From: Candidatus Obscuribacterales bacterium
GTDB taxonomy: Bacteria > Cyanobacteriota > Vampirovibrionia > Obscuribacterales > Obscuribacteraceae
Assembly: GCA_020050685.1 (NCBI GenBank)
Contig: JAGVKG010000010.1
Span: 1 to 64,000 of the forward strand
Direction of reading: 5' to 3'
Length of the DNA stretch: 64,000 bases
Position 1 is the stretch's first letter. The number at the start of each line of letters is the position of its first letter. Positions 1-64,000 of the stretch are shown piece by piece. A program made the position numbers and the translations under genes. The notes below the pieces were generated by a model. It was not told the DNA's origin. It did no database searches and worked only from the letters and a program-made list of their open reading frames with translations.

Positions 1-65
1 CAGGTTCACTCCTTTTGCTGCCTGACTGCACAATGGTTTAACGTGCTACGGTCATTTGGCTGGGC

Positions 66-102
66 TTGACAAATCGGGCGCTTTCATGGAAGCGCCTATA
101 AT
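66..102 (+). promoter_or_regulatory. Possible promoter with palindromic spacer
   Basis: A perfect TTGACA (66-71) and a perfect TATAAT (97-102) lie upstream of the GGDEF gene, but 25 bases separate them, against the usual 16-18. The spacer holds an inverted repeat, GGCGCTT (77-83) and AAGCGCC (90-96). A protein that distorts the spacer could make this work, or the pairing may be chance. A second imperfect hairpin lies in the leader at about 134-170. Weak call. Confidence 0.25.
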
Positions 103-227
103 AAAATACCTGGTAAAAAGTAAATCTCTAATACTCTCGGTTTACCCTGATTAAAAACCGGGAAAGAGAGTTTAGATAATTAATTGGTTATTGAAATTCC
201 AAGCCGATTCTAAATGGGAGATTAAAC

Positions 228-1904
228 ATGGCAATTGACGAAAACCTTCTGCAAAAACTAATCAAAATGCAGAAGGCACTACATTCCTCTCTCCGCCTGA
301 AGGATGTGCTGGAAGCCTGCGTGACAGAATTTAGCGATATCACGGGCCGAGCCAAGGTGGCAGTCTTTCTAGCCGATAATGAGGGACTCTCATTTAAGCT
401 CATGTCACATAAAGGATACAGCGAAGCATCTGTGGAAGAAATGCGCTCTGTGCCATTTACAGCCGACAGCCTGCTCCGATTAGTCATGCAAAAACGTGAA
501 TCAGCCAGCCGAGCGACCGCGCAAGAAGCGCCAGATTTATCGCAAGCGATTATGAAACGCGAAGGTTCGCAAGGGCAAATTGTTCTGCCGTTGCAGGCAA
601 CCAATTTGCTAGTTGGTGCCATTCAAATTGATCTGCTCAGACCAGAGAACCTGGCGCTTGAGCCATTCTTAAAGGAAGCAGCCGAAGCGGCCGCCGGAGC
701 CGTAGCCAATTCCATTTTATTTGGTCGTTCGGAATTTGAGAAGGAGCGCCTAAACACATTGCACAAGGCAGGCGTTGCTTTATCCAATTCCGCATTGCGC
801 GTGTCTGACGTATTACAGATTGCAGCCGATACATCTTTAGTAATCAGCAATACTCCTTGCTGCGCAATTTTAATGGTCGATCCGCAAGCAGAAGCATTCC
901 GAGTTGCTGCCTTTAAAGGACTGGATGCAGCTAGCTTACACGATTTCGATCTCAGCTTGACCGGCTCAATCGCTGGACGTTGTTTGGCTTCAGGCAAAAC
1001 AGAATATGTTGCAGAAGCTAGCCGCTATCCGCACGGCATGCCACGTTCGTCCGACAATAGTGTTTTCGGATCGGCAGCGGCCATTCCAATGATGTATGAA
1101 AATGATCAGCTAGGTGTGCTCATGGTATTTTCGACTGACCAAAGAGCATTTTCTCGCGAACAAATTGAACTTTTGGAACAACTGATGGCGCAAGCTTGCA
1201 CCGCTATGCATATTGCACTGACTCACGAATCAGCCACTTCTCAGATTGTTCAAGATGCTCATACTGGTTTGTACAACCAATTGCATTTTGAAGATTCTCT
1301 CGTCAAAGAAATTGAACGCTCGCAAAGACATAAGCGCAACCTGACGGTTATGCTTGTGGACTTGGATCACTTGGCGCGCATCAATGAATATTTCGGTCGC
1401 GAAAAAGGTGATGAAGCAATTAAACACGTTGCTCAAATCATTCGCGAATCTTTGCGTGATATTGATGTGCCTTGCAGAATTGGAGGAGAAAAGTTTGGCA
1501 TTATCCTCCCGGAAACTCCCGTGCAGAAAGCTGCTGATGTTGCCGAGCGCGTACGACAGAAAGTACGCAAGGAAACAGCTCCCGGAATTGGCATGGTAAC
1601 CATTTCGGTCGGCATGGCCGCATTTCCGGACAATGCCGATGATGCCGAGCCACTTTTGAAGGCGGCCGAACAGGCTTTGGATGTGGCCAAATTCGAAGGA
1701 CGGGACAGGGTAAAAATTGCCGAGGTGGCAGAACAAATGTCCGGTCCGATTCCCTGGGAAGAACTAGCTAAACAGGCACGTCTTGCCGTCGTTTCCGAAA
1801 GACAGGCACAGTTACAAAACAAACTGGCGCCGGATGCGGCTTACCAGCCCTGGATGCGCGCCCAAACGACCTGGAGCCAGCGCGGCAAGAAAGAAGACGA
1901 ATAG
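228..1904 (+). CDS. GAF-GAF-GGDEF protein (putative diguanylate cyclase)
   Basis: Soluble signalling protein of 558 residues with no signal peptide or membrane segment. Two GAF-like sensor domains (about 15-165 and 180-335) precede a C-terminal GGDEF domain (about 340-500), the family that makes cyclic di-GMP from two GTP. The nucleotide/metal motif DLDHLARIN...GD is intact, and an RxxD inhibitory site (RDID) sits five residues before the active loop. The loop itself reads GGEKF (residues 419-423): the third position is acidic as required, but the fourth is Lys where families have Glu, so activity is uncertain. The ATG at 228 is preceded by GGGAG at a good distance. It stands alone, upstream of groES. 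The about 60-residue tail after the GGDEF domain matches nothing I recognise. Confidence 0.9.
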   Translation: MAIDENLLQKLIKMQKALHSSLRLKDVLEACVTEFSDITGRAKVAVFLADNEGLSFKLMSHKGYSEASVEEMRSVPFTADSLLRLVMQKRESASRATAQEAPDLSQAIMKREGSQGQIVLPLQATNLLVGAIQIDLLRPENLALEPFLKEAAEAAAGAVANSILFGRSEFEKERLNTLHKAGVALSNSALRVSDVLQIAADTSLVISNTPCCAILMVDPQAEAFRVAAFKGLDAASLHDFDLSLTGSIAGRCLASGKTEYVAEASRYPHGMPRSSDNSVFGSAAAIPMMYENDQLGVLMVFSTDQRAFSREQIELLEQLMAQACTAMHIALTHESATSQIVQDAHTGLYNQLHFEDSLVKEIERSQRHKRNLTVMLVDLDHLARINEYFGREKGDEAIKHVAQIIRESLRDIDVPCRIGGEKFGIILPETPVQKAADVAERVRQKVRKETAPGIGMVTISVGMAAFPDNADDAEPLLKAAEQALDVAKFEGRDRVKIAEVAEQMSGPIPWEELAKQARLAVVSERQAQLQNKLAPDAAYQPWMRAQTTWSQRGKKEDE

Positions 1905-2045
1905 TTGTAAATATTAAGAAAACTAGCCAAACTCAGGCTGGGTAGCTTTGAACTAGATAAACTTTCATCGGTGGGATCGTCTCTTCATTTTTGTAAGAGG
2001 TTTCTCATTTTAGTTGTACTTTGAATTCTTTAGGAGGATTGTCCA

Positions 2046-2366
2046 GTGGCCACAGCTACACCAACCAAGATCAATCTCAAACCATTGGCCGACCGCGTCA
2101 TCATCAAAAAAATTGAAGCGGAAGAAAAGACTGCAGGCGGAATTGTCCTGCCTGATACAGCTAAGGAAAAGCCGCAGCAAGGCGAAGTCCTAGCTGTAGG
2201 ACCAGGCAAATTTGACGATAAGGGCGTCAGACAGCCAATGGAAGTAAAGCCAGGAGACCGCGTTCTCTTCGCTAAGTACTCCGGCACCGAAGTCAAAATT
2301 GAAGGTATTGAGTATTTGATCCTGTCCGAGCGCGACATTCTCGCAATTGTCAGCTCTAACAGCTAG
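2046..2366 (+). CDS. groES: Co-chaperonin GroES
   Basis: Lid subunit of the GroEL/GroES folding chamber. The sequence has the typical N-terminal [12 protein letters not shown], the mobile-loop region [21 protein letters not shown] and the roof and C-terminal strands ending [13 protein letters not shown]. At 106 residues it is slightly longer than the usual 95-100, through extra residues at both ends. Translation starts at GTG, preceded by a strong AGGAGG. It forms an operon with groEL 56 bases downstream. I looked for a CIRCE operator (TTAGCACTC-N9-GAGTGCTAA) in the 140 bases upstream and see none, so HrcA control is not supported here. Confidence 0.97.
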
Positions 2367-2374
2367 TTATTTGA

Positions 2375-4048
<1,674 letters not shown>

Positions 4049-4097
4049 TTAGACCGAAATTAGTTCGCACTAATTAGACGATAACAAGACGATCTTA

Positions 4098-4134
4098 AAC
4101 ACGCCGGGTAATTTCGATTCCCGGCGTGTTTTGC
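4098..4134 (+). terminator. Intrinsic terminator of groESL
   Basis: Perfect 11-base stem (AACACGCCGGG at 4098-4108 with its complement at 4120-4130), an 11-base loop, and TTTTG running out of the stem. It lies 50 bases after the groEL stop codon. Confidence 0.85.
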
Positions 4135-4151
4135 TATCATCATGTCATCGT

Positions 4152-4193
4152 TGTCATCCTGAGGAGGAGCAAAGCGACGACGAAGGATCTCTC
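4152..4193 (+). repeat. Dispersed TGTCATCCTGAG repeat, copy 1
   Basis: Begins TGTCATCCTGAG and ends CGAAGGATCTCTC, with ATCCT/AGGAT able to pair and a variable centre. Two further copies are at 4691-4726 and 6918-6947. Repeats of this consensus are common as short palindromic elements in many bacterial genomes (from memory). Here it lies just before the start of the next gene. Confidence 0.6.
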
Positions 4194-4227
4194 ATCCGGC
4201 ACAAAGCTAGTAATGGAAAAGTGTAAT

Positions 4228-4680
4228 ATGCCAGTAGAAACACAAACAGCACCCGCACCTAAAGCCACCAAGACAAGCCACTACTTGTCCATGACGTCTA
4301 CGGCCATCGGCATCATCGGCGCCCTCGGTACGTTTGGTGTTTGGGCTTGTGCAAATTTCTACACAGGTACCGTGCAAGTTAAAGCACAAGACGCAGAGGC
4401 CGTACAAAAGGCTAGCCCTAATCAAGCCCTGGTGATTAAAGCCTACAGTACTAAGGGCAGCGAAGCAGTTTTTCACTCACCAACTTTCCAGCTGATGCCC
4501 GGACACTACCACTTAGAAATCAAACACGAAGGCACAAAGGTAAAACACGCCGAAGTGGATGTTGAATTTCAAAAGACCAGCCCAGTGGCAATAACTTTTA
4601 CGGAAGATGACTTACGCACAACCAGCAAACACCATTGGTGGCAGGTCTGGAAAAAGTCCGACGAAAATGCCACACAATAG
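4228..4680 (+). CDS. Membrane-anchored protein with PEGA-like C-terminus
   Basis: Hypothetical protein of 150 residues. A short Thr/Ala/Pro/Lys-rich N-terminus is followed by one membrane segment (about residues 22-46, ending near FYTGTVQV) and then an extracytoplasmic domain. The stretch PGHYHLEIKHEGTKVKHAEVDV resembles a PEGA-type beta module; this is a weak family guess. The ATG at 4228 is chosen because GGAAAAG lies at a suitable distance. An ATG at 4213 is also in frame, and longer starts would translate the upstream repeat. Its end overlaps the chosen hemL start by 14 bases, so the two may be translated in tandem. Confidence 0.6.
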   Translation: MPVETQTAPAPKATKTSHYLSMTSTAIGIIGALGTFGVWACANFYTGTVQVKAQDAEAVQKASPNQALVIKAYSTKGSEAVFHSPTFQLMPGHYHLEIKHEGTKVKHAEVDVEFQKTSPVAITFTEDDLRTTSKHHWWQVWKKSDENATQ

Positions 4681-5992
4681 TAAACATCTTTGTCATCCTG
4701 AGGCACCTAGTGCCGAAGGACCTCTCCTGCGCCCGCTACCGAAATCTCGCCTCCTTGCACACGAGATCTCTCAATATATTCCCGGCGGCGTAGACAGCCC
4801 ATTTCGCGCCTTCAACGAGGTTGGCGGTCATACAATCTTTTTCCAATCCGGCTCCGGTGCATACTTGTATGACGTGGACGGAAACAAATATATTGATTAT
4901 TTGGGCGCCTGGGGTCCGGCCATACTTGGGCACGCGCCACCATCTGTGGTATCAGCCTGCCAGGCCGCCATTGCTCAAGGTGCTGTTATTGGCGCATCAC
5001 ATGAAAGCGAATTAGAACTGGCAAAACTCGTTTGTCAGGCTGTTCCCAGCATTGAAAAAGTCCGTTTCGTCAACTCCGGCACGGAAGCAGTAATGAGTGC
5101 AGTGCGCTTGGCGCGCGGTTATAAAAAACGCGATTTAATCATCATGTTCGAGGGTTGCTATCACGGACATTCGGATTCAGTATTAGCATCGGACAAACAC
5201 ACTTCCAGTTCCGGCATCCCAGGCTCGTTTAAACAAAACACCTTGCTTGTCCCGTTCAACGATTTGCAAGCGTTGAAAGACTGCCTGAAGGCTCATACCA
5301 AACAAGTGGCGGCAATCTTAATTGAACCGGTGGCCGGTTCTATGGGTGTGATACCACCAAAACCAGACTATCTGGAAGGCGTGCGGCAATTGGCCAATCA
5401 GCACGATGCGCTCATAATCTTCGACGAAGTAATTACTGGATTTCGCCTGGCCTATGGTGGTGCGCAAGCACTCTATAATGTCACACCCGATCTTACTTGT
5501 TTAGGCAAAGCCCTAGCAGGCGGAATGCCAATTGGTGCTTATGGTGGCAAAAAAGAAATTATGGATCGACTGTTGCCATTGGGCGATGTCTATCAAGCCG
5601 GTACATTTTCCGGTAACCCCGTGACTATGGCAGGCGGCATTGAAACCTTGCGCGCGCTTGCCAATCCAGACAACTATACCCGACTAGAAGCCAGGACCCA
5701 TCAGCTTTTCGAAGGGGTAGCACAAATTGCAAAAACATTCTCATCACCGCTACAGCTACAACGAGTCGGTTCGATGTTCAGTATCTTATTTGCTCCGAAA
5801 CCCGTGACTAATTTCCAAGAATCTCTGGCAATCGATGCACACAAATTTGCCAAGTTTTTCCACGCTCTACTTGCAGCCGGAATTAATCTACCACCATCGG
5901 CAGTTGATGCAGCCTGCGTTTCCGCAGCCCACTCAACAGCCGACATCGACGAGACAATTAAGCTCATCTCTCAAGCTCTCAAATCAAGTTAA
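4667..5992 (+). CDS. hemL: Glutamate-1-semialdehyde 2,1-aminomutase
   Basis: PLP enzyme converting glutamate-1-semialdehyde to 5-aminolevulinate, the C5 route of tetrapyrrole synthesis. Strong family motifs: IPGGVDSPFRAF near the N-terminus, DVDGNKYIDYLGAWGP, FVNSGTEAVMSA, FDEVITGFR, and the PLP lysine in CLGKALAGG (near residue 281). From the ATG at 4667 it has 441 residues against a usual 427-433. The extra N-terminal residues (about 7-22, HLCHPEAPSAEGPLL) are encoded by a dispersed repeat, so the natural start may be altered or may be a later non-ATG codon. Its start overlaps the previous gene. Confidence 0.93.
   Translation: MPHNSKHLCHPEAPSAEGPLLRPLPKSRLLAHEISQYIPGGVDSPFRAFNEVGGHTIFFQSGSGAYLYDVDGNKYIDYLGAWGPAILGHAPPSVVSACQAAIAQGAVIGASHESELELAKLVCQAVPSIEKVRFVNSGTEAVMSAVRLARGYKKRDLIIMFEGCYHGHSDSVLASDKHTSSSGIPGSFKQNTLLVPFNDLQALKDCLKAHTKQVAAILIEPVAGSMGVIPPKPDYLEGVRQLANQHDALIIFDEVITGFRLAYGGAQALYNVTPDLTCLGKALAGGMPIGAYGGKKEIMDRLLPLGDVYQAGTFSGNPVTMAGGIETLRALANPDNYTRLEARTHQLFEGVAQIAKTFSSPLQLQRVGSMFSILFAPKPVTNFQESLAIDAHKFAKFFHALLAAGINLPPSAVDAACVSAAHSTADIDETIKLISQALKSS
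4691..4726 (+). repeat. Dispersed TGTCATCCTGAG repeat, copy 2, inside hemL
   Basis: TGTCATCCTGAGGCAC-CTA-GTGCCGAAGGACCTC: both the inner GGCAC/GTGCC and the outer TCCT/AGGA arms pair, giving a compact hairpin. It lies in frame within the 5' end of hemL as I start it. Confidence 0.6.
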
Positions 5993-6020
5993 CCAACCTG
6001 CAGGGGAGCTACGATTTTGG

Positions 6021-6060
6021 TTGATGGCGTATACGTTATATTTGACGGCGTATAGGTTAT
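6021..6060. repeat. Tandem pair of 19-base direct repeats
   Basis: TTGATGGCGTATACGTTAT (6021-6039) and TTGACGGCGTATAGGTTAT (6042-6060) match at 17 of 19 positions with a period of 21 bases, two helical turns. They lie between hemL and the convergent zinc-ribbon gene. They may be a protein-binding site or a small tandem duplication. Confidence 0.6.
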
Positions 6061-6134
6061 CACCCGAATTTGGGAGATAGTCGCAAGTGATCAAATGAGA
6101 TCAAAACTCATTTAAGCAAATCTAGATTTTGTAA

Positions 6135-6692
6135 TTACTTGCCTTGTTTCCAATAAACGCGCACAAATTTTTCGCGCGGCGCAGGCTTAATTTCCAATTT
6201 GCCTTTGAAGGCCTTTTGAAACTGTTTACCAATCCGCTGGGCAAGCCACTTGGTTGTAGTGAGAATCTCTATACGCGTTCCATTGCCATCAATCGAGGCA
6301 ATGCGGGAAATAGGATTATCGTGCCAAGCTTTCCCTTCTGTATGTTTAATCAGTGCCATCACTTCGTCACGCGAGTCCTTGAGCAATGGTCCCTCCAGAA
6401 CCACCTGCCCATCGTAAGCGTGCTGCTCGACTCGCTTGCAGCCTGGACATAAAACCGGATGATACTGCGATTTTTTCATCAAGAGCTTATAACGATCGGG
6501 ATCGATGTACCAATGTTTCAGGGATGAAATTGCCGTACAACCCGTACAGACCAGAACGCCGTCTTCACCTAAAAGCTTCTTGTTGAATCGGTGATCGGCA
6601 AAGCGCTTATCGCCTGCATGACCAATTTCCGGAGCCATGCGCCCTTTGGCAGATCTGCCTGCCACCTTTGTCGACCGGCTTCCTTTACTCAT
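6135..6692 (-). CDS. BCAM0308-like zinc-ribbon protein
   Basis: Protein of 185 residues with no signal peptide. An N-terminal basic segment (SKGSRSTKVAGRSAKGR) is followed by a four-cysteine zinc ribbon (CTGC near residue 50, CPGC near 83). A C-terminal domain with RIEILTTTKWLAQRIGKQFQKAFKGKLEIK and the closing FVRVYW are hallmarks, as I recall, of the BCAM0308 family, whose function is unknown. An RNA- or ribosome-linked role would suit the fold but is speculative. The ATG is preceded by GGAGGATGAC. It is a single-gene unit convergent with hemL. Confidence 0.75.
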   Translation of the reverse strand: MSKGSRSTKVAGRSAKGRMAPEIGHAGDKRFADHRFNKKLLGEDGVLVCTGCTAISSLKHWYIDPDRYKLLMKKSQYHPVLCPGCKRVEQHAYDGQVVLEGPLLKDSRDEVMALIKHTEGKAWHDNPISRIASIDGNGTRIEILTTTKWLAQRIGKQFQKAFKGKLEIKPAPREKFVRVYWKQGK

Positions 6693-6917
6693 TTGTCATC
6701 CTCCAGCACCTATAATTTTGACTTTGTCGCCTCATTTAATCTTTACGTGCCCGCTGGGAGCCCCTCTCTACCCAAACGTTGAGATATTTGAACGAAGCCG
6801 AAAGCCAGGCAATTGAGCAGGGTGACAATGCCCTGCCCACTGGAGTCCGCATTAATTTGCGCTATATATAGGTAGGAATTGGGGATGCTCCCCAAAATTG
6901 TCACCCAAAACACGCAT

Positions 6918-6947
6918 TGTCATCCTGAGCATCGCGAAGGACCTCTC
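6918..6947 (+). repeat. Dispersed TGTCATCCTGAG repeat, copy 3
   Basis: The shortest copy: TGTCATCCTGAG, a seven-base centre, then CGAAGGACCTCTC, with TCCT and AGGA able to pair. Intergenic. Confidence 0.6.
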
Positions 6948-6965
6948 ATGTTTTCATCGAAGCAT

Positions 6966-6998
6966 GAAAAATCCCGAGGCACCGCAGCACCCCGGGAT
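6966..6998 (-). terminator. Intrinsic terminator of the glycosyltransferase operon
   Basis: On the minus strand ATCCCGGGG pairs with CCTCGGGAT (one mismatch) and is followed by a TTTTC run at 6970-6966. It lies 34 bases beyond the glycosyltransferase stop codon. Confidence 0.7.
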
Positions 6999-7031
6999 AA
7001 TAGCTTAGTAGCATCGAAATGCTCTCAGCCG

Positions 7032-7763
7032 TTAGATATAACGACGCATTTTCACAAGATCAGAGAACGTGTCCCAGATGACGGAGAACTTGCCGCCCGA
7101 TGCACCTTGTGAAAGGCGAGGCAAATGCTCGATTGGAATTTCTACAACCCGGAAACCAGCCTTGTCAGCGCGAATGCAAAGTTCGGCATCCACAAACGGT
7201 GTTGTGGACCGGAGCTTAATTGTTTCCATGATTGCGCGACGGAACAACTTAATCGAGTTTACATCGGTGTACTTGCTGCCGTAAATCGTGCGCAACATAA
7301 AGTTGTAGACATGCGATTGCAAGCGGCGCTTCGGTGGGTCATTGCGCTTAACGCGGCGACCAATGATCAAATCCGCAATTTGCAATCCCTTGGCCATTGG
7401 AATCAACTCTTTCGGTGCGTATTGATAGTCACCCGGCAAAGAGAAAATCAAATCTTTGCTGCCAATTTCATAAAGTTCTTTGATCGTGAAACCAAAGCCT
7501 TTGTTTTGTGGATGATCAACGACTTTCAATTTTGGCAAAGTCGACTTCAGGTCCGTCAACACTTTTAACGTGTTGTCTTTACTGCCATCGTTGACGCAAA
7601 TGATTTCGTAGTCATTACAAACATTCTTGAGCAGAGTGTCTACATCGGTGACCAGCCGGCCAATGGTTGTTTCGTCATTGTAGGCTGGAATAATCACAGA
7701 TATGGATGTGATTGTTTGCAGTTGCGATTTGGTCGCTTGATTTAACTCAATTGTCGTGTTCAT
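7032..7763 (-). CDS. Family 2 glycosyltransferase (DPM1-like)
   Basis: Cytoplasmic GT-A fold enzyme of 243 residues that would move a sugar from a nucleotide donor to a lipid or glycan. The N-terminal ISVIIPAYNDETTIGRLV and IICVNDGSKDNT are the donor-binding strands. In place of the usual DADLQ metal motif it has PGDYQ, keeping only the second acidic residue. No membrane segments, so it lacks the membrane tail of longer polyprenol-phosphate transferases. Its ATG overlaps the stop codon of the upstream aminotransferase by one base, which implies translational coupling. Substrate cannot be told. Confidence 0.85.
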   Translation of the reverse strand: MNTTIELNQATKSQLQTITSISVIIPAYNDETTIGRLVTDVDTLLKNVCNDYEIICVNDGSKDNTLKVLTDLKSTLPKLKVVDHPQNKGFGFTIKELYEIGSKDLIFSLPGDYQYAPKELIPMAKGLQIADLIIGRRVKRNDPPKRRLQSHVYNFMLRTIYGSKYTDVNSIKLFRRAIMETIKLRSTTPFVDAELCIRADKAGFRVVEIPIEHLPRLSQGASGGKFSVIWDTFSDLVKMRRYI

Positions 7764-8929
7764 TATCGTGCAACACCTGTAACAGGGGAATTTGTCTCAG
7801 TCACCGAATTAGCCGAAGTATTAGCTGTCTTAAAATACTGACGGATACCGTCAATGATTTCGTCAACTTGGGAATCTGTAAGTTCTGGTTGCATTGGCAA
7901 GCTCAGAATGCGCTTGGCTGCATATTCCGTATTGGGCAAATTGCCTGGCTTATAGCCCAGATGTGCATAAGCATTTTGCAAATGTGCCGGCACCGGATAG
8001 TGAATGATTGTTTGAATGCCCTTTTCTTCTAAAAGGAAGTTCTGCAATTCATCGCGATTGTCCGTTTGAATAACGTAAAGGTGATAAACATGATGACGGT
8101 TCTCAGATTCTTGCGGCACCACGACAACATCTTTCAGCCCTTCTGAATAACGCTTGGCGATTTGGCGGCGGCGCTCGTTCCACTCATGCAGGTAAGGTAT
8201 CTGGCAAGCCAATATTGCTGCCTGAATTTCATCCAAGCGGCTGTTGATGCCAATGCTTTCATGATAGTAGCGCTTGGACGAACCATAATTTCTTAGCTTG
8301 ATCAGCTTGTCGTAATTTTCTTTGGTCTTGCAAGTGACAGCACCGCCATCACCAAAGGCACCCAAATTCTTGCTGGGGTAAAAGCTGAAAGCACCGAACT
8401 CAGTCAATGTACCGGACTTACGTCCACCATAGGCAGCACCGGTTGATTGAGCGCAATCTTCCATCACAACAATGCCATGCTTTGCCGCTAATTTCATTAG
8501 CGGTTCCATGTCTACCATCTGTCCATATAAATGTACAGGAACTATTGCCTTGGTTTTCGGTGTGATGCGAGCTTCAATAGCAGCAACATCCATTACATAA
8601 GTTTTGGGATCGATGTCGACAAAAATTGGCGTGGCACCGGTCATTGAAATTCCGGAAATTGTCGGCACTGCCGTATGAGCAACGACAATCACTTCGTCTT
8701 GCGGACCTACACCCGCGGCTGCCAGGGCCAAGTAAATTGCTTCAGTTCCGGAGGCGCAGCCAACCACATATTCTGCACCCAACCAATTGGCGAATTCTTT
8801 TTCAAAGCGTTCAAGTTCAGGGCCAAGAATGTAGTAGCCACTTGCTAGGACTCGCTGAACCGCAGTATCAAAATCGCTCTTGTAAGCTTGATAGTGCAAT
8901 TTCAAATCGCCAAAGGGAATATTTATCAT
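7763..8929 (-). CDS. DegT/DnrJ/EryC1/StrS sugar aminotransferase
   Basis: PLP enzyme of 388 residues that transaminates keto-sugar nucleotides. Family features are FGDLKLHYQ at the N-terminus, GCASGTEAIYLAL, VMEDCAQSTGAAY, and FYPSKNLGAFGDGG with the PLP lysine at residue 187. GINSRLDEIQAAIL and the C-terminal PVPAHLQNAYAHLGY are also typical. First gene of a two-gene operon with the glycosyltransferase, and divergent from an SDR epimerase, so the three probably make and attach an amino sugar. GGAG of its ribosome-binding site lies at the 3' edge of a repeated leader element. Confidence 0.93.
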   Translation of the reverse strand: MINIPFGDLKLHYQAYKSDFDTAVQRVLASGYYILGPELERFEKEFANWLGAEYVVGCASGTEAIYLALAAAGVGPQDEVIVVAHTAVPTISGISMTGATPIFVDIDPKTYVMDVAAIEARITPKTKAIVPVHLYGQMVDMEPLMKLAAKHGIVVMEDCAQSTGAAYGGRKSGTLTEFGAFSFYPSKNLGAFGDGGAVTCKTKENYDKLIKLRNYGSSKRYYHESIGINSRLDEIQAAILACQIPYLHEWNERRRQIAKRYSEGLKDVVVVPQESENRHHVYHLYVIQTDNRDELQNFLLEEKGIQTIIHYPVPAHLQNAYAHLGYKPGNLPNTEYAAKRILSLPMQPELTDSQVDEIIDGIRQYFKTANTSANSVTETNSPVTGVAR

Positions 8930-9231
8930 ATAATCGCTCCGTCGCCTTGCGGCTCCTCCGCTCTACTGACGCTCACTTCAAACTGCTCCTCGCAGTTTTT
9001 CGCTCGCTTACCTGGGCACTCGTCTACGTGCTCCGTCGCCGCTTATGTGGCACTCGGCTATTATCGCCTCGTTGCCAGACTTTTACACTAGTCAATAGTA
9101 ATTGAAAGTCTCAAGATATGAATTAAGGGGACTTTAATTGCATGGGAATTAGCCCCTTGAGATGTTAAGATCTTCCCTAAGGTTGTGGCCTTCTCTGGTC
9201 ACAGAATTCATAATAAGTGGAAGTTAATACC
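8930..9231. other. Divergent intergenic region with a repeated leader
   Basis: Holds the repeated element described separately and, near the SDR gene, inverted-repeat pieces (TCTCAAG near 9108 with CTTGAGA near 9156, and GTGGCC/GGTCAC near 9185-9202). I recognise no known riboswitch. Confidence 0.4.
8935..9035 (-). repeat. Repeated structured leader element, copy A
   Basis: Read on the minus strand, about 95 bases align with 54690-54800: CGAGTGCCCAG-TAAGCGAGC, then a hairpin, then GAGCG...AGAGCGGA.GAGCC..AAGGCGAC. The hairpin here is AAACTGC-GAGGA-GCAGTTT. In copy B it is AGATTGC-GAGGA-GCAATCT, so two positions changed on both arms and kept pairing. The element ends directly before the DegT start codon and supplies its GGAG. 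Confidence 0.6.
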
Positions 9232-10287
9232 ATGACCGAATTAAGCAACGCTCAATTAGCCAAATCATTTGCCGGCAAGTCCGCATTGATAACCGGCGGA
9301 ATGGGCTTTATTGGCTCCAACTTGGCAATTCGTCTTGCCGAACTGGGTGCGAAAGTCACTATTCTCGACGCCATGATTTCTGATTATGGCGGCAATGAGT
9401 TCAATATTTGTCCGGTCAAGGACCAAGTCAAAGTCAATTTCTGCGACATCCGCGATCAGTCGGCAGTGAACTATCTAGTACGTGGACAGGATTTTATTTT
9501 CCACTTGGCTGGACAAGGCTGTCACGTGATGAGCTTGACCAATCCGTTTCCAGATATCGAAATCAATATCACCGGCACTGCCATCATCATGGAAGCCTGC
9601 AAAAAATATAATCCCGATGCCATCGTTGTTTATACTGGCACACGTGGTCAATATGGAGAAGCCGTATCGCTGCCCGTAAATGAAGAGGCACCAACCAACC
9701 CTAAAGGCATTTACGAGATTTCCAATCTGACCGCGGAAAAAATCATCAAAGTCTACAATGATGTACACAATATCCGCTCGGTATTGTTGCGCTTGACCAA
9801 TATATATGGTCCTCGCTCGCAAATGCTCCATTCGCGCTTTGGCGTCGCCAACTGGTTTATGCGTTTAGCAATCGATGACGACACGATTAAAGTATTCGGT
9901 GACGGTTCAAATCTGCGCGATTTCGTTTACGTGGATGACTGTGTCGATGCAATTCTCAAAGCCAGCATCACAGAAAAAGCATATGGCGAGATCTTCAATG
10001 TCGGCTCGGACATTCCAGTAAGCTTCCTCGAACTTGTAACTAAAATTATTGAAGTTGCTAAGACTGGACATTGGGAGTTTGCCGAATTTTCTGCCGAACG
10101 CAAGGCCATGGCAGTTGATGCCTTCTGTTCCGACATCACAAAGATCAAAAAGATTGTCGGATGGCAGCCAACTACGACACTCGAAGAAGGCGTCGCCAAG
10201 ACCATTGAATACTATCGTCAGAACAAGAGCCACTACTGGACAACACCAGAGGCCGTTGAGCGTAAATTAGTCGCCGAGCGCGCCTAA
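9232..10287 (+). CDS. NAD-dependent epimerase/dehydratase (extended SDR)
   Basis: Extended short-chain dehydrogenase of 351 residues acting on a nucleotide sugar. The Rossmann motif GGMGFIGSN lies near residues 23-31. VYTGTRGQYG, RLTNIYGPR and DGSNLRDFVYVDDCVDAI are typical of dTDP-glucose dehydratase/UDP-glucose epimerase relatives. The catalytic YxxxK is changed: Tyr161 is present but position 165 is Asn (YEISN), so either chemistry or substrate differs. The ATG at 9232 has GGAAG at good distance; a GTG at 9217 overlaps that site. Divergent from the aminotransferase operon. Confidence 0.88.
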   Translation: MTELSNAQLAKSFAGKSALITGGMGFIGSNLAIRLAELGAKVTILDAMISDYGGNEFNICPVKDQVKVNFCDIRDQSAVNYLVRGQDFIFHLAGQGCHVMSLTNPFPDIEINITGTAIIMEACKKYNPDAIVVYTGTRGQYGEAVSLPVNEEAPTNPKGIYEISNLTAEKIIKVYNDVHNIRSVLLRLTNIYGPRSQMLHSRFGVANWFMRLAIDDDTIKVFGDGSNLRDFVYVDDCVDAILKASITEKAYGEIFNVGSDIPVSFLELVTKIIEVAKTGHWEFAEFSAERKAMAVDAFCSDITKIKKIVGWQPTTTLEEGVAKTIEYYRQNKSHYWTTPEAVERKLVAERA

Positions 10288-10315
10288 GCTTTCTGCGAAC
10301 CGGTAATCAATTAGT

Positions 10316-11479
10316 CTATTTCACCCAGCTATAGGGATACTCGGGATCGTCAAACTCTTCGGCTTCTGCCACTACGTGCAGTGGTCTAAAAGTATCGACC
10401 ATCACGGCAAGCTCATCGGTCTTAGTCGCACCAAGACTGGCTTCCACGGCACCGGGTTGTGGTCCATGCGGCAGTCCACCAGGATGCATGGTGATTGACG
10501 CTTGGCTGATGCCCTTACGGCTCATAAAATCGCCGCTTACATAATAAAGTACTTCGTCGGACTCGACATTGCTGTGGTTATAGGGCACAGCAATTGCCTG
10601 AGGATGGTAATCGAAAAGCCTAGGCACAAACGAGCAAATCACGAATCCTTGAGCAGCAAAAGTTTGATGCACTGGTGGTGGCATGTGCAGGCGACCGGTA
10701 ATTGGCTCAAAATCACCAATGTTGAAGATGTAGGGATACAAATAACCATCCCAGCCAACTACATCGAAGGGATGATTGGCAAGATGATATTCCATAGTCT
10801 TGTCGGTTGTCTTAATTTGCACAATGAAATCACCTTGCTCATCATGCGTGATCAATTCATTCGGCAAGCGAAAATCGCGAGCGCAATAGGGAGAATGCTC
10901 GAGTAATTGGCCCACCTCGTTGCGATAACGGGCTGGCAGTTCAATATTGTTTGGCGTTTCAATATGCAGAAAGCGCGTGGTGCCGGCAAAGTCGGGATTG
11001 ATCTGATAGATAGTGCCTTTAGGAACTACGATGTAATCACCGGGCATATATGGCAGTCGGCCAAACATGGAATCAAAAGAGCCGGAGCCCTGATGAACAA
11101 AAATAACTTCATCGCGATTGGCATTGCAGAAAAAATAATCCATTGCCTTTTCTGGCAGACTGATACCAATCGTAATGTCATCGTTGGCCAAAACATAACG
11201 TCGACCACTTATCGGATCACCTTTCGGCTGAGCTTTACCCATGACGAAGTGACGATGACGGAAAGCAGCATCTTTGCCGAGCAAGCGCGGCTTTGCCTCT
11301 GCGCCCAGGAGTTCAATCTTCTTCACTGCGGTCGGTGCATTATGTCTGTAAAGAAGAGATTGCGGTCCACTGAAACCACGCACACCGAAAAGATGTTCTT
11401 TGTAAAGGCTGCCATCCGGTTTGCGAAATTGTGTGTGACGCTTTTTTGGAACTTCACCGAGACGATGATAAATTGGCAT
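10316..11479 (-). CDS. hmgA: Homogentisate 1,2-dioxygenase
   Basis: Non-haem iron enzyme of 387 residues opening the ring of homogentisate to maleylacetoacetate in tyrosine/phenylalanine breakdown. Cupin-type sequence with MPIYHRLGEVPKKRHTQFRKPDG, GDYIVVPKGTIY, PPPVHQTF, YNHSNVESDEVLYYVSG and HPGGLPHGPQPGA, matching the shorter bacterial branch of the family. It is the second gene after hppD, with a 23-base gap. Maleylacetoacetate isomerase and fumarylacetoacetase genes are not in this window. Confidence 0.93.
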   Translation of the reverse strand: MPIYHRLGEVPKKRHTQFRKPDGSLYKEHLFGVRGFSGPQSLLYRHNAPTAVKKIELLGAEAKPRLLGKDAAFRHRHFVMGKAQPKGDPISGRRYVLANDDITIGISLPEKAMDYFFCNANRDEVIFVHQGSGSFDSMFGRLPYMPGDYIVVPKGTIYQINPDFAGTTRFLHIETPNNIELPARYRNEVGQLLEHSPYCARDFRLPNELITHDEQGDFIVQIKTTDKTMEYHLANHPFDVVGWDGYLYPYIFNIGDFEPITGRLHMPPPVHQTFAAQGFVICSFVPRLFDYHPQAIAVPYNHSNVESDEVLYYVSGDFMSRKGISQASITMHPGGLPHGPQPGAVEASLGATKTDELAVMVDTFRPLHVVAEAEEFDDPEYPYSWVK

Positions 11480-11502
11480 GACGAATCCTTAAATGTAATC
11501 CT

Positions 11503-12624
11503 TTACAAATTGCCTCTGGCTGCCTGTGCACGCTCGATGGCCTCGAACAATGCCTTAAAGTTTCCTTTGCCAAATCCCTTGGCACCCTTACGTTGAATCA
11601 CTTCAAAGAACAGGGTGGGACGATCTTCAACTGGCTTGGTGAAAATCTGCAGCAAGTATCCGTCGGATTCGCGATCAACCAGAATACCAAGCTTCGCTAA
11701 TTGCTCAATATCTTCATCAATCTTGCCGACACGCTCAGGCAGTGCATCGTAATAAGAACGCGGCACTGTGAGGAACTGCACACCGCGCTTGGTCAATTCA
11801 GCCACAGTCGCAATAATATCTTTTGTGCCAATAGCAATGTGCTGCACACCGGGCGCCAAATAATAATCGAGATATTCTTGAATCTGCGATCTGCCTACGC
11901 CTTCTGCCGGCTCGTTAATTGGCAACTTAATCGTGCCACTCTTGTTTGCCATAACTTTGGAAACCAAAGCAGAGTATTTAGTGCTAATGTCCTTAGCATC
12001 AAAATATTGGTAAACGTAGAAGCCAAAGACTTTCTTGTAATAGTCAACCCAAGTTTCCATCGCCTCGGTTTCAACATTGCCGACCACGTGGTCAACATAT
12101 GTCAGGCCAATGCCTTCTGATGTTTTGGTCATTGGCTTGAATGATGGTGCAAATGCACCCTTGTAGTTTTCTCTTTCGATAAATGAATGGACGGTATCAC
12201 CATAAGTCTTCACCGAAGCACTCTTAAAGACACCATCTTCGCCTTCGTGAATTTGCAAATCGCTAACACTTTTGGCACCGCGTGCCAAAGCTGCTTCGTA
12301 ACATTTTTGCGCATCACGTACTTTGAAAGCAATGTTTTTGACGCCGTCTCCGTGACGATGAACATGTTCGGCAATTGGATGACGCGGCGAAAGAGCGCTC
12401 GTCAACACAAGCGTGACATTATTTTGTTTAAGCACATATGAGCACTTTTCTCGGTCGCCGGTTTCCGGCCCGCGATAAGCAGTCACATCAAATCCAAAAC
12501 CACGGTTGTAAAAATACGCAGCTTGAAGAGCGTTACCGACGTAAAATTCGATGTGATCAAAACCATCGATTGGGATTTCATCAACCTTGGACAGGGAATC
12601 CACTTCGACTTTTTCTTTGACCAT
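11503..12624 (-). CDS. hppD: 4-hydroxyphenylpyruvate dioxygenase
   Basis: Iron(II) dioxygenase of 373 residues converting 4-hydroxyphenylpyruvate to homogentisate, the substrate of the next gene. Two vicinal-oxygen-chelate domains: the first has FDHIEFYVGNALQAAYFY, the second carries the metal ligands (His in YVDHVVGNV, His in GVQHIAIGT, Glu in LFFEVIQRKGAKGFGKGNF). The ATG at 12624 has AGAGG eight bases upstream; an earlier in-frame start at 12687 would add 21 unrelated residues. Homogentisate also feeds quinone and tocopherol synthesis in cyanobacteria, but hmgA alongside argues for catabolism. Confidence 0.95.
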   Translation of the reverse strand: MVKEKVEVDSLSKVDEIPIDGFDHIEFYVGNALQAAYFYNRGFGFDVTAYRGPETGDREKCSYVLKQNNVTLVLTSALSPRHPIAEHVHRHGDGVKNIAFKVRDAQKCYEAALARGAKSVSDLQIHEGEDGVFKSASVKTYGDTVHSFIERENYKGAFAPSFKPMTKTSEGIGLTYVDHVVGNVETEAMETWVDYYKKVFGFYVYQYFDAKDISTKYSALVSKVMANKSGTIKLPINEPAEGVGRSQIQEYLDYYLAPGVQHIAIGTKDIIATVAELTKRGVQFLTVPRSYYDALPERVGKIDEDIEQLAKLGILVDRESDGYLLQIFTKPVEDRPTLFFEVIQRKGAKGFGKGNFKALFEAIERAQAARGNL

Positions 12625-12718
12625 TGCCAAAACCTCTAAATCTTTTGCAAGCGTTGCCTGTCCAAATTGCTGGCATCTTGCCAACATGGCACTACGAGCA
12701 ATATTTTACCGCTTTCAG

Positions 12719-13396
12719 CTAATTTTTTCTGGCAAGCGCTTCGGAAAAGATTTTGTTGGCTTCCGGATTTTCCGGCTCTTGATCAAGCACCAACTTGATG
12801 TGATCAAGCGCTTCGGAGGAATGCGGATCGAGGACAAACAATGCCTTAGCCAAACCAAGATGCGCCGGGGCAAAGTTTGCCGAAAGCTTGAGCATCTCGC
12901 GATACTTTTCAATTGCCGCTTTTGCATCGCCACCGGTGCGCAAGGATTCAGCCAGCTTGAAAAGATAAATGGCATTGAACTTCGAATTGCCAATGGCGTC
13001 TTGATAATACTTGACGGCTTCTTTTTTCTTGCCGAATTTATCTTCGACTTGTCCCATCATGAAATAGATGGTGCTTGTACCAGGATATTTTTTGATCAAA
13101 TCCTTCAGTTCAGCCATGGCTTTTTTCTCGTTACCGGCAATTGCCGTGCGCCAGGCATGCAGGCAACCGTCGGAAACTGCCGGCATGGCATCGAATTTGT
13201 AACCGTCCTCTGGAACCAGCTCACGCTCGGGCTCAAGCCCCGGATGCAATTTAACAGCACCAGTCGTAACTTCTTTCAACCCGGATTGGGAAGGTGTAAC
13301 GTTTGTTGAACAACCAGCCAAATAAATAGCACCAGATATGCCCGCACATAAAATGAGAGAGCGCAAAACAGTCATTTTCATATCAAGGTTTTTCAT
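12719..13396 (-). CDS. TPR-repeat lipoprotein
   Basis: Exported protein of 225 residues. The signal peptide ends in a lipobox (YLAGC), so Cys29 should be lipid-modified. The rest is helical with TPR-type repeats, for example AAIEKYREMLKLSANFAPAHLGLAKALF. Role is probably scaffolding in the envelope; nothing more can be said. Its ATG overlaps the end of the preceding TPR gene by four bases (ATGA), so the pair is one operon. Confidence 0.8.
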   Translation of the reverse strand: MKNLDMKMTVLRSLILCAGISGAIYLAGCSTNVTPSQSGLKEVTTGAVKLHPGLEPERELVPEDGYKFDAMPAVSDGCLHAWRTAIAGNEKKAMAELKDLIKKYPGTSTIYFMMGQVEDKFGKKKEAVKYYQDAIGNSKFNAIYLFKLAESLRTGGDAKAAIEKYREMLKLSANFAPAHLGLAKALFVLDPHSSEALDHIKLVLDQEPENPEANKIFSEALARKN

Positions 13397-14151
13397 GGCA
13401 GAAGTGGTGTGTGTCCTGCACCACGACCGGCGTGTGCATCTTTATTTTTGGATGCGGCAAGGTTTTTCGCTTCGTTGGCGCGAGCAACAGACTCAGGCAA
13501 CGGTGGCGGCACCACATCAAGCTCATCTTCCGAGGTTATGCCTTTGGCATTAATCTCATCGTATTTGGCCTTACTAAGCAAATAGTGAATACGTGCATTT
13601 ACCTTTGCTTTGTACTTATCCGGAACAGAGTTTTGAAAAATCAAATCAATCAGTTCACGAGCGGCTTGATAAAATTCGCCTTGCTTTTCTTGAATCTCCG
13701 AAAGCGCCACGCGCAACATCAAATCGTTTGGCTTTTCTTGTTTCAGAGTCTTCAGCCTGGTAACTGCTGTTTCCAGCTGCGCTGGGTCAGCCCCGATAAT
13801 TGAAAGTTGATGGTATGCCAAGTTATACGCTGGATCGATTTGCGTCGTCTCCAGATATTCGTGCGCGGCTTCTTTATTTCGTCCGGATTTGCGCAAAAGC
13901 TCTGCCAAAGTGTAGTGCGCTTTGGCATCAGTAGGATTGGCTTCTGCATTAGCACGCGCTTGTCGTAATTCCTCTGCACTAATTGTCTGATTAGCAGCAA
14001 TGGCAATCGGTCTTTGACCATTTGCAGAATTAGCATTGGATTGCGCAAATGCGTTAGGTGCCACAGAAGAAAACGCCAGCGTAAGCGAAATTCCCATCGC
14101 GATACGCGAGCCACTAAATTGCTTATTCGCTGTGCCAGCCATAAACTGCAC
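13393..14151 (-). CDS. Exported TPR-repeat protein
   Basis: 252 residues. A signal peptide ends near AFA-QS, followed by about three TPR units (AKAHYTLAELLRKSGRNKEAAHEY and following) and a low-complexity tail. The GTG at 14151 has AGGAG nine bases upstream. It is the first gene of a two-gene operon with the TPR lipoprotein and sits behind a near-consensus promoter. Function unknown. Confidence 0.8.
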   Translation of the reverse strand: MQFMAGTANKQFSGSRIAMGISLTLAFSSVAPNAFAQSNANSANGQRPIAIAANQTISAEELRQARANAEANPTDAKAHYTLAELLRKSGRNKEAAHEYLETTQIDPAYNLAYHQLSIIGADPAQLETAVTRLKTLKQEKPNDLMLRVALSEIQEKQGEFYQAARELIDLIFQNSVPDKYKAKVNARIHYLLSKAKYDEINAKGITSEDELDVVPPPLPESVARANEAKNLAASKNKDAHAGRGAGHTPLLP

Positions 14152-14196
14152 TTGCTCTAGCTCCTAAAAGGACCATCCAAAATACAAGGATTCTCT

Positions 14197-14225
14197 ATTA
14201 CAGGAGACATGCGGGAATTTGTCAA
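14197..14225 (-). promoter_or_regulatory. Sigma-70 promoter of the TPR operon
   Basis: Minus strand: TTGACA (14225-14220), a 17-base spacer, and TGTAAT (14202-14197). Ideal spacing, perfect -35 and 5 of 6 at -10, about 45 bases before the GTG at 14151. Confidence 0.65.
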
Positions 14226-14239
14226 CAGAGATATTTTAA

Positions 14240-14545
14240 TTACACTTTGCGAATTGTCAGGCAAAAGAAGCCAAGCGATAGCGAATTCGCGCTGGACACG
14301 GGATCCTGACTCTCGTCGACCATCTGAATAGACTGAAGAATTTCATGACCTTCCTGACGAATGCTGGTTGTCACGCTTTCCACTGGTTCACCAGGGTCCA
14401 GCAAAACCTTTACAACTTCGCCGGCTTGCATTTTGTCCAGGAAGAGTTTGGTTTTGACAAAATTCATCGGGCAAGCGACACCGCGCAAATTCAATTCGCG
14501 CACTGTATTTTTGCCAGACTCGTTGCTTGCAGAAAGATCACTCAT
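14240..14545 (-). CDS. tusA: TusA-family sulfur carrier
   Basis: 101 residues with the family signature: LNLRGVACPMNFVKTKLFLDKM contains the Cys-Pro pair whose Cys carries persulfide sulfur. PGEPVESVTTSIRQEGHEIL completes the two-helix, four-strand fold. It could pass sulfur to tRNA thiolation, cofactors or an uncharacterised acceptor. It is followed by a roughly 17-residue C-terminal extension and lies 15 bases after a cysteine-rich gene, which suggests a dedicated partner. Confidence 0.85.
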   Translation of the reverse strand: MSDLSASNESGKNTVRELNLRGVACPMNFVKTKLFLDKMQAGEVVKVLLDPGEPVESVTTSIRQEGHEILQSIQMVDESQDPVSSANSLSLGFFCLTIRKV

Positions 14546-14560
14546 CGACGAGGCATTCTC

Positions 14561-14842
14561 CTATGAAAAACAAATACAGTTGTCGCATTCCAAACATTGG
14601 CATTCTTGGTTCCATTTTTTTGCGAAGCACTCTCGATTGAGAATGTACGGGCGAATTGCGGCAAGCACTTCCGCTTGTGATTTACCTGATTGAGCACCGA
14701 GACATACAAGGCAACTCATCGACTCGACATTGCCGACTGCCAAATTGACCAATTGCTTTCTCAAACACAAAGTTGCACCACATGCTTGGCATTTGCCAGC
14801 CGGGTTGAATTCAACTTCATTAGAGTTCTCTATATTTGCCAC
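14561..14842 (-). CDS. Small cysteine-rich protein next to TusA
   Basis: 93 residues containing about eleven cysteines: CQAC and C near the N-terminus, CLVC in the middle, and a C-terminal cluster C-x-C-x2-C-x2-C-x-C (CQCLECDNCIC). The arrangement suggests metal or Fe-S binding, or sulfur relay. No signal peptide. It is upstream of and apparently in operon with tusA. I do not recognise the family. Confidence 0.6.
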   Translation of the reverse strand: MANIENSNEVEFNPAGKCQACGATLCLRKQLVNLAVGNVESMSCLVCLGAQSGKSQAEVLAAIRPYILNRECFAKKWNQECQCLECDNCICFS

Positions 14843-15027
14843 CAGATTTTCTCTTCGCGCTTGTCAACGATTTTCTCCATACATTATCACAAGAACTAAA
14901 ACAGGTTTTAACGGCGGGAGGTCGGACAGGCGACGCCAAGCGGTTTTGAAGCGGTTATTCTTAAGAGACGAGCTTATGCGCAGCTTACTTTTATTCTTAA
15001 GCGTTTCTCACCAGGAATTCATACTCA

Positions 15028-16491
15028 ATGCCGAATGGACAAGGCAATTTCAAAGGCGAATTTCGCACAGAAAAAGATCACTTGGGCGAAATCCTCATTC
15101 CTCAAGAAGTACTTTGGGGTGTACAAACTGCGCGCGCCCAAGAAGTTTTTCACAAGCTGGATTTCAATCCGCATCCTCGCTTGCTGGAAGCAATTGTCCA
15201 AGTAAAGAAAGCCTGTGCACAGGCAAATTTGCGCGGCGGACGGTTGCACGCAAGCCTAGCAAAAACCATTGAACAGGCTTGCAACGAAATTCTGCAAGGA
15301 CAGTTTCGCGATCAATTCATTGTCAGCCCGCTCGCCGGTGCCGAAGCATACTGCGCCAATGTCAATGAAGTAATAGCCAATCGCGCCGCACGAATTCTCG
15401 GCAAAGAGCCGGGCAAATACTTGCTTGTACATCCTGATCTACATATATCAATGGCGCAGTCTGCCAATGATGTTTTTCCGACAGCCATGCGAATTGCAAT
15501 TTTGCTTTCACTCAAGGATTTGGAGCGCGTGCTCTTGGATCTGGAAAGATTGTTGCGCAGAAAGTCACTTGAGTTCGATCGCGTGATCAAGACCGGTCGC
15601 ACCCATTTGCAAGACAGCCTGCCAATTACTATGGGCCAGGAATTCAATGCTTACGGTTCGACAATCCAACGCGGCTACCAGCGAATTCGCAATGCGGCGG
15701 CAAGCTTGCATGAGGTGAACCTTGGTGGCACTTTCATTGGCACCGGACTGGGAGCCGAAACTGAATTTGCACCACAGGCAGTACAACTCTTAAGCCTCTA
15801 CACGGGTCTGCCACTTAAGATTGCAGATGATCATTGTCGAATCAGTCAGTCGATGGCCGACTTTTTGGAAGTCTCCTCAAGTCTCAAACAACTCGCCATA
15901 GATCTGATCAAAATAGCAAACGACATTCGTCTTTTAGCTTCAGGGCCGAGTGCCGGTCTTTCAGAAATTCAATTGCCTGGATACGGCATAAGAACCGCCG
16001 AACTTCTGCCGGACGTCTTACCGTATCGCGTTTTTCCAGCGGTTGCCGAGCTTCTGTGTATGGTGGCATACGAAGTTGTCGGCAATGACACCGCTTGTGC
16101 ACTGGCTGCACAAGCCGGGCAACTGGAAACAAATAACATGTCGCCGGCTATTTGCAAAAGTATATTCGCGTCTTTAGATTCATTGTCACAAGCGCTGATG
16201 ATTTTCAATCAGCATTGCATTTCCGGAATTACAGCCAACTCACCGCGCTGCCGAGAATTTTTGGAAGCAAGCGGCGCGGTCAGCTTGGCGATTGCTTCGC
16301 ATCTCGGGCAAGAGGTTGCTGCCAACCTGACAAAGGAAGCGCTGACACAAGACAAGTCCATCAAACAATTGGTCAGCGAAAAAGAGATCATGCCAAACGA
16401 ACTTGTGGAAGCGCTCTTGCACCACAAAGCCTTGGCACGCTTCACTCGCCCCGGCATTATCCCGAGCACCACCGGCGATACCACTGTTTAG
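15028..16491 (+). CDS. Aspartase/fumarase superfamily protein with altered signature
   Basis: 487 residues, collinear with aspartate ammonia-lyase and class II fumarase. Present: GVQTARAQEVF, SMAQSANDVFPTAM, TGRTHLQDSLPITMGQEF and LLASGPSAGLSEIQLP. The superfamily signature GSSxMPxKxNP, which carries the catalytic serine, should follow directly, but the sequence reads GYGIRTAELLPDVLPY (about residues 316-331) with no such loop. The reading frame is open and well conserved on both sides, so this is not a frameshift. It may have a new activity or a non-catalytic role. Single gene; AGGAA precedes the ATG. Confidence 0.8.
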   Translation: MPNGQGNFKGEFRTEKDHLGEILIPQEVLWGVQTARAQEVFHKLDFNPHPRLLEAIVQVKKACAQANLRGGRLHASLAKTIEQACNEILQGQFRDQFIVSPLAGAEAYCANVNEVIANRAARILGKEPGKYLLVHPDLHISMAQSANDVFPTAMRIAILLSLKDLERVLLDLERLLRRKSLEFDRVIKTGRTHLQDSLPITMGQEFNAYGSTIQRGYQRIRNAAASLHEVNLGGTFIGTGLGAETEFAPQAVQLLSLYTGLPLKIADDHCRISQSMADFLEVSSSLKQLAIDLIKIANDIRLLASGPSAGLSEIQLPGYGIRTAELLPDVLPYRVFPAVAELLCMVAYEVVGNDTACALAAQAGQLETNNMSPAICKSIFASLDSLSQALMIFNQHCISGITANSPRCREFLEASGAVSLAIASHLGQEVAANLTKEALTQDKSIKQLVSEKEIMPNELVEALLHHKALARFTRPGIIPSTTGDTTV

Positions 16492-16493
16492 CC

Positions 16494-16521
16494 GTAGGGG
16501 TCAGGCATGCCTGACCCGCAG
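16494..16521. repeat. Palindromic GTAGGGGT repeat
   Basis: GTAGGGGTCAGGCA-TGCCTGACCC: a perfect 20-base palindrome at 16498-16517, starting three bases after a stop codon. The GTAGGGGT lead-in is shared with the element inside the LysR gene at 36875. It may also end transcription, although no T run follows. Confidence 0.55.
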
Positions 16522-16751
16522 TAACTACCGGGCATCCACGCCGATCGCTGCGGGCGAGGCGCACATCGGGATTTTTCCGACAAGTTAATGACAACTTTTA
16601 TATACAATCTAAACAAAGAAATATATAACTTACAACTCAGGCGGTTCTCACATGATCTAGTTACCATTAGGTACTGACTGCCTTGAACTTAGTGCAGCGC
16701 GACCACAACCTGACAGGTTGTCATAGTGCTAAAGATGAGGACCGACGAAAT

Positions 16752-17423
16752 ATGCTGAGCGGTTATTGTTTTGAGATGCTGATTGGTTGCATGTCAGCAG
16801 GCAAATCATCTGAACTTATCCGGCGTGTAGAGCGTGCGCGGCTCGCCTACTTGCCAACCGTGATTGTTCGTCCCGCATTGGACACACGTTCAAAACCAAA
16901 CCTGGTTGAATCACGCAACGGACTCAATTCGCAAGCTATCGTTGTTGAAACGGCAAGGGACATTCTCAAGTACTCCTCGCAAGCAGTTGTCATTGGCATT
17001 GATGAGTGCCAATTTTTTGACAACGACATAATTGAAGTTGTCCAAATTCTGCTTTTGCAAAAGAAAAAGGTGATTGCCTCAGGCCTCGACCTTGACTACC
17101 GCGGCAAGCCCTTCGGTCCAGTTCCACATCTTCTGGCGTTAGCTGATCGCATCGACAAACTTCTAGCCGTTTGCCGCAAGTGCGGATCCGATTTTGCTTG
17201 CCGCACGCAACGCATCGTACAATCAAACGAACAGATTCTCGTCGGCGATCTTCAATACGAAGCTCGCTGCATTCATTGTTTCGAACCCCCATCGGAATTT
17301 CAACTCAAGCTCGATCTAGATGAGCCGGGATCAGATGACGATGAATTCGGACCTGATGAGGTAACGACAGAACAATTCGCACCAATTTCCTCTCCTATTA
17401 CTACTTTCTCTGTTGCCCCGTGA
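16752..17423 (+). CDS. tdk: Thymidine kinase (type II)
   Basis: Phosphorylates thymidine with ATP in pyrimidine salvage. 223 residues. The P-loop region reads LIGCMSAGKSSELIRR; the DECQFF segment is the Walker B/catalytic part (IGIDECQFFDND); GLDLDYRGKPFGP is the lasso region; and CRKC plus CIHC bind structural zinc. An acidic tail of about 35 residues after CIHC is extra to the family core. The ATG at 16752 is preceded by AGGA; a TTG at 16683 would add an unrelated segment. Nine bases before the next gene. Confidence 0.93.
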   Translation: MLSGYCFEMLIGCMSAGKSSELIRRVERARLAYLPTVIVRPALDTRSKPNLVESRNGLNSQAIVVETARDILKYSSQAVVIGIDECQFFDNDIIEVVQILLLQKKKVIASGLDLDYRGKPFGPVPHLLALADRIDKLLAVCRKCGSDFACRTQRIVQSNEQILVGDLQYEARCIHCFEPPSEFQLKLDLDEPGSDDDEFGPDEVTTEQFAPISSPITTFSVAP

Positions 17424-17432
17424 TTTTTCTCA

Positions 17433-18581
17433 ATGACGAATGCCACCACAGCATCTGCTCGCTCAACTCTGCGCCGTATTAAGAAGCAGATTCTCGGTGC
17501 TGTCGGCGCACACTATCTGCCGAAGTTTTTGAGTAGACGCATAGTTGCAGCTGGCATTCGCCCGGACGAATTGGAAGGCGTGTTACGCCAGTCAAAAAAT
17601 TTCGATAACCTTTCACATCTTTTCGCCGCAGTTCAAGAAGCGCGCGAAAGCAAAGGACGTTACTGGTACGAACTGGGGCTCAAACCAAAGTCAAAAGACT
17701 ATTTGCTCAACTCAGCAATCTGGGGATTTTATGCGTCAGTTTTAAGCACAGACGATCCGGACTTTCAGAGAAACACTTATAACAACTGCGCCAAAAGTTA
17801 CGCGCTGGCTGCACCACATTTTAAATATCCCGCTCAGCAAATAGATATCCCTTGTACAACAAACACATTGAAGGGATATATACGCCTGCCTGTAGCCGAT
17901 TCAAAAGCAGCCAAGCTCGAGATTCTGCAAAGACAATACCCATGCGTAATCTTGATCAATGGTTTCAATTCCAGCAAAGAAGAATTGTTCTTTGTTGAGA
18001 ATTCCTTTCTCAATCAGAAGATAGCCACGCTAAGTTTTGATCATGCCGGCATTGGCGAAAGCGTCCAAACGAGCCGCGAATCGCTCGACCTATCCGCGCT
18101 TGGCAATGCACTGCGTATCTGCATTCAGTCCATGCCGCAAATTGATCCCCATCGCGTTGCTGTCTATGGCGCAAGCCTTGGTGGCGCGGTCGCTCTCAAT
18201 TTAGCAGCAGAATTCCCAGATCACTATAAGGCAGTGGCAAGCCTTTCTGCACCATACGATTTAGCCAGCCGCCTGGATGTCCTTTTGCTCAGCTCTTGGC
18301 GCCAAGTCAATTACCTCATGTCCAACGACGAGCAAGTGATTCACGAATTGGCTCGCAAATTGTCTCTCAAGAATTCTCTAGGCAACGTAAAGTCATCAAC
18401 ATTGATCATTTCCGGCGGTAAAGATCGCCTGGCTGGAAAAATCGATGGACAACAAATTTACGATCAAGTTTCAGCACAGGACAAAAAATTACTAATTTGC
18501 CCAAGAGCACGGCACGGCTGTTACGAAATGATGCCGTCATTGCGCTATGAAATTGCTCAATGGATTAAGCAACGAATTTAA
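17433..18581 (+). CDS. Alpha/beta hydrolase (FrsA/DUF1100-like)
   Basis: 382 residues. A helical N-terminal cap (about 1-140) leads into an alpha/beta hydrolase core with nucleophile GASLGG, an acidic residue in SGGKDRLAG and His in RARHGCYE. This layout resembles the FrsA or pseudooxynicotine-hydrolase-like branch. No signal peptide; substrate unknown. It follows tdk by nine bases and is probably co-transcribed, though the functions show no link. Confidence 0.78.
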   Translation: MTNATTASARSTLRRIKKQILGAVGAHYLPKFLSRRIVAAGIRPDELEGVLRQSKNFDNLSHLFAAVQEARESKGRYWYELGLKPKSKDYLLNSAIWGFYASVLSTDDPDFQRNTYNNCAKSYALAAPHFKYPAQQIDIPCTTNTLKGYIRLPVADSKAAKLEILQRQYPCVILINGFNSSKEELFFVENSFLNQKIATLSFDHAGIGESVQTSRESLDLSALGNALRICIQSMPQIDPHRVAVYGASLGGAVALNLAAEFPDHYKAVASLSAPYDLASRLDVLLLSSWRQVNYLMSNDEQVIHELARKLSLKNSLGNVKSSTLIISGGKDRLAGKIDGQQIYDQVSAQDKKLLICPRARHGCYEMMPSLRYEIAQWIKQRI

Positions 18582-18685
18582 TTGCTAAACAAATTACGAT
18601 TGATTTGATTAAGCTATACTTATTGATGCGATTATAAGTATCGTTTGGTATCCCTCAAATAAATCTGCATAAAAGATATATACAA

Positions 18686-20482
18686 TTGGCCGCATATTTA
18701 GCAGAGAAAAAACTATTTGTCTCGCTCACAAAATTGAGAGCGGAGAGATCAATTGCCGCACTTTCGCTTTGCTTTTTGCTTGCCACCACTTCTTCATTTG
18801 CCTTTGCAGATCTAACGCCACCGAAACCAGCTTCGGCAAAACATCAAAACAATAATCCGCTTGCCGATCTGGTCAGACCAATTGCCATGGCAGCACCGGC
18901 TTTCAAACCGGAAGATGATTTCACACGCCTGGCACCGATTCACAAAGCCCCGCTTAAAACAGCCGAGCTTTACACAAATCCCCAACCAAGTTCGGTGCCT
19001 TCAAATCCCATACTGCAACAATCATCTCCCAATCCGTCAGGCAGTGCTAAACCAGTGATGCCTGGTTCCGGTTTAAATTCGGATCTTGGCACACCAGATT
19101 TAAATTCCTCGAAGGCACCGATAACGCAACCTTCGACGTCCCAGTTAAAACCGCCGATTAGCAAGCAGACAAAGAGCAAAAAACCTAAGGCCCATCAACA
19201 AACTGACGCAGCAATAAAATCGCAGAAAAAATTTGATAAGCAGGTCTTTGGCAAGAAAGGCAAAACCAAAGCCGAAACCGGTCCAACCTCCGTCTCGATT
19301 GTGCAAGCGATGGACGAGTCTCTGGTCAATAACCCAAGAGTAACTGCCATCACCTACCAACTTGGTATCACTAAGTCCGCCTATGCCAGTGCTCTAACTT
19401 TTCCCAACCCATCGCTAATTCTCAATAATGGTTACGGCGGTTTATCGTTCCAACAAGGCGTGAACGTGCCAATTGAAGAACCGTGGAAAGTAATGTTCCG
19501 CCTCGTGGTGGCAAAACTTTTAGTTAATCAAACCAGACTTGAGCTTTTAACACAGCTCTGGCAATTCCGTGCCGAAATTCGCCGCGCTTATACCGAATGC
19601 GTGGTGGCACAAGAGGCTTATGACACTTTGTCCGACTTTGCCGAAATTGCCGAACAACTTTTGAATGTTTCGCAAAAGCGTTTCCAAGCCGGCGACGTTC
19701 CGGAACTGGATGTGCTGAAAGCTCGCCTTGCTCTGGCGCAAACCCGCATCGACATGAACTTTGGTTTCCAACGAGTGATTCGCGCTAAGCAACAGCTTAA
19801 CGTTATGATGGCACGCGCTCTTGATACCTCAATCGAAGTGCCACGCCTACCGATGTTTACCTTACACGCCGAAGTGAATGACCTTCTGCCGAATTTTGAT
19901 ATTCCGGTTTTGCCTCTCAACGATTATCTGACAATGGCAAAGCAAAATCGCTATGAGCTCTTAGCGATTCGCAAAAGCATTCAAACCAATAAGGCTCAAT
20001 TAGCGAATGCTATCGGCAATATTCTGCCCACGCCACAATTTCTTTTTGGGCGCGATTATTCAGGCAACCCGCCTAAGGGTGAATCACCAGCTACTGTCGG
20101 CTTGCTATTCAACGCCATTATCGAGCTGCCGGTTTTAAACTTGCAACAGGGACCAATTGCCAAATACATTGCCACGATCAAGCAACAAAAAAAACAACTG
20201 GAAGCACAAGAAAACATAATCGAGCAACAAGTGTCCAATGCATACTACAACTTGATTGCTGCTCGCGAAAAAATTCGTACCTACCAAGAACACGTCTTGA
20301 ACGAAGCACGTGAGGTCACCCGCCTGGCACGCCGTTCTTATGAGGTTGGACAATCCGACATCACCTCAACCTTGCAAGTGCAGCAACAAAACGTCTACGT
20401 CCGCAGCCAATACGTAGAAGCAATTAACCAGTACGAAACAGCGTACACCGATCTCGAACAAGCCATCAACCAAGTTCTCTAA
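18686..20482 (+). CDS. TolC-family outer membrane efflux protein
   Basis: 598 residues. A signal peptide (LSLCFLLATTSSFAFA) is followed by a Pro/Lys/Ser-rich linker of about 170 residues and then an outer-membrane-factor domain of long coiled helices. Examples are LLNVSQKRFQAGDVPELDVLKARLAL and EVTRLARRSYEVGQSDITSTLQ, the paired repeats typical of TolC/CusC-like channels. It would form the outer-membrane exit of a tripartite pump; no inner-membrane partner is nearby. The start is uncertain: TTG at 18686 without a clear ribosome-binding site is the best available before the signal peptide. Confidence 0.85.
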   Translation: MAAYLAEKKLFVSLTKLRAERSIAALSLCFLLATTSSFAFADLTPPKPASAKHQNNNPLADLVRPIAMAAPAFKPEDDFTRLAPIHKAPLKTAELYTNPQPSSVPSNPILQQSSPNPSGSAKPVMPGSGLNSDLGTPDLNSSKAPITQPSTSQLKPPISKQTKSKKPKAHQQTDAAIKSQKKFDKQVFGKKGKTKAETGPTSVSIVQAMDESLVNNPRVTAITYQLGITKSAYASALTFPNPSLILNNGYGGLSFQQGVNVPIEEPWKVMFRLVVAKLLVNQTRLELLTQLWQFRAEIRRAYTECVVAQEAYDTLSDFAEIAEQLLNVSQKRFQAGDVPELDVLKARLALAQTRIDMNFGFQRVIRAKQQLNVMMARALDTSIEVPRLPMFTLHAEVNDLLPNFDIPVLPLNDYLTMAKQNRYELLAIRKSIQTNKAQLANAIGNILPTPQFLFGRDYSGNPPKGESPATVGLLFNAIIELPVLNLQQGPIAKYIATIKQQKKQLEAQENIIEQQVSNAYYNLIAAREKIRTYQEHVLNEAREVTRLARRSYEVGQSDITSTLQVQQQNVYVRSQYVEAINQYETAYTDLEQAINQVL

Positions 20483-20490
20483 TTAAGATT

Positions 20491-20787
20491 ATGCGCCTAG
20501 ACAAATGGCTTAAACTATCCCGCCTGATAAAACGCCGCACCGTTGCCCAAATGGCCTGCGATCAAGGACGAGTCTTTGTTAACGACCGTCCGGCAAAACC
20601 AGCACATGAAATGAAAGAACACGACAAGGTACATCTAGAACTCGGCTCGCGTGCCCTGACAGTCGAAGTCTTAATCGTGCCAGCCGGTGCCGTCGCCGCT
20701 CAAAGTGCCTCGACGCTCTACCAAGTGCTGGAAGAAATCCGCCGCGCACCAGAAGTGCTCGAATGGAAAGACTTAGAAGACGAGTAG
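20491..20787 (+). CDS. S4-domain RNA-binding protein (RqcP/Hsp15-like)
   Basis: 98 residues. N-terminal S4 fold: MRLDKWLKLSRLIKRRTVAQMACDQGRVFVNDRPAKPAHEMKEHD is almost wholly the S4 motif. Such stand-alone S4 proteins bind 50S subunits carrying stalled peptidyl-tRNA (RqcP, Hsp15). It starts nine bases after the TolC-like gene and is convergent with the next gene, with stop codons abutting. Confidence 0.85.
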   Translation: MRLDKWLKLSRLIKRRTVAQMACDQGRVFVNDRPAKPAHEMKEHDKVHLELGSRALTVEVLIVPAGAVAAQSASTLYQVLEEIRRAPEVLEWKDLEDE

Positions 20788-21156
20788 TTATTTACCAAGT
20801 TGCGATTTGAGTGAAGCTTCCTTGCTGTTGAGCAGGTTTTCTTTGTGTTGCAGGCTCTGGAGCTTGTTATCGATTGTGCGGTGCTTCCATTGTTGTTTGC
20901 CTGGAGCTGGGCTCAAGGTGTTTTTCTTGGCATTGAGGATCGCTTGCTGAGCATCGATATTGGCTTGTCTTGAATCAATCTTTTGCAGCTTGTTCGTAAT
21001 CACCTTTTGATCGTGCAGTTTGTCTTTCAGCTCGTTTACTTGCTGACGCGCATCTTGCTTCGAGCTTTGCGCATCCACCGCCGGGCAGAACATCGTCATG
21101 GCAGTAAAGCCAAGCGCGGTATATACAATAGCAATTTGTTTGATATCGAATTTCAT
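20788..21156 (-). CDS. Exported coiled-coil protein
   Basis: 122 residues. A hydrophobic N-terminus (IVYTALGFTAMTMFCPAVDAQ) looks like a signal peptide, and the remainder is Lys/Gln/Asn-rich helix with heptad-like character (VNELKDKLHDQKVITNKLQKID). The ATG at 21156 has AAGGAAG at the right distance. Unknown function; periplasmic by inference. Confidence 0.65.
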   Translation of the reverse strand: MKFDIKQIAIVYTALGFTAMTMFCPAVDAQSSKQDARQQVNELKDKLHDQKVITNKLQKIDSRQANIDAQQAILNAKKNTLSPAPGKQQWKHRTIDNKLQSLQHKENLLNSKEASLKSQLGK

Positions 21157-21255
21157 CACTAATAACTTCCTTTCTCTTTTACCTTTTCTCAACCTATAAA
21201 TAGACTGACGCCCTTCGGTTGAAAAGTGTTTCTTGATTATTTGCCGATCTAAATT

Positions 21256-22331
21256 TTAGTCGATGTATTCGCGCAAGCGGCGGCTGCGATTTGGATGACG
21301 CAGTTTACGCAAGGCTTTAGCTTCGATTTGGCGAATGCGCTCGCGAGTCACACCAAACAGTTGTCCGACTTCTTCTAAAGTGCGTTGACGCCCATCATCG
21401 AGACCAAATCTCAAGCGCAATACATCACGCTCACGTGGCGATAGTCCTGCCATAACTTCAATGATGTCATCACGCAGAAGTTCTTGTGTGACAGAACTTG
21501 CCGGGGTTTCCGAGCCGCGATCCTCGATGAAATCACCCAAGCGGCTATCTTCTTCCTTGCCAACCGGAGTTTCCAAAGAAATCGGCTCTTGGGCAACTTT
21601 GATAATTTCGCGCAGCTTAGCCACAGTTACTTCCATGCCTTCGGCAATTTCTTCTTCTGTGGGCTTGCGTCCCTTGTCTTGCGCTATTTTGCGCGTGACC
21701 TTTTTCAACTTATTGATCGTCTCAACCATGTGTACGGGAATTCTAATTGTCCGGGCTTGGTCTGCAATTGCCCGTGTGATTGCCTGACGGATCCACCAGG
21801 TTGCATAGGTAGAAAACTTATATCCACGCTCGTGATCAAATTTTTCTGCCGCGCGAATTAATCCCAAATTGCCTTCTTGAATCAAATCCAAAAGAGCATG
21901 CCGCGACCAACATATTTCTTGGCGATAGAAACAACCAAACGCAAGTTGGCTTGAACCAGTTTGCGCTTTGCAATTAAGCCCTCGGCGCCACCAGCTTCGA
22001 TTTTGCGCGCCAATTCAATTTCTTGATCAGCAGTCAACAGGGGAATGCGGCCAATTTCGCGCAAATACATGCGTACCGGATCGTCGGAGGAAAGACCGCG
22101 AGAAACAACCTCTTCAAACTCTACTGGATCCGCTTCAACCGATTCCTCTTCAATTTCAATAGTCGCTGGCTCATCAGCATCGCCGCCGCGAGAGATTGGC
22201 AACTCATCGCCGATTTCCGTTTCTTCAGTCAGAAAATCGGCAAGGTCATTGCGCTGCCGCATTTTGGTAGCTTCTTCAAACCGACCAAGCTTCTCGATAA
22301 ATGTGTCTTCTTTGTCCTTACCTTTGCTCAC
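21256..22331 (-). CDS. sigA: Primary sigma factor SigA/RpoD, frameshifted as given
   Basis: Two overlapping frames together encode one primary sigma factor. The 5' part (22331-21882) has region 1.2 ([29 protein letters not shown]) and the start of region 2 ([20 protein letters not shown]). The 3' part (from 21891) resumes at [37 protein letters not shown] and runs through regions 3 and 4 ([14 protein letters not shown]...[20 protein letters not shown]). The break falls at a T4 run (21893-21890, minus strand); one extra T would restore GRGMLFLDLIQEG. Since the gene should be essential and the rest is intact, a base missing from the assembly is likeliest. It overlaps dnaG by four bases, the usual dnaG-rpoD order. 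Confidence 0.9.
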
Positions 22332-24271
22332 GTCGTCTCCAGTTGCAAATGATCCGATGGGCTGCCAAACTTTAGTATCTCATCAATTCTTGCCCTTAAC
22401 TCGCTTAATTGAGCGTCGTTTTGTGCTTGGGGCAACAAAATGGTCTCTACCTGTTTTAACTCAACTATTTTACTCTGTAATTGTGCTTGTTCGTCTTCCG
22501 TCTTAGCTAAATTCAAAAGCAAACGCAAGCGATCTTTTTCCAAATTTGTCTTTTCTTTCAAAATTCTTGCCCGCCCCTCTCTTAGAATAACCTCGACAGG
22601 CATATTTTGCTCGCGCATTTGCTCGGCTTTGAGAATTAAGTCCACCGCCGCCCGGGCAGCTTCATTTCTGGGTGCCAACTGCGCCATGAGCTTGGATTCC
22701 AGAAGATCAAAATCGTCAGTTAGGGCGGAAACTATTTCAATTGCTTCCTTAATTGTTTGGTTATTGGCATCGGTAAACTTTTCATTTTTCAGAACGCGCA
22801 TGGCCAAGCTATGCGATTCGGGAGAAAGCAGGTAACAAGCAAGCAATTGATTTTCTGCTTCGACAAACCCACTTTTCGGTTTCATTTTGCTCGCACGCTG
22901 ATTTTGCAAATTGGTACGTGCTGAATAAGAAACGGAAACCAAACCACGATTGCGGCGGAACTGGCTGATATCAGAAAGTAACTCTTCTTCGCGCAAGCTA
23001 AGACGATGCGACCATTGGCGAACATATTCGCCGCGTGCCACGGCATTTTTGATTTCGGCAAGTATTGGCACCACAAGCTTTGCTGCTTCAATGCGACCAC
23101 TGTGTGTTGTGCGATCGATAAGCTCAATTGATTTTTCCAAGCGATAATCGATCAGAGCTGGTGCTTCAGCAATTGCTTGCTCGAATGCCTGTGCACCAAA
23201 ATCCGCACTGCGCAAACACTCATCCGGATCCTTGCCACCAGGAACGCGAATCACTCGCAAATCAATGCCAATACCCTCAGCAATTTGATTGAGTGTATCG
23301 GCACCACGGTCAACTGCCTTTTGTCCGGCATTGTCCGCGTCGAATGAAAGATACACTTGCTTAGATTCAGTATGGCGAACCAAAAGTTTCGCCTGTCTTT
23401 CAGTTAATGCTGTTCCTAGAGTCGCCACGGCTTGAGTAAATCCAAATTGGTGCGCAGAAATTGCGTCAAAATATCCTTCCATAACAATCACGGAATCGCG
23501 CGTGCGAATCGCTTCCTTTGCCACGTTGAGAGCAAAAACATGTTCGCCCTTGATATAAATCGGGCTTTCCGGCGAATTGAGATATTTGATTTGATCGTTG
23601 GGATCAAGCGTTCTGCCACCAAAAGCAATTACACGCCCTTGATCATCGCAAATTGGAATCATCAAACGATTACGAAACAGATCGAAACACGATGTGCCAT
23701 CAGTGCGCCTGCGCACAAGGCCAGCTTCTTCCAAAGTGGCGGTCGACACATGATGATTGTCGGCCAAATAGCGTAAGAGTCCATCCCAAGTATTTGCTGC
23801 ATAACCAAGACGGAAGCGAGCAATAATTTCTTGTGTGATACCACGCGAAGCTAAATAGTCTCGAGCGACAGCACCATACTCCGGCTCTTGCAAAAGACGG
23901 GCATAATAAATACAAGCTTGCTCATAGAGGTTAAGCAAAAGTGTGCGCTTGTCCGCTTTCGACTTGTCGCCTTGCGTTTCCACAAGTGGCACACCATAAC
24001 GTTGGGCAAGCTCACGCACCGTATCGACAAAATCGATATTTTTGATTTTCTGAATGAAACCAAAAACGTCGCCGCCTTCGCCGCAAGCAAAACATTTGTA
24101 AATGCCCTTTTCCGGATTGACGAAAAACGACGGGCTCTTATCTTGGTGAAAGGGGCAGAGCCCTTTGTATTCTTTACCGGCGCGTTTCAGCGCGACGTGC
24201 TCCGACACAACCTCAAGCAGATTTGCTCTGGCTTTGACGTCTGTGATGACTTCGGATGTAACGCCTTTCAC
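22328..24271 (-). CDS. dnaG: DNA primase
   Basis: Synthesises RNA primers at the replication fork. 647 residues. The N-terminal zinc-binding domain has CPFH-x17-CFAC (near residues 40-65). Then come the catalytic TOPRIM core with [17 protein letters not shown] and [13 protein letters not shown], and a C-terminal helicase-binding region with a long coiled segment. Only four bases overlap with sigA downstream, so the two are translationally coupled. Confidence 0.96.
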
Positions 24272-24432
24272 GGAAAAAACCTCGCCGAGTACACGGCAGT
24301 TGCGCCGTGCTGGCTATCGAAATGAGACTTCCTGTTTATAACACAATAGGCCAAGTGAGATGTTAAATGATATTGGCTATAGAATTAAGGTGGCGCCGGC
24401 TCACTTACCAAATAGATTGACTTTTTTTAGCC

Positions 24433-25023
24433 ATGGAAACTATGAGAAAAATCGCCTGGGCAATTGTGGCACTGGCAAACAGTAGTGCAGCAGCGATTGT
24501 GCTCTTTTTCTGGGCGATGGCAGAGGGGTTTTTCTTCTTTATTCCTCCTGACTTCGCGCTCATCCCCCTTGTTATCTTCAACAATCAAGCCTGGCGCAAA
24601 TTTGCATTGGTAACTGTTCTCGGCTCCTTTTTTGGCTCGCTGCTTTGCTACCTACTGGCGCTTGTCGATCCTGACTACATGCTTTCCTTTTTGCAATCGA
24701 TCGCCTTGATCAATTTGCCAAAGTTGGCCCGCGTCGAGGAAATAATTCGCGAGTGGGGACCAATGGCTTATTTAATTCAGCCATTTTCCTGGGCGCCGCT
24801 CAAGGCTTTCATGTATTACGCAGGGCTTAGCAGAATGCCGGTTTTGCAGATTGCCGTTTTGCTGGCGGCGGGACGCGCGGTGCGCATGTTTTTGCTGGCT
24901 TTCATTGGGCATTGGGTCGGGCAAAACTTTCGCCCACAGATTGAACATCACATTGGGGCTTGCTTAATCGGCTGGTTGCTCTTCACCCTCCTGGTAGTGA
25001 CGCTGCAAATAGCCTTGCCTTGA
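24433..25023 (+). CDS. YqaA/DedA-like membrane protein
   Basis: 196 residues with four to five membrane segments. IPPDFALIPLVIFNN...VLGSFFGSLLCYLLAL and the Gly-containing helices match the SNARE-associated (DedA/YqaA) superfamily, whose better-known members move lipids across membranes. ATGs at 24433 and 24442 are both possible. Single gene, divergent from dnaG. Confidence 0.7.
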   Translation: METMRKIAWAIVALANSSAAAIVLFFWAMAEGFFFFIPPDFALIPLVIFNNQAWRKFALVTVLGSFFGSLLCYLLALVDPDYMLSFLQSIALINLPKLARVEEIIREWGPMAYLIQPFSWAPLKAFMYYAGLSRMPVLQIAVLLAAGRAVRMFLLAFIGHWVGQNFRPQIEHHIGACLIGWLLFTLLVVTLQIALP

Positions 25024-25157
25024 TTTATTTGTCGCCACTTGTCAGCCACGGGGGCGACCAGACAGCGCCAATCCCTAAACTTCAATGAAATTCAATGTAT
25101 CTTGCCTGCATTTGCAATACGATCACAATATCGTGCGCATATATTAGGAATTAAGCA

Positions 25158-26654
25158 ATGAAAACATTAATCAAGAACGGACGCGTCATTACTGCGGTGG
25201 ACGATTACGTTGCCGACATTTTCATCGATGGTGAGACAATCACGACCATCGGCAAGAATTTAGAAATGCAAGCCGACAAGACTATTGATGCCAAAGGCAA
25301 ACTCGTCATACCAGGCGGCATTGATGCGCACACGCACTTGGACATGCCTTTTGGTGGCACTACATCTGCCGATGATTTTCGCACCGGCACACTGGCTGCC
25401 GCCCATGGTGGCACAACGACATTGATTGATTTTGCGATTCAGAGCAAAGGGCAATCGATGATTGAAGCTTTGGACATGTGGCACGCTAAGGCGCAGGGCA
25501 AGACGGCAATTGACTATGGCTTCCACATGATCGTCACGGATTTTACCGATAAGCACGTGCCGGAAATGAAGCGCATGATTCATCAAGAAGGCGTGACCAG
25601 CTTCAAGATGTTTATGGCTTATCCGGGTGTTTTGCTTGTCGATGATGCCACCATATTTCGGGGCATGACAGTTGCCGGCGACGAAGGCGGCTTGATTTGT
25701 ATGCACGCAGAAAACGGTGTCGTGATTGATGAAATTGTTAAACGCGCTTTGGCAGAAGGCAAGACTGCGCCGAAGTACCACGCACTAACACGCCCGACCC
25801 AAGCAGAAGCCGAAGGCGTCAATCGAGCAATTCAATTGGCAGACATTGCTGGCGCCCCGGTTTATATCGTGCACTTGAGTTGTTACGATGCGCTGCGCCG
25901 CGTTAAGGAAGCCCGCGATCAAGGAATTCCGGCATTTGCAGAAACTTGCCCGCAGTACCTTTTCTTAGACTACAGCCACTATGAGAAAGAGGGCTTTGAA
26001 GGCGCCAAGTATGTCATGACACCAGCGCTGCGCGAAAAGTGGAATCAAGATGAACTTTGGACCGGCTTGCGCATGAATGACTTGCAGGTTATTTCCACCG
26101 ACCACTGCCCATTCTGCTTCAAAGACCAAAAGGAACTGGGTCGCAACGACTTCAGCAAGATCCCAAATGGTGGACCAGGGGTGGAGCATCGCATGAGCCT
26201 AATCTTCAATGGTGGCGTCGTGAAGAAACGCATTTCACTGAATCGCTTCGTTGAGATCACGTCCACTGCCGCAGCTAAGATTTTCGGCCTGTTCCCCAAG
26301 AAGGGCACGATTGCCGTCGGCTCCGATGCTGACATCGTGATTTTCGACCCGGAAAAGAAAGTGACAATTAGCGCCAAGACTCACCACATGAATGTGGATT
26401 ACAGCTGCTATGAGGGCATGGAAGTGCAAGGCATTGCCGAGACAGTTCTCAGCCGCGGCAAAGTAATTGTTGAGAATGGTAAATACGAAGGGAACCCAGG
26501 CGACGGACGCTTCATCAAGCGCTCTACTGTGGATTTGGTGCCAATCGACCGCAAAGGTGGGCACTACCAAAAATATTTGTCAGACTCTACAATGAGTGCG
26601 GAATCTAAAGGGTCAAAAAAGGAAGTCACAATTGAGCCATACGCTAGAGTTTAA
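25158..26654 (+). CDS. hydA: Dihydropyrimidinase (D-hydantoinase)
   Basis: Binuclear zinc amidohydrolase of 498 residues opening dihydrouracil or hydantoin rings. Metal motifs: GGIDAHTHLDMPFGGT, the carboxylated lysine at residue 150 in TSFKMFMAY, CMHAENG, YIVHLSC, and ISTDHCPFCF. The C-terminal part (YSCYEGMEVQG...VLSRGKVIVENG) is typical of the family. Other reductive pyrimidine-degradation genes (dihydropyrimidine dehydrogenase, beta-ureidopropionase) are absent here. It precedes murQ by four bases. Confidence 0.93.
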   Translation: MKTLIKNGRVITAVDDYVADIFIDGETITTIGKNLEMQADKTIDAKGKLVIPGGIDAHTHLDMPFGGTTSADDFRTGTLAAAHGGTTTLIDFAIQSKGQSMIEALDMWHAKAQGKTAIDYGFHMIVTDFTDKHVPEMKRMIHQEGVTSFKMFMAYPGVLLVDDATIFRGMTVAGDEGGLICMHAENGVVIDEIVKRALAEGKTAPKYHALTRPTQAEAEGVNRAIQLADIAGAPVYIVHLSCYDALRRVKEARDQGIPAFAETCPQYLFLDYSHYEKEGFEGAKYVMTPALREKWNQDELWTGLRMNDLQVISTDHCPFCFKDQKELGRNDFSKIPNGGPGVEHRMSLIFNGGVVKKRISLNRFVEITSTAAAKIFGLFPKKGTIAVGSDADIVIFDPEKKVTISAKTHHMNVDYSCYEGMEVQGIAETVLSRGKVIVENGKYEGNPGDGRFIKRSTVDLVPIDRKGGHYQKYLSDSTMSAESKGSKKEVTIEPYARV

Positions 26655-26658
26655 TCAC

Positions 26659-27561
26659 ATGATGAACAAAATGCTCACCGAAGAACGCAATCCAAGAACA
26701 ATGGACTTGGACTTGCTGGATACAAAAGCCTTGGTCGAGCGCATTCAAGGTGAGGACCTTGGTGTCGCGCAAGCGATTCAGAAAGTCGTGCCGGAAATTG
26801 CCCGCGCCGTTGATCTAATCGTCGAGGCTTTTAAGGTCGGCGGCAGATTGATTTATTTTGGAGCCGGCACATCAGGCAGACTGGGCGTACTCGATGCTTC
26901 CGAATGTCCGCCAACTTTTGGTGTGGAAGCGGATCTGGTTCAAGCTTTTATGGCCGGCGGCAAAGACGCCATGTTCAGCGCTACTGAAAATTCGGAAGAC
27001 AATAAGGAAGCGGGAATTGCCGATGCCACCAAAGCTGGTATCACCAGCAAGGACGTGGTAATTGGTATCACTGCCAGCGGTCGCACGCCTTACGTCATCG
27101 GGGCAATTACACGTGCTAAAGAACTGGGCGCAAAAACTATTGCTGTCGTCAACAATCCCAATTCCGAACTTGAGCGCATGTGCGACATTGCCATCATCGC
27201 CGTAGTTGGACCTGAGGCATTGTCCGGATCGACACGTATGAAAGCAGGTACAGCGCAAAAGATGGTGCTCAATCTTCTTTCAACCTGTTCGATGGTGCGC
27301 TTAGGTAAAGTCTACGAAAACTTGATGGTTGATCTCAAACCATCCAACGAGAAGCTGCGCGAGCGCGCTTTGAACATCATCACGACAATCTCATCGGTGC
27401 CCCGCCACGTAGCCGAAGGCGCATTAGTCGCCTCCCACTACCATGCCAAAACCGCAATCCTGATGATCAAACGCAAAATCGGCCGCGCCGACGCCGAACA
27501 ACTAATCAACAAATCCGGCGGCTCCCTGCGCAAAGCCCTAACAATGGAAGTCGGCAGCTAA
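26659..27561 (+). CDS. murQ: N-acetylmuramic acid 6-phosphate etherase
   Basis: Cleaves the lactyl ether of MurNAc-6-phosphate during cell-wall recycling. 300 residues, the usual size. LTEERNPRTMDLDLLDT at the N-terminus, SIS-domain motifs IYFGAGTSGRLGVLDASECPPTFG and GITASGRTPYVIGA, and PEALSGSTRMKAGTAQKMVLN are hallmarks. ATGs at 26659 and 26662 follow the hydA stop codon; an earlier in-frame start at 26596 would run 59 bases into hydA. No sugar kinase or importer is adjacent. Confidence 0.95.
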   Translation: MMNKMLTEERNPRTMDLDLLDTKALVERIQGEDLGVAQAIQKVVPEIARAVDLIVEAFKVGGRLIYFGAGTSGRLGVLDASECPPTFGVEADLVQAFMAGGKDAMFSATENSEDNKEAGIADATKAGITSKDVVIGITASGRTPYVIGAITRAKELGAKTIAVVNNPNSELERMCDIAIIAVVGPEALSGSTRMKAGTAQKMVLNLLSTCSMVRLGKVYENLMVDLKPSNEKLRERALNIITTISSVPRHVAEGALVASHYHAKTAILMIKRKIGRADAEQLINKSGGSLRKALTMEVGS

Positions 27562-27595
27562 GTTGTCGCTCAAGGCTCCAAACTACTAACTCCCT

Positions 27596-27641
27596 AATTG
27601 CTACAAAACAAATGAAGTGCTATGTTTGTTCTATAGCAATT
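27596..27641. repeat. Long imperfect inverted repeat before the TIR gene
   Basis: Arms 27596-27612 (AATTGCTACAAAACAAA) and 27625-27641 pair at 15 of 17 positions around a 12-base loop, ending 10 bases before the TIR gene start. In RNA it would form a strong hairpin next to the ribosome-binding site; as DNA it could be an operator or an island boundary. Confidence 0.65.
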
Positions 27642-27651
27642 TAGGAATAAT

Positions 27652-28752
27652 ATGATCGAAGAAGACGGTTATGAGTTATTCGCCGCAAACGATATAAGAG
27701 AAATTTTTCAACGCCGGAAAACGGATTTGCTGCGCACTATTGATCTGCTTCCGGACGAAGTCGTGGTTGGCAGAGATGCGCTTGCCACTCTTCAATCACT
27801 TGTTCAGAAATGCCAATTGACAGCACCTGCACTCGATTTAAACGATATTCATATCACAGCACAAGGCCGCAGACAAATAGATGTTAGAAATGATGTATAT
27901 AGGCCATTCGCCGACAGAACCCAACCATGCATGGTCGATGGGCAGTTTATTACGGTGGCCTTCCCCTTCAGCGGCGATTGGAATCTCCTTCTGTTCAAAC
28001 CCGTTACGTATGGTTTCATTGCACCAAACGCGTGCGTTAAGAACAACTCCGTAGAGTATGTTTTTGAAGGCGCTCCTGCTATCGACATAGAGTCAATGAA
28101 CAGAGAGAAAGATGCCTTTACCAAAAGATTAGAGAAAGCTGTGGGATCAATTGCAAGCAGCATTCAAGCGTTTAATTTGGAGGTAGAGAAAGCAGCAGCT
28201 GATCGACTCGAAGCGAAACAGATCGACGCCAGATCAAGACAGCAAGCTGTAAACAGCCTAGGGATTCCGGCGCGATACAGAAGCAAAGAGTCGGAGTCCA
28301 CGTCTCTGAAAGACCCTTCTGAGAAGGATATGGGCACATTTGAGTATGATGTTTTCATCAGTCATGCCTTTGAAGATAAATTAGAGGTGGTGAGGCCGCT
28401 GAAAAGCCTTCTCGAAGCAGCTGACTGCAAGGTATGGGTAGATGAGGCAATATTGGAAATCGGTGATAGCCTACCCCAGAAAATTGATGAGGGGTTACGC
28501 ATATCCCGCTACGGAATTGTTGTGTTAAGTCCAGACTTTTTTAAGAAAAACTGGCCACGATACGAACTCGATGGTCTAGTCACGAGAGAAATGAGCGGGC
28601 AAGGCAAGGTCATTCTGCCTGTTTGGCATAACGTAGACAGGGATAAAGTTGCACAATATTCGACACCACTTTCAGTTCGCTTCGCAGGAAATACGGAAAA
28701 CGGGGTAGAACAGTTGGCGCAACAACTGTTACGTGTGATTAAAAAGGTGTGA
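27652..28752 (+). CDS. TIR-domain protein (putative defence effector)
   Basis: 366 residues. The C-terminal TIR domain (about 230-366) begins YDVFISHAFEDK, has WVDEAILEIGDSLPQKIDEGL and SRYGIVVLSPDFFKKNWPRYELDGL. The Glu of YELDGL is at the place of the NADase catalytic glutamate known from bacterial TIR effectors. The N-terminal about 200 residues are an unrecognised domain followed by a helical, coiled segment rich in Ala/Lys/Glu. No transmembrane segment. AGGAATA precedes the ATG. It opens an accessory region with a restriction-modification pair, consistent with phage defence, though TIR proteins also serve other roles. Confidence 0.85.
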   Translation: MIEEDGYELFAANDIREIFQRRKTDLLRTIDLLPDEVVVGRDALATLQSLVQKCQLTAPALDLNDIHITAQGRRQIDVRNDVYRPFADRTQPCMVDGQFITVAFPFSGDWNLLLFKPVTYGFIAPNACVKNNSVEYVFEGAPAIDIESMNREKDAFTKRLEKAVGSIASSIQAFNLEVEKAAADRLEAKQIDARSRQQAVNSLGIPARYRSKESESTSLKDPSEKDMGTFEYDVFISHAFEDKLEVVRPLKSLLEAADCKVWVDEAILEIGDSLPQKIDEGLRISRYGIVVLSPDFFKKNWPRYELDGLVTREMSGQGKVILPVWHNVDRDKVAQYSTPLSVRFAGNTENGVEQLAQQLLRVIKKV

Positions 28753-28788
28753 GGAGCAATCTGGAAACATAATGCTCACACGAACACG

Positions 28789-29745
28789 TCACCAGAGAAA
28801 ATCGAAGGTCCGCAAACTGTTCGGCTTACCAATCAGTTTAACGTCGAATTTGAGGGACGGCTCAACCATCGTGCTTGCGCTATGAATTCGAAAAGATATC
28901 TGCCATCCCTCATCGCAGACAAGATACAGCGTGGTCTCATCCGATTCTGTGCTTCTGAATTCAAGCTCGATGATACGGGTTGGTAATTTAAGACGTTGCA
29001 ATTTCAGCGGAGAACTGACTCGGCCCATAGCTTTATTGAGAGTCCCGCAAAAATTAAAAACCTGGACACTGGTAATGCCATCAAGCTTCATAACTTTGTA
29101 AAAGTCCTGTTTGCCAATTAGAAATTTTGCCAAGTTTTCCGCAGTGGCCTTCTTATCTAGCGAGGAAATTCTATTTAGCTCATTCTTAAACGAATGCAAA
29201 ATTGGCATATAGAACCGTTCGCTTTTTTCTTGCAACTCTGACCATTTCACATTCTGGCGCTTGAGTTTTGCTAATTCCTTGAATACGACCTCGACTTCAG
29301 CGAAATATTCCTTAGAGCATGAGCTATCAAGCCACTTTTTCCCAAAATCAATGGCCGATGATAACCGTGGGTGCTTAACAGCCTCATGTTGATGTTTTGA
29401 CGAAATTCCAATTTCCCAATTGAGACTGGGGCGACTAATTACGATGTCCCTCACATCTCCCTCTCCGCCAAGTTGATCTGACTGGATCGCCAAGGAGAGT
29501 TTGTCAGAACTACTTAATCCATTTGAAACTCTCGGCTCCAATCGAAGTAACATTTCAACTGCCGGCTTAGCCGCTCTTAGAAATTCTGAGCGTACCGGTG
29601 GTGGTAAGTCCTCAAAATTTGCCATAGCTGTCCGATAGGAGCTGTCGTCCCGGACTGCAACGAATTTGGCTGTGCCCAGTTCGTCTTTTAACGCCCGAAG
29701 AACTGCATACTCGAAGCTTTTGCCAATTGAGGATTGCGATGGCAT
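28789..29745 (-). CDS. HaeIII-family restriction endonuclease
   Basis: 318 residues, the same length as HaeIII. The match is strong from memory: GEGDVRDIVISRPSLNWEIGISSKHQHEAVKHPRLSSAIDFGKKWL carries the family core with the acidic residues and Lys expected of the nuclease site. The C-terminus QISFRIHSASTMVEPSLKFDVKLIGKP is closely similar too. HaeIII itself cuts GGCC. The ATG at 29745 is chosen; a GTG at 29751 is also in frame. It is transcribed away from an adenine methyltransferase gene, 183 bases apart, and converges with the TIR gene. Confidence 0.88.
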   Translation of the reverse strand: MPSQSSIGKSFEYAVLRALKDELGTAKFVAVRDDSSYRTAMANFEDLPPPVRSEFLRAAKPAVEMLLRLEPRVSNGLSSSDKLSLAIQSDQLGGEGDVRDIVISRPSLNWEIGISSKHQHEAVKHPRLSSAIDFGKKWLDSSCSKEYFAEVEVVFKELAKLKRQNVKWSELQEKSERFYMPILHSFKNELNRISSLDKKATAENLAKFLIGKQDFYKVMKLDGITSVQVFNFCGTLNKAMGRVSSPLKLQRLKLPTRIIELEFRSTESDETTLYLVCDEGWQISFRIHSASTMVEPSLKFDVKLIGKPNSLRTFDFLW

Positions 29746-29928
29746 TGCCACTTTATACCATTACCGCCTAAAACAGACTATATTCATTGACCTGAAAATG
29801 CGCGACTCACAGTAACCAAGGGGGCGTATATCTCTTCGATATTTACAATCTTTGATTTTTCTCTATATTCGTTTCATCTGATTAGAAGTTGTCGTTTTTG
29901 CTGCAATTAGCAATTACAATCAATCATT

Positions 29929-30813
29929 ATGACAATAGTCAATCCGCCACCCTTACTATCTACGGGTTCTGCAGTATCACAGGCAGAGTCGATGCGACCT
30001 GCATATCGTTCACCTCTACGATACCCAGGTGGCAAACAGCGAGCAATTTCTCAGATAGCAGACATGCTTCCACGCAACGCTAATGAGTATAGGGAACCCA
30101 TGATTGGTGGTGGCAGCGTATACCTCTACGCACGCAGCATTAACTTCGCAAAAAAATATTGGATTAACGACAAGTTTAAAGAACTTGTTCTTTTCTGGCA
30201 GCACGTACAGGATCCTAAAACATGCAAGCAGTTAAGCAGGCATTTGGAGCAACTGAGACAGAGCTTTTCCAGTGCCGACGAGATAAAGGAGTACTTCCTA
30301 AAAGCAAGGAACGAGGATCACACCGATCCCTTTCGCATTGCACTGCTGTTTTTCTTTTTCAACCGAGTAACCTTCTCTGGCACAACACGCGCCGGCGGCT
30401 TCTCGAAGTCAGCAAGTCTTCATCGTTTTACAGCTTCCTCCATCGAGCGTCTTGCTGCTATGCCTGAGGCACTTAAGAATACTAAGATTACGAATCTTGA
30501 TTTTGAGAAAGTTTTATCGGCACCAGGCAATGACGTATTCGTCTTTCTCGATCCGCCTTATTACACGGCAAGCAAGCTATATGGTCGCAATGGTAGCCTT
30601 CACGAGTTCGACCACGAACGTTTAGCAATGTTTCTCAGAAATACCTCACATAGATTTCTGATTACTTATGATGATTGTCGCGATGTCCGCAAACTTTACA
30701 AATGGGCAAAACATATAAAGATTAAGCCCTGGCAACTGCAATATGGAATGAATAATTGCAACGCCGAGAACGTCAGCAAAGTTGGATCTGAGATTTTCAT
30801 ATCTAATTACTAG
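29929..30813 (+). CDS. DNA adenine methyltransferase (D12 class)
   Basis: 294 residues as started here. Motif X/I region SPLRYPGGKQRAI and REPMIGGGSVYLYA, and catalytic motif IV FLDPPYY, place it in the alpha (Dam-like, D12) class of N6-adenine methyltransferases. The start is uncertain: ATG 29929 has no visible ribosome-binding site. ATG 29992 (giving MRPAYRSPLRYPGGK, 273 residues) has an AGGCAGAG upstream and looks more like relatives. Divergent from the HaeIII-like nuclease, presumably its protective partner. Confidence 0.88.
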   Translation: MTIVNPPPLLSTGSAVSQAESMRPAYRSPLRYPGGKQRAISQIADMLPRNANEYREPMIGGGSVYLYARSINFAKKYWINDKFKELVLFWQHVQDPKTCKQLSRHLEQLRQSFSSADEIKEYFLKARNEDHTDPFRIALLFFFFNRVTFSGTTRAGGFSKSASLHRFTASSIERLAAMPEALKNTKITNLDFEKVLSAPGNDVFVFLDPPYYTASKLYGRNGSLHEFDHERLAMFLRNTSHRFLITYDDCRDVRKLYKWAKHIKIKPWQLQYGMNNCNAENVSKVGSEIFISNY

Positions 30814-30832
30814 ATTCCACGACATCCCATCT

Positions 30833-31033
30833 TCAATCGCAAATATGCTTCATGCGCCCTTCGAGATAGGACTCATAGGCTGTATCTATGTGTCGTTCAA
30901 AATTACAAAGTGCGCCCTCTCGTGTTTCTCCTACACCAGCAATAATTTCGAGAAGTGGAGATTCGACCACAAAGCAATCATCTTCCTCGCTCCAATAGCA
31001 AACAGCTGTATTCATAATGGCCTGTTTATGCAT
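30833..31033 (-). CDS. HicB-like small protein
   Basis: 66 residues. AVCYWSEEDDCFVVESPLLEIIAGVGETREGALCNFERHIDTAYESYLEG follows the HicB antitoxin N-terminal pattern (a partial RNase H fold). It has no C-terminal DNA-binding domain, and no HicA toxin gene is next to it. The ATG at 31033 has AGGG upstream; ATG 31015 is also possible. It lies about 100 bases downstream of the XRE gene in the same direction. Confidence 0.5.
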   Translation of the reverse strand: MHKQAIMNTAVCYWSEEDDCFVVESPLLEIIAGVGETREGALCNFERHIDTAYESYLEGRMKHICD

Positions 31034-31134
31034 ATTAAGCCCTCTATCTTTCAGGATAGTATCGCCCCGCCTCTCTGTCAATTTTGCCTTGATAATATGG
31101 AGCGAATCAAACAAGTTAGATCCGATCTCAATCC

Positions 31135-31461
31135 CTAAAGACGCAAATCTAAATCTTCAAATTGGCTGATTCTCACAGGAGGGCTGTCGGGAAAGGTCAC
31201 CATGATTTCGAACTTGCCACCCATGGCTTCGATGTAGTGTCTTAAGAGACTAATGTATAAGTCGGTGCGGCGCTCTATTTCTAGAACTTCCACCCGCTTG
31301 ATTCCAAAAACTTTGGCAATTTTTTGTTGTGACTGCTGCCTGGCTTTACGAAGATCGCAAAGCGTCAGTTCCTCGCCAATGAGTTGAGCAGCACGCTTTT
31401 TGACCTTCTCTTTTCGAACGGCCGGTAGTTTGCTCAAATAATCATTTAGTGTCTTCTTCAC
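31135..31461 (-). CDS. XRE-family antitoxin-like regulator
   Basis: 108 residues. Helix-turn-helix of the XRE type: LCDLRKARQQSQQKIAKVFGIKRVEVLEIERRTDLYISLLRHYIEAMGGKFEIMVTFPD is close to antitoxins that accompany RelE/HigB toxins. The usual upstream toxin gene is absent, so it appears to be an orphan. GTG start with AAAGGG at a suitable distance. Confidence 0.75.
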   Translation of the reverse strand: MKKTLNDYLSKLPAVRKEKVKKRAAQLIGEELTLCDLRKARQQSQQKIAKVFGIKRVEVLEIERRTDLYISLLRHYIEAMGGKFEIMVTFPDSPPVRISQFEDLDLRL

Positions 31462-31525
31462 TTCTTTTGCCCTTTATCAATTTCACTAAGATGCTCACGC
31501 AATCTTGCATCAGGTAATGAAGCGG

Positions 31526-31852
31526 CTATTTCACCCTTTTCGCGATGCGCTGGTTTGCATTAGTTTTTGGGCGCGAAGAATTTGCCAGTGCTGCATGAAG
31601 ACGCTCTAGCCCTTCTTCTATTTTGTCTAGCCTTTCAGACACGGTCTGCCTTCCCGCAAGCTCCGCATCCATTCTCTCTTTGATCCATTGGCGAATCATC
31701 GGCCCGACTGGCTGCTTCTGCTTAGCGGCAATAGCAAGAACAGATTTAATCAGTTCCTGGTCAGCACGGAATTCTAGCTTGCCGCGGTTTGCAATTCGAT
31801 TGCGCGCCTCGGTCTGCAATTTTTTGAGTTTCGCTTTCGATTCCGTTTTCAT
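31526..31852 (-). CDS. Ribbon-helix-helix type protein
   Basis: 108 residues. LEFRADQELIKSVLAIAAKQKQPVGPMIRQWIKERMDAEL fits a ribbon-helix-helix (CopG/Arc-like) DNA-binding fold, flanked by basic tails. Probably an antitoxin or small regulator; no toxin partner is visible beside it. The ATG follows AGGTAGGATT. Confidence 0.6.
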   Translation of the reverse strand: MKTESKAKLKKLQTEARNRIANRGKLEFRADQELIKSVLAIAAKQKQPVGPMIRQWIKERMDAELAGRQTVSERLDKIEEGLERLHAALANSSRPKTNANQRIAKRVK

Positions 31853-31966
31853 AATCCTACCTGTTGTTCATCTTATCACCTTGTCGGACATTTGTCGGAC
31901 AGAAGCCCTCAGAAAGACCCAGCAATTATCAAGCGGCAACACTAGCTGCAAGGCCCCATTTACTTA

Positions 31967-31979
31967 TAAGACGGTCAAG
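31967..31979 (+). repeat. Direct repeat, left copy
   Basis: TAAGACGGTCAAG, identical to 34063-34075, with related flanks (both followed within about 25 bases by GTTCAAATT). The two copies bracket about 2.1 kb holding the TPR, SRPBCC and toxin-antitoxin genes. Confidence 0.5.
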
Positions 31980-32113
31980 AGGCAATTAAAGATACAAGTT
32001 CAAATTGATTGGATTAAATCTCAACTTTCATGACAATTTGCACGGGCGGCTTGAGACAGACCGAACGTCGGGTTGCTATTGTGTATGTAGTGACATTTTG
32101 TTGGGGAGTTAGG

Positions 32114-32704
32114 ATGAAAAAATTGTTTGCGCTGATGATTTTGGCTGGTGCGTTTGTGCCGCTTAGCGCATTGGCAGAGCCTGTGCCTTCCATTGGGGCG
32201 GCAACAGAGTCAGCAACTCAAAGCGATATGGCAACGGCCGCTAAACTGGTGATTGAGAATAAGCCACAGGAAGCAATAGATCTGCTCAATAAATCGATCA
32301 ACAAAAGCCCTAACGACAAAGAGCTTTTTGCAGCGCGTGGACGCGTCTACCGCAATATGCAAATGCCCGATGAAGCTTTGCGTGATTTCAACAAAGCCAT
32401 TTCAATTGATCCGGATTGGTTCCAAGGCTATAAAAAGCGCGGCGAATACTTTTCCTTTTTCAGCAAGTACGACGAAGCAATGAATGATTATGCCAAGTGT
32501 ATTTCACTGGCGCCGACGTATGGCGAAGTGTACTTATCGCGCGCCATGCTTTTTGCCAAGAAAGCAAAGTACAAGGAAGCGCTGGAAGATTTGAATAAGG
32601 CAGAACAATATAATGCCGAGAATCAAAGGCGCGTCAGAATTCTCAAAGCCGCCTGCACCGATTTAATTGAAGAGCAAGAAGCTGCTTCTACGAACCACCA
32701 ATAA
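32114..32704 (+). CDS. Exported TPR-repeat protein
   Basis: 196 residues. Signal peptide MKKLFALMILAGAFVPLSALA, then at least three TPR units (for example ELFAARGRVYRNMQMPDEALRDFNKAISIDPDW). The ATG at 32114 is preceded by GGGGAGTTAGG; an in-frame start at 32030 would hide the signal peptide. Function unknown, probably a periplasmic scaffold. Convergent with the next gene. Confidence 0.8.
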   Translation: MKKLFALMILAGAFVPLSALAEPVPSIGAATESATQSDMATAAKLVIENKPQEAIDLLNKSINKSPNDKELFAARGRVYRNMQMPDEALRDFNKAISIDPDWFQGYKKRGEYFSFFSKYDEAMNDYAKCISLAPTYGEVYLSRAMLFAKKAKYKEALEDLNKAEQYNAENQRRVRILKAACTDLIEEQEAASTNHQ

Positions 32705-32705
32705 A

Positions 32706-32733
32706 AAAGCGCATCATATATATGATGCGCTTT
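32706..32733. terminator. Bidirectional terminator-like palindrome
   Basis: A perfect 28-base palindrome, AAAGCGCATCATA and its complement, sits between two convergent genes, with A-rich sequence on its left. It can end transcription from either side, though the T runs are partly inside the stem. Confidence 0.6.
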
Positions 32734-32756
32734 GAGATGATCATAAAAACCAATCG

Positions 32757-33335
32757 CTAATGCGAGACGGTTTGTTGACTCACACTAGCCGCAGTTTTAG
32801 CTGGCGCCGGCTGCTCAGCCAGGCTCTTCAAATTCGCGAGGCCTGCATCGAAGTCTTTACCGCACATTTCATCCGCATTAACGAAGATTTGCATGATTTT
32901 GCACATGAACTCGTTGTGCCCTTCCATGGTCCAAACAACTTCCGTTCCCTCCTTCTTGGGAATCAGATTGAATTCAACCGTGTTATGGCCCTTGAATGGT
33001 CTAACAAAGTCTAGGCTCATGGCGACATTTGTTGGTTCGGTTGAATTGGTAATTTCCATGCGGCCGGCGCCAACATCATCGTTGCCATCCCATTCATAGG
33101 CAGCACCTTTACCACTTTCCGGTCCACGGAAAGTTCTCTTCATGTTTGGATCTTTCTTCTCCCAAGGAGACCAAGCTCCAAAGTCGCGAAGACTGTTGAG
33201 ATAAGGGAAAACCTTGGCTGGCGGGGCATTTACGATCGCCGACCGCTCAATCCGAAACGTATCAGGCATGCTTGCTGCATAACCGAGAAAACTAGCAAAA
33301 ATAATTGCAACTACAATCGCGATTTTCTTTATCAC
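32757..33335 (-). CDS. SRPBCC-family protein with membrane anchor
   Basis: 192 residues. One N-terminal membrane segment or signal (IAIVVAIIFASFLGYAASM) and an SRPBCC/polyketide-cyclase-like domain: FRIERSAIVNAPPAKVFPYLNSLRDFGAWSPWEKKDPNM...TFRGPESGKGAAYEWDGND is typical. Such domains hold hydrophobic ligands. GTG start at 33335, chosen for the GGGAGGCGGAA just upstream. Ligand unknown. Confidence 0.78.
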   Translation of the reverse strand: MIKKIAIVVAIIFASFLGYAASMPDTFRIERSAIVNAPPAKVFPYLNSLRDFGAWSPWEKKDPNMKRTFRGPESGKGAAYEWDGNDDVGAGRMEITNSTEPTNVAMSLDFVRPFKGHNTVEFNLIPKKEGTEVVWTMEGHNEFMCKIMQIFVNADEMCGKDFDAGLANLKSLAEQPAPAKTAASVSQQTVSH

Positions 33336-33389
33336 TTCCGCCTCCCTATTTGGCAATGTCCTTAAAAGTATAACGCCAACACGAATCAC

Positions 33390-33677
33390 CTAAGATGCCT
33401 TGGTAAAGTTTATCGCAAATCCGAGTGTTTTTATTATTGATACTATGCTTGAAAGACGCGGATTGCCATTTTCCGAAAGCATGTCGTAGAGATTCTCACG
33501 ATTCAGCATTGTGGCATCCGCGAGTGCAGTCATTCCTCCGCAAGCCTGAGCGACATCTCGAACCGCGAGGAGAAAGACATCTTCACCCTCCTCCAACGCC
33601 GCGGAAAGATAGCCAGCGGCATAATCTGAATCTTTCAGATCCTTGAGCAGCTGTGCCTTATAGTCAACGGTTAGCAT
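33390..33677 (-). CDS. Addiction-module antidote (HI1420 type)
   Basis: 95 residues. Helix-turn-helix antitoxin with VDYKAQLLKDLKDSDYAAGYLSAALEEGED and RENLYDMLSENGNPRLSSIVSIIKTLGF, the pattern of HI1420-like antidotes. The ATG at 33677 has AAGGAAA upstream and overlaps the toxin gene by 14 bases. It should neutralise the upstream toxin and repress their shared promoter. Confidence 0.88.
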   Translation of the reverse strand: MLTVDYKAQLLKDLKDSDYAAGYLSAALEEGEDVFLLAVRDVAQACGGMTALADATMLNRENLYDMLSENGNPRLSSIVSIIKTLGFAINFTKAS

Positions 33678-34017
33678 TTTCCTTTTCCTGCTTGTATGCT
33701 TTCCAGTATTGCTTTGCTTTTTCGATGTCTTCATTCTGAGTGCTTTTATCCCCAGCGCATAAGAGAATTACCAAGTCATTGCCATCTCGTCCAAAATAGA
33801 TACGATATCCAGGACCATAGTTGATCCTTAATTCTTGCACCCCGCCGCCTACAGATTTGGTACAACCAAAGTTACCCAACCTAGTCCTACCAATGCGTGC
33901 CTGAATTTTTTGCTTTGTCCTACGGTCACTCAGACTTTCAAACCAATCGAGATAAGGAATACGGCCACTTTCGAGCCTGTAAATCAGAATTCGAATCTCA
34001 TTCTGTCCTAACTTCAT
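33664..34017 (-). CDS. RelE/HigB-superfamily toxin (HI1419 type)
   Basis: 117 residues. ESGRIPYLDWFESLSDRRTKQKIQARIGRTRLGNFG, GVQELRINYGPGYRIYFGRDG and ILLCAGDKSTQNEDIEKAKQYW are the classic motifs of addiction-module killer proteins that cleave mRNA at the ribosome. First gene of the toxin-antitoxin operon. Complete, with no sign of decay. Confidence 0.9.
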   Translation of the reverse strand: MKLGQNEIRILIYRLESGRIPYLDWFESLSDRRTKQKIQARIGRTRLGNFGCTKSVGGGVQELRINYGPGYRIYFGRDGNDLVILLCAGDKSTQNEDIEKAKQYWKAYKQEKENANR

Positions 34018-34062
34018 TGTAGTTTATACCCCACACCGTGTCAAATCATGCAGTCCTATTAA

Positions 34063-34075
34063 TAAGACGGTCAAG
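34063..34075 (+). repeat. Direct repeat, right copy
   Basis: TAAGACGGTCAAG, identical to 31967-31979 in the same direction. It lies between the toxin gene promoter side and the methyltransferase gene. Confidence 0.5.
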
Positions 34076-34155
34076 GGTAGATTTAGTTCAAATTTTTCTG
34101 TTGGCTCAGGACAGAATTAAACAACTGACAACCCGCGGCTCCTAGAGTTTTGAAG

Positions 34156-34950
34156 TTAGGACATCGGTTTCGTGCCCCAGGCGACGAAGAGGGCGTCCAT
34201 TACCAAACTGTCGGGAAGGATTGCGTCTAGCTCCGCGGCCGCCTCGGATTTGTTATTGAGTGACAGACCCAAAGTGTCAGCGGCTGGTCCCATGTAGAAG
34301 CCTTTGAGGTTTTGGACAATTGATTTGTATCTTTCTTCCTCTGAGCCGGGGGCGATTATTGGATAGAACTTGGAGTCGACATTTGTGAATCCGACGTTTT
34401 GTAATTCGTCGGCAACTTTGGTTCCTATATATGGATCGAGTCCACTTTTGATTGCTGCTTCATCCCAAGCATTCATCCACGCTTTAGCAGCTGGTTTTTC
34501 CGGATAAATTTCAATCAGGTGATTGCAGGGCTCAAGCGCGTAGAACGTCCCGCCGGGGGCAAGCAGGCGATACGCCTCTTGCAAAACATTTGACCATGCC
34601 GGTCCGACTGACCACAAAACCAGTTTGGTGAAGATAAGATCAAATTGCGCGGACTCAAGGTCAATTGATGATCCGTCCATGACGAGAAATTCTGCCTGTG
34701 AATTTTTTGCGTAGCGAGACTTTGCCGCGGCAATTGCCGGCGACGCGGTGTCAATGCCGGTGTATTTGATGTTCGGATTAGCCTCGTACAGAAACGCCAA
34801 GTTAGAACCATTGCCGCAACCAATTTCCAAACAAGAATTTGCTTTGCTGGCAAGTGCCTCCAAAAATGGTTCTCTCAGAAGCATCGCCTGTGTATCAAGC
34901 CTGTCCAATTCATTGGGCGTATGACCAAGTGGATAAGTCGCTGTATTCAT
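34156..34950 (-). CDS. Class I SAM-dependent methyltransferase
   Basis: 264 residues. SAM-binding motif I CLEIGCGNGSNLAFLY, motif II in YTGIDTASPAI, and LLAPGGTFYALEP further on. It would methylate a small molecule. Its ATG overlaps the stop codon of the upstream aminotransferase by one base (TAATG), so the two enzymes are made together and probably act in sequence. Substrate unknown. Confidence 0.85.
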   Translation of the reverse strand: MNTATYPLGHTPNELDRLDTQAMLLREPFLEALASKANSCLEIGCGNGSNLAFLYEANPNIKYTGIDTASPAIAAAKSRYAKNSQAEFLVMDGSSIDLESAQFDLIFTKLVLWSVGPAWSNVLQEAYRLLAPGGTFYALEPCNHLIEIYPEKPAAKAWMNAWDEAAIKSGLDPYIGTKVADELQNVGFTNVDSKFYPIIAPGSEEERYKSIVQNLKGFYMGPAADTLGLSLNNKSEAAAELDAILPDSLVMDALFVAWGTKPMS

Positions 34951-36110
34951 TAGTTCAACCTCCCTAGTTCTTTACTGAGAACATCAATTGCCGAAAGAAA
35001 TTCGCTTTCCGGCTTAAGCAATGCAAACCGCGCCGAATTTGTTTGAGCAAATTCACCTTTCTTGCTCCAATAGAATTGTCTGCCTGGTAGCAAAATCAAA
35101 TTCTGTGATTGGAAATGATCAGCAAGTGCCAGGTCATCTTCAAAATGATTTTTGATCACAACCCATTCAACACTAATGGCTGAAAGCTCAGATCCGGGAT
35201 GAATATCCAAAATGGTGGCATTGAGAGCCTCTCTAAATTTCTGCCGCCTGGTGGCAACTCCATGCCAAACAGCTTCAGCTAATCCCCGCTCGTGAGCGTC
35301 GAGCAAAAATTCTGAAAGAATCCCAAGCGCAAAATTAGAATGACAAAGAAAAATCTCATCATAGATAATGTGAACCTCCTGAATGATATTTGATGAACAG
35401 AAAAGCAAACTGGCTTTTATTTCTTGTGTGGGCCAGACTTTGCCGGTGTCTTCAATAGAAAGAAAAGTCACACCGGAATCAAGAAGAATTTGATATGCAT
35501 CGAATAATTGCGGTACAAAAAATCTAAACGTATTGTCCAGAATCAGAACCTTATTGTTTGCAGCACACCACTCAGCAATATCGACAAACTGATTGCGAGA
35601 TAGGACTTTTCCAGTCGGATTGTTTGGGTTGACCAAGAAAAGCGCATCAACATTTGAAAATGCCGTTTTAAATTCACCAGTGTGCAAAAGTGTTTCGGGA
35701 AGCGCTGTTAAATCTATCCCTCTCCGTTTGAGAATCAAATAGAGATTATCAAAGGTCGGTTCGATTAACGCCGTCTTGAGTTGTTTCTCGGCAAGCCAGG
35801 TCGCAACCACGTCAATTGAATTAGAGGCAGTCGGACAAATTTTGAAGTGCTCATAGTTAATTAACGATGGCGTTTGGGCAAGTTTGCGAAAAGCGTCTTT
35901 AAACATCAATTCGGCCTTGCGTGATTTCTGTTTTGCCGCGCGCGTCCAAATTTCTGGCAGCTTGGCAATAATATGTTGCTGCGCTTGTGCCAATTCCTGC
36001 GATGCATGACCATTAGCCAAATCGTGTTGGCTGGCTAATCCTAGTGCTTCAATTTCTGTCAATGCTTGCTCCACCTTATTTACGTGTGCAACGTGATTCA
36101 ATGTGATCAT
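34950..36110 (-). CDS. PLP-dependent aminotransferase class I/II
   Basis: 386 residues with the fold-type I layout: CPTASNSIDVVATWL, LVNPNNPTGKVLSRNQF, LILDNTFRFF, and the PLP lysine probably in SIEDTGKVWPTQEIKAS. The DTGKVWP context differs from the usual SxSKxxG, which suggests a specialised biosynthetic enzyme rather than a housekeeping aspartate aminotransferase. First gene of the operon, divergent from a LysR regulator that likely controls it. Confidence 0.8.
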   Translation of the reverse strand: MITLNHVAHVNKVEQALTEIEALGLASQHDLANGHASQELAQAQQHIIAKLPEIWTRAAKQKSRKAELMFKDAFRKLAQTPSLINYEHFKICPTASNSIDVVATWLAEKQLKTALIEPTFDNLYLILKRRGIDLTALPETLLHTGEFKTAFSNVDALFLVNPNNPTGKVLSRNQFVDIAEWCAANNKVLILDNTFRFFVPQLFDAYQILLDSGVTFLSIEDTGKVWPTQEIKASLLFCSSNIIQEVHIIYDEIFLCHSNFALGILSEFLLDAHERGLAEAVWHGVATRRQKFREALNATILDIHPGSELSAISVEWVVIKNHFEDDLALADHFQSQNLILLPGRQFYWSKKGEFAQTNSARFALLKPESEFLSAIDVLSKELGRLN

Positions 36111-36228
36111 CGTTTTTCTCCAAAGAAAGACCGCCGATGGAAATCGGTGACCTCAAGACTTGTGTTCGATGCAAAAAGTGTACCGAGCTCGCCTGGTTTT
36201 GTATAATTGATAGAATTGATATCTCGAT

Positions 36229-36243
36229 AAGTTAAACTTATGG
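36229..36243. promoter_or_regulatory. Candidate LysR operator
   Basis: Perfect palindrome ATAAGTT-A-AACTTAT between the divergent aminotransferase and LysR genes. It fits the T-N11-A type site bound by LysR regulators and lies 22 bases before the LysR start, with a TATAAT at 36204-36209 just upstream. Confidence 0.55.
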
Positions 36244-36264
36244 GCTTAGAAAGGCGTGTTTTCC

Positions 36265-37158
36265 ATGGATTTAGCCTCGCATGAGCTGCAAGCGTTCAGA
36301 ATGGTCGCCCAGACCCTCAACTTTTCCACGGCAGCTGAACGCATCCACATCACCCAACCAGCACTCTCCCAACGGATTCAAAGCTTGGAGAAAACGCTTG
36401 GTCTAACACTCTTTGTCCGCGATCCCAAGGGGATAAAACTGACGGAAGCCGGTATGAGGCTTTTACGTTATTGCCAAGTCAAGGATCACCTGGAGTCCGA
36501 GCTGCTCAGTGATTTAGTCAAAGCACCGGATGGAAAACTCGGGGGGCGCTTGCGCATTGCTGGTTATTCCAGCGTACTCCACTCCGTGATCATGCCAGCA
36601 CTGGCAAAACTACTCAGGGAAAATCCTGCCGTACATTTTGAGTTCAGCGTGCATGAAATGGGTGAACTTATGGGCGTGCTTGAAAGCGGCGAAGCCGACT
36701 TTGTCGTCATGGATCACGAAATTGAACGGGCTAACATTCAAACACTCGTCCTAGGACAGGAAAAATATGTGCTAATCCAAAGCAGCCAGTTTCCCAAAAG
36801 AGATGTTTATCTTGATCATGATCCCGATGATCGGTTCACGGAAACATTTTTCCAAACCCAAAACAATCATCCTCGTAGGGGTGGGGTCTCCCCACCCTCA
36901 ACTAAACAAAAGAGCACTCTGAGTCGCTGCTATGTAAACGACATCGATGGAATTTTGAAGGGCGTGGCACTGGGTCTTGGACAGGGCGTTGTCCCTCATC
37001 ACTTACTTCCCAAAGATCTGCCCATTCGGATTGCTAAGGGTCTCAAACCAATGAATGTACCAATCGTTTTGCACTACTTCCGCCAATCCTATTATTCAAA
37101 TTTGCAAAAAGCGACGATTGAAAATCTTAAGCGCAATTGTGCCAATTACTTGCGTTAA
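36265..37158 (+). CDS. LysR-family regulator with inserted repeat
   Basis: 297 residues. N-terminal winged helix (LQAFRMVAQTLNFSTAAERIHITQPALSQRIQSLEKTLGLTLFVRD) and a periplasmic-binding-like effector domain (GGRLRIAGYSSVLHSVIMPAL...). Between TETFFQTQNN and SRCYVNDIDG an insert including PRRGGVSPPS is encoded by a palindromic repeat; it falls in a surface-loop position of the effector domain and keeps the frame. The ATG at 36265 is chosen over a GTG nine bases earlier. Likely regulates the divergent aminotransferase-methyltransferase operon. Confidence 0.85.
   Translation: MDLASHELQAFRMVAQTLNFSTAAERIHITQPALSQRIQSLEKTLGLTLFVRDPKGIKLTEAGMRLLRYCQVKDHLESELLSDLVKAPDGKLGGRLRIAGYSSVLHSVIMPALAKLLRENPAVHFEFSVHEMGELMGVLESGEADFVVMDHEIERANIQTLVLGQEKYVLIQSSQFPKRDVYLDHDPDDRFTETFFQTQNNHPRRGGVSPPSTKQKSTLSRCYVNDIDGILKGVALGLGQGVVPHHLLPKDLPIRIAKGLKPMNVPIVLHYFRQSYYSNLQKATIENLKRNCANYLR
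36875..36899 (+). repeat. Palindromic GTAGGGGT repeat inside the LysR gene
   Basis: GTAGGGGTGGGG-TCT-CCCCACCC: an eight-base perfect stem (36879-36886 with 36890-36897). It shares GTAGGGGT plus a following inverted repeat with 16494-16521. It is translated in frame as part of the LysR protein. Confidence 0.6.
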
Positions 37159-37312
37159 TCGCTAGGATTAATTGTCGAATCTCATCCCCAAAATACATCC
37201 CAGGAATGATCATATTCAATCTGGGTCGTGCGAATATGGATCTTAGATAGTTGCAGAAAGAATCACAAAAAAGCAAAACCCAAATTCTAGATCGCATTAG
37301 AAGGGAGAGAGA

Positions 37313-37984
37313 ATGCAAGGATCAACGAGATCATGGGCAGGCATTGAAAGAACTGTCAAAGTTCCAGCCGGTGCTGTTTTATTAGATGGCACGCTTTCAA
37401 TTCCTAAAGATGCCACTGGTATTGTCGTCTTTGTGCACGGCAGCGGCAGCAGCCGGACTAGTCCTCGCAATAGATTCGTTGCCGAAGTGCTAAACGAAGC
37501 CGGTTTAGCTACCCTACTATTCGATTTGCTTACCCCAAACGAAGAACAAATCGACAATATGACAGCTCAGTTGCGCTTTAATATTCCATTTCTTGCTGAG
37601 CGAGTCATGGCAGTAAAGCAATGGCTGTATACCAATCCTGAAACATCCTCACTGGCTATCGGCTATTTTGGCGCCAGCACAGGAGCTGCTGCAGCACTGG
37701 TTGCAGCAGCATTAGCACCAGAATCTGTTAAGGCAATTGTCTCTCGTGGGGGACGGCCGGATCTGGCAGGTAATTACCTCAGGCAAGTGCTGGCTCCCAC
37801 CTTGCTGATTGTCGGCGGTAATGATCACGTCGTGATTGACTTAAACAACAGTGCGCTAGCCCAAATGACTACCGAAAAGAAGCTTACGATAGTACCCGGT
37901 GCTACACACTTGTTTGAGGAACCAGGCACACTTGAGCAAGTAGCCGAACACGCCTCTGCCTGGTTCAGCACAAAATTATGCTAA
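37313..37984 (+). CDS. Dienelactone-hydrolase-like alpha/beta hydrolase
   Basis: 223 residues. VVFVHGSGSSRTSPRNRFVAEVLNEAGLATLLFDLLTPNEE is typical of the small hydrolases often found beside or fused to phosphoribosyltransferases. The nucleophile lies in FGASTGAAAAL, Asp in VGGNDHVV, and His in GATHLFEEPG. No signal peptide. GAAGGGAGAG precedes the ATG. Substrate unknown. Confidence 0.82.
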   Translation: MQGSTRSWAGIERTVKVPAGAVLLDGTLSIPKDATGIVVFVHGSGSSRTSPRNRFVAEVLNEAGLATLLFDLLTPNEEQIDNMTAQLRFNIPFLAERVMAVKQWLYTNPETSSLAIGYFGASTGAAAALVAAALAPESVKAIVSRGGRPDLAGNYLRQVLAPTLLIVGGNDHVVIDLNNSALAQMTTEKKLTIVPGATHLFEEPGTLEQVAEHASAWFSTKLC

Positions 37985-38141
37985 AACGATTGGCCCAAGA
38001 TCTTAACAAATCCTTTGTCTTTACGGGAGCGTTTTGAGGTTTAGACCATCGGCGCATGGGGCAGATAAATATTAGAGGCTACGCCGATTCGTTGGCGAGG
38101 TCCAACTTTCGTCCATTAAACACAGAAAAAACGAGTTAGTT

Positions 38142-39122
38142 ATGAATAAAGAGGTAAAACGAAAACCAAATAACGTATTATTCGCCGATGAGATCGACGA
38201 TTTTGCTTTGCTGCCCGATCCAGAGCTAGATGCTCAAGATTCGGACGATGACTTCGAGGTAGAAACCAAGCCCGAAGAAGAGAATGAAAAAGGTTTTGAG
38301 TCTGACTCAGTCAAAGCATACCTTCGCGAAATCGGTCGGCACAAATTGCTTTCCGGCACAGAGGAAATTGAGCTTGCGCGCGCCTGTCAAACAGGCGATA
38401 TTAAGGCGCGTCATAAACTTGTACAAGCAAATTTACGACTTGTTGTCAGCATCGCCAAGCGCTACATAAGTAGCGGTATGTCTCTTCAGGATCTAATTCA
38501 GGAAGGCAGCTTTGGCCTAATGAAAGCCGTAGACAAATTTGATCCAGAAAGAGGATATAAATTCTCTACGTATGCTACATGGTGGATACGTCAAAGCATT
38601 ACGCGCTCGGTGCAAGACAAATCGCGAACGATTAGAATGCCCGTGCACGTCAATGAAAGAATTTCCAAGCTAAAGAGAATGGCTGCTGGATTGCGGTCCA
38701 AGCTTGGCCGTCAGCCAAGCATTGAAGAAATTGCTGAAGCCACCGGCATGCAAAAGCATATGGTGCGGGCAGCGCTAAACGCGCAGCAACCACCTGCTTC
38801 ATTAGACGCGCCATACTACGACGAAATGGACGGCTCACTTAGTGATATTTTGCCAGATGAGTCTCAAGTCAAGCCGGAAGAGGCAACGTCTTTAAAGCTG
38901 CTGATTGGTGATGTGAATAAGGCATTGTCGAATCTCACTCAAAGAGAAAAAGACATCCTTACCCTGCGTTATGGTTTGAAGACAGGTGCACCAACTACGC
39001 TTGAGCAGACCGGTAAAATTATCGGGCTGACTCGCGAGCGCGTGCGCCAAATCGAACATTTAGCAATGAAGAAGTTGAGAAGAAATACAAGCATTGAGCC
39101 ACTCAAAGAATATTTAAATTAA
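38142..39122 (+). CDS. SigA-type alternative sigma factor (group 2 like)
   Basis: 326 residues, intact. An acidic N-terminus is followed by region 1.2 ([28 protein letters not shown]), region 2 ([40 protein letters not shown]), region 3 and region 4 ([47 protein letters not shown]). Close to the primary sigma factor but with a different spacer, as in the group 2 sigma factors of cyanobacteria. It probably serves stationary-phase or stress genes. Confidence 0.92.
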
Positions 39123-39197
39123 GGCTTGCACTCAAGTGTAAACAATCGTTGAATATTATTTGCCAAAGGGCAAATTGTTCTGACGATTGGGCAGGTA

Positions 39198-39983
39198 ATG
39201 AGCATGAACTTCATCATGCTCATCCTTGCCTTTTGTATTGCCGCACCCTGCTTTAGCAGTCCAGCGCTAAATTCAACGGCTCCAATGGCATCGAGTTACG
39301 CTTATGGCTCAGCACCTCCGAAGGAGATGCTTAAACATCTTGGCGCCCTTCCGCGCGTCAATCCTCATTTGCGCCCCGGAATAATATTCAGCGACACCAG
39401 CCTACCGGCAACAGATACAAATGAGGGGTGGTATTGGATTCCCAAATGGAAAGCTGGAAAATGGCATCGCGAAACACAGCGCGTGATCAATCAGCGTGAA
39501 ACCAGAACAATGATTAGCAGAGCTGACAACTTTCGTGGCTGGCAAACAGACAAGAACGGCGAAATTTGGGAGTACTATCAGGAGCCTTATAAGCAAACGA
39601 TTGACGGGGGCAATGCAATTGCCATGAAAGTCCTTAGAGGCAGCAAGCCAATTGCGATCAGCGAAAAGCAAGTAATTTATAGAATGACCGGCACAACAAT
39701 CGAAATCGAAAAGCGGACCAAGCGTATCGTGCGAGTCTATCAAACAGAAGAAATAATTCGCGATGTGCCCTTATCAGACGGGAAGTATCAAGAAATTACT
39801 TCCTTGCGCATGTATGATCGCAACGGCAAAGCAATCGAAAACCAAACTTCGTACGCAGTTTGCGAGCGCACCGGAGCCTATAGCCCTGTCGACTTCCTGA
39901 ACAATCGCGACATGCGCGCAAGCTTTAAGAACTTCCTGACAAAAAACAACCTTGCAGACTTGATCCCGGATGATCTGAGATGA
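39198..39983 (+). CDS. Exported protein of unknown function
   Basis: 261 residues with a signal peptide (MNFIMLILAFCIAAPCFSS). The mature part has repeated Trp and charged segments (EGWYWIPKWKAGKWHRETQRVINQRETRT) and beta-rich sequence such as VIYRMTGTTIEIEKRTKRIVRVYQTEE. I recognise no domain. It may be lineage-specific. Convergent with the CAP-domain gene, eight bases apart. Confidence 0.65.
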   Translation: MSMNFIMLILAFCIAAPCFSSPALNSTAPMASSYAYGSAPPKEMLKHLGALPRVNPHLRPGIIFSDTSLPATDTNEGWYWIPKWKAGKWHRETQRVINQRETRTMISRADNFRGWQTDKNGEIWEYYQEPYKQTIDGGNAIAMKVLRGSKPIAISEKQVIYRMTGTTIEIEKRTKRIVRVYQTEEIIRDVPLSDGKYQEITSLRMYDRNGKAIENQTSYAVCERTGAYSPVDFLNNRDMRASFKNFLTKNNLADLIPDDLR

Positions 39984-39990
39984 CTACTCG

Positions 39991-41007
39991 TTATTTGCAA
40001 ATGATAGTCCTGCATGAGACTGGAATAAACTTGTTGCTTGAACCTTGTTTGGCCCAAACAAACAAATAGTACAATCCTGGTTTAGCATTACGCGGAATAG
40101 ATATCGTCAAGCGAAATTCTTGCTTGCTTCCTTCATTCGTATCAATGCGACGCAGATTTATTGGTCCGGCAGGTGGTGCATAATAGTTGACCACTCGCTC
40201 ATTCGGCAAATAATAACCATGCGAATATTCACCGCGGAGTTTCTCTAGAGGAATTGGTTGAGGCAATGCTTCCCATTTAACTTCAACACCCATCAGGTTA
40301 ACACCAGGGTCCAGAATGCCACCATATTCAAAGCTGTCTCCCGGAGAAATTTGCGCCGGTATTGCTGAAAATTCGCCGTAGTCGTTGACAAATTCTTGCG
40401 TACATTCTATTGCACTATCGGTATGTCCGCGTGGTGTAGTAATTTCACAGATGCTCAAGCCAATACCAACTGCGGTATGATCCGGATCCAATATGTTTTT
40501 ACGATGCCCATCCATGGGCGGCTTTTCGTTGATAAAACTTCTTTCGATCTCGTCAAGTTCTTCTTTTTGAAAAAATTGATTTGGCGACAATCGATATTTC
40601 CGACCGGGATCCCACAAAAGCCCATAGGCATTTTCAGCCACAAAATCTTGCCCGCCCATTTCCGTGTAACGTTGTGGCGGCTGACGTCCTTGCAAATCCC
40701 AATGACCTTCGTAGCCATAACTGGCCATTTCATCTGTATGTTGCTGTCCTGCCCGGGTTGCAACCTCATCCAAAACAACCGGAGGCAATCCGCCTTTGGC
40801 CCGATCTTTATTAATCAATCCCAACATATATTGGCGCGCTTCGGTAAGCGTCATTCCGGACTGGACATTTTCTGAGCGTGGAGCCCTTCGACTGAAGTGT
40901 GCCTGATCTTCTATATTCTCAAACGGAACAATTTCACCCGGCTCTTGCGCCCACGACGCAGACGAAAACACAACAATGGCGGATGCGAGCAATAACTGTT
41001 TAAGCAT
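39991..41007 (-). CDS. Secreted CAP/SCP-domain protein
   Basis: 338 residues. Signal peptide MLKQLLLASAIVVFSSASWA, a CAP domain (about 60-240) with MLGLINKDRAKGGLPPVVLDEVATRAGQQHTDEMASYGYEGHWD and MDGHRKNILDPDHTAVGIGL, then a beta-rich C-terminal domain of about 100 residues. Bacterial CAP proteins are secreted and mostly of unknown role. The ATG at 41007 overlaps the preceding gene by eight bases. Confidence 0.82.
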   Translation of the reverse strand: MLKQLLLASAIVVFSSASWAQEPGEIVPFENIEDQAHFSRRAPRSENVQSGMTLTEARQYMLGLINKDRAKGGLPPVVLDEVATRAGQQHTDEMASYGYEGHWDLQGRQPPQRYTEMGGQDFVAENAYGLLWDPGRKYRLSPNQFFQKEELDEIERSFINEKPPMDGHRKNILDPDHTAVGIGLSICEITTPRGHTDSAIECTQEFVNDYGEFSAIPAQISPGDSFEYGGILDPGVNLMGVEVKWEALPQPIPLEKLRGEYSHGYYLPNERVVNYYAPPAGPINLRRIDTNEGSKQEFRLTISIPRNAKPGLYYLFVWAKQGSSNKFIPVSCRTIICK

Positions 41008-41485
41008 TGGGAAACTGTACCTTTGCGTCATAAAGGAAAAGAGCTCGTAGCTTGTCCCAGAAATCCCCACCGAGGACAAAGAGGCTGGAAATAAACATGA
41101 CATCAGCAGCAATGTTTATTGGTAATCTCCAAGTAGAATCATCCGGCAAGAATTGTGGCGCGTAACCCATAATGTATGTGGGGATAATTGGCAAGATAAA
41201 AAGCAAAAGACCGATACGGTAACGCAAACGGCTGACTGACCCTCGCGGAGCCAAATGACGAAACACGCCCCGGAATTTTGACAGAAGTAAATCAAATGCT
41301 TCCTTGCCCAAAAGGGCTACAGCAAGTACCGCTAATACTTCCGGCACTCCCACCGTCAAAAGCCCAATTATGGTTGCCTTTGCCGCAATCGAAATATTCA
41401 TTGCCGCGACAAAGAAACTCAGAAACGGTGCAATGAAGGATAGAACTAAAAGTCCAATCCCGAGATATATCTTCAAGTCTTTCAA
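41000..41485 (-). CDS. Transporter-suffix-domain membrane protein
   Basis: 161 residues with about four membrane segments. RYRIGLLLFILPIIPTYIMGY...NIAADVMFISSLFVLGGDFWDKLRALFLYDAKV is the pattern of the transporter suffix domain, which I recall as found alone or at the end of transport proteins. Function unknown. Overlaps the CAP gene, so probably one operon. Confidence 0.75.
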   Translation of the reverse strand: MKDLKIYLGIGLLVLSFIAPFLSFFVAAMNISIAAKATIIGLLTVGVPEVLAVLAVALLGKEAFDLLLSKFRGVFRHLAPRGSVSRLRYRIGLLLFILPIIPTYIMGYAPQFLPDDSTWRLPINIAADVMFISSLFVLGGDFWDKLRALFLYDAKVQFPNA

Positions 41486-41694
41486 TTACCTGCCCCCAAT
41501 TTGCCGAGATGCACCCAATGCTCAATATAGTCTGTGCATTTTGCTCGACTAATATTGTTGCATTTTTACTGCCCGCAAGCACAAATTCATTTGGACAGCC
41601 TTCTGGCCAACAAAATTTGTTTCCGTTTTGGGGGCACTCAAATACTTTCAAGACGCGCCAAGCAAATGTTCGCTTGCGCAATTGGGACTAGTGC

Positions 41695-42381
41695 CTAAAC
41701 TTCTGTAGTAGGTAATTCCTTTAAGTGTCTCTTGAGGTTTTCTTTTTGGATAGCCTTATTTTGTTCAGCCTCAAGCAAGGCATTTTGCTTCTGCAAAAGT
41801 TCGGTCTTGCCCTGAGCCTCTAAGCAATAAATATATTGTTGTCTGGCATGAATAACATCGTTCAGTTTGTCTGAATCAAAGACGTTTTCATTCTTACCCG
41901 CTTGCTCGCAACAATCAAGACGAAACTTCCACATTGGCTCCGCCTTGGCTGGAAATCCGGCTGCAAAAAAACATGCTCCACCGTGCATGGCTGCTTCAGA
42001 CGCTTTCTGATTGAGGAAATCGCCAACTGGTCCTTTCAATTTTTCACGTAAGTTGATTTGGACAATTTTTTCGAAGGCCTCGCCTGCATCAAGATTGCGT
42101 CCCGCACTTTGACAGAGACGAGCAAGATTGCCCAATTCATCCACTACTTTCATGCTGGACGGACCGAAAGCCTCTTTTTCCTTTTCAATGCCGTTTTTTG
42201 CCGCTTCAATTGCCTTGCCATACTTATTATGGCGAGCTAGATCCATTGATTCTGTGAAAAATTTCTCGGCTCTTTGTGCCGCCTTTCTTGTCTCGGGGTC
42301 CGAGATTGATGGTTCGCCCGGTCTTTTAACCGGCAAAACATCTTGTGGAGCCATAAATAGTCTGTCAAAGGGATCAGCCAT
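41695..42381 (-). CDS. TPR-like cytoplasmic protein
   Basis: 228 residues without signal peptide. Helical pairs such as AAQRAEKFFTESMDLARHNKYGKAIEAAKNGIEKEKEAFGPSSMKVVDELGNLARL resemble TPR repeats of the kinesin-light-chain type. The C-terminus is a charged coil. The ATG at 42381 has GGAGG seven bases upstream. Unknown function. Confidence 0.65.
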   Translation of the reverse strand: MADPFDRLFMAPQDVLPVKRPGEPSISDPETRKAAQRAEKFFTESMDLARHNKYGKAIEAAKNGIEKEKEAFGPSSMKVVDELGNLARLCQSAGRNLDAGEAFEKIVQINLREKLKGPVGDFLNQKASEAAMHGGACFFAAGFPAKAEPMWKFRLDCCEQAGKNENVFDSDKLNDVIHARQQYIYCLEAQGKTELLQKQNALLEAEQNKAIQKENLKRHLKELPTTEV

Positions 42382-42509
42382 AATTGACCTCCGAAAGCGC
42401 ATAAGCGCAGAATCATTAGGTGCATACTATGCTTCTCAGCCTTGACCAACAATGGGAATAACCGGCAAATATCAGTTAAATAGATTGGGCGGTTAGATTA
42501 AATGTGCAG

Positions 42510-42824
42510 TTAAGGATAAAGTTTGCGACGGCAATCTGCGCAAAAGACCCGAATGCCGCGCTGACGAAAGTATTTCACTTCAGGCCATTTGCGACCATAG
42601 GCCATATAAAGTCGGTCGTCAGAAATTCCCCGGTAGGCGATGTGCACTTTACCTTCACAACAACCAGAAGCATCCATCTTGGCATTTTGATTTCCTGATT
42701 CATTTGTCTCGGCAACTGCAGATGCATCACCTTTGGTGGCAACATCCTGATTTAAAAGAGACTTGAGCCAAGCCAAAAAATTATCTATTGGTTTCAAAGA
42801 CCTAAACACCGAGAAGGAAAGCAA
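42510..42824 (-). CDS. Small hypothetical protein with CC and CxxC
   Basis: 104 residues from TTG 42824, with no clear ribosome-binding site, so the start is doubtful. The C-terminal half (GCCEGKVHIAYRGISDDRLYMAYGRKWPEVKYF...VFCADC) has four cysteines that could bind zinc. Not recognised. Confidence 0.45.
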   Translation of the reverse strand: MLSFSVFRSLKPIDNFLAWLKSLLNQDVATKGDASAVAETNESGNQNAKMDASGCCEGKVHIAYRGISDDRLYMAYGRKWPEVKYFRQRGIRVFCADCRRKLYP

Positions 42825-42918
42825 TTAAGACAAACTGATTTTTTATGCAAGAATATATGATGACTAATATAATTGGCCGTGCAGATTTATACGAAAATTT
42901 TCGGGGAGGTCCTATTAA

Positions 42919-43242
42919 ATGACTGCAGTAGTAAACGTCACCGACACAACCTTCGATCAGGAAGTCCTGAAGGCTGAGGTTCCGGTTCTTGTTGACTTCT
43001 GGGCTCCCTGGTGCGGTCCATGCAAGGCCGTAGCTCCAGTTGTGGAAGACCTTTCCAAGGAGTACGATGGTCGCCTTAAAGTCGTCAAGTTAAACACCGA
43101 CGAGAACCCAAAGACGGCCCAAGCCTATACAATCCGCGGCATTCCAAGCTTGTATCTTTTCAAGAACGGACAGGTTGTAGAGCAGGTTGTCGGCGCAGTT
43201 CCTAAATCAACTTTGGCCACTGCTATCAACAAGCACGTCTAG
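42919..43242 (+). CDS. trxA: Thioredoxin
   Basis: 107-residue cytoplasmic disulfide reductase. [26 protein letters not shown] carries the WCGPC active site, and the cis-proline is in [20 protein letters not shown] precedes the ATG, and a TATAAT occurs at 42868-42873 though without a clear -35. A terminator follows. It may matter that a membrane-anchored thioredoxin is the next gene. Confidence 0.96.
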
Positions 43243-43269
43243 AGCCTAAAAAAATAAATTGGTCTTGGC

Positions 43270-43301
43270 AAAGCCCATCCGAATTTTTGGATGGGCTTTG
43301 A
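43270..43301 (+). terminator. Intrinsic terminator of trxA
   Basis: AAAGCCCATCC (43270-43280) pairs perfectly with GGATGGGCTTT (43289-43299) around an eight-base loop. The closing TTTG is short for a U tract. Confidence 0.7.
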
Positions 43302-43428
43302 TTGTCACAAATCAAATATTCAGACCCTTAATTGCGGTAGACTGAAAAAGTGGACAAGCTGCGGGCAACTGCATTGGGCGATAGAATTTACCTGGCAGGT
43401 TTGTGACCAGTAATATCAGGAGAGTATC

Positions 43429-43929
43429 GTGCGCGAAGTTTTAATCTCATTTCTCTTAGCCCTAGTTGTTGGCTCGGCGATCAATGGTTATACCGGCGCA
43501 ACCTCGCAGCCCGCTTCGACTGCTTCTCCGCCATCGTCTGCCGAGACATCATCTCAAACACAAGATCAGGTGGCACAAGCTGGACAAAGCTGGGTGATTG
43601 AGGCCAGCCAGGCAACATTTCCTGCCGAGGTGCTCAACAGTCAGCAGCCAGTGCTAGTTGACTTCTATGCCACTTGGTGTGGCCCTTGCAAGATGATGAA
43701 ACCGACTATCGAACAGTTGGCAAATGAATATCACGGCAAGGCAAAAGTCGTGCGTATCGACGTCGATGCCAATCCAGAGCTGGCGAAAAAATATCATATT
43801 GAGGCTTTGCCGACCTTTTTACTCTTTAGCCAGGGCAAGGTTGTTGCCACCAATGTTGGTTTCACAACCAAAGAAAAACTTTTGGCCTCTATAGATCAAT
43901 TCACCGAAGACGGCTCCCTGACCAGGTAA
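43429..43929 (+). CDS. Membrane-anchored thioredoxin-like protein
   Basis: 166 residues. One N-terminal hydrophobic segment (VLISFLLALVVGSAING), a Ser/Thr/Pro/Gln linker, then a complete thioredoxin domain with LVDFYATWCGPCKMMKPTIEQLANEYHGKAKVVRIDVDAN and cis-proline in EALPTFLLF. It would reduce or oxidise thiols at the outer face of the membrane. GTG start with AGGAGAG upstream. Its N-terminus resembles that of the next small protein. First gene of a probable operon leading to the triple-AAA protease. Confidence 0.9.
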   Translation: MREVLISFLLALVVGSAINGYTGATSQPASTASPPSSAETSSQTQDQVAQAGQSWVIEASQATFPAEVLNSQQPVLVDFYATWCGPCKMMKPTIEQLANEYHGKAKVVRIDVDANPELAKKYHIEALPTFLLFSQGKVVATNVGFTTKEKLLASIDQFTEDGSLTR

Positions 43930-44035
43930 ATCACTTCGCGTCTTGGCTAAAGATGGGGTCAACCGGGAAATCCCTAGTCTTTACTCGGCGACATCTCTAT
44001 GGCGCCCCGCCGCAACAATAGATAAAATACAATGT

Positions 44036-44296
44036 ATGAAAGCCGTCGTCATAACTTTCATAATTGCTCTCGTGGTGAGTTGTCTGGTGAACGGACTTCT
44101 CAACGAATCACCGCCCGCACCTCAACCGGTGGGTATTGGTGACACCACGGAGGGTGGCTTTGGCATTAAACGGGTAGAAAGCGATATTCCGGAAATTGGT
44201 ATTTCCGACGGATCGCACCCGAATAGATTCATGACCTCAATTGATGACGGCAGCATTGACCGAAATGTTGATTGGCCTCTTGGCGCGAACAACTAA
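44036..44296 (+). CDS. Small membrane-anchored protein
   Basis: 86 residues. N-terminus MKAVVITFIIALVVSCLVNGLLN is clearly like that of the upstream anchored thioredoxin (MREVLISFLLALVVGSAINGYTG), but the thioredoxin domain is replaced by a short acidic, Gly/Pro-rich tail with no cysteine after the anchor. It ends 17 bases before the triple-AAA protease gene. Unknown role; perhaps an adaptor, or the remnant of a duplicated anchored thioredoxin. Confidence 0.6.
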   Translation: MKAVVITFIIALVVSCLVNGLLNESPPAPQPVGIGDTTEGGFGIKRVESDIPEIGISDGSHPNRFMTSIDDGSIDRNVDWPLGANN

Positions 44297-44313
44297 GTGA
44301 GGAAAGACAAACT

Positions 44314-47300
44314 ATGAAACCTTGGGCAAAATGGACCATACTGATTATATGGACTTGTCTTTTGCTTTATTATTCGCAGTACTGGAATCCATTTACCTCT
44401 TTCCCGGCATTGCTTAAGTACTCGGTGGTGTCAGTAATTGCCTCGGCAATTTTTGGCGCGCTGGTCATTCTCATTCAGTACTATTTGCTGATATCGATCA
44501 TTTTCCCGTTGCCGCCACGTGCTGATTCAAAAGCACCCAAGGGATTTTGGAAACGGTTCTTTCCCTTCCTCTTTAAGAAGCCCACAATTAGTCCGAAAGC
44601 TCCAACCCAGCTCAACGATTTGATTGGCAATCAAGAAGCGAAGCAAGAAATTCGTGAGGTCATCGATATGATCTCGCATCCGGAGCATTATTCCGATTCT
44701 GGGGCAGACGTGCCAAAGGGCATGTTGTTCGTTGGACCACCTGGCGTCGGCAAAACTCTTTTTGCTCGCGCCATCGCCAATGAAATTGGCATTCCTTTTT
44801 ATGTTGTCGAAGGCTCAGCTTTATCCGGCCTGATCATGGGACTGGGCGTTTTGAAGTTGAAGACACTCTTCCGCAAATTACGCAAACACGACAAAGCCAT
44901 TTTGTTCATCGACGAAATTGATTCAGTTGGTGGACGTCGCCAAAGTGATAAAGGTTTCGGTGGCGTTGCCGATATGACCATGACTTTGAACACATTGCTT
45001 ACGGAAATGGACGGTTTCCAGGCGTCGAATATCCTGGTGATTGGTGCCACCAATAATGATGGCATTCTCGATCCTGCCTTAATGCGCGCCGGCCGTATGG
45101 ACCGCCGCATCTATTTCCAATTGCCATCGCCTGAAGATCGCAAAGATATTTTCCGTTACTACTTGAGCAAGGTTTCTTGTGACGTCAATATCGATCTGGA
45201 AGAACTATCCAAACTAACAGTAAATTTCTCACCAGCAGAAATCGCCAATGCCGTAAATGAAGCCGCATTGATCGCTCGCAGACCGGGTGGTCCAGGCAAA
45301 GTAAACATGCAAACAGTAGAGAAGGCACTCGATCGCATTGCGGTCGGCATGCAACGCTCTCTTGTCGGTTCAGGTGTGGAGCTTGGCAATGCCGATTCAT
45401 CAATCAGATTGGCTGATGTAATTGGCATTGACGATGTCAAACAAGATGTTCTGGAAATCGTCGACTTTCTCCAGCACGGAGAAGATCTGCGCAAAATTGG
45501 TGCCAAGATTCCTAGGGGACTCTTGTTTGTTGGACCTCCCGGCGTTGGTAAAACCATGCTTGCTAAAGCAGTAGCCAATGAAGCTGGCGTTCCTTTTTAT
45601 GGCATGTCTGCCAGTTATTTCAAAAGTGCGTTTGCCGGCGAAGGTGCTGGTCGAATTCGCGCACTGTATTCACAAGCACGCAAGAGCCCAGCAGCGATTG
45701 TATTTATTGACGAAATTGATGCCATTAGCGGCACTATGTCGGAAGCTGGCAACACCCGGACAACAGAGCTCAATCAGCTTTTGATCGAGCTCGATGGTAT
45801 CGGAAGATCAAATGTAATTACAATCGGCGCAACAAACACTGAACAAAGTTTGGATCCTGCCTTCATGCGTTCGGGGCGATTTGATCGCAAAGCATACATT
45901 GGATTACCCGATGCAGAAGCTCGCAAAAAAATCTTTGCCAAATACTTAAAAGATATCAAATTGGCATCGGAGCCTGACCTCGAAAAGTTAGCTAAACAAA
46001 CAACCAACTTCTCCGGCGCAGATATTGCCGCTTGCGTTAATGAGGCGGCAATCATTGCCGTGCGTGGCAGCAAGATGCACGTTGAAGAAGTGGATTTGGA
46101 AGCTGCTGTGGATCGAATTTCGGTAACTGCAGGTCACAAGCTAAATACCTATGGTATGAACATGGCTCGCGTACCGGATATCGATGTACGCTTGGATGAC
46201 ATCAAGGGTATGGAAGAAGCCAAGGCAGAAGCTGCCGAAGTGGTGGCATTGCTTAAAAATGCAGACCGCATTCGCGAAACTGGCATGAAGGCTCCCAAGG
46301 GTGTACTACTTGTTGGACCACCCGGAACAGGTAAGACAATGCTCGCCAAAGCCATTGCCAACGAAGCAGGCGTTCCCTTCTACGCACTCTCCGGTGGAGA
46401 TTTCCAATCAATGTGGGCAGGCGTCGGCGCCAATCGCGTACGTGCTGTTTACGAACAAGCTCGTCGCTCCGGCAAACCGGCAATTGTATTCATTGACGAA
46501 ATTGATGCGATTGGTGCAAAGCGCGGAATAGACATGGGCGGTGGTGCGGTTCAAGATTCAAATAAAACTTTAAATCAGTTCTTAGTCGAACTGGATGGTT
46601 TCGGCAAACACAAAGTCTTGACCATTGGTGCCACCAACAATCCCAATATGCTTGATCATGCTTTGCTTCGTCCAGGTCGCTTTGACAGACGCATTGACGT
46701 TCCTCTACCAAATCTCGAAGGCAGAGAAGCGATTCTCCGCTACTATCTGAAGAGAACTTCAACCGATGAGACGGTATCCGCACTTGATGTAGCGCGCATG
46801 ACAGTCTTCAGCTCCGGTGCGGATTTGGCAAATATTGTCAATGAGGCAGGATTGATGGCGATTCGCGATGGCAGACCGAAGATCTGTCAAAAGGATCTAA
46901 TTTCCGCCATTCAAAGAGTGCAATTTGGTATGTCATATCATCGCAGTGTTCTGGTCAATGAACTGAAGGCGACTGCCTATCACGAAGCAGGACACGCCAT
47001 GGTTTGCTATTACCGCAACCGTCGCGATCTAATTCAAGCTGTCACCATTGTTCCAAGTGGTGCCGCACTGGGTTATATGTGGCCGATTGCAAAAGAAGAT
47101 TTTGTCCAGAAAAACAAACACGAGTACTTGGTTGATATAGAAGTTGCTCTTGGTGGTTATTCGGCCGAGAATTTGTACATGGAGACAACCACATCCGGTG
47201 TTTCATCGGATCTAGCGAAAGTCGGACAAATCGCTTCACGCATGGTGCGCCATTGGGGCATGGGCAGTTTCAAGTTCAATACCGAACTTGCTTTCGGCTC

Positions 47301-47742
47301 GGATCCTGAGTATGCACACGGCAAGCCCCAGCAATCGTCTCCTGAGACAGAACGCGAGATTGAATTGCAAATCAAAGATATTGTCGACAAGTGTCTGGAA
47401 AACGTTCACAATCTCTTGCGCTCACGCAGAGCACAGTTAGATCGCTTAGCCATAGCCCTAGTAGACAAGGAAACTCTCTACTACCGCGATCTAGTGGCAA
47501 TCTTAGAACCAGAAAGACCTGCAGATGAAGTCGAACGAGAGGTGATGCAACTTGCCGAACGCAAGTTCGTCGGCAAACCTCCAGTCATCAACATAGAAGC
47601 GATTGGCAGCACCGGTGGTGGTGGCATTACCGCAAACCCAGGAAATGGCTCTAAGGGCACCACGGGCGGCTCTCAGGGAGCTTCTGGCGGCAATCCTTCG
47701 AATAATCGGACTAGCAATCAAGATCCGCCACAGGCGATTTGA
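44314..47742 (+). CDS. Triple-AAA+ FtsH-like membrane protease
   Basis: 1142 residues. Two membrane segments at the N-terminus (about 6-23 and 32-62) have only a short loop between, so the FtsH extracytoplasmic domain is missing. Three complete AAA+ modules follow, with Walker A near residues 141 (GPPGVGKT), 407 (GPPGVGKT) and 668 (GPPGTGKT). Each has Walker B FIDEIDS/A and an SRH ending in the arginine pattern (RAGRMDRR, RSGRFDRK, RPGRFDRR). An M41 peptidase domain follows, with HEAGH at about residue 890 and the third metal ligand in TSGVSSDLAKV. The tail is Gly/Ser/Asn-rich. FtsH normally has one AAA module and about 600-700 residues. GAGGAAAG precedes the ATG at 44314. All catalytic motifs look intact. 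Confidence 0.93.
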   Translation: MKPWAKWTILIIWTCLLLYYSQYWNPFTSFPALLKYSVVSVIASAIFGALVILIQYYLLISIIFPLPPRADSKAPKGFWKRFFPFLFKKPTISPKAPTQLNDLIGNQEAKQEIREVIDMISHPEHYSDSGADVPKGMLFVGPPGVGKTLFARAIANEIGIPFYVVEGSALSGLIMGLGVLKLKTLFRKLRKHDKAILFIDEIDSVGGRRQSDKGFGGVADMTMTLNTLLTEMDGFQASNILVIGATNNDGILDPALMRAGRMDRRIYFQLPSPEDRKDIFRYYLSKVSCDVNIDLEELSKLTVNFSPAEIANAVNEAALIARRPGGPGKVNMQTVEKALDRIAVGMQRSLVGSGVELGNADSSIRLADVIGIDDVKQDVLEIVDFLQHGEDLRKIGAKIPRGLLFVGPPGVGKTMLAKAVANEAGVPFYGMSASYFKSAFAGEGAGRIRALYSQARKSPAAIVFIDEIDAISGTMSEAGNTRTTELNQLLIELDGIGRSNVITIGATNTEQSLDPAFMRSGRFDRKAYIGLPDAEARKKIFAKYLKDIKLASEPDLEKLAKQTTNFSGADIAACVNEAAIIAVRGSKMHVEEVDLEAAVDRISVTAGHKLNTYGMNMARVPDIDVRLDDIKGMEEAKAEAAEVVALLKNADRIRETGMKAPKGVLLVGPPGTGKTMLAKAIANEAGVPFYALSGGDFQSMWAGVGANRVRAVYEQARRSGKPAIVFIDEIDAIGAKRGIDMGGGAVQDSNKTLNQFLVELDGFGKHKVLTIGATNNPNMLDHALLRPGRFDRRIDVPLPNLEGREAILRYYLKRTSTDETVSALDVARMTVFSSGADLANIVNEAGLMAIRDGRPKICQKDLISAIQRVQFGMSYHRSVLVNELKATAYHEAGHAMVCYYRNRRDLIQAVTIVPSGAALGYMWPIAKEDFVQKNKHEYLVDIEVALGGYSAENLYMETTTSGVSSDLAKVGQIASRMVRHWGMGSFKFNTELAFGSDPEYAHGKPQQSSPETEREIELQIKDIVDKCLENVHNLLRSRRAQLDRLAIALVDKETLYYRDLVAILEPERPADEVEREVMQLAERKFVGKPPVINIEAIGSTGGGGITANPGNGSKGTTGGSQGASGGNPSNNRTSNQDPPQAI

Positions 47743-47777
47743 TTGCCACTAATTCAACTACTTTGGTAGCAATCCAT

Positions 47778-48347
47778 TTAACCGGGATGTTGCCAATTTT
47801 GGTTTGTCAAACTGGTGAGCACGTGATCTCGCCATTCACCATCAATGAGAAGATATTGCCTGGCATTGCCTTCAATTGTGAATCCTAGTTTCTTCAACAA
47901 ATTTTTGCTGCGTTCATTTTCCGGTCTGTAATTGGCCATAATTCGGTGCATGTTGATTTGCTTGAAAGCATAATCAATTGCCGCAGCCACCGCTTCCGCA
48001 CCCAATCCCTGATTCTGCATATTCTCCGCCACACCATAACCGATATGACACATTTGCCCAGCACCACGAACAAAATTGGAAAAATTGACATTAGCAACAA
48101 TATGATCAGGGGCGCTTTTCAGAAAAGTAAACAGGCGAAGTGATTGATCGTTTGTAAATTCTGTCAAATTATCGGCAATCTTTTTTCGCCAATATGTCTC
48201 AGTCAAAAATCCTGGCGGATACTTCGGGTCCCATTTCTGAAAATGATCACTATTCTCAGAGCGAAATTTCAAAATAGCCGGAATATCCTCGACTTGCCCC
48301 ATGCGCAAAATCAAGCGATCCGTCTCGATAAGCGGCATTTCTCTCAT
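47778..48347 (-). CDS. GNAT acetyltransferase (RimJ/RimL-like)
   Basis: 189 residues. Begins MREMPLIETDRLILRMGQVEDIPAILKF and has the acyl-CoA site IGYGVAENMQNQGLGAEAVAAAIDYAF, then NYRPENERSKNLLKKLGFTIEG, the pattern of RimJ/RimL N-terminal protein or amino-sugar acetyltransferases. The ATG at 48347 is chosen because GGGGGA precedes it and family similarity starts here; a start at 48581 would read through the repeat at 48419. Convergent with the protease gene. Confidence 0.85.
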   Translation of the reverse strand: MREMPLIETDRLILRMGQVEDIPAILKFRSENSDHFQKWDPKYPPGFLTETYWRKKIADNLTEFTNDQSLRLFTFLKSAPDHIVANVNFSNFVRGAGQMCHIGYGVAENMQNQGLGAEAVAAAIDYAFKQINMHRIMANYRPENERSKNLLKKLGFTIEGNARQYLLIDGEWRDHVLTSLTNQNWQHPG

Positions 48348-48418
48348 GACAAAATAGTCCCCCGCAATCGCACCCAATGATACACGATCACAAGCAACCC
48401 GCAGAAGTGACAACAAGC

Positions 48419-48461
48419 CGCAACGAAGCGCAGCACTGCGGAGAGCAGTGCGGAGTGTCTT
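48419..48461 (+). repeat. Hairpin element resembling the repeated leader, copy C
   Basis: GCACTGC-GGAGA-GCAGTGC with purine-rich flanks (AACGAAGCG before, GGAGTGTC after) resembles the centre of copies A and B, with a five-base purine loop. It lies between two minus-strand genes and is read on the strand opposite to them, so homology is doubtful. Confidence 0.3.
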
Positions 48462-48469
48462 GACGCTTA

Positions 48470-49516
48470 TTACGGATTGAAGGCGAAAAGAAACGTTGTC
48501 AGGAAATTGAATCCGGCGTGGCCAATTATTGTCGTAGTTGTATTGGTGTAACGTTTCACAATGCCCATTATTGTAGACCATAGTGCAACTTGAACAATAA
48601 AGACTGGGGCGTGGCTAAACTGTCCATGCAAGAGTCCGTGCAATGCAGCTGCAGGAAAAATTCCGAAGACCGGCTGAAGAGCGCCTCGAATCAGGGTTTC
48701 CTCACCAATACCCGCACACAAGGCAACAAACAGTGAAAGAATCAACGACGACTCTAAGCCACCACCGGCGGTGAATGTCCCGGCATTGTAGTTTGAGAGT
48801 TTCTGGGCCAATCCACCTTCCATTTGATGTGTAAAGTTAGACCACAGCCAGTCATAACCGAACGTAAAAAATATTAGTCCCACACCAATAGCCACTTGCT
48901 TCCAACTTGGCTTAACCCAAGCCAGACGGGCCATCGTTTGAACTGGTGTGCGCGTGATAATAATGCCGCAACCACAAGCTGCCAAAACCACAAGCCCAAG
49001 CCCATTGTATGAAAGTAATTGCTCCAGTGGCACCGGAATCGGAATTGGCAAAGCCGGCAGTTTGATGGAATTAGGATCAACCGTACCGAGCAAAAAGCCA
49101 ATTGCAGTTACATAAATGAATAGAGCAACCAAATGCGGATTCGATTCGGCGACAAAAATTCGCTGTGCCAGAAACGACTTGACCACATCGCCCTTTTTAA
49201 TCAAAGTGACAAAAACTTGACCGGAAACAATTTGGTCAATGATTGAGAAGCAGAAGGACAACCCCTTTCGCACAGGCATGAAAAGCGTTAGCAAAGTGGC
49301 GAAAGCCAGTCCGGCAATTACATAAAATCCCCAGATACTGGCATTATTTTCCATACTCCAGCCAAAAGCGGTCATAGTTTCGCCAAAAAATGCGATACCA
49401 ATGATTACCCTGAGGATCCATTCAAGCCAATGTTGATGGCGAGAGCCATGAGCCAGCAGAGCCAGGATGCAGCAGATGATGATAATGAAAAAGTCGAGAG
49501 TCAATGAAAGCCTCAC
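48470..49516 (-). CDS. CPBP-family intramembrane metalloprotease
   Basis: 348 residues with about eight membrane segments. The C-terminal CAAX/CPBP motifs are GIGEETLIRGALQP (Glu-Glu...Arg), HGLLHGQFSH and IIGHAGFNFL (His ligands). Bacterial members process or protect peptides or act in signalling; the target here is unknown. Single gene. The ATG precedes a hydrophobic N-terminus (LDFFIIIICCILALLA). Confidence 0.85.
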   Translation of the reverse strand: MRLSLTLDFFIIIICCILALLAHGSRHQHWLEWILRVIIGIAFFGETMTAFGWSMENNASIWGFYVIAGLAFATLLTLFMPVRKGLSFCFSIIDQIVSGQVFVTLIKKGDVVKSFLAQRIFVAESNPHLVALFIYVTAIGFLLGTVDPNSIKLPALPIPIPVPLEQLLSYNGLGLVVLAACGCGIIITRTPVQTMARLAWVKPSWKQVAIGVGLIFFTFGYDWLWSNFTHQMEGGLAQKLSNYNAGTFTAGGGLESSLILSLFVALCAGIGEETLIRGALQPVFGIFPAAALHGLLHGQFSHAPVFIVQVALWSTIMGIVKRYTNTTTTIIGHAGFNFLTTFLFAFNP

Positions 49517-49674
49517 AGCGCGATAAATTTAAGTAATCTGGGTATATTCTTAACAGCAATCCACATGATATTATATTGTCAAGGATTACTCATAACGGTA
49601 ACAAATACATTCAATTAGGTTTACAGGTTTCATACTCAGAATAACTGAGAAGTTCGAAGTTTGGAGGTTCCCAT

Positions 49675-49914
49675 ATGATAGAAATGAAGCGTGCATTAGC
49701 AGCAGGGGCACTCGCAGGTGCACTTGGGCTTACATTATTAGCCACTTCAAGCTTTGCCAACGGACCAATTTCAATCGGCCCAGGGCTAGCACCGGTTAGT
49801 ATGCCCAAAGTATTCGCAGCGCCGCACGTGCGTACAACACCGCTAAAGACGCAATTGTTGCAGACTTATAGACAAGTACGTACATTCTGGTTGTCTAGAG
49901 CCATAGTTAGATAG
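49675..49914 (+). CDS. Small secreted basic peptide
   Basis: 79 residues. GGAGG precedes the ATG well. The signal peptide ends near LLATSSFA, leaving about 50 residues, Pro-rich then basic (NGPISIGPGLAPVSMPKV... VRTTPLKTQLLQTYRQVRTFWLSRAIVR). No cysteine, no known domain. A hairpin follows at 49950. Confidence 0.6.
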   Translation: MIEMKRALAAGALAGALGLTLLATSSFANGPISIGPGLAPVSMPKVFAAPHVRTTPLKTQLLQTYRQVRTFWLSRAIVR

Positions 49915-49949
49915 TCCGTTAACCTCCTTCGGACTGAAGATTTACGGGT

Positions 49950-49970
49950 CACCGCCTGGCGGTGGCTCTT
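49950..49970 (+). terminator. Weak terminator-like hairpin
   Basis: CACCGCC-T-GGCGGTG is a perfect inverted repeat; with a realistic loop it gives a five-pair stem, followed by GCTCTTTGG. It is 35 bases after the small secreted peptide gene. Confidence 0.35.
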
Positions 49971-50015
49971 TGGCTTGGATTTGGGTAATGCTGCGTTTCG
50001 CTGATGATTTAATAT

Positions 50016-50297
50016 CTACTTGCCGATGCGGACGACAATTTCGTCTGGGGCGGCAAGATTTAATCTTTCTCTGGCTAGGCGCTCGAGACCCGAAGGTGAG
50101 CGGTAGTTGGTTAAACCTTCACGCAATTCTCGATTAACCTCTTCGGCCTGCGTCTGCCCAACCTTGAGGGCGGCAGCCTGCCTGTGGAGGAAGAACTGGC
50201 GCTCAACCGAACCAAAGATGGACCGTCCGGCATGGAAAATTGCCAACAGGGTAACGGCCATAACTAGGAATTCGCGGAAGGCGCGTGGTTTTGTCAT
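50016..50297 (-). CDS. FtsB/DivIC-like septum protein
   Basis: 93 residues. One N-terminal membrane segment (FLVMAVTLLAIFHAG), then a coiled coil (FFLHRQAAALKVGQTQAEEVNRELREGL) and the C-terminal ERLARERLNLAAPDEIVVRIG, which is the diagnostic end of the DivIC/FtsB family. These link the divisome complex at the septum. The ATG at 50297 gives the usual length. Downstream of the phosphohexomutase gene on the same strand, about 96 bases away. Confidence 0.85.
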   Translation of the reverse strand: MTKPRAFREFLVMAVTLLAIFHAGRSIFGSVERQFFLHRQAAALKVGQTQAEEVNRELREGLTNYRSPSGLERLARERLNLAAPDEIVVRIGK

Positions 50298-50393
50298 TAT
50301 CAGACTCGATATATACGAGACCACCAAAATACCATCTGGTTTTCCGGGTTGTCCAGAGCAAGTAAAGGGAATTAAGGTAGGACCGAGGAAAAC

Positions 50394-51869
50394 CTAAGCT
50401 CTGGCTTCGACCTTTGAGCTACCGGCTGCCGATTTGCCAGCCGCAATGTTGGCCAATATGCCATCAATTTGTTTCTGGAAATTGATCATCACCTTTTCGA
50501 TTCTTTCGTCGGAAGTTCCTTCGAAGTAAAGGCGAATCAATGGTTCGGTTCCGCTTGGGCGAACCAGAAGCCAATTGTTATCATCCAAATACAATTTCAA
50601 TCCATCGGATCGGCCGACACGCACAACTTTCTCATCGCCAATCTTTTCAAACGGACTAGCTGTTAGCTCAGCAATTAATGCCTTTTGAGTTGGCATATTC
50701 AAATGCAGATCAGCACGGCGGTGCACAAAAACAATTCCAACTTCTTTTTGCAAATCGCTCCAAATTTGTGAAAGTGGTTTTCCTTCGTATGCCATCATTT
50801 CGATAAGCAATAGGTTAGCAAGAATTCCGTCTTTCTCCGGAATATGTCCTTTGACAGAAACGCCACCAGATTCTTCACCACCGATTAGCACATCTTCTTT
50901 GCGCATGATTTCGCCAATGTATTTGAATCCAACTGGCGTTTCAAAAATCTTCAGTCCATATTGCTCGGCCATGCGATCCAATAAATGACTGGTGGCAACG
51001 GTGCGCACGATAGCGCCCTTTTGTCCGCGATTCTTCACCAAATGACGCGCAAGCAAGGCAAGGAGCTGATTGGGGCTGAGGTACTTTCCTGTCTCATCAA
51101 CAACACCAAAACGGTCGGCATCGCCATCAGTAGCAATACCAACGTCAAACTTTCCTTCAACGACAGTCTTAATTAGTTCCTTGAGATACTCACCTTTTGG
51201 TTCAGGCATGCCACCACCAAACAGGGGATCACGCCAATTGTGCAAAACTTTTGTTGTCACACCAAAAGTTGCTAAGGCTTGATCCAAATAACCACGGCTT
51301 GTACTGTAAAGCGCATCATAAGCCACTTTCAGGCCAGACTTGCCCAGGCGCTTTCCATCAACACGCGACTCAAGGGCAGACAAATAATTTGGTTGCACAT
51401 CGAATTCCGGAACTTCAACAGAATCAATCACGAAATCATCAGGCAAATCTTTGAGATGCGATGAAATGGCTTGGGTGATTTCGTTCGTGGCCGGACCGGC
51501 GTACTCAGGAATGTACTTGATACCACAATACTCTGGTGGATTGTGGCTGGCAGTAACTTGAATGGCACCAGCCGTAGGTTCTAACTGGGTCGCCCAGGCA
51601 ATCGCCGGAGTTGGCACATCGCGCTTAGCTAATTTCGCTGGCACACCCATAGAGATCAAAACTTGTGCTGCGCGCTTAGCAAAACGATCAGCCAAAAAAC
51701 GTGTGTCGTAACCAACCAGGACTGGCACCTTGTGCGATTGACCTTTGTAGTAGGTCTCCTTAACGTAGGCACCAACAGCGTAGGCAACTCTTTCCACATT
51801 GGCAAAAGTAAAATCCTCAGCAATAATTGCGCGCCAACCATCTGTCCCGAACTTGATTACATCACTCAT
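50394..51869 (-). CDS. Phosphoglucomutase/phosphomannomutase family protein
   Basis: 491 residues, alpha-D-phosphohexomutase superfamily. The four active-site regions are visible: TASHNPPEYCGIKY (phosphoserine), DGDADRFG (metal), GGEESGG (sugar) and RPSGTEPLIRLYFE (phosphate). It interconverts sugar 1- and 6-phosphates; whether glucose, mannose or glucosamine cannot be read from sequence. The ATG at 51869 begins MSDVIKFGTDGWR, the canonical start, with AGAGG nine bases upstream. Confidence 0.92.
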   Translation of the reverse strand: MSDVIKFGTDGWRAIIAEDFTFANVERVAYAVGAYVKETYYKGQSHKVPVLVGYDTRFLADRFAKRAAQVLISMGVPAKLAKRDVPTPAIAWATQLEPTAGAIQVTASHNPPEYCGIKYIPEYAGPATNEITQAISSHLKDLPDDFVIDSVEVPEFDVQPNYLSALESRVDGKRLGKSGLKVAYDALYSTSRGYLDQALATFGVTTKVLHNWRDPLFGGGMPEPKGEYLKELIKTVVEGKFDVGIATDGDADRFGVVDETGKYLSPNQLLALLARHLVKNRGQKGAIVRTVATSHLLDRMAEQYGLKIFETPVGFKYIGEIMRKEDVLIGGEESGGVSVKGHIPEKDGILANLLLIEMMAYEGKPLSQIWSDLQKEVGIVFVHRRADLHLNMPTQKALIAELTASPFEKIGDEKVVRVGRSDGLKLYLDDNNWLLVRPSGTEPLIRLYFEGTSDERIEKVMINFQKQIDGILANIAAGKSAAGSSKVEARA

Positions 51870-51978
51870 GGAAATACCTCTTGCCAAATTACTTGCTTAT
51901 TTTAGCTTGCTGAGCCGACATCTGCCACAGGCACGCGGTAATCATATTTACAGAGCATCGAGCCAGTAATCAACTGAG

Positions 51979-52752
51979 CTATAGTTTTTTTTCTTCTGCC
52001 GACGCATTAACGTCGACCGGCAGCCAGCCTCGCACTTGCAAGGATTCTGCAAAGCGAATGCCGGAATTGCGCTCGTCGTACATGGCCACTTGAAATTGAG
52101 CCATGTTGATTTTGTCTTGTCCCAAGAGCATTTCAGCTAACTTGAGCGAATTCATTTCTTGGCGACTGACATAGCCAGAATCGAGAATTAACCTCTCAAC
52201 AGGAATCTCAGGTGCCCTTGCCATCTGCGCTTTCAGCGCCTGCTCTTCCGCCTCTCCAATAAAGCGGGCTTGCTTGAGCATTTCAACAATCAAAATAACT
52301 GGCTCTGGCTGCGGCGCTACAGGTTCCGGCTTGGTTGGCTTCTCGGCTTCTTCCGCGCGTGTTTGCACAATTCTGCCATCGGCAGTAATGGCATTTACAT
52401 CCATCAACCAACGACGAGCAGACATCAAATCGTGACTGACACGCAGTCTTGGCTTGCGCAAAATAAATCCGGCATTGAGAATGCGCCAATAATCATCTTG
52501 GCACTTGATTAGGGATTCACCTGAGCGACGCAGTTTTTGCAAGAACTTTCTTGCCTTGCGCATGTAAGCAGCAATGACAGCCTGATTAGGATTTTGGGCA
52601 GAAATTTCTAGAACCTGATAATAGTTGACCGGGGGAGGGACATCCTCCGAGCGGGCAATCGTTTTGGGCAGGAGATCCGGAAACAATTCCGATAGTTCGC
52701 GCAAAGACAATGCTGCCGCCCTGGCATCTTGTGCCGCCCAGCTTTGTCTCAA
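51979..52752 (-). CDS. Hypothetical protein with J-domain-like segment
   Basis: 257 residues from TTG 52752; this frame has no ATG, GTG or TTG codon further upstream before a stop codon. NYYQVLEISAQNPNQAVIAAYMRKARKFLQKL resembles the start of a DnaJ domain but lacks HPD. The middle is Pro/Glu-rich and the C-terminal half is helical (VERLILDSGYVSRQEMNSLKLAEMLL). Cytoplasmic. Not recognised further. Confidence 0.6.
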   Translation of the reverse strand: MRQSWAAQDARAAALSLRELSELFPDLLPKTIARSEDVPPPVNYYQVLEISAQNPNQAVIAAYMRKARKFLQKLRRSGESLIKCQDDYWRILNAGFILRKPRLRVSHDLMSARRWLMDVNAITADGRIVQTRAEEAEKPTKPEPVAPQPEPVILIVEMLKQARFIGEAEEQALKAQMARAPEIPVERLILDSGYVSRQEMNSLKLAEMLLGQDKINMAQFQVAMYDERNSGIRFAESLQVRGWLPVDVNASAEEKKL

Positions 52753-52991
52753 TGCTGCACAAAGAATTTGTGATTCCAGCTCTACTTTATGTATGGGTCA
52801 GTCTCCAAACAGGTCTAGCTATATTATATAAGTGAGTTGCTTCTCATGGCTTGAGTATTGCGCAGTCGGAAACGTTGTGTCCACAGTAGTCTCCCGACCT
52901 TGCCGCAAATGACAAGTGCATCAATGTATTCCAAAGCAAATTTAGCTCTGTCAAATAACAGAACCGAGTTGAGCGATACACATACAACTAA

Positions 52992-53330
52992 CTAAGCTGA
53001 AACAGCTTCGACCTTAGCCTCTTGCTCAGCATTTTCAGTTTCAACACCTTGGGCTTTCTTGGTTTGGAAGCAATAGCTGCAGTAAACAGGGCGGTAGCCC
53101 TTTGGCTGAAATGGGACGCGAGTTGGTTTTCCACACTCGGCGCATTCCACTTGTGCTGCACGACTGGCATCCTCGCCAATTCTTTGCATGCGCATAACCA
53201 AACGACAATTAGGACAGCGCTTAGGCTGGTTAACCAAGCCTTTTACACTAAAAAATTCTTGCTCACCAGCGGAGAAGACAAATGGCTGGCTGCAATCACG
53301 ACAGGGCAAAGTTTTATCGGTAAATTCCAT
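52992..53330 (-). CDS. Zinc-ribbon protein (CxxC-x-CxxC type)
   Basis: 112 residues with two zinc modules: CRDC...CPNC (zf-trcl type, residues about 10-42) and CAEC-GKPTRVPFQPKGYRPVYCSYCF (about 64-88). Both domains are known together as small nucleic-acid-linked proteins of unknown function in several phyla. The tail is acidic. The 238 bases downstream, to the next gene, hold nothing I recognise. Confidence 0.8.
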   Translation of the reverse strand: MEFTDKTLPCRDCSQPFVFSAGEQEFFSVKGLVNQPKRCPNCRLVMRMQRIGEDASRAAQVECAECGKPTRVPFQPKGYRPVYCSYCFQTKKAQGVETENAEQEAKVEAVSA

Positions 53331-53526
53331 GTAAAAGCACCCTACGACCTTTATCGCTCAACGGAACCGAAGAGGCCAATCCTAACACGGGAATTTTCCG
53401 AGCGGAAGTCAACAGAGGCACATGCTGGGGTTTTCGCCATAGAAACTATGGAATGGCTATATAACTCCTGAGGGTGATTGCCCCGTATGGGTGATGCTGC
53501 GGCGCGTTTTGCGCCTGCGCTAATTG

Positions 53527-54492
53527 TCAGCGTTGCCGTGAGTAAACGCCAATGTTGAATGCGGCCGGCTGTCCACAAAAGTGAGCTGCTGCTGCCACCA
53601 TTGCGGCATTATCAGTACACAAAGAAGGGCTGGGAAAGTAGACGGGAACTGGCGATTGCTCTTTCATTCTTGATCTTAGCTCTGAATTTGCAGCCACTCC
53701 GCCGGCTAAGACAATACACTTTGCATTTGTCTTTTCCTGAGCAGCAATGGTTTTCTTCACTAACACACGCACAACAGCATCTTGAAATGCTGCAGCCAAA
53801 TCCGCTTGCGGCAGTGGTGGCGTCAACTTTTGCACGGTGCGCAAAACAGCTGTCTTCAAACCACTAAAGCTAAAATCCAAACCATCAACTTGACCTTCGG
53901 GAAACTTGAAGGACAAAGGGTTTCCGGTCTTAGCCATTCGATCAACAATTGGCCCGCCAGGATAACCAAGCCCCAAGAGCCTGGCAACTTTGTCATAGGC
54001 TTCACCGGCAGCATCGTCCAGTGTTTGCCCAAGGATTTTTCCTTCTCTGTAATTTTCAAAATGAATGATCTGGGTGTGACCACCGCTGACAAGCAGAGCG
54101 ATGAATGGTGGTTCAAGTTCCGTGTTGATAAAGTTTGCACATACGTGTGCCATCAAGTGATCAACAGTAACTAGTGGCAAATCCCAGGACCAAGCCAATG
54201 CCTTTGCACAAGACAAGCCAACCAAGAGAGTGCCGATCAGTCCTGGTCCTTGCGTACAGGCAATGCCACCAAGATCCTTGGGGGAGACTTTTGCTTCTTG
54301 CAAGACTTCCTCTACCAATTGATTGATTGCATTGACATGACTACGGGCGGCCACCTCTGGAACCACGCCGCCAAATTGCTGGTGCAAATCGGTTTGCGAG
54401 ATCAAACGGCTGGCCAGCAAAACGCGACCGTCCTTTACGACTGCCGCTGCTGTTTCGTCGCAGCTCGACTCAATACCAAGGTAAGTTGCCAT
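53527..54492 (-). CDS. tsaD: tRNA threonylcarbamoyladenosine transferase TsaD
   Basis: Catalyses the last step of t6A37 formation on ANN-decoding tRNAs. 321 residues. YLGIESSCDETAAAVV, VPEVAARSHVNAI, VDHLMAHVCANF (metal His), LLVSGGHTQII, GLGYPGGP and the C-terminal LAGGVAANSELRS and CTDNAAMVA are all diagnostic. Slightly short at the C-terminus compared with the usual 335-345. Essential in most bacteria. Confidence 0.96.
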   Translation of the reverse strand: MATYLGIESSCDETAAAVVKDGRVLLASRLISQTDLHQQFGGVVPEVAARSHVNAINQLVEEVLQEAKVSPKDLGGIACTQGPGLIGTLLVGLSCAKALAWSWDLPLVTVDHLMAHVCANFINTELEPPFIALLVSGGHTQIIHFENYREGKILGQTLDDAAGEAYDKVARLLGLGYPGGPIVDRMAKTGNPLSFKFPEGQVDGLDFSFSGLKTAVLRTVQKLTPPLPQADLAAAFQDAVVRVLVKKTIAAQEKTNAKCIVLAGGVAANSELRSRMKEQSPVPVYFPSPSLCTDNAAMVAAAAHFCGQPAAFNIGVYSRQR

Positions 54493-54813
54493 GACGACAA
54501 TTAAAACAGCCGGAAGGCTCTTCCAGCAAGCCTTTTGGCTTACAAGAGATTAAAAAACATGTTGTAATTCCCACTCAATGGGCGAATCTCCATAGACACG
54601 ACCATCTTTACAGCCTACAATACCTTCGTTTTAGATGTCACGAGACCCCAAATCCGCGACGCTCAAACAAGTGCCAGTCAGCCAACACTCAAAACGAGTG
54701 CCCAGCTAAGCGAGCAAAAGATTGCGAGGAGCAATCTGCAGCGAGCGCCACAAGAGCGGACGAGCCACGAGGCGACCCAGTGAGTCGCCGAGCAGAGGGA
54801 GCGTTTACAACCA
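54493..54813. other. Intergenic stretch with the repeated leader
   Basis: No gene seen. The right third is copy B of the repeated leader. The left two thirds (54493-54689) show no recognised RNA or promoter. Confidence 0.5.
54690..54800 (+). repeat. Repeated structured leader element, copy B
   Basis: Aligns over about 85 bases with the minus strand of 8935-9035 (for example CGAGTGCCCAG, TAAGCGAGC, GCGAGGAGC, AGAGCGGA). Its hairpin AGATTGC-GAGGA-GCAATCT keeps pairing despite two changes relative to copy A. It ends with GCAGAGGGAGCG, which supplies the only purine-rich site before the start of the histidine-rich gene, in the same direction as that gene. Confidence 0.6.
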
Positions 54814-55605
54814 ATGTCCGACCACCATCACGAGAACTACGATTGCATCGTCAATGATCATTCGCCGGCCTTTCACCAGCATCATCATCACGGTGAAAAC
54901 AACGCCGAGAGTATAGACCTTGCAACCGTGCTTGGTATACCGCACGATTCCGGGCACTCTATTGTCGGCCACATCCTGGGCACTGATGCTTGCGGTCAGC
55001 AGCAACACTTTGATGGGCACCAGCATTTTGACGTTCACCACTCGCTTGATCACGTCGGTGATACCAATCCTGCTCACGTCAACACAATGGACACATTGGT
55101 TGGTCTAAATTGGGCCATGGTTCTCGGCGGTCTGAAGTTCTCGCGCAATATTTTGTTCTTCGGCATCTTTTGTTTGATGTTCCTCTGGCTTGGTGCGCTT
55201 CACTGGATTCGACAGCACGAACCACAAGTAAACGAAACATTGGGTATGGGCACGGGTGCTGCACCAGCCCAAGTGATACCAAGCAATCTGGATCAAGCGC
55301 TCTTGAATGGCACACGCAATGCCATGCCGGTACCAACACCAATGCTTGCAGCACGACAAGCAACATTAGGCACCAACACCACCAATCCACAATGCTATGT
55401 TCAAATACCAATGACTGGAGTCGCCAACGATACTAAACCAATTTCGGTGACACCGGTTTATCGAGAAATACGCCAACCAGCCAGAGAAACGTTTGCTCAA
55501 GTCCGGTCAACTCAGGCTACATATTATGGACAGCAAAATTCGTCATTGCTAGCCGTGCGGGGCGACAAAGGTGCCATACGCCTGAAGACAATTGTGAACA
55601 GATAA
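54814..55605 (+). CDS. Histidine-rich single-pass membrane protein
   Basis: 263 residues. The first about 92 residues hold 19 histidines (including HHH and HQHHHH) mixed with Asp and Glu, then one membrane segment (about 111-130, FFGIFCLMFLWLGALHWI), then a Thr/Asn/Pro/Gln-rich tail ending in a basic stretch. A metal-binding N-terminal domain is a fair inference. Orientation, and so which side meets the metal, is not clear. No known family. Confidence 0.65.
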   Translation: MSDHHHENYDCIVNDHSPAFHQHHHHGENNAESIDLATVLGIPHDSGHSIVGHILGTDACGQQQHFDGHQHFDVHHSLDHVGDTNPAHVNTMDTLVGLNWAMVLGGLKFSRNILFFGIFCLMFLWLGALHWIRQHEPQVNETLGMGTGAAPAQVIPSNLDQALLNGTRNAMPVPTPMLAARQATLGTNTTNPQCYVQIPMTGVANDTKPISVTPVYREIRQPARETFAQVRSTQATYYGQQNSSLLAVRGDKGAIRLKTIVNR

Positions 55606-55608
55606 TAT

Positions 55609-55634
55609 TAGGGACAACCAAATGGTTGTCCCTA
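55609..55634. other. Perfect hairpin between convergent genes
   Basis: TAGGGACAACCA-AA-TGGTTGTCCCTA: a 12-pair perfect stem four bases after the histidine-rich gene stop codon. No T run follows on either strand, so it is a possible but non-standard terminator or an mRNA-end stabiliser. Confidence 0.5.
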
Positions 55635-55680
55635 AAAACTTCAATGATTAAATGCCTAAAGATCATTTTGTTGATGATCC

Positions 55681-56094
55681 TTATTGATAATCAACGCCTT
55701 CGATCTGGACCATCTTTACCCGAAGGTCTTCCACCATCCGTGGCAGCTCGAACAAAGCAGGAAGTTTTTCCTCAATGCCGCTTACGTGTCTAGTCAATTC
55801 AATCGACTTTTCCATTAAGCGGATCAAAATTTGTTGTGTCGCAATCAACTGTCTTTGATTATCGATCAATTGATTGGCAATTTTTGTGGTCTCAATTCGT
55901 TGGTCGACACTGAAATCGATCAACTTGGTCAAATGGGTCAAAAGTTTCTCGAGTTGAACCTCAAGTGGTCTTTCACCAGTGGTGGCATTAGTAACGTCTC
56001 CCTGATCGGAAGAACCATCAAAAAATTGTTCGAAGCCTTCTAGGCCGAGATTACTCTCGGGTTTTTCTACAGGCTTGCGTTTGCTTTCAGGCAT
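55681..56094 (-). CDS. Coiled-coil protein of unknown function
   Basis: 137 residues. Charged, disordered N-terminus, then a long helix with heptad character (LEKLLTHLTKLIDFSVDQRIETTKIANQLIDNQRQLIATQQILIRLMEKSIELTRHV). The ATG at 56094 has GAGG eight bases upstream. No signal or membrane segment. Function unknown. Confidence 0.6.
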   Translation of the reverse strand: MPESKRKPVEKPESNLGLEGFEQFFDGSSDQGDVTNATTGERPLEVQLEKLLTHLTKLIDFSVDQRIETTKIANQLIDNQRQLIATQQILIRLMEKSIELTRHVSGIEEKLPALFELPRMVEDLRVKMVQIEGVDYQ

Positions 56095-56257
56095 CGGATA
56101 ATCCTCATGAGCTAGTCTTGCTAGTTCCACGACTCGGCCAGCAACTTCGTGGTGGCACTCTAGAAATTATAGCTAATGAGATCAAATAAACAATATCTTT
56201 TCTTAGATAATTATCCGACTTAATGAAAAATTTTTTGGTGGCACTGAAAAAACGGAC

Positions 56258-57553
56258 CTATTTCGCACTCACCAGAACGCCACGCTTAATAACTTTGTCG
56301 ACTGGATTCATCGTCATGTTATAAGCAACCTCTTCCAGATTGCTAACATTGAGCACCAAAATGTCCGCCTGGTGTCCTTTTTTCAATTGACCGACTTTAT
56401 GCCCTAGTCCAATAGCATGTGCAGCATTGATCGTTAGGGCTGATAATGCTTCCTCACAAGTCATCTTCAAATGCAAGCAAGCCAGTCCCCAAATAAACGG
56501 CAAAGAGAATATATGGCAAGAGCCTGGATTGAAATCCGATCCTAGTGCTACCGCAGCACCACCATCGATCAATTTTCTTGCCGGTGCGTGTTCGCTTAAA
56601 TTCAGAAAAAACGATGTACCAGGCAAAAGCGTGGCAATGGTATCAGACTTAGCCAACAGATCGATCTCAGCGTCCGAAATGTTCAGCAAATGATCACAGC
56701 TTGCTGCATTCAGCTCAATTGATAGTTTGGAGGCACCCAGATTTTCAAATTCATCTGAGTGAACTTTTGATCTCAGTCCCAGTTTTTGACCGGTAAGCAA
56801 AATTTCCTTGGTTTGCTCCAAGGAAAAATACCCCTTATCGCAAAAAACATCGATAAACGGTTTAGGCAAATTGGCAAATTCAGTTTTTTCGATTAAGGAA
56901 GCAAGCGCGGGCAACATTTCCCCGATGATTTGTTCGATGTACGCTTGCCGATCAACGCCAGGCGGAAAAGCGTGTGCCGGCATAAAAGTTGGTACCAGTT
57001 CGACAGGCTGCATGGTGGCAAGGCGAACAATTGCCTCAAACATATTCAGTTCGCTTTGTTGGTCAAGACCATAACCAGTTTTGACTTCACAAGTGGTAGT
57101 ACCATATGCCACCATTTGCGAAAGACGCCGTTGGCCCAAATCAATCAGTTTTGCCAGAGATGCCTTTCTGGTGGCAGACATTGAGGCAACTATGCCACCA
57201 CCGGCTTGAGCAATCTCAGCATAAGTTGCTCCGCGGCAACGCATGGCAAATTCATTGGCACGATTGCCGGCAAAGACCAGGTGAGTATGGGGATCGATAA
57301 ATCCGGGAATTACAAGTTTGCCCGATGCATCAATTTGCGAACCAGACTTGGACAATTGAACATTAGCAAGGACTTCGTCTGCCTTGCCAATTTCAACGAT
57401 CACACCATCCTTTATGGCAATGGCACCATTTTCCCAACGCTGAACGGCTTGCATTTGTTTGCCGTGAGCTGGCCCCTTGTCCAAGCAAGGCGTTACCAGG
57501 CACCCGATGGGAGCAATCAGCAAATCGACCAATGTGGAGCCCTGCGATGACAC
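56258..57553 (-). CDS. hutI: Imidazolonepropionase
   Basis: Amidohydrolase of 431 residues turning imidazolone-5-propionate into formiminoglutamate, third step of histidine breakdown. Metal and family motifs: GFIDPHTHLVFAGNRANEFAMRC, CEVKTGYGLDQQSELNM, VPTFMPAHAFPP, KVHSDEFENLG, and ALGSDFNPGS. The GTG start shares one base with the stop codon of the ferritin-like gene (TAGTG). No hutH, hutU or hutG is present in the window. Confidence 0.93.
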   Translation of the reverse strand: MSSQGSTLVDLLIAPIGCLVTPCLDKGPAHGKQMQAVQRWENGAIAIKDGVIVEIGKADEVLANVQLSKSGSQIDASGKLVIPGFIDPHTHLVFAGNRANEFAMRCRGATYAEIAQAGGGIVASMSATRKASLAKLIDLGQRRLSQMVAYGTTTCEVKTGYGLDQQSELNMFEAIVRLATMQPVELVPTFMPAHAFPPGVDRQAYIEQIIGEMLPALASLIEKTEFANLPKPFIDVFCDKGYFSLEQTKEILLTGQKLGLRSKVHSDEFENLGASKLSIELNAASCDHLLNISDAEIDLLAKSDTIATLLPGTSFFLNLSEHAPARKLIDGGAAVALGSDFNPGSCHIFSLPFIWGLACLHLKMTCEEALSALTINAAHAIGLGHKVGQLKKGHQADILVLNVSNLEEVAYNMTMNPVDKVIKRGVLVSAK

Positions 57554-57993
57554 TATACGGTAGCTGCCACCTTAGAAGCATGACGCAAATACATTTCCAA
57601 TTCTTCGACATGGGCAGTTTCATCGACAATAAATTGCTCAATGAAAACGCGCAAAGAAGGGTTATCTTTCACGAGCTCTAATTGCTCTTCGTACAATTTC
57701 AGATGCTGGCGTTCTGCATCGAGATTTTCTTTCAGCATCTCTTCAATACTTGGTTCTGCCGGTTCTTGAACGTCCTGAATATTGACTGACGCCTTTCCAC
57801 CCATGACCGTAATCTTCTCACCAAGTTTGGTGGCATGATCCATGCAATCACGAGCGCGGGCGCGGAACAATCCGACAAGCGGTCCACGTCCAGGACCAGC
57901 AACTGCAAATGAATGGTGCAAATAGCGAATCATTGCCGACATCTCGTATTCGAGATCCGAATTCAAAGCTTTCAATATTTCTGCTTTTTCCAT
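57553..57993 (-). CDS. Ferritin-like (bacterioferritin-type) protein
   Basis: 146 residues, a four-helix bundle of the bacterioferritin type. By eye against bacterioferritin, five of six ferroxidase ligands are kept: Glu in LEYEMSAMIRY, His in DCMDHATK, Glu in NLDAERQHL, and Glu and His in FIVDETAHVEEL. The bridging Glu of helix B (ExxH) is Cys (CMDH). No haem-ligand Met could be assigned. Probably iron handling or oxidative-stress defence. It overlaps hutI by one base, a pairing without an obvious metabolic reason. Confidence 0.82.
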   Translation of the reverse strand: MEKAEILKALNSDLEYEMSAMIRYLHHSFAVAGPGRGPLVGLFRARARDCMDHATKLGEKITVMGGKASVNIQDVQEPAEPSIEEMLKENLDAERQHLKLYEEQLELVKDNPSLRVFIEQFIVDETAHVEELEMYLRHASKVAATV

Positions 57994-58156
57994 TTATACG
58001 CTCGATCAGCAAATTCACATAGCTTCTCGCCACGCAAATGCGGACTTATATTCAAAGTCCGCATTATAGCTTATTGAGATCTAATCAGTCACGTATGCTT
58101 TACATCAAAGTTGTTGCAGAGCAAAATCTACAAACAATCTCTCAAAGCAATTTGGT

Positions 58157-58951
58157 TCACGCCGTTCTGGAAATCCTTGCTCTGTATGCATTTGAGGATC
58201 CTTCGCACACGGAGTGACCCATAGCTGTACATTGCGCAAGATAATCACAACGAGTACATATGCTGCTTTGATGTGGCGCAAAGTGTTCCGGTGCTTTCAT
58301 TTCCTCAATTGTCTTGATCAAGTCAGGCCAATGCAATCTATAGAGCGCCTCATCAAGATCAATAGTTGTCGGCTTAATATCGCCTGCACCAATTTGGCAA
58401 AAGGTAAGCGAGAGCTTTTCATACGGCCAACGCGTCTGCAATTTCTCTGCCAGAAATTGTTTGACCAATATTGATGCTTGCGGCCAAGTGGGATCAAATG
58501 GTTTCAAGCGATGCAAATGATAGTCAACCAACTCCAAACGTTTTTCTTCCGGATACCAAAATATAGCGTCAATAGTATCTTCTAGATATACGCGAATATG
58601 TGCAACACGCGCCCGTACCTTTAAGTTGACGCCCACAAGCTGGGCGCCTTTGGGCCGGTACGGGCGTGAGAGAAAATTTTCCAATACCTTATAGCCAAAC
58701 AAAAACGCTTTGCCACCATCTTGGCCAGAGACAGCCTCCGAGGGCCAATGCGTCCCCAAAAACTTTTGCACTTGTGAGCGGCTGGCAATTTTCCCGCGAT
58801 TAATTTCCGCCACCGCCTTGAGTAAAAATCTCTTGAGAACTGTGCTGGTTTTTTCAGCTCTTTCCTGCCCTTGCTGAAAAGCAAACCAGTAAGCTCGTCG
58901 GCAAACCCGAAATGTTTCAATCATGGCAGGGCTAAACAAGGTCCGATCCAT
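58157..58951 (-). CDS. PD-(D/E)XK nuclease, RecB/Cas4-like
   Basis: 264 residues. FSPAMIETFRVCRRAYWFAFQQG at the N-terminus and the C-terminal cysteines CTRCDYLAQC form the Fe-S clasp seen in Cas4/AddB nucleases. The core reads DTIDAIFWYPEEKRLELVDYHLH, where the catalytic lysine of DYK is replaced by His, so cleavage is doubtful. No CRISPR array or cas genes are nearby. An 11-base palindrome, GTATG-T-CATAC, at 58987-58997 just upstream may be an operator. Confidence 0.75.
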   Translation of the reverse strand: MDRTLFSPAMIETFRVCRRAYWFAFQQGQERAEKTSTVLKRFLLKAVAEINRGKIASRSQVQKFLGTHWPSEAVSGQDGGKAFLFGYKVLENFLSRPYRPKGAQLVGVNLKVRARVAHIRVYLEDTIDAIFWYPEEKRLELVDYHLHRLKPFDPTWPQASILVKQFLAEKLQTRWPYEKLSLTFCQIGAGDIKPTTIDLDEALYRLHWPDLIKTIEEMKAPEHFAPHQSSICTRCDYLAQCTAMGHSVCEGSSNAYRARISRTA

Positions 58952-59202
58952 TGGCGACCTCCCTTTCTTTTTGACACCGTACTTTTGTATGTCATACTAA
59001 TATATAGTACCCATTCTTTCGCGGTCAACTTAAATTGTGCCGACGCCTCCAAATCTAATTTTTCCTGGATAATGATTACTACGAGTGATTACAATCAATA
59101 ATTGCTCTAGTAGCCTCTAGAAGGTACAGCCCGGCAAAACAAGTTGCCAACGGGTCGATGTAAACAAGCATCATTTCTTGTCTTTGAACTACATATATAA
59201 GG

Positions 59203-60438
59203 ATGGAGAATTTGCTCGCGCCCGACGCCACGAAAAAACTAAGTTCAGTGCTTACGGTTTCCGAACTGACAGCGCACATTCGTATTGCGCTGGAAACATC
59301 CTTTGACAACATAGCCGTGGTTGGCGAAGTTTCCAATTTCAAAATCTATCCATCAGGACATTGGTACTTTTCGCTCAAGGATAAAGACGCAACTTTATCG
59401 GGCGTTTGTTTCAAGAACTGCAATCAACAAATCAAATTCGAATTAGAAGATGGCATGCAAGTGGTGGCACGCGGCAAGTTGAGCGTCTATCCACCGCGCG
59501 GTTCTTACCAAATCATTGTCACAGGCCTCGAACCGGTCGGCATCGGTGCGTGGCAATTGGCATTTGAACAACTGCGCAGCAAACTGGAAGCCGAAGGCTT
59601 GCTTGCAGCGGAGCGTAAAAAACCAATACCAATGTTGCCGCGCCGCATCGGTATTGTTACAAGTACAGCTGGTGCAGCGTTGCGCGATATTCTTACGGCT
59701 CTCAATCGCCGCAATTCCAATATAGAAGTTGTGATCAGCCCATGCAAGGTTCAAGGTGAAGGATCTGCTGAGGAAATTGCTCAAGCCATTGCTTACTTAG
59801 AAGCAGTTGGTGGCATTCAAACCATATTGGTCTGTCGTGGTGGCGGATCGATTGAAGATCTCTGGTCTTTCAATACGGAAATTGTGGCGCGCGCCATTGC
59901 AAATTGTTCGATTCCAATTATTTCTGGTGTCGGGCACGAACCAGATATCACCATTTGCGATCTGGTAGCAGATTTGCGCGCACCAACACCAACAGCGGCA
60001 GCCGAGTTGGTGGCACAAGGCAGAGCAGAGCTGCTTGGGCGTTGGTCAAACTTGCACCGCCATATGGTTAGACAGTTTGATCAGAGGCTATTTGCCGCTC
60101 GATATGAAGTGAGCAGATTGAGCCCGATTCAATCTCTCTTGCGCCTGCAACACAAATTGGCAAATCTAAGACTGAATATTCACAACTATCAAATGCGTAT
60201 GGTGGCACGAGCAACTGCCAAACTTGCTCAATCCACACATGCCTGGGAACAAAATCGCAAAAAACTATTGGCGCTCAGCCCAACCAGTGTTCTGGCTCGT
60301 GGCTTTGCCGTTTTGCGCAAAGCAGATGGGAAAGTGGTATCACAACCAGAAGACGTAAGTCCTGGAGAAACCCTGGAAGCACTTTTATACAAAGGCAAAC
60401 TGAAAGTTCAAGTTATATCGGGAGAAGACTCATGGTAA
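59203..60438 (+). CDS. xseA: Exodeoxyribonuclease VII large subunit
   Basis: Single-strand-specific exonuclease subunit of 411 residues. N-terminal OB fold (LTVSELTAHIRIALETSFDNIAVVGEVSNFKIYPSGHWYFSLKD), catalytic core with PRRIGIVTSTAGAALRDIL, CRGGGSIEDLWSFNTE, ISGVGHEPDITICDLVADLRAPTPTAAAE, then a long coiled coil and ARGFAVLRKADGKVV. It overlaps xseB by seven bases. The start codon is ATG 59203; a nearby TTG at 59212 is also possible. Confidence 0.95.
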   Translation: MENLLAPDATKKLSSVLTVSELTAHIRIALETSFDNIAVVGEVSNFKIYPSGHWYFSLKDKDATLSGVCFKNCNQQIKFELEDGMQVVARGKLSVYPPRGSYQIIVTGLEPVGIGAWQLAFEQLRSKLEAEGLLAAERKKPIPMLPRRIGIVTSTAGAALRDILTALNRRNSNIEVVISPCKVQGEGSAEEIAQAIAYLEAVGGIQTILVCRGGGSIEDLWSFNTEIVARAIANCSIPIISGVGHEPDITICDLVADLRAPTPTAAAELVAQGRAELLGRWSNLHRHMVRQFDQRLFAARYEVSRLSPIQSLLRLQHKLANLRLNIHNYQMRMVARATAKLAQSTHAWEQNRKKLLALSPTSVLARGFAVLRKADGKVVSQPEDVSPGETLEALLYKGKLKVQVISGEDSW

Positions 60439-60755
60439 CGAATGCAAAAGGCGAGGAAAACGAAAGCATTGATTTTGAAGCAGCCATCGGCGAATTAGAA
60501 AAAGTTGTTACGCAACTTGATTCTGAAACCAAGCTGGAAAAGGCGCTGGCGCTTTTTGAACGCGGCATGAAACTTTCCAGCCAGTGCGAGGCTGTTCTTA
60601 AGGCAGCCGAACAAAAGGTGGAAGTGCTAAAGCGCTCTGCTGATGGTGAGCTTGTCTTGGAGTCTTTCGGCAAAGCAACGAACGAAAACAATCGAGACAA
60701 CGAAGAGGATGATGAAGATTATGACGGTGAGTCAGACGAAGATGACGAAGACTAA
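60432..60755 (+). CDS. xseB: Exodeoxyribonuclease VII small subunit
   Basis: 107 residues. The helical hairpin typical of XseB (DFEAAIGELEKVVTQLDSETKLEKALALFERGMKLSSQCEAVLKAAEQKVEVL) is followed by an unusual, very acidic tail of about 25 residues (NEEDDEDYDGESDEDDED). Small subunits coat the large one along its coiled coil. The 3' end overlaps the next gene. Confidence 0.93.
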   Translation: MVTNAKGEENESIDFEAAIGELEKVVTQLDSETKLEKALALFERGMKLSSQCEAVLKAAEQKVEVLKRSADGELVLESFGKATNENNRDNEEDDEDYDGESDEDDED

Positions 60756-61173
60756 TCCAACTCAAGCACTTGCGGTTTGTTTTGCGCTCGTCGCTTTTTT
60801 GTTTTGCGCCAGCGCCGGCATGGCAACACCGACTTTCGAGTCCATGCCACTGGCTGAAGTCAAAGCCGCGCCTAATCTCAAGATATTGCGCTTTCAGATT
60901 CTTTCAATCAACTGCGCTGCCTGTGCCAATGCCATGAGTATCAAAATGGCCGAGCTTGAAGGTGTTGAGTACGTCAAAATAGACATGGTCAAACCAGTCG
61001 GCGCCCAAGCCGAAGTTATCTTCGCCCCAAGCAAGATTCAACCAGAGGCAATTACAGACCTGGTGCACGAATTCCATTATTCCGAAGCCGCAGTCAAAAC
61101 AACCAATTGGCCAGAAAAACAAATCACTAAGAGCAAAACCAAAGCCTCAAAATCCAAAAGTGCGGCTCGCTAG
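60721..61173 (+). CDS. Exported heavy-metal-associated (HMA) domain protein
   Basis: 150 residues from ATG 60721 (ATG 60742 also possible), both inside the end of xseB in another frame. Signal peptide ALAVCFALVAFLFCASAGMA, then an HMA fold with the metal-binding CxxC in ILSINCAACANAMSIKMAELEGVEYVKIDM, and a Lys/Ser-rich tail. Suggests a periplasmic copper or other soft-metal carrier. No P-type ATPase is adjacent. Confidence 0.8.
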   Translation: MTVSQTKMTKTNPTQALAVCFALVAFLFCASAGMATPTFESMPLAEVKAAPNLKILRFQILSINCAACANAMSIKMAELEGVEYVKIDMVKPVGAQAEVIFAPSKIQPEAITDLVHEFHYSEAAVKTTNWPEKQITKSKTKASKSKSAAR

Positions 61174-61180
61174 CAAGCTA

Positions 61181-61214
61181 TAAAAAATCCGCCCTGTTTC
61201 ATAGCAGGGCGGAT
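61181..61214 (-). terminator. Intrinsic terminator of rplI
   Basis: ATCCGCCCTG and its complement (61187-61196 with 61205-61214) form a 10-pair stem. On the minus strand it is followed by TTTTTTA, a proper U tract, 18 bases after the rplI stop codon. It can also end the convergent HMA transcript. Confidence 0.85.
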
Positions 61215-61231
61215 CAAATCTCAGTCAATCG

Positions 61232-61681
61232 CTATTGGGCGTGAACTTCGACAGACAATTCAGCAACTACATCAGGCATCAATTTTACTTGTACATGATA
61301 AGTTCCCAACGCATTGATTTCGTCTTGTGTTTTCACAATACGCTTATCAATTTCTGCGCCGAGAGCGGACGTCAACTCTTGCGCAATTTCCTTATTGGTA
61401 ATCTTGCCATAGAGTCTGCCACCTTCACCAGCTTTAGCGGTCAGCTTCAAGCTGCCCAAAGCGGTAATCTTCTCTGCCAAATCAACTGCTTGCTGGTGAA
61501 TCTTTTCTGCCTTAGCACGCAGCTGTTCTAAATCTTCTTCTCTCTTCTTGAGAGTTCCTGTCGATGCCACAACGGCCATGCCGCGGGGCTGCAAGAAATT
61601 GCGGAAATAACCTGGCGCCGATTCGACGACATCGCCAACTTTGCCTAACTTAGCAACGTTTTGTTGCAAAATAACCTTCAT
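61232..61681 (-). CDS. rplI: 50S ribosomal protein bL9
   Basis: 149 residues, full length. MKVILQQNVAKLGKVGDVVESAPGYFRNFLQPRGMAVVAS is the family signature for rRNA binding, followed by the long connecting helix and the C-terminal domain (GRLYGKITNKEIAQELTSALGAEIDKR). Stands alone rather than with rpsF-ssb-rpsR. Confidence 0.97.
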   Translation of the reverse strand: MKVILQQNVAKLGKVGDVVESAPGYFRNFLQPRGMAVVASTGTLKKREEDLEQLRAKAEKIHQQAVDLAEKITALGSLKLTAKAGEGGRLYGKITNKEIAQELTSALGAEIDKRIVKTQDEINALGTYHVQVKLMPDVVAELSVEVHAQ

Positions 61682-61737
61682 GACATCTCTCCGATTTGTG
61701 AGCGAATTTGCCTAATCATCCTAGTGTTTAGGGCCTG

Positions 61738-61756
61738 GCAAAAGGGTCCCTTTTGC
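61738..61756. other. Palindrome in the rplI upstream region
   Basis: GCAAAAGGG-T-CCCTTTTGC is a perfect 19-base palindrome between the GNAT gene and rplI (both minus strand). It may be a terminator for the GNAT gene or part of the rplI leader. The rest of 61682-61942 shows further pairing options but no RNA I recognise. Confidence 0.4.
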
Positions 61757-61942
61757 TATTCCTCGGAGCAATAATCGCCTGCCGCTGGCAAAAGCCAATA
61801 TTGTCAGGAGGGTAGCCTGCCTCTTTACAGAAGTCAAACTTTACCACGGAAACGCCCTGTTGGCCCGAAGCTTGCGTCAAATTTACGTTTGTTCGCCTAA
61901 GGACAGTAAAATGGTCAGAAAAGTAGCTTTGCGACTTAAGCC

Positions 61943-62410
61943 TCAACACTTTTCCCGAAACATAGCTCGGACACCAGCTGGGTCCTGAGCAAAGCCAAAG
62001 CGCTCATAAAATCCCTCCCGACCGGAGTCGGCGTAAAGCGTAATGAGCGAAATCCCATAAGTATCAATGTCCGCAATCAACTCTCTCATCAAAAGCCCGC
62101 CCAAGCCAATGTGCTGATAACTTGGCCGCACTGCCACATCCCAAATGGTTGCATTGAATACTTTGTCGCCCGTGGCACGAGCAAATCCAACCAATAAATT
62201 GCCATCCCAAGCAGAAACCACAGCAAGGCTATTGGCGAGCGCCCGCACGATTAGCTCCGGGTCACGCTTTGCCCAACCAACCGATGTACACAGGTCTTGC
62301 AACGCCGGCGGCGAGACCTCGCAGTCGTGGACAATGCGAATCAGCGCTAACTTCTTGTCGTCGTTCGAGTCTTCTTTATGACGCCTGCGAAATAAGCCAG
62401 ACAAAACCAT
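61943..62410 (-). CDS. GNAT acetyltransferase, cyanobacterial/plastid type
   Basis: 155 residues. IWDVAVRPSYQHIGLGGLLMRELIADI is the acetyl-CoA site, preceded by LCTSVGWAKRDPELIVRALANSLAVVSAWDGNLLVGFARATGD, and ending GREGFYERFGF. This arrangement resembles GNAT proteins conserved in cyanobacteria and chloroplasts (NSI/SNAT-like). Substrate may be protein N-termini or small amines. Upstream of rplI on the same strand. Confidence 0.82.
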   Translation of the reverse strand: MVLSGLFRRRHKEDSNDDKKLALIRIVHDCEVSPPALQDLCTSVGWAKRDPELIVRALANSLAVVSAWDGNLLVGFARATGDKVFNATIWDVAVRPSYQHIGLGGLLMRELIADIDTYGISLITLYADSGREGFYERFGFAQDPAGVRAMFREKC

Positions 62411-62477
62411 ACGGAAAACCCCTTTCTAGCTTGACGGCTCGATAAGATTCCCACTTTATCGGTAGTCTCTTACAAGC

Positions 62478-63932
62478 CTAAACCCGGTCAACTATTGCCA
62501 CGGACTCGACATGAAAGGTTTGGGGAAACATGTCGACTGGCTGAACTCTGATAGTTTTGTACCCATTTTGTTCGAGAACTTTCAGGTCACGGGCAAGAGA
62601 TGCAGGATTACAGCTTATATAAATAATGCGGGGGCAATTGAGCGCAATCGCTGCAGCAACGGCAGCCGGGCTTAAGCCCTTGCGCGGTGGATCTAATAAG
62701 AGAATATCGGGATCGGTGCCAATCATTTCCTTTATCTCAGGCAATATATCCTCAACTCGCCCGTGGCATACGTCAACATTACTGATGTGATTCAATTCGT
62801 TGTTGGTCACCGCATCATCGGCAGCTTGGTCATGTTCTTCTATGGCGATAACTTGATCACAGAGCGCCGAAAGCCAAAGTGCCATCGTACCAACGCCAGC
62901 ATAAGCATCAATCAAAATTGGCTTTTCCTCTGGCTTTGCTTTTTTGTTTTGGTAGTCCAGTACACTATGCGATACCAGCTCAAGCAGGTGCACAAGCTGA
63001 GGAGAATTGACTTGGAAAAAGCTGGTCGGGGAAAGCTGGAAGTCCAGACCTTTGTGCAACTCTTGTGGCAGCTGAGAATCAGTTGTGGACAAATGCTCGA
63101 CAATATAGAGCTTGCCACTCAAACCAATTGTTTTATCACCCATGATGCGATTGCCCGAGCGATTATTGAAGTTGATTGCCGTGCCGACAACTTCCGGCAC
63201 TTGCTCAACAATGCTTTCGGAAGCCCGACCAAGTTTGGTCATCAAGGATTTTGTGCCTTGCCCATCCGGGTCTGTATTTACAACAAAGGTGAGCAAAATT
63301 TCCTTGCTGGAAAAACTGTAACGGGCGCAAATATGACGTAACGTACCGGCTTTGGTTTCTTCATCGTAAGCAGTAATACGCTCTTGCTCAAGTGCGTTTT
63401 TTGCTGCCTCAAGCATGCGATCCAAAGGTTCGGGCTGAATGGGACAATGTTTGATGTTGACCAATTCATGTGAGCCAATTTGATAGTAGCCAGCCAGAAT
63501 GCGCGACGAATCAACCGGATTTCTCACCGGGAACTGCACTTTATTGCGATAGAAAAATGGTGTGTCGCTGCCTAAAGTCGGCAAAACAATATTTGGATCA
63601 AGCTGCGCAATGTGCTGCAGAGACTGGCAAACAATGTCGCGTTTTGCATCCAATTGCGCTTGATAGTCGATGTGCTGCCACTGGCAGCCGCCACAAACTT
63701 TGAATATTTTGCAGGGCGGCTCAATGCGTGATGGGCTCGGCTCGATTATCGAAATAATTTGCGCGTGAGCAAAATCTTTCCTCACATCATATAGCTCGAC
63801 TTCGACTTGATCACCAGGCACAGCCCGATCAACAAATATGACCATGCCATGATCACGACTGACTCCCGCACCAAGTTGTGCAAGTGAGCCAATTTTTGTT
63901 ACCAACTTCTGACCTTTATGTTTCTTATCCAC
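62478..63932 (-). CDS. rlmD: 23S rRNA (uracil-5-)-methyltransferase, RlmD/TrmA family
   Basis: 484 residues. An N-terminal TRAM domain (LAQLGAGVSRDHGMVIFVDRAVPGDQVEVEL), Fe-S cluster cysteines (CKIFKVCGGC and a later KHC), and a C-terminal SAM domain (IDAYAGVGTMALWLSALC). The catalytic loop YISCNPASLARDL is conserved, with the Cys that attacks uracil. TrmA-family members methylate U at C5 in rRNA or tRNA; RlmD is the likeliest match, while RlmCD- or TrmA-like specificity cannot be excluded. Confidence 0.9.
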   Translation of the reverse strand: MDKKHKGQKLVTKIGSLAQLGAGVSRDHGMVIFVDRAVPGDQVEVELYDVRKDFAHAQIISIIEPSPSRIEPPCKIFKVCGGCQWQHIDYQAQLDAKRDIVCQSLQHIAQLDPNIVLPTLGSDTPFFYRNKVQFPVRNPVDSSRILAGYYQIGSHELVNIKHCPIQPEPLDRMLEAAKNALEQERITAYDEETKAGTLRHICARYSFSSKEILLTFVVNTDPDGQGTKSLMTKLGRASESIVEQVPEVVGTAINFNNRSGNRIMGDKTIGLSGKLYIVEHLSTTDSQLPQELHKGLDFQLSPTSFFQVNSPQLVHLLELVSHSVLDYQNKKAKPEEKPILIDAYAGVGTMALWLSALCDQVIAIEEHDQAADDAVTNNELNHISNVDVCHGRVEDILPEIKEMIGTDPDILLLDPPRKGLSPAAVAAAIALNCPRIIYISCNPASLARDLKVLEQNGYKTIRVQPVDMFPQTFHVESVAIVDRV

Positions 63933-64000
63933 TAGTTACGTCCAATTTTTAATTGGCTCTCCCTTTATCGAAGCCGGTTACCTGTTCTTGCTGAGCTAAT

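What the first reader, a model, noticed from the sequence alone, without database searches (positions are those of the whole stretch)
8935..9035. Covarying leader element, copy A, before the DegT start
About 85-95 bases on the minus strand match 54690-54800 and both copies end at a start codon in the sense direction. The central hairpin differs at two positions on both arms yet stays fully paired, with the same GAGGA loop. GAGGA in the loop could be an anti-Shine-Dalgarno decoy or a protein site. Two copies before unrelated genes suggest a cis-regulatory RNA or a mobile repeat that brings a ribosome-binding site.
Basis: partly seen in the sequence, partly recalled or inferred. Interest (0 to 1): 0.62.

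Follow-up and report, generated by a model that had tools for sequence, protein, structure and literature searches.

The report
Dispersed RNA-like leader repeat, Obscuribacteraceae
The finding is one of about 105 copies of a short, mobile, two-hairpin repeat scattered between genes in an uncultured Obscuribacterales bacterium; here and at some other genes it has become the gene's RNA leader and appears to supply the ribosome-binding site.

Summary
Copies A (8929-9023, minus) and B (54694-54813, plus) match, and the central stem differs at two positions on both arms while staying paired. They are not a private pair. A covariance model finds about 105 copies in this 4.2 Mb genome and diverged copies in 18 of 35 other sampled genomes of the same family, with one marginal match in 24 more distant genomes. 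The element is two hairpins built around G/A-rich internal loops. Covariation is strong here and again in relatives not used to build the model. G-U outnumbers A-C at paired positions about 5 to 1, pointing to the GA-rich strand as the folded form.

The family is mobile. The copies before mnmG and degT are absent from 29 and 19 orthologous loci; the element lies between a retained promoter-like region and the start codon. Its 3' end carries GGAG 7-12 nt before about 17 start codons, and abuts antisense stop codons about as often. Orientation is strongly sense-biased in relatives but not in this genome, so it is not purely a leader element.

Best reading: a new family of structured interspersed repeats (BOX/bcr-like), some copies domesticated as leaders with a ribosome-binding site. 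A regulatory ligand is unproven.

The parts
8929..9023 (-). Copy A, complete element (subfamily T1: 5' ACGAGTGCCC, hairpin 1, hairpin 2, GCGATTATA)
   Evidence: CM hit 8930-9011, 88.1 bits, E 1e-19; blastn; boundaries by comparison of copies
8971..9007 (-). Copy A hairpin 1: GC-[GA/GA]-GC-[3x3 internal loop]-7 bp stem with GAGGA loop (8987-8991)
   Evidence: fold; covariation
8936..8961 (-). Copy A hairpin 2: GC-[GGA/GGA]-G:C-[GA/GA]-GCC, GCAA loop
   Evidence: fold; covariation
8937..8940 (-). GGAG, putative Shine-Dalgarno inside hairpin 2, spacer 7 nt to the ATG
9024..9057 (-). Remnant of a second, partial copy directly upstream of copy A (CCGAGTGCC...GGCGACGGAGCACGTAG)
   Evidence: sequence
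7763..8929 (-). DegT/DnrJ/EryC1-type aminotransferase, gene downstream of copy A
   Evidence: PF01041, E 4.7e-118
54694..54813 (+). Copy B, complete element plus the short AT-rich spacer to the start codon
   Evidence: CM hit 54706-54787, 67.0 bits
54710..54746 (+). Copy B hairpin 1 (GATTGC-GAGGA-GCAATC)
54756..54802 (+). Copy B hairpin 2, with an extra nested hairpin GGCGAC..GTCGCC (54771-54789) at its tip; GGGAG at 54797-54801. Assigned by comparison with other copies; the minimum-energy fold differs
   Evidence: other copies carrying the same nested hairpin
54814..55605 (+). 263-aa ORF without Pfam match, gene downstream of copy B
48420..48470 (+). Third, truncated copy in the window: hairpin 1 and the 3' tail, hairpin 2 deleted; abuts the stop of an antisense ORF (48470-49516, minus)
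   Evidence: CM hit 32.9 bits, E 3e-6

Best explanation
This is a family of short (about 95 nt) interspersed, structured repeats that has multiplied in genomes of one bacterial family, Obscuribacteraceae by inference. Each copy folds as two hairpins held together by G.A-rich internal loops on one strand. The 3' end carries GGAG followed by about 6-10 A/T-rich bases. When a copy lands in sense orientation between a gene's promoter and its coding region it becomes the 5' leader: it is transcribed, it supplants the native leader, and its GGAG serves as the ribosome-binding site, with the ATG or GTG directly behind hairpin 2. Copies A and B are such leaders. Other copies lie between convergent or codirectional genes or beside tRNAs and have no leader role. 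Shown by computation: copy number, structure, covariation, gain of copies before mnmG and degT, 3'-end abutment, GGAG spacing. Inferred: transcription, translation from this GGAG, mobility by an unidentified machinery supplied in trans, and that hairpin 2, which partly holds the GGAG, tunes translation.
For: 113 CM matches in this genome at E<=1, about 105 of them below 0.01; matches in 18 of 35 other family genomes. Covariation: 94.1% of cells paired against 20-44% for slid controls, 250 double-changed cells against 58 in shuffles; in relatives not used to build the model 92.1% against 20-43%, and 290 against 85. G-U 57 versus A-C 11, and 79 versus 16 in relatives. No element at 29 mnmG loci or 19 degT loci of relatives, with promoter-like sequence retained. 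Of about 20 sampled element places per genome in two genomes of one genus, only one (before a glmS-like gene) is shared with the same neighbours, and its sequence differs. 3' end within 6 nt of a sense start in 15 copies against 5.8 expected, and of an antisense stop in 17 against 7.7; the 5' end shows no such excess. GGAG-to-start spacers of 7-12 nt in 17 copies before ORFs of 100 aa or more. Contig breaks inside copies.
Against: Orientation is not biased in this genome (20 sense, 17 antisense codirectional). No transposase or terminal inverted repeats were identified; no Y1 transposase; no clear target-site duplication. No transcription data. The GGA of the Shine-Dalgarno sits in an internal loop, mostly unpaired in copy A (p about 0.73) but less so in B, so its accessibility is uncertain. 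ORF starts are mechanical calls.
Confidence: 0.72

Rival explanations
1. A true cis-regulatory RNA (riboswitch or protein-bound leader) that switches translation by opening and closing hairpin 2 over the ribosome-binding site, spread so that many genes form one regulon.
For: Strong covariation and G-U over A-C asymmetry; GGAG inside hairpin 2 with the start directly behind; strong sense bias in relatives, 37 to 8 codirectional; subfamily T1, to which A and B belong, mostly precedes sense genes, 12 of 16.
Against: Downstream genes look unrelated (tRNA synthetase, tRNA modification, sugar metabolism, tRNA genes); many antisense or convergent copies in this genome; the copies are absent upstream of the same genes in relatives; no Rfam family matched; no csrA.
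Confidence: 0.15
2. A purely parasitic or structural DNA element (REP-like) whose fold matters only as single-stranded DNA during its movement; leader positions are tolerated by-products.
For: Both orientations here and convergent placement, tandem arrays with near-identical units in relatives, insertion sequences landing in copies.
Against: 3' end and not 5' end abuts gene boundaries; sense bias in relatives; no Y1/RAYT transposase found. G-T is also more stable than A-C in DNA, so the asymmetry does not exclude this.
Confidence: 0.1
3. The elements act mainly as 3'-end elements (terminators or mRNA stabilisers) between genes, including convergent pairs.
For: 17 copies abut antisense stop codons, and many copies lie between convergent genes.
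Against: No U-run after the hairpins; many copies directly precede start codons or tRNA genes, where a terminator would be harmful.
Confidence: 0.03

Closest known systems
BOX elements of Streptococcus pneumoniae (PMC3049150)
   Same: Interspersed intergenic repeat with extensive conserved RNA-type secondary structure, thought to affect genes it is co-transcribed with; over-represented between convergent genes
   Different: BOX is modular (boxA/boxB/boxC); no sequence relation was tested beyond the absence of any Rfam match; here the two-hairpin GA-loop plan is fixed and the 3' end supplies GGAG next to the start codon
bcr repeats of the Bacillus cereus group, notably bcr10 and bcr18 (PMC3446304)
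   Same: Interspersed repeats; bcr10 and bcr18 have conserved secondary structure and are transcribed in 5' UTRs; bcr1-3 are MITE-like
   Different: Different phylum; no direct sequence comparison made; the present family combines high copy number, strong covariation and a GGAG at the start-proximal end
REP elements (PMC3733652)
   Same: High-copy extragenic hairpin repeats; insertion sequences can target them (PMC1525189)
   Different: REPs are 20-40 bp palindromes tagged GTAG or CGTC and the GTAG kind is linked to RAYT (Y1) transposases; this element is about 95 nt with two hairpins, and no Y1 transposase was found in the genome
MITEs, e.g. Nezha of cyanobacteria (described in PMC3049150)
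   Same: Short, non-autonomous, dispersed, structured
   Different: No terminal inverted repeats and no clear target-site duplication found here

Membership tests
Structured small interspersed repeats (BOX/bcr-like kind) | Many dispersed, mostly intergenic copies in one genome | tested here: met
   about 105 copies; mostly between called ORFs
Structured small interspersed repeats (BOX/bcr-like kind) | Conserved secondary structure across copies | tested here: met
Structured small interspersed repeats (BOX/bcr-like kind) | Mobility: copies absent from orthologous sites | tested here: met
   mnmG and degT loci; positions mostly not shared within a genus
REP / RAYT-mobilised repeats | 20-40 bp palindrome with GTAG or CGTC tag | tested here: not met
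   element is about 95 nt with two imperfect hairpins; no such tag noted in the copies listed, by inspection
REP / RAYT-mobilised repeats | Y1 (RAYT/IS200-type) transposase in the genome | tested here: not met
   PF01797: no match in the 98.7% complete genome
MITE | Terminal inverted repeats | tested here: not met
   ends ACGAGTGCCC / GGAGCGATTAT are not inverted repeats of each other (inspection)
MITE | Target-site duplication | tested here: inconclusive
   flank sharing only slightly above shuffled pairs
CsrA-regulated leader (GGA in hairpin loop) | CsrA encoded in the genome | tested here: not met
   PF02599: no match
Known Rfam RNA family / riboswitch | Score above a family's gathering threshold | tested here: not met
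Cis-regulatory leader | Consistent sense placement upstream of genes | tested here: inconclusive
   37:8 in three relatives, 20:17 in this genome
Cis-regulatory leader | Expression responds to a signal through the RNA | not testable with these tools
   needs experiments

The most novel reading that the evidence does not exclude
A mobile RNA regulator: a transposing leader that overwrites native 5' UTRs and brings its own hairpin-gated ribosome-binding site, so that movement enlists housekeeping genes (mnmG, a trpS-like gene, an asparagine synthase, degT) into a common post-transcriptional control read by an unknown protein that recognises tandem G.A internal loops.
Probability: 0.15. Interest if true: 0.8.

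Novelty: new member of a known kind. Interest (0 to 1): 0.5.

Why it matters
It gives a clear case, in a little-studied lineage next to the photosynthetic cyanobacteria, of a short structured repeat that becomes the working leader of housekeeping genes, with the ancestral promoter-like sequence still visible. The high copy number with compensatory change makes it a natural mutational scan of one RNA fold built on G.A internal loops, and it offers a direct way to ask how repeats acquire regulatory roles.

Tried and rejected
Rfam: no family at gathering threshold, and at relaxed threshold only tRNAs and an antisense-tRNA chance hit. CsrA as reader of the GGA loops: no csrA. IS200/RAYT mobilisation: no Y1 transposase. 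Terminal inverted repeats or target-site duplication: none clear. Spread by phage or plasmid: no match in phage and plasmid records; the one viral-contig pattern match (L319) has no CM match and is taken as chance. Pattern matches in Hymenobacter and Chloroflexi records also have no CM match. Anti-Shine-Dalgarno decoy in the hairpin-1 loop: loop too variable. trpS orthologs as a further empty-site test: strong matches in only three relatives, too few.

Full report
CHECK OF THE OBSERVATION. The minus strand at 8935-9035 and the plus strand at 54690-54800 carry the same element. With A as query, B is found at E 1.8e-18 in the own-genome search. The central stem is AAACTGC-GAGGA-GCAGTTT in A and AGATTGC-GAGGA-GCAATCT in B: two changes on each arm, all compensated. 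A is followed at once by the ATG of a DegT-type aminotransferase (PF01041); B by the ATG of a 263-aa ORF without Pfam match.

IT IS A LARGE FAMILY. The same search found 44 matches in the genome. I aligned 24 copies, gave them a hand-derived structure and built covariance model R1. R1 finds 113 places in the 4.2 Mb genome at E<=1, about 105 of them below 0.01, including a third, truncated copy in this window at 48420-48470. In 59 other genomes it matches 18 of 35 of the same family and only one, marginally (E 0.007), among 24 more distant genomes of the order or class; stricter filters were used there, so zero counts may hide diverged copies. A pattern scan of named genomes gives matches confirmed by the model in records labelled Candidatus Melainabacteria, Candidatus Obscuribacterales and one uncultured bacterium.

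STRUCTURE. Hairpin 1 is GC-[GA/GA or GAA/GAA]-GC-[3x3 loop, mostly GNA/GNA]-7 bp stem with a 5-nt loop. Hairpin 2 is GC-[GGA/GGA]-G:C-[GA/GA]-GCC with a short, variable tip. Most internal loops begin with G and end with A on both strands of the helix, as expected for sheared G.A pairs (structural inference from general knowledge). On 80 distinct copies of this genome 94.1% of cells pair, against 20-44% when the partner is slid by 1-3 columns; 250 cells show changes on both sides against 58 in shuffles. On 90 distinct copies from three relatives that were not used to build the model the values are 92.1%, 20-43%, 290 and 85. Both alignments were fitted to the model, which favours the structure. 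G-U outnumbers A-C at paired positions 57 to 11 and 79 to 16, which suggests that the GA-rich strand is the folded form, more naturally as RNA. Copies A and B fold better than shuffles (z -2.8 and -2.0); in B the minimum-energy fold departs from the family's hairpin 2. The hairpin-1 loop is GAGGA in 53 of 80 copies here, not invariant.

MOBILITY. R1 finds no element at 29 mnmG loci of relatives (76-82% amino-acid identity), while the own locus has one. Many of the relatives keep a TTTGCTATTATC-like promoter region 5' of mnmG that is also present here, and in this genome the element occupies the stretch between it and the start codon. For degT, 19 orthologous loci also lack the element; a similar upstream stretch (TTTC..TACTATTGAC) is readable in at least one relative. 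Two genomes of one genus (G002, G024) share only one sampled element position with the same neighbours, before a glmS-like gene, and there one has a single copy and the other a tandem array with different sequence. Only element-bearing loci were fetched for that comparison and G024 is 71% complete, so the figure is rough. Arrays with near-identical units of about 108-111 nt occur in relatives.

WHERE COPIES LIE. In this genome codirectional neighbours are 20 sense and 17 antisense, with 21 divergent and 20 convergent; in three relatives the codirectional count is 37 sense to 8 antisense. Subfamily T1, with 5' CGAGTGCCC as in A and B, precedes a sense ORF in 12 of 16 cases (subfamilies were assigned by a simple motif). 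The 3' end lies within 6 nt of a sense start in 15 copies (5.8 expected for uniform placement in the spacer) and of an antisense stop in 17 (7.7 expected), whereas the 5' end shows no excess. In 17 copies GGAG lies 7-12 nt before the start of an ORF of 100 aa or more, including mnmG, a trpS-like gene and an asparagine synthase recognised from their N-termini; a few of these starts are doubtful. One copy lies between two tRNA genes (coordinates). ORF calls are mechanical (longest ORF, no trained gene finder), so individual distances can be wrong.

MECHANISM. Most likely this is a non-autonomous mobile repeat with a conserved fold. In sense orientation downstream of a promoter it serves as leader and supplies the ribosome-binding site, as at degT and mnmG. 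The GGA of the Shine-Dalgarno sits in the 3x3 internal loop of hairpin 2 and is predicted to be mostly unpaired in copy A (p about 0.73) but less so in B, so a modest effect of hairpin 2 on translation is plausible but unproven. How it moves is unknown: no Y1 transposase, no terminal inverted repeats, no clear target duplication. CsrA is excluded as reader as far as the assembly shows.

COMPARISON WITH KNOWN KINDS. BOX, RUP and SPRITE of pneumococcus are interspersed repeats with extensive structure likely to affect co-transcribed genes and over-represented between convergent genes (PMC3049150). bcr10 and bcr18 of Bacillus cereus have conserved structure and are transcribed in 5' UTRs (PMC3446304). 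REPs are shorter, tagged, and in the GTAG kind tied to RAYT transposases (PMC3733652). The present family works like the first two; no sequence relationship to any was established, and no Rfam model matches. A literature search for Obscuribacter together with 'repeat' and 'intergenic' returned no paper in the held library, which does not prove that none exists. I rate it a new member of a known kind.

Noticed in passing
own-genome contig ends: L109, L058, L123, L125, L120, L090, L052, L135 (C12, C15, C59, C50, C62, C55, C35, C47): Eight copies of the repeat are cut at GGAG by the same foreign sequence, ATGGTATGTAAAGCGCCCTC..., which runs into the contig end: a multi-copy insertion that lands at one position in the repeat.
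   Followed up: partly
L129 (C6), L134 (C54), L136 (C64), L137 (C7), L139 (C30); right ends in L142 (C63), L143 (C31), L128 (C46): A second insertion begins ATGGTATGTATGCGC after hairpin 1; C6 shows about 208 nt of non-coding sequence with an 11-bp inverted pair, then AGGAGG and an ATG. A non-coding left end before an ORF recalls IS110-type elements with a bridge RNA, but no protein was available to test this; not found in 39 relatives.
   Followed up: partly
copy B 54771-54789; also C26:75634, C53:98144, C16:102574, C20:91439, C39:69911, C62:5452: A near-identical nested hairpin GGCGACCCAGTGAGTCGCC recurs at the tip of hairpin 2 in several copies, as if a smaller repeat had inserted into the repeat.
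   Followed up: no
C39:49192 and C39:69911 copies (L108, L130): The hairpin-1 loop is replaced by a similar CCAAATTCATTTTGGATCC / CCAGATTCATTTTGGATT insert in two copies.
   Followed up: no
L105 2567-2845 (C67): A copy of the repeat lies between two tandem tRNA genes, ending 4 nt before the downstream tRNA.
   Followed up: no
family genomes, trpS: The trpS-like gene of this genome has strong matches in only 3 of 39 other family genomes at E<=1e-60, suggesting replacement or a different TrpRS type in the rest.
   Followed up: no
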